A stretch of 11,683 nt of DNA from a bacterium (GTDB lineage Bacteria; Spirochaetota; Spirochaetia; Treponematales; Rectinemataceae). Below, in pieces: positions 1 through 11,683 of the stretch; positions within the stretch are counted from its first letter, which is position 1, and each line of letters begins with the position of its first letter. Made by a program: the position numbers and the translations under genes. The notes under the pieces were generated by a model. It saw only the letters and a list, made by a program, of their open reading frames with translations. It did not search any database and had not been told where the DNA came from. Location: NCBI GenBank assembly GCA_021813065.1, contig JAKALZ010000031.1, forward strand, positions 1 to 11,683, written 5' to 3'.

Positions 1-400
1 GGCTCACGCGGAAGAAGACAAGCGCGAGCGCGAGCGCATCGACGCGCGCAACGAAGCGGACTCGCTGATCTACACCACCGAGAAGTCGCTCAAGGATGTG
101 GGCGATAAGATCGGCGCTACCGAGAAATCGGCGGTCGAGAGTGCCATCAAAGATCTCAAGTCGGCGATGGAAAGCAAAGACACCGAAGTCATCAAGCAGA
201 AAACCGAAGCGCTCAAGCAGGCCTCCTACAAGCTCTCTGAGGAGCTTTACAAGCAGGCTTCAGCGTCTCAGGGCGGTCAGGCGGCGGGCAATTCTGGCGA
301 CACCTCCAGCGGTGGCAGCCAGAGCTCCTCTGGTGATTCGAGCGACAAGACACAGAATGCCGACGATGTCGACTACAAAGTCGTCGACGACGATAAATAA
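1..400 (+). CDS. dnaK: Chaperone DnaK (Hsp70), C-terminal part, 5' truncated by the window edge
   Basis: DnaK is the cytoplasmic ATP-dependent Hsp70 chaperone. Only the last 132 codons are present, read in frame from base 2. They cover the helical lid of the substrate-binding domain: a charged stretch ([11 protein letters not shown]), then [15 protein letters not shown] and a helix rich in Glu and Lys. A Ser/Gly-rich flexible tail of about 40 residues follows, ending DYKVVDDDK, which matches the acidic C-terminal tail typical of bacterial DnaK. The ATPase domain and peptide-binding sheet lie upstream of the window. dnaJ follows on the same strand after a 72-nt gap holding a long hairpin, the classic dnaK-dnaJ order, so the two are probably co-transcribed. 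Any heat-shock promoter or CIRCE operator would lie outside the window. Identification is firm despite the truncation. Confidence 0.95.
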
Positions 401-413
401 GCAAATTCAGGTG

Positions 414-449
414 GATGAGGCGGCTGAACCCTGGTTCGGCCGCCTCATC
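414..449 (+). other. Long perfect hairpin between dnaK and dnaJ (possible partial terminator or mRNA processing/stability element)
   Basis: Bases 414-430 and 433-449 can pair almost completely. The arms start GATGAGGCGGC and end GCCGCCTCATC, with one G-T wobble (425/438) and a loop of only a few bases at about 430-433. The stem is about 16 bp and GC-rich. No T-run follows, so it is not a standard rho-independent terminator. It starts 14 nt after the dnaK stop and ends 8 nt before the dnaJ Shine-Dalgarno. Hairpins at this place in other bacteria are thought to lower dnaJ expression relative to dnaK or to protect the dnaK mRNA. The role here is inferred from position. Confidence 0.75.
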
Positions 450-472
450 GCCCATTGAGAGGATGGTCGGCA

Positions 473-1600
473 GTGGCTAAACGTGATTATTACGAAGTGC
501 TCGGTGTACCCAAAACCGCCACGAAAGACGAAATAAAAAAAGCGTATCGACGACTCGCGATTCAATATCATCCCGATAAAAATCCGGGCGATAAAGCATC
601 GGAAGAGAAGTTCAAGGAAGCCACCGAAGCGTATGAGATTTTGGGCGATGACCAAAAGCGCCAAGCATACGATCAGTTTGGATTCGCTGGCGTTGAGGGA
701 ATGGGTGGCGGTTCCCAGCAGGATTACTCGAATGTATTCCACGACTTTGAGGATCTTTTTAGCGGATTCGGCGATTTTTCATCGATCTTCGGTTCGATCT
801 TTGGTGATACCAATCAGCAGCGCGGTGGCGCTCGCGTCAATCGCGGGGCAAACCTGCGCTATGATATCGAGCTGCCCTTCGAAAAGGCGATATTCGGAAC
901 AACGATAGAGATATCGTATAGCCGCGATGATATTTGCAAGACCTGCGGAGGAACTGGATCGCGCGACAGCCAGGGCCGCAAAGTGTGCTCGATGTGCAAA
1001 GGCACGGGGCAAGTGCGCCGGAGCTCGAGATTCTTCGCGATTTCCCAGCCATGCCCTGTCTGTCACGGCGAAGGCACGGTGATTGAGAATCCATGCCCGG
1101 AATGCGGTGGCAGCGGGCTCACCAAGAAGAAACAGAAGATTCGCGTCACCATTCCCGCTGGTGTGGAAGATGGAAAGCGCGTCACGGTGCCCGGTCAAGG
1201 AAACGCTGGCCCGAATGGCGGTCCGCCCGGCGACCTCCACGTGTTTATTCATGTGCGTCCGCACGAGGTGTTCGAGCGACAGGACGACGATCTGTACTGC
1301 GCGGTGTACGTCGATTTCGTAACCGCGGCGCTCGGCGGAGAGGTGATCATCACCACCCTGGATGAGCACAAGATATCAGTGCAGATTCCGGCGGGAACTC
1401 AAAACGGCAAACTCTTGCGCGTTCGCGAGGAGGGTGTGCCGTCATCGGGTAACCGGCGCGGAGATCTCTACATTAAGGTGTTTGTGAAGGTACCCTCGCG
1501 GCTTTCGCGTCGGGCAAAGGAACTCCTCGAAGAGTTGAAGAGCGCCGAGGGGGAGAACTCAAATTCTGAGCTTATTCGGCTCAAAGATGTGCCACACTGA
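473..1600 (+). CDS. dnaJ: Chaperone protein DnaJ (Hsp40)
   Basis: Type I DnaJ, the co-chaperone that delivers unfolded clients to DnaK and stimulates its ATPase. The 375-residue length matches the family (about 376). Domains in order: J domain at residues 1-70 with the essential HPD at 33-35; a Gly/Phe-rich linker ([17 protein letters not shown]); a zinc-finger region with four CxxCxGxG repeats starting at about residues 155 (CKTCGGTG), 172 (CSMCKGTG), 194 (CPVCHGEG) and 208 (CPECGGSG); then the C-terminal client-binding domains ([56 protein letters not shown]). The GTG start at 473 is chosen because AGAGGA at 458-463 sits 9 nt upstream and the product begins [12 protein letters not shown] as in homologues. 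An in-frame TTG at 455 would precede that ribosome site. It lies downstream of dnaK and ends before a strong bidirectional terminator. All key motifs are intact. Confidence 0.97.
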
Positions 1601-1666
1601 AAAAATGAAATGTGAATCGAACTGATGGGAGCGCGGTTTTTTCCGTCGCGTTGAAGTGCAAAGAAT

Positions 1667-1699
1667 AAAAAGGCTGCCGTGGTTGTAGGCAGCCTTTTT
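1667..1699. terminator. Bidirectional rho-independent terminator between dnaJ and copZ
   Basis: A perfect 12-bp inverted repeat, AAAAAGGCTGCC (1667-1678) and GGCAGCCTTTTT (1688-1699), encloses a 9-nt loop. The A-run on one side and T-run on the other give a U-tract to transcripts from either strand. It therefore ends the dnaK-dnaJ message going right and the copZ message going left, the two genes being convergent here. Confidence 0.92.
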
Positions 1700-1704
1700 A
1701 TTTG

Positions 1705-1914
1705 TTATGGGATGATCTGCACCACGCGATATCCCGCGTCAGAGACCGCGGCGCGAAGGGCTTGATCGTCGAGCGCTTCGCCATCGACAAGTGCCTGCCG
1801 CTCGAGGAGGTCGACTTTGGCTGATTTTACGCCGGGCACATCCTCAAGCGCCGACTGAACGTGCATCACGCAGTGGCCACAGCTCATGCCCTCAATCTTT
1901 ATCAGCTTTCTCAT
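1705..1914 (-). CDS. copZ: Copper metallochaperone CopZ-like, heavy-metal-associated (HMA) domain protein
   Basis: A 69-residue single HMA domain, the usual size of free CopZ chaperones. These cytoplasmic proteins bind Cu(I) through two cysteines and hand it to the copper ATPase. The binding loop GMSCGHC lies at residues 9-15, with Cys12 and Cys15 as ligands. The rest fits the ferredoxin-like HMA fold (VQSALEDVPGVKSAKVDL, then AVSDAGYRV near the end). ATG at 1914 is chosen because AAGGAG lies about 9-11 nt upstream on the minus strand and the domain begins at once. A longer open frame reaching 2016 would add an AT-rich leader unlike any HMA protein. It lies 135 nt downstream of copA on the same strand and has a promoter in that gap. 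Metal specificity for copper is inferred from the partner ATPase. Confidence 0.92.
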   Translation of the reverse strand: MRKLIKIEGMSCGHCVMHVQSALEDVPGVKSAKVDLLERQALVDGEALDDQALRAAVSDAGYRVVQIIP

Positions 1915-1998
1915 GTTAGTATTCTCCTTATATGCAATATTCTCAGAAATCGCTCGTCTTGATAGTCGATGGAAAGAAATAAATCCTTCCTTATTTAT

Positions 1999-2027
1999 AT
2001 TATATGTCTTTTCCAAGGATGCGGCAA
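1999..2027 (-). promoter_or_regulatory. Predicted sigma70-type promoter for copZ
   Basis: Read on the minus strand, TTGCCG (2027-2022) is followed after exactly 17 bp by a perfect TATAAT (2004-1999). Initiation would fall near 1992, giving a leader of about 78 nt before the copZ ATG at 1914. The -35 box begins inside the first copy of a 15-bp tandem repeat, so the repeat is placed where an operator could act. This suggests copZ can be transcribed apart from copA. Confidence 0.7.
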
Positions 2028-2055
2028 AAGTAGTTTACGCAAAAGTAGTTTACGC
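2026..2055. repeat. 15-bp perfect tandem repeat (two copies) spanning the copA stop codon and the copZ -35 region
   Basis: AAAAGTAGTTTACGC occurs at 2026-2040 and again at 2041-2055 without a mismatch. The copA stop codon (2050-2052, minus strand) lies in the second copy. Because the unit is five codons long, an identical GCG-TAA occurs in frame in the first copy. Each unit holds a small dyad, GTAGTTTAC (GTA-n3-TAC). The repeat abuts the predicted copZ promoter. It may be a simple replication-slippage duplication or a paired operator; the sequence alone does not decide. Confidence 0.85.
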
Positions 2056-4296
2056 GCAGGTCCCCTCGGGTTTGCGGTACCCTTTCAACCTCAAGGCGTT
2101 TGTCACGACAGAGACCGAGCTCAGCGACATCGCCGCGGCGGCGAACATAGGCGAGAGGAGCGGGCCGCCGAAAATGTAGAGAATCCCTGCCGCGATGGGG
2201 ATGCCGAGCACGTTGTACCCAAAGGCCCAGAACAGGTTCTGCTTGATATTCTTGATCACCTGGCGCGAGAGGTGAATCGCTGTGGAGACATCGCAGATAT
2301 TGTTGTGCATGAGCACGATGTCAGCGCTCTCCATGGCGATATCGGTGCCGGCGGCGACCGCGATTCCTACGTCAGCCTGCGCGAGGGCGGGCGCGTCGTT
2401 GATGCCGTCGCCGACCATTGCGATTTTTTTGCCCGAAGCCTGAATGCGCTTGACAATTGAGGCCTTTTCGGAGGGCAACACTTCAGCGTAGACCTCGGTG
2501 ATGCCAACCTGGGTGGCGATCGCGTCGGCGGTGGTCCGGCTGTCGCCGGTCACCATCGCGACTTCGATGCCGAGTTTCTTGAGGGCCGCGACTTCGGCCT
2601 TCGATTCCGGGCGGGCCTGATCCGCCACCGCCAGGAGTCCGATCGGTTCGCCGTCGTGGAAAACGTACATAGGAGTTTTCCCCTGCACGGCGAGGCGCCG
2701 CGCCTCCTCGAGAAGGTCGGGCGCGCGCTCCGAGATCGGAGCGCCGAAAGATTCGGCGAGCGCGGCATTGCCGACGGCAACCGAAGGATTTTCGGCGATG
2801 ATGCCTTTGCCGGGGATTGTTTTGACGCTGTCGGGGAGCGAGAGGCTGATGCCGCGCGCTCGCGCGCCCGCCACGACCGCGTCGGCCAACGGGTGGCCGG
2901 ACATGACTTCCGCCATCGCCGCAAAACTGAGCACTTCGTCGGAGCTGTGGCCGGGGAGCGCGGTGACATCGGTGAGTTCAGGCTTGCCCTTCGTGATGGT
3001 ACCTGTTTTATCGAAGAGAACGGTGTTCACTTTATGAACAGTTTCAAGAGCCTCACCGGATTTGATGAGCACGCCGAGTTCGGCCGCCTTGCCCGTGCCT
3101 ACCATCACCGCGGTGGGAGTGGCGAGGCCGAGGGCGCAGGGGCAGGCGATGGTCAGGACTGAGACGAACACGGTGAGCGCGAAGGCGATGGCGTGGCCAG
3201 CGATAATCCATGCGAAGGCGGTCACAAGCGCGATGCCCATGACGGTGGGCACGAAGATCGCTGAGACCTGGTCCGCGAGACGCGCGATTGGCGCTTTGGT
3301 GCTCTGCGCCTCCTCGACGAGATGGATGATCTTCGCGAGGGTAGTCTCTTCGCCGACTTTCTCCGCGATCATCACAAGCGAACCGTTGAGGTTCATCGTG
3401 CCACTGTAGAGCGGCGCATCGCCCGCTTTCTCGACGGGGATGCTCTCACCGGTGAGCATCGACTCATCGACGCTCGAAATGCCGCTCTGAACTCTGCCAT
3501 CCACCGGAATGCGCTCGCCGGCGCGCACGAGAAGCCTGTCTCGTGGTGCGACAGCGTCGATAGGCACTTTTCGCTCAACATCGCCGTCGAGAATGGTCGC
3601 GGTGGCGGGGCGTAGCTTCATGAGTTTGCGCACAGCCTCGGAGGTACGGCGCTTGGAGCTCGACTCGAGGTTTTTTCCGAGCATGATGAGGGTAATGATG
3701 GTGCCCGCGGTCTCGAAGTAGAGCTGCATGCTTGCCTCAGGGATACCGCCAATAATCCTCGAAATTGAATAGAGGCTATAGAGAATCGCGGAGCTCGTGC
3801 CGATCGCGATGAGGCTATCCATGTTGGGGGACAGGTTGAGGAGGGACTTGAAGCCGTGGACATAGAACGATTTGCCCGCCACGATAATAGGGATGAGGAG
3901 GACAAGCTGAATCAGGGCGAAGGTCAAGGGATGCGCGCGGTGGTCCATAAAACCGGGAATAGGCGCGCCCACCATTGTTCCCATCGCGATGTAGAGCAGA
4001 ATGCCAGTGAAGACAGCGGAAACCGTGAAGCGCTTCCAGCCATAGGCCTCATAAGTGGGGAGTGGCGCGGACGCCGGCTTCTCTAAAAGTTCTGCCTCGT
4101 AGCCAGCTTTCTTCACGGCGGCTTCAATCTTATCGACACTCGTCTCGGAAGGATCGAAGTCGACATCCATCCGCTCAGTCGCGAGGTTCACCGATACTCT
4201 GGCGATGCCCTTGATTTTGCCGACCGCGCGCTCGTTCGCGGCGACGCAGGCCGCACAGGTCATCCCCTTCAGCGCAAATGTTTTATGTTCTGGCAT
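2050..4296 (-). CDS. copA: Copper-exporting P1B-type ATPase CopA
   Basis: A 748-residue inner-membrane Cu(I) pump that moves copper out of the cytoplasm at the cost of ATP. One N-terminal HMA domain carries GMTCAAC (Cys14, Cys17). Then come the first membrane helices (about 90-205), the actuator domain with TGE at 282-284, the metal-site helix with CPC at 385-387, the phosphorylation site DKTGT (Asp429), the HP pair of the nucleotide domain (468-469), and the hinge GDGIND (629-634). The last two helices carry YN (694-695) and MSLSS (723-727), the ligand signatures of Cu(I)-specific P1B-1 pumps. The ATG at 4296 is chosen over the adjacent TTG at 4299 because GGAG lies 7 nt upstream of it. copZ follows on the same strand, a standard chaperone-pump pairing. 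No CsoR, CueR or CopY regulator is encoded in the window. Length and motifs are complete. Confidence 0.97.
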
Positions 4297-4350
4297 CAAA
4301 TCGCTCCGTATTATTTACTATTTTAAATATATAGAAAAATGATTAAGTTT

Positions 4351-4379
4351 TCTACAGCATCTTAAGAGATATATGACAA
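4351..4379 (-). promoter_or_regulatory. Tentative promoter for copA
   Basis: On the minus strand TTGTCA (4379-4374, five of six consensus bases) is followed after 17 bp by a weak TGTAGA (4356-4351). The spacer holds the 8-bp palindrome TCTTAAGA at 4360-4367, which might bind a regulator. The surrounding 4300-4400 stretch is AT-rich, unlike the genes on both sides, and is the only room for a copA promoter. The -10 match is poor, so other placements remain possible. Confidence 0.35.
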
Positions 4380-4436
4380 AATCGGTCAGATATTTTGCCA
4401 TGGCGCGGCAGGTGGCGTTCATTGGCATTCCCTGAG

Positions 4437-4458
4437 CGTTCGCTTTACGTTCGCTTTA
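4437..4458. repeat. 11-bp perfect tandem repeat upstream of the acylphosphatase gene
   Basis: CGTTCGCTTTA occurs twice in a row (4437-4447 and 4448-4458), 44 nt before the proposed ATG of the downstream gene. The spacing is one helical turn, as would suit cooperative binding of a regulator, but a chance duplication is equally possible. No convincing sigma70 promoter could be fixed around it. Confidence 0.7.
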
Positions 4459-4501
4459 GTAGTATTCTTAAGATTGAGGTATCGCGATAGTGGAGCGCCG
4501 A

Positions 4502-4774
4502 ATGTGGGCATTTCATGCGGTGGTAAAGGGTGAAGTGCAGGGGGTCGGATTTCGCGTGTCAGCGGTTCTCCGCGCTGAGCGCTTGGGGCTTACCGGCTGG
4601 GTGCGCAATACCGACGAAGGTGATGTGGAGGTGTGGGCTGAAGGCAAGTCTGAGGAGCTCGAGAGCTTCTACTCGTGGCTTCAGATTGGTCCCTCGGCGG
4701 CACGTGTCGATAAAGTGTTGAAGACTGATGAGCGTCCGCGAGGCTTCTACAGCCGTTTTTCGGTGACATTCTGA
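4502..4774 (+). CDS. acyP: Acylphosphatase
   Basis: A small cytoplasmic enzyme that hydrolyses acyl phosphates such as acetyl phosphate or carbamoyl phosphate to the acid and phosphate. The 90-residue length is typical. The signature GEVQGVGFR (residues 10-18) supplies the phosphate-binding loop and catalytic Arg18. GWVRNTDEGDVEV (32-44) supplies catalytic Asn36, and the C-terminal SRFSVTF strand closes the fold. ATG at 4502 is preferred because GGAG at 4492-4495 is 6 nt upstream. A GTG at 4490, with GAGG 10 nt before it, would add four residues (MERR) and cannot be excluded. The next gene on the same strand starts 67 nt later, so the two may form a short transcription unit, though their functions have no obvious link. 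Confidence 0.95.
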   Translation: MWAFHAVVKGEVQGVGFRVSAVLRAERLGLTGWVRNTDEGDVEVWAEGKSEELESFYSWLQIGPSAARVDKVLKTDERPRGFYSRFSVTF

Positions 4775-4841
4775 GCCTGGCTCGCAATGGAGCGCAGTCC
4801 GAGGTAAAAATCCCGATGGAAATAGTTTCTTGGAGGTGCGT

Positions 4842-5843
4842 ATGGCTTCTACGATGAACGCGATGGTGATTCGCCGAACGGGTGGTCCCGAGGTCTTTGA
4901 ACAGGCGGAGCTGCCAGTGCCGGCACTTCTTCCGCATCAGGTGCTGGTGAAAGTGAAGGCAACATCTGTCAACCCGATCGACTGCAAGGTGCGCTCGGGC
5001 GCGGTGGCGATTGTACCACCATTTCCCGCGGTGCTGCACGGCGATCTTTCGGGGACAATCGCTGAGGTCGGTGCCGATGTGCGCCATTTGAGAGAGGGTG
5101 ATGAGGTCTATGGCTTTGTAGGTTGGACAGGCGGAGAAGGGGGTGCGCTTGCCGAGTACACGGCCTGCGACGCTCGGCTTCTCGCGCACGCACCCCGGTC
5201 GCTCCCGCTCGATCAGGCAGCGACCCTGCCTGTTGTCGCGCTTACCGCGTACCAGGGGCTACAGCGGAAAATTAAGGTGCGCCCGGGCCAGCTCGTACTC
5301 GTGCAGGGCGGCGCGGGCGGTGTCGGACATATCGCGGTGCAGATGGCAAAAGCATTCGGAGCTCAGGTTGCGGCGAGCGTTTCAACTGAGGAGAAAATCG
5401 CGATAGCCGCGTCTTCGGGGGCAGACTGGACTATCCGCTATGATCAAGAGGAAGTGAAGCAGTACATTTCGCGCATCACGGGCGGGGCGGGTTTCGATGT
5501 CGTGTTCGATTCAGCGGGCGGCGCGAATCTTCCGAAATCTTTTCAAGCGGCGCGAAATGGCGGCGATATTGTCACGATCGCGGCACGCGCGACGGTCGAT
5601 CTCAGCTTGATGCACTCCAAGGGGCTCAATCTCTATGTGGTGTTTAGTCTGCTGCCGATCCTCACAGGAAAGGGGCGTGAGCTCGTGGGGCAAGATCTCG
5701 CGTCGATCACGCGCCTCGTCGACGATGGGCTCGTGCGCCCGATTATCTATCCTGAGAGCTTCAGTCTCGATTCAATCGCCGATGCGCACCGTTTCTTGGA
5801 GACAAAGGATCATTATGGAAAGGTTATGGTGAGGGTGAGTTGA
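4842..5843 (+). CDS. Zinc-independent quinone oxidoreductase-like protein (MDR superfamily)
   Basis: A 333-residue medium-chain dehydrogenase/reductase, expected to use NADPH to reduce quinones or enones/aldehydes in the cytoplasm. The N-terminal GroES-like domain carries TSVNPIDCKVRSG and FPAVLHGDLSGTIAEVG. The Rossmann domain carries the nucleotide loop GGAGGVG at about residues 156-162, then the FDVVFDSAGG strand. The C-terminal segment ends with the family-typical DAHRFLETKDHYGKVMVRV. The zinc-ligand pattern of alcohol dehydrogenases (GHE, plus the four-Cys structural lobe) is absent, which points to the quinone-reductase branch. The start at 4842 follows GGAGG (4832-4836) by 5 nt. An upstream in-frame TTG at 4830 is rejected since it precedes that site. 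The exact substrate cannot be told from sequence. It is followed by a hairpin and a rho-independent terminator. Confidence 0.9.
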   Translation: MASTMNAMVIRRTGGPEVFEQAELPVPALLPHQVLVKVKATSVNPIDCKVRSGAVAIVPPFPAVLHGDLSGTIAEVGADVRHLREGDEVYGFVGWTGGEGGALAEYTACDARLLAHAPRSLPLDQAATLPVVALTAYQGLQRKIKVRPGQLVLVQGGAGGVGHIAVQMAKAFGAQVAASVSTEEKIAIAASSGADWTIRYDQEEVKQYISRITGGAGFDVVFDSAGGANLPKSFQAARNGGDIVTIAARATVDLSLMHSKGLNLYVVFSLLPILTGKGRELVGQDLASITRLVDDGLVRPIIYPESFSLDSIADAHRFLETKDHYGKVMVRVS

Positions 5844-5863
5844 GCGATGAATCAAATAAGTTG

Positions 5864-5888
5864 AGCGCGGGTTGCGGTGTACCGCGCT
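5864..5888. other. Hairpin after the quinone oxidoreductase gene
   Basis: AGCGCGG (5864-5870) pairs with CCGCGCT (5882-5888) around an 11-nt loop. It lies in the convergent gap between the oxidoreductase and the polyprenyl synthase genes. Read on the minus strand it is followed by a loosely T-rich stretch, so it might help end the synthase message, but there is no clean T-run. Confidence 0.45.
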
Positions 5889-5902
5889 TACTCAAGGGAA
5901 AT

Positions 5903-5933
5903 GCGCGTCCTTGTGAGGGGCGCGCCTTTTTTT
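5903..5933 (+). terminator. Rho-independent terminator of the acylphosphatase/oxidoreductase unit
   Basis: GCGCGTCC (5903-5910) pairs with GGGCGCGC (5918-5925), allowing one G-T wobble, around a 7-nt loop. A run of seven T follows at 5927-5933. The T-run reaches into the stop codon of the convergent polyprenyl synthase gene (5932-5934), so the two genes share this end. Confidence 0.88.
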
Positions 5934-6924
5934 AGTACTTCCGCACGAGCAGCTGGTTGACGATGCGCTCAAGGTCGCTTTTGGGCGCACCGTTCGGAAG
6001 CTTGCTGATCTCCGCGTGCGCGAGCCGCGTGTAGTGGGCCGCGTCCGCGCGCGCCCGGTCGATTGCGTGAGTCTTCATCACGAGGGCAAGTCCGCGCTCG
6101 ACAGATTCAGGAGCTGTCTGGATCTTGGCGAGCAAGGTTTTAATGCGCGCTCCATCTTCTTGCAGGGCATAAATGAGCGGGAGAGTGCAGAGTCCCTCAC
6201 GAAGGTCGTTGCCGACCGGTTTCTTGAGTTCTTCCACGCTGGATTCATAGTCGAGAATATCGTCGATAATCTGAAATGCCATGCCGAGGTTGTAGCCGGT
6301 GCGCCTGAGCGCCTGGGTGTACGGCACTGAGCAACCGCTCTCAGAAGCGCCAATGTGGAGCGCGAGCGAAAAAAGGGCGGCGGTTTTGCCCGCGATTGTC
6401 TGAAGGTATCTGCGGCGACTTGAGGTGAAGCTGAATTTGGTGAGGTCTTGGTTGATTTCGGCTTTGCAGATCGCGCTGACGAAATCCGAGAGCAGCACCG
6501 CTCGGCTCGGATGCATGTACTGCGCGATGATTCTGTAGGTTCGAGAGAAGAGCCAATCGCCGGCGAGAATCGCGTTGGTTGAGCCAAGCCGGGTATGCAG
6601 GGTCGGAATTCCTCGTCTGCTCGATGCTCTATCGAGAATATCATCGTGGATGAGCGTGGCGGTGTGCAGGAGTTCGATTGCCGCCGCGATATGTATCATT
6701 TTTTCTTTCTGCTTTTTGGTCCAAAGCTTCTGCGCGCGGTTGAGTCCGAACTCAGCCCCGACATACACGAGCGCGGGCCGCAGCATTTTTCCACCCGATT
6801 CGACGAGCTCGCCTAGTTCCCTTTTAAGCGGAAAAGCGTTTCGATCGAGCAAGTTCAAGATGAGGGTTTCGACATTCCCCAGAAAATCGGCGATATCGGG
6901 GAAATCCTTCCAATACTGTGTCAT
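5932..6924 (-). CDS. All-trans polyprenyl diphosphate synthase (probable quinone side-chain synthesis)
   Basis: A 330-residue trans-isoprenyl diphosphate synthase that condenses isopentenyl diphosphate onto an allylic primer. Visible motifs are GGKMLRP (44-50); the first Asp-rich motif DDILD (94-98) with downstream RRG; GKTAALF near 179; and the second Asp-rich motif DDILD (221-225). Both Mg-binding sites are intact. The residue five before the first motif is Ala89 rather than a bulky aromatic, which favours a long-chain product, such as the tail of menaquinone or ubiquinone. The usual GNDLREGK reads GNDLREGLC here, a small departure. ATG at 6924 gives the normal length, with GGAAG just 4 nt upstream. 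A longer frame to 6972 would start inside the upstream hairpin. It lies downstream of the NDH-2 gene on the same strand, which fits a role in quinone supply. Product chain length is not proven. Confidence 0.92.
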   Translation of the reverse strand: MTQYWKDFPDIADFLGNVETLILNLLDRNAFPLKRELGELVESGGKMLRPALVYVGAEFGLNRAQKLWTKKQKEKMIHIAAAIELLHTATLIHDDILDRASSRRGIPTLHTRLGSTNAILAGDWLFSRTYRIIAQYMHPSRAVLLSDFVSAICKAEINQDLTKFSFTSSRRRYLQTIAGKTAALFSLALHIGASESGCSVPYTQALRRTGYNLGMAFQIIDDILDYESSVEELKKPVGNDLREGLCTLPLIYALQEDGARIKTLLAKIQTAPESVERGLALVMKTHAIDRARADAAHYTRLAHAEISKLPNGAPKSDLERIVNQLLVRKY

Positions 6925-6935
6925 GATGCTTCCAT

Positions 6936-6968
6936 AAAAAAGCGGCGGAGCGGTCTCTCGAGCCGCTT
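6936..6968 (-). terminator. Rho-independent terminator or attenuator directly before the polyprenyl synthase start
   Basis: On the minus strand AAGCGGC pairs with GCCGCTT, and inside them GAG pairs with CTC around a six-base loop. Together they give a 10-bp stem with one small internal loop, followed by a six-T run (6941-6936). The T-run ends only 11 nt before the synthase ATG at 6924, leaving no room for a promoter after it, so the synthase must be expressed by reading through. A competing 5-bp pairing, AGCGG with CCGCT, uses the same left arm and could disrupt the terminator. Confidence 0.7.
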
Positions 6969-7014
6969 CCACCGCGATCAGTATACATTTATACGATGAA
7001 TTGCGCAGTCGCTG

Positions 7015-9000
7015 TCATTTTGTCGGGTCTTCCGCGTAGAAGTGCCACTTGCGGGCGAACTTTGTGCCGTTCCACCAGCGCTTTATGGCCGGAACGAGCC
7101 AGTAGTCGATGCCGAAGGATCGACCGAGGCCGCCGAGCATCAGAATCGCCGCGAACGCGAACCAGAGCTGGTTCCATGCGAACATGCCCGACATGGTAAA
7201 CACGATGCACATCACGATGCTCGCTGCCGCGGCGAGCCATGTAAAACAGCCACCGAAGATCGCGAGGCCGATCGCGATTTCCATGACGACGATCATCGTC
7301 TGGAAGAGCGTGAAGGGCAGATGCGCGAAGATGCCGTCCATGAAGGTGTGGCGGAACCATGTGACGATGCCGGAGTTCGGATCGAAGATCGGTTTTGTGA
7401 GGTCCCAGACAGCCTTGAAGGTCTGGGTGGCCGCATCGGTACCGCCGGTGGTCGCTGCAGGGGCCGCTGCCCCCGCGACAGCGCTCGCCGCGCTGGTCGC
7501 TACCACGGCTGGAGCCGCGGCCTGCGCCGCGGTTGCCGCCGCTGCGCCCGTACTCTGCAACGCGCTCGCGCCGCTCGTCGCTTCAGCGACTTTTACGCCT
7601 GCCTGCACCACGCCTGGCGAGAACATCCATCCGGACTGCGAGCCAGACCCGAATTTGAGCCAACCCTCGCCGATCTTGTTGATGCCCTCGAATACCCACA
7701 TGAGCCCTAGCCACATCCTGAGAAGGAGCGGCCAGTAGGGGCGGACCTTGTACGACGCGAAGTCGCCGATGATAGAGCGCCTGCCCTTCATGTCGAGGAA
7801 CTCGTGCCTGAGATACTCCCAAATCTGGTTGATGCCCGCGATATTCAGCAGGTAGTACACGTTGATGAGATGTTTGACTACGAGGGCAAAGAACCCTGAT
7901 GTCTTCATGCCGCCCGCGTTCGAAACGCCGAAGTGGCTCCCGATCGAAATCATAAAACCGTGGTAGTTCGGTTTGAACTGGTGGCGCTCGCCACCGTCGA
8001 TGTCGGAGATGATATTGTGCGCGACGGCTTCCGCGGTGAAGTGCGCGGTCTCGACGATCTGCGCAAGGGGCTTGCCCTCGAAAATAAGGCCGGAAATATC
8101 GCCGACCACGTAGACGTTCGGGTACTTGGTCGACTTGAGTTCCATGTCGACGTCGAGTCGGTTGCGCTTGCCCATGGGCAGACCGAGCTGTCCGGCGAAG
8201 CTCGAGCCCTTGACGCCGCAAGTCCAGATGAAAGTGTCGGTCTCGACGATGTCGCCGCTCTTGAGGAGCACCTTGCCGGGTTGGGCGCCGATGATGGCCG
8301 AATTGAGCATGACTTCGCAGCGGCGCTTCTGCAGGTAAGCTTCAGCCTTGGCACGCAGAGGCTCTTCAAGGATCGGGAGAATCGAGGGAAGAGCCTCGAT
8401 GTTGAGGATGCGGACTTCCTGCGGGTTGAGGAAGTATTTGCGGCACATCACGTCGCGGTAGTCGAGGAGCTCGCCGATCATTTCGATGCCGGTAAAGCCC
8501 GCGCCCGCGACTACGAAGGTCAGGAGCTTTTTGCGCTTCTCAACGTTCGTTTCGAGAGAAGCTTGGTAGAACTTCTCTTCGACGTGGCGGCGCACCTTCA
8601 TCGCGTCTTCGAACGACCAGAGGGTGAAGGAGTTCTCCGCGACGCCCGGTATGCCGAAGAATTCAGGCTCGGCGCCAAGACCGAGCACAATGTAGTCGAA
8701 ATCGTAGGTTCGCGTCGCTCCCGTCGCCTTCTTCCCCTCGAAGTCGACGCTTTCAATGGTATCGAGCGCGATATCGATCTTCTTTGCGCCGAAGATCTTT
8801 TTAAAAAGCACTTGCACGGATTCAGGCTCTGTTCTCCAGCCCGCGACTTCGTGCAACTCGGTCATGAGAGTGTGGAAAGGGCGCTTGTCGACAAGCGTAA
8901 TCTCGATATCATCCCGCTTGCGGAAATGTTTTTCGAGAATCTTCCCAGCCCAGACTCCTCCATAGCCGCCGCCGAGAATGAGAATTTTCTTTGTTGCCAT
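7015..9000 (-). CDS. Type II NADH:quinone oxidoreductase (NDH-2) fused to a C-terminal DoxX-like membrane domain
   Basis: A 661-residue fusion. Residues 1-415 form an NDH-2-type flavoprotein: FAD loop GGGYGG (10-15), NADH-binding loop GAGFTGIE (166-173), second FAD site VYVVGDISG (297-305), then AQIVETAHFTAEAVAHNI (313-330) and the hydrophobic membrane-anchoring segment VVKHLINVYYLLNIAG (374-389). Such enzymes pass electrons from NADH to quinone without pumping protons. Residues about 418-661 resemble DoxX: a first helix (421-441) with the pattern RMWLGLMWVFEGINK, and three more hydrophobic helices (about 565-583, 587-606, 610-628). A basic tail (KRWWNGTKFARKW) suggests a cytoplasmic end. Between helices 1 and 2 lies an Ala/Thr/Ser-rich insertion (463-525), predicted to be outside. 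ATG at 9000 gives MATKKILILGGG. Upstream in-frame starts, including 9015, lack homology and a good ribosome site, though that of 9000 (GGGG) is also weak. The polyprenyl synthase follows on the same strand. Confidence 0.9.
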   Translation of the reverse strand: MATKKILILGGGYGGVWAGKILEKHFRKRDDIEITLVDKRPFHTLMTELHEVAGWRTEPESVQVLFKKIFGAKKIDIALDTIESVDFEGKKATGATRTYDFDYIVLGLGAEPEFFGIPGVAENSFTLWSFEDAMKVRRHVEEKFYQASLETNVEKRKKLLTFVVAGAGFTGIEMIGELLDYRDVMCRKYFLNPQEVRILNIEALPSILPILEEPLRAKAEAYLQKRRCEVMLNSAIIGAQPGKVLLKSGDIVETDTFIWTCGVKGSSFAGQLGLPMGKRNRLDVDMELKSTKYPNVYVVGDISGLIFEGKPLAQIVETAHFTAEAVAHNIISDIDGGERHQFKPNYHGFMISIGSHFGVSNAGGMKTSGFFALVVKHLINVYYLLNIAGINQIWEYLRHEFLDMKGRRSIIGDFASYKVRPYWPLLLRMWLGLMWVFEGINKIGEGWLKFGSGSQSGWMFSPGVVQAGVKVAEATSGASALQSTGAAAATAAQAAAPAVVATSAASAVAGAAAPAATTGGTDAATQTFKAVWDLTKPIFDPNSGIVTWFRHTFMDGIFAHLPFTLFQTMIVVMEIAIGLAIFGGCFTWLAAAASIVMCIVFTMSGMFAWNQLWFAFAAILMLGGLGRSFGIDYWLVPAIKRWWNGTKFARKWHFYAEDPTK

Positions 9001-9188
9001 TTTGTGTGACCCCATTATTTCAAGATTCTGAAACAGTGCATTATGATACAACATTATCGATATTTTGGCTATAGATTTCCTTCTATTCCACAGATGCCGA
9101 TTATCTATTATGATGAGTTCCTCATTTGAAGGACGAAAAGTTGCCTTAGGGCACATTGGATATTTCATACTATAGGGAAGGATTGATC
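9001..9188. promoter_or_regulatory. Divergent intergenic region between the NDH-2/DoxX gene and the DEAD-box-like gene
   Basis: This AT-rich stretch separates two divergent genes and must hold a promoter for each. On the plus strand TACTAT (9168-9173) is a possible -10 box but has no good -35 partner. A small hairpin, TGCC-GGCA, lies near 9142-9153. No clear minus-strand promoter was found by eye. The plus-strand gene has a good ribosome site, AAGGA at 9178-9182, 6 nt before its ATG. Confidence 0.4.
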
Positions 9189-11063
9189 ATGGACGGATTC
9201 TTGAAGCGTACAGGGTACGCAGAGGATCAAATTCTTATTTCGTTCGCGAACCTTGTCGGCGACGCGTTTTTTCGTGAAGGCAAGGATATTCTTGTGAGCG
9301 ACGAGAGCCCTGAGTACAGGGCGCCGCTCATCGCCGCGCTGATCGAAAAATATCTGAGGGAAGCTCCCGCGCCGGTGGCGGGTCAGGGATCGGCGAGTTT
9401 GCCCGCGCGCGCCTTGGTTCTCGCGGGGCACCGCGAGGTGCTCGAGGCGCTTAAGAAGCTTTTTACCGAAGAGAGCATGGGGTGCGTCGTTCTTGAGTCT
9501 GCCTCGGAGCTGAGCAGTCTCGACGCGAAGATTCGAGACGCGCGCATCGTGGCAATGACCTCCGAGACGTTCATCGAGGCGGCTCAGGATGAGCGCCTTG
9601 GAACGAGGGAGTTTACGTGTATCGCGATCGAGGGCGCCGATACGCTGAGCGAACAGCCAACAGAGGTGCAACGAAAGATATGGAGCTGCCTGCTGCCGCC
9701 CTGGGAGCGTCGAACGCTGCTCTTCGCCACGCATGTGGGAATACGAACCAAGAACCTCGCGATCGATTTTGCGAACAACCCCACGACAGTGGTGCTCAAG
9801 AAGGCGCAAGCCGCGCTCGACGCGATATCGACCTCAGTGTACCGAGTGGCCTCGGATCGGAAATTCCAGGTCTTGCTCTGGCTCATCCAGGAGAGGGCTC
9901 GACAGGGGCATGCCGCTCTGGCGGTATTCTGCAACCTCCGCCAGACCTCGCGCGAGGTCGAGGCGCGACTCAAACTCAACGGCATCTCAGCGGAGCATAT
10001 TTCTTCCGCGGCTCCAAAACAGATCAACAGCGCGATTTTCTCGCGATTCGCCGCGCTTCAGAACAAGAGCTCAGAAGAGACGGCCACGGGCGTGAGCGCG
10101 ACACCAAGTACGACTGCGAATGCAATCGCGAATGCGACTGTCGACAAGGGCAGTCCCCTCGTTCTCTGCATTTCTAACGATAACCTCGAAGCGCTTCCGA
10201 ACGAGCTCGCGCTGGCCGGAATCCACTTCGATATTCCACTTGACGCGGATGTCTACCTCGAACGCGTTCGCGTCATGCGCGCGAAATCCGCCGAGATGGT
10301 AGGCCTCGCCTGCGAGCGCTACGAAGTCGGACTTTCCGCTATCACTTCACGGTTCGGCACTAAATTCGAACCGCTAGATCCGAGCGCTGAGATGCTCGCC
10401 TGTCCGGACGCGAGCGAGGGCGTACGTCTCGAACTCGAGCGGCCACGCCGCGAGGAGGAGGGGTGGTCTAGCGGTCCGCGCGGCGGTGGAGACGAGCGGC
10501 GGAGCTTTGATCGTGAGCGCCGAGATCAACGCGGACATGGCGATCGCCGGGGAGCGCGAGAGCAGCGCGCCGATTCTTTCTCGGATACGAGAAAACCGCG
10601 TCAAGAGAACAATTCTCGCGACGCGCGTCCGCGCGATGATCAGTTTAAAAGGCGGCGCGACGAATCGCGGCGCCCAGAGCGTCAGAATTCCGGAGAGAAG
10701 GCCAACGCCTCGCTCTACTCAATGAGCACCGAAGAGCGCCTCGCGTTTTTCCGCAATAAATATAAGGACATTCTGAAAACACCAGCATCAGGGCAAGGTG
10801 AAAAACAGGGAGAACGCGGGAAGGGCAAAAATTCCGCGAAATCGACTCAGCGCGGCGACCAACCAGATCGGCAGGTTGTTGCGAAACCTGTGGAAGCGCA
10901 GCCCGCGCCACAGCCTCGCGCACCAGCGTCCTCGGCGCCATCGCTTCCGCCAGAGCAGAACGAATCGTCAAAGGATGGCAGCGCGCAGGAGAATGGTGGT
11001 ATCGTGAAGCGATTCATCGACAGGCTGTTCTCCAGCGAGAAAGAGTCCGGCACGGATTCCTGA
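9189..11063 (+). CDS. DEAD-box RNA helicase-like protein lacking catalytic motifs, with an RG-rich C-terminal tail
   Basis: A 624-residue protein whose first 385 residues align by eye with the two RecA-like domains of DEAD-box helicases, but with every catalytic motif replaced. The Walker A place reads GKDILVSDESPEYRAPL (31-47) with no GxGKT; motif Ia is ALVLAGHREVL (75-85); DEAD has become EGAD (148-151); SAT has become ATH in TLLFATHVG (176-184). Motif IV survives as ALAVFCNLRQTSREVEARL (243-261). Motif V has become LVLCISNDNLEALP (324-337), and HRIGRTGR has become LERVRVMR (357-364). ATP hydrolysis is therefore unlikely. A low-complexity Thr/Ala linker (291-320) interrupts domain 2. Residues about 419-503 are rich in Arg, Gly and Asp (RGGGDERR, RERRDQRGHGDRRG) like RNA-binding tails. 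Then come a short predicted helix (511-529), a disordered stretch, and a terminal amphipathic segment (604-616). ATG at 9189 follows AAGGA by 6 nt. The glucan phosphorylase gene starts 48 nt later. Function is unknown; an RNA-binding scaffold is an inference. Confidence 0.85.
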   Translation: MDGFLKRTGYAEDQILISFANLVGDAFFREGKDILVSDESPEYRAPLIAALIEKYLREAPAPVAGQGSASLPARALVLAGHREVLEALKKLFTEESMGCVVLESASELSSLDAKIRDARIVAMTSETFIEAAQDERLGTREFTCIAIEGADTLSEQPTEVQRKIWSCLLPPWERRTLLFATHVGIRTKNLAIDFANNPTTVVLKKAQAALDAISTSVYRVASDRKFQVLLWLIQERARQGHAALAVFCNLRQTSREVEARLKLNGISAEHISSAAPKQINSAIFSRFAALQNKSSEETATGVSATPSTTANAIANATVDKGSPLVLCISNDNLEALPNELALAGIHFDIPLDADVYLERVRVMRAKSAEMVGLACERYEVGLSAITSRFGTKFEPLDPSAEMLACPDASEGVRLELERPRREEEGWSSGPRGGGDERRSFDRERRDQRGHGDRRGAREQRADSFSDTRKPRQENNSRDARPRDDQFKRRRDESRRPERQNSGEKANASLYSMSTEERLAFFRNKYKDILKTPASGQGEKQGERGKGKNSAKSTQRGDQPDRQVVAKPVEAQPAPQPRAPASSAPSLPPEQNESSKDGSAQENGGIVKRFIDRLFSSEKESGTDS

Positions 11064-11111
11064 AACCGCCCGGCCGACGATCGCATATAAATGTCAGTGA
11101 GGTAACTTGAA

Positions 11112-11683
11112 ATGAAAATAGTATCGCATACCATTAAACCAAGCCTGAAGGGACGCCTCGCGCGGCTTGACACGCTCGCTAGAAATCTCTGGCTCTCGTG
11201 GAATTTCGACGCCGTATCGCTCTTTATCAGAATCGACAGCGACCTTTGGGCGGCATCTGGGCAGAATCCGGTTAAGATGCTGGGCATGCTGAGCCAAGAG
11301 ACCATCGATCAGCTGAACTCCGATCCCTCATTTCTCTCTGACCTCGATGAGGTTTACGCCCGCTTTCAACGCTATTTAAAGAATAAACCTTGGTATCGAG
11401 GTCCCCACGACAGAGTGATCGCCTATTTCTCGATGGAGTACGGGCTCGATGTATCGCTGCCCACGTATTCGGGCGGCCTCGGCGTCCTCTCCGGCGACCA
11501 CATGAAGACCGTAAGCGACCTCGGACTTCCGCTCGTGGGCGTGGGGCTCCTCTACCGACAGGGGTACTTCAAGCAATACCTCAACGCGGATGGGTATCAG
11601 CAGGAAACCTATCCCGAGAACGACTGGTACAACATGCCTGTGGAGCGCTGCGTCGATGCACAGGGTGCACCCATCCTCATCGA
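11112..11683 (+). CDS. glgP: Alpha-glucan phosphorylase (glycogen/maltodextrin phosphorylase), N-terminal part, cut by the window end
   Basis: Family GT35 phosphorylase, which releases glucose 1-phosphate from glycogen or maltodextrins with pyridoxal phosphate as cofactor. The first 190 codons are present. Residues 1-95 match the N-terminal segment typical of the shorter bacterial/archaeal type (LARNLWLSWNFDAVSLF, then DSDLWAASGQNPVKML). Residues 103-155 hold the highly conserved start of the catalytic domain: AYFSMEYGLDVSLPTYSGG, LGVLSGDHMKTVSDLGLP and LVGVGLLYRQGYFKQ, then NDWYNMP. ATG at 11112 is preceded by GAGG (11099-11102) with a 9-nt gap. The PLP lysine and active site lie beyond the window, so completeness cannot be checked. 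Only 48 nt separate it from the DEAD-box-like gene on the same strand and no terminator is seen there, so the two are probably co-transcribed. Confidence 0.95.
   Translation, partial: MKIVSHTIKPSLKGRLARLDTLARNLWLSWNFDAVSLFIRIDSDLWAASGQNPVKMLGMLSQETIDQLNSDPSFLSDLDEVYARFQRYLKNKPWYRGPHDRVIAYFSMEYGLDVSLPTYSGGLGVLSGDHMKTVSDLGLPLVGVGLLYRQGYFKQYLNADGYQQETYPENDWYNMPVERCVDAQGAPILI

Follow-up and report, generated by a model that had tools for sequence, protein, structure and literature searches.

A conserved, probably non-catalytic paralogue of RhlB/CshA-like DEAD-box helicases in Treponematales, a candidate docking subunit

The locus and its reading frame

The window, meaning the whole 11,683-nucleotide stretch of DNA analysed here, belongs to a 2.0 Mb assembly of 325 contigs that is approximately 70% complete. 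Judged from its named relatives, the genome lies in or beside Rectinema (Rectinemataceae, Treponematales). By Pfam, the window opens with the end of a dnaK-like gene, followed by dnaJ and by genes for a heavy-metal-binding protein, a P-type ATPase (which resembles the copper type), a zinc dehydrogenase and a polyprenyl synthetase; next come ndh2, the pseudo-DEAD-box gene under study and glgP, where ndh2 and glgP are our own labels. The features around the gene are the following:

7015..9168, minus strand: ndh2, type-2 NADH-dehydrogenase-like protein (Pyr_redox_2, Pfam), the divergent upstream neighbour
9174..9182, plus strand: ribosome-binding site AGGGAAGGA, read in the sequence, 6 nt before the ATG at 9189
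9189..11063, plus strand: pseudo-DEAD-box gene, 624 amino acids, an open frame with 27 homologues in a first search and 100 more in a second (one of these an active helicase)
11112..11683, plus strand: glgP, start of an alpha-glucan (glycogen) phosphorylase (DUF3417 and the beginning of Phosphorylase, Pfam), 48 nt downstream

The Pyr_redox_2 domain of the ndh2-like protein is followed by an Ala-rich linker and a hydrophobic stretch at the C-terminal side.

The frame runs uninterrupted from the ATG at 9189 to the stop codon at 11061–11063, and the original prediction of a 624-codon frame with a good ribosome site is borne out. A TTG at 9156, which appears in the list of open reading frames, is an unlikely start because nearly all relatives begin at the Met encoded at 9189. 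The coordinates first given for the feature, 9189–10358, correspond to residues 1–390 and include most of both RecA-like domains, but the gene continues beyond them into a disordered tail.

Predicted fold and the places of the catalytic motifs

The Pfam DEAD model scores the window protein at 14.6 bits, under the 26-bit cut-off. We rejected Pfam as the only judge, because this score falls below the cut-off despite other homology matches. The likeness to DEAD-box proteins is above chance with models of RhlB (E = 2.7e-11) and eIF4A (E = 3.4e-7), and the profile-profile comparison proposed at the outset, in which the pseudo family was set against its active relatives, gives E = 1.6e-32. Structure prediction recovers the two tandem RecA domains of an active DEAD-box protein, as originally anticipated, and a fold search with the predicted structure matched the first domain to RecA1 of DDX20 and DDX47 at 2.6–2.7 Å over 187–190 residues. 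The domains and the places of the motifs are the following:

9189..9803, plus strand: RecA-like domain 1, residues 1–205 (AlphaFold, most blocks over 90; fold search)
9294..9323, plus strand: P-loop place, VSDESPEYRA against AQSQTGTGKT (alignment; helix predicted from residue 41)
9630..9641, plus strand: motif II place, EGAD against DEAD (alignment)
9726..9734, plus strand: motif III place, ATH against SAT (alignment)
9825..10418, plus strand: RecA-like domain 2, residues 213–410 (AlphaFold, most blocks over 90 except an insert at about 301–320; fold search)
10167..10199, plus strand: motif V place, CISNDNLEALP against VATDVAARGLD (alignment)
10260..10283, plus strand: motif VI place, ERVRVMRA against HRIGRTAR, first Arg kept (alignment)

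Residues were counted in 123 proteins of at least 450 amino acids from the two protein searches, 122 of which are degenerate; P0128 is omitted from the 122. At the Walker A GKT the window protein reads YRA, and the Lys is present in none of the 122 pseudo copies and replaced by Arg in 113. The Glu of motif II remains in two, with Gly at that position in 105. The Thr of SAT is absent throughout, and Lys, Arg or His stands there in all 122. The motif V Arg is kept in three copies and replaced by Glu in 78. In place of HRxGRxxR the window protein has ERVRVMR; the second Arg is found in no pseudo copy and Met takes its position in 78, whereas the first Arg (R359 in the window protein) is invariant in 122 of 122. 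Where motif VI normally has its His and Gly, all 26 Rectinema-type proteins hold an acid-base pair and 77 of the 96 other pseudo proteins a base-acid pair. Apart from the two copies that retain the motif II Glu, no half-lost forms were seen. From the alignment, the change in the ATP site is one of replacement rather than erosion.

The original prediction described every catalytic motif as erased. No motif is intact, but R359 survives, and 121 of 122 copies still have an acidic residue at the final position of DEAD (one gap). The statement that the motif VI arginines are all gone does not hold, as only the arginine-finger position is gone. The designation of pseudo-helicase itself is upheld by the motif losses over the clade and the predicted fold. 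The motif counts, AlphaFold model and fold search also agree with the definition of a pseudohelicase applied to Utp25, a helicase fold with lost motifs. A hidden P-loop, which would have spoken against this designation, was considered and rejected: a search of the whole window protein (P0001) for the Walker A pattern found none, and the matches in nine of the 122 homologues all lie away from the motif I place.

It is very unlikely that the protein is catalytically active through an unusual ATP site. The Walker Lys-to-Arg exchange is conservative and fixed in most members, and a few, such as P0029, exceed the Pfam DEAD cut-off. However, the Gly-rich loop has been replaced and is predicted to be helical in the window protein, and the motif II Glu, the SAT Thr and the second motif VI Arg are missing in all or nearly all copies. 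We also consider a reading in which the site was rebuilt, not lost: charged residues fixed on both sides of the cleft (Arg at the P-loop Lys position, a basic residue in place of the SAT Thr, Glu where motif V had its Arg, and the motif VI ion pair, whose sign differs between lineages) would lock the RecA domains in one permanent state. The protein would then be an ATP-independent, membrane-tethered clamp or dock organising RNA handling; it would once have partnered its active twin, for which it would stand in within Rectinema. This is possible, though we hold it to be unlikely.

Family, genomic place and selection

In an order-wide scan, matches, active or degenerate, occur in 89 of 146 genomes. 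By profile scan and reading of the motifs, 24 of the 30 genomes of the window's family carry a degenerate copy (9 of 10 within the genus and 15 of 20 outside it; the gene is partial in G092) and six do not. In a second family, f4, a degenerate and an active copy were read together in eight genomes (G004, G008, G011, G015, G026, G041, G073 and G085). The relatives of the active cousin, the best 120 of 6085, all retain GKT/S, DEAD, SAT and HRxGRxxR, none of which is intact in the window protein. In a maximum-likelihood tree, 28 pseudo tips form one clade with support of 100; together with the 122 degenerate proteins, this answers the check originally proposed, as the same residues are lost over a clade. 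In the unrooted tree this clade and L076 are separated from the active copies with support of 98. L076 (G030:C39), which is excluded from the clade statement, is a further degenerate DEAD-box protein with the tail motif; its branch is long, it is not beside ndh2 or glgP, and it may represent an independent loss of activity. In three f4 genomes (G004, G011 and G061) the pseudo copies L090, L091 and L093 have a RecA core diverged almost beyond recognition; L090 retains tail motif 1, a stretch like motif 3 and the C-terminal helix. Another locus, L052, is an active helicase that ends at a contig end ahead of the tail.

The active twin seems to have been lost in Rectinema, because none of the 12 strongest DEAD-box proteins in seven Rectinema genomes has the tail motif. 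These matches were read individually since some active copies, such as in G064, escape the A1 profile. In G000, G068 and G080 there is no such DEAD match among the matches listed. Other DEAD-box helicases, RhlE-like in our judgement, persist in the genus.

Among 32 pseudo loci, ndh2 lies upstream in 19, glgP downstream in 24, and at least one of the two in 27. Neither was found beside an active copy in 25 loci, the flanks of which are short. The highly diverged f4 copies L090, barely matched by the profile, and L091, missed by it, also lie between ndh2 and glgP. In G012 and G042, single-contig genomes of another family, ndh2 is far from glgP. A strictly fixed place is contradicted by G045, an f4 genome in which the pseudo copy is at least 13 kb from both genes, and by G049 and G030, in which ndh2 is not adjacent to glgP. 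The simplest reading of these arrangements is that the duplicate entered the ndh2-glgP spot before the two families split. The protein could also be a partner or regulator of glycogen phosphorylase, the co-transcribed pair allowing it to control glgP expression or dock the enzyme. The same-strand position of glgP, also beside the two diverged copies, and the 48 nt gap without a terminator-like site in the window speak for such a role. Nevertheless, we regard it as quite unlikely: glgP is absent in eight of the 32 loci (some cut by contig ends, whereas L034, L036 and L075 have other genes), the gap is approximately 100–270 nt in several other loci and 1.1 kb in L038, a promoter-like site overlaps the glgP start, and ndh2 is almost equally stable as a neighbour. 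The link to glgP could reflect slow rearrangement.

At seven Rectinema-type loci the gene is 38–55% identical to that of the window and its neighbours 74–93%, making it the fastest-changing gene in the block, as might be expected of a decaying pseudogene. Whole-gene dN/dS (Nei-Gojobori), the orthologue check that had been suggested, is 0.18–0.36 in eight pseudo pairs and 0.12–0.42 in seven pairs of active DEAD-box genes, with dS near or above 1 in several pairs. Whole-gene values were used; the border between core and tail is shifted by a false N-terminal extension in rows L046, L060, L073 and L082. With dN/dS below 1 and the identities above, the gene is constrained but fast. Decay was therefore rejected on dN/dS well below 1, and given also the open frames in the copies read, the invariant residues and the frequent fixed place, we consider it extremely unlikely, in agreement with the original prediction.

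Tail motifs and candidate role

The disordered tail contains the following elements:

10440..10703, plus strand: Arg-rich disordered linker, net charge about +8 (low pLDDT, charge)
10713..10763, plus strand: tail motif 1, LYSMSTEERLAFFRNKY, common to the active paralogue; the most conserved region (predicted helix 514–524)
10998..11033, plus strand: C-terminal amphipathic helix GIVKRFIDRLFS (hydrophobic moment; predicted helix 605–613)

Among Rectinema-type proteins, the 17 residues of tail motif 1 have a mean identity of 87%, compared with 58% in RecA1; the linkers can hardly be aligned between relatives. A looser core pattern occurs in 116 of 127 pseudo and 100 of 120 active proteins (the best 120 of 6085); a stricter one matches 18 of 26 proteins of the Rectinema type, 88 of 96 other pseudo proteins and 19 of 25 active ones. 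When the motif was searched against the PDB, it gave one match, at chance level. The median moment of the C-terminal helix is 0.61 and 0.62 in two pseudo sets and 0.62 in active proteins, compared with 0.40 in eight other DEAD proteins. With both tail motif 1 and this helix, the window protein belongs to the Treponematales tail-motif helicase lineage. We take the helix to resemble membrane anchors of the MinD type. Neither the tail motifs nor the active paralogue that shares this tail nor the frequent adjacency to glgP figured in the original prediction.

With moderate confidence, we propose that the protein, a conserved paralogue of an RhlB/CshA-like DEAD-box helicase, is non-catalytic and acts as a docking or anchoring subunit. 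A long-tailed helicase would have been duplicated before two Treponematales families diverged from their common ancestor. One duplicate would have stayed active, and it still occurs in many of these genomes; the other would have settled between ndh2 and glgP and lost residues of the ATP site and RNA groove. The inert copy would have retained the tandem RecA fold, the docking motif of the tail and the C-terminal amphipathic helix. This helix is predicted to rest on the inner membrane, the tail motif would grip the same partner as the active helicase, and the inert RecA pair would serve as a protein surface on which RNA-handling enzymes are gathered or regulated, most likely around membrane-bound RNase Y. 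The analysis shows the homology, the predicted fold, the loss over the clade with fixed replacements, the low dN/dS, the synteny and the shared tail; membrane binding, a common partner and a place in RNA decay are what we infer for it.

In 25 of the 30 genomes of the family RNase Y scores above the cut-off, and one further genome has large pieces of it; a clear RNase Y was not found in the other four (G014, G029, G080 and G084), three of which are more than 90% complete. A profile scan found no RNase E/G in the 30 genomes. RNase Y degradosomes are described as membrane-bound and as including a DEAD-box helicase and glycolytic enzymes (PMC5289998), an assembly into which a membrane-tethered inert helicase cousin would fit as a docking subunit. 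The degradosome-like scaffold originally suggested is consistent with the tail motifs, the predicted amphipathic C-terminus and the background of RNase Y without RNase E. Several observations limit the docking proposal, among them the six family genomes with no degenerate copy, the four with no clear RNase Y and the loci away from glgP. The helix moment beats shuffled sequences (p < 0.05) in 17/26 Rectinema-type, 18/23 other pseudo and 15/25 active proteins (0/8 other DEAD proteins), so that 9, 5 and 10, respectively, fall short of this level. Furthermore, a partner shared with the active helicase cannot be the present role in Rectinema, because no active tail-motif helicase was seen there. 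L075 seems to be without the amphipathic helix.

Two other roles were weighed against docking. The main reading of the original prediction was an RNA chaperone or RNA-binding pseudo-helicase whose core binds RNA independently of ATP. The protein has the fold of RNA-binding proteins and an Arg-rich tail with a net charge of +10, but the core is net negative (−10) and the RNA-contact Arg is kept in 0/122 copies in motif Ib and 20/122 in motif Ia. Binding by the core is unlikely because most or all members lack the contact residues of motifs Ia, Ib and V; the tail, which is disordered and mildly basic, could bind RNA, and that part of the suggestion may stand. As a whole we judge this role unlikely. 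The protein could instead regulate the active paralogue by joining this tail-motif helicase in a mixed complex, possibly via motif 3 (IRKSISEATGG). This motif is present in 87 of 127 pseudo proteins, though in none of the 26 of Rectinema type, and in 1 of 120 active proteins (the best 120 of 6085); where the genome also has an active copy, 13/13 pseudo copies carry it, compared with 1/13 where it does not. However, the correlation amounts to about one loss event, since Rectinema and the L029 group form one clade (support 88, unrooted tree), and no such paralogue was seen in the window's genus. We find regulation of the paralogue improbable. An ancestral origin of motif 3 was dropped, its sole active carrier among those 120 being P0129 (= L077); a search of the family to which the L077 genome belongs covered that single genome.

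The nearest known proteins are the RhlB/CshA-like helicases, specifically the Treponematales tail-motif DEAD-box proteins (often named 'ATP-dependent RNA helicase RhlB' by JGI), in which the tandem RecA domains carry their elements in the same order as in the window protein and are likewise followed by tail motif 1 and an amphipathic helix at the C-terminus. The closest described cases are two pseudohelicases. The eukaryotic pseudohelicase Utp25/Def is described as DEAD-box-like, with a helicase fold, vestigial motifs, a disordered extension and a proposed origin by duplication; it is a component of the SSU processome, its disordered region is N-terminal, and the likeness is one of description (PMC9539457). 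PriA of Deinococcus radiodurans is likewise a bacterial helicase homologue that has lost ATP hydrolysis and unwinding and kept binding roles, but it serves in the restart of DNA replication, does not belong to the DEAD-box proteins and is orthologous to active PriA instead of having arisen as a duplicate (PMC4504706). To the knowledge of its authors, Utp25 is only the second helicase pseudoenzyme proposed (PMC9539457), and we found no bacterial DEAD-box pseudohelicase in open-licence PMC papers. Helicase pseudoenzymes are few; the bacterial family described here has more than 100 members and fixed replacements, shares some of its genomes with an active twin, and makes the role of a DEAD-box fold that does not burn ATP directly testable. 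Many of the proteins P0032–P0122 lack the catalytic motifs and bear the public name 'ATP-dependent RNA helicase RhlB'; automatic names of this kind mislead for the pseudo-DEAD-box family.
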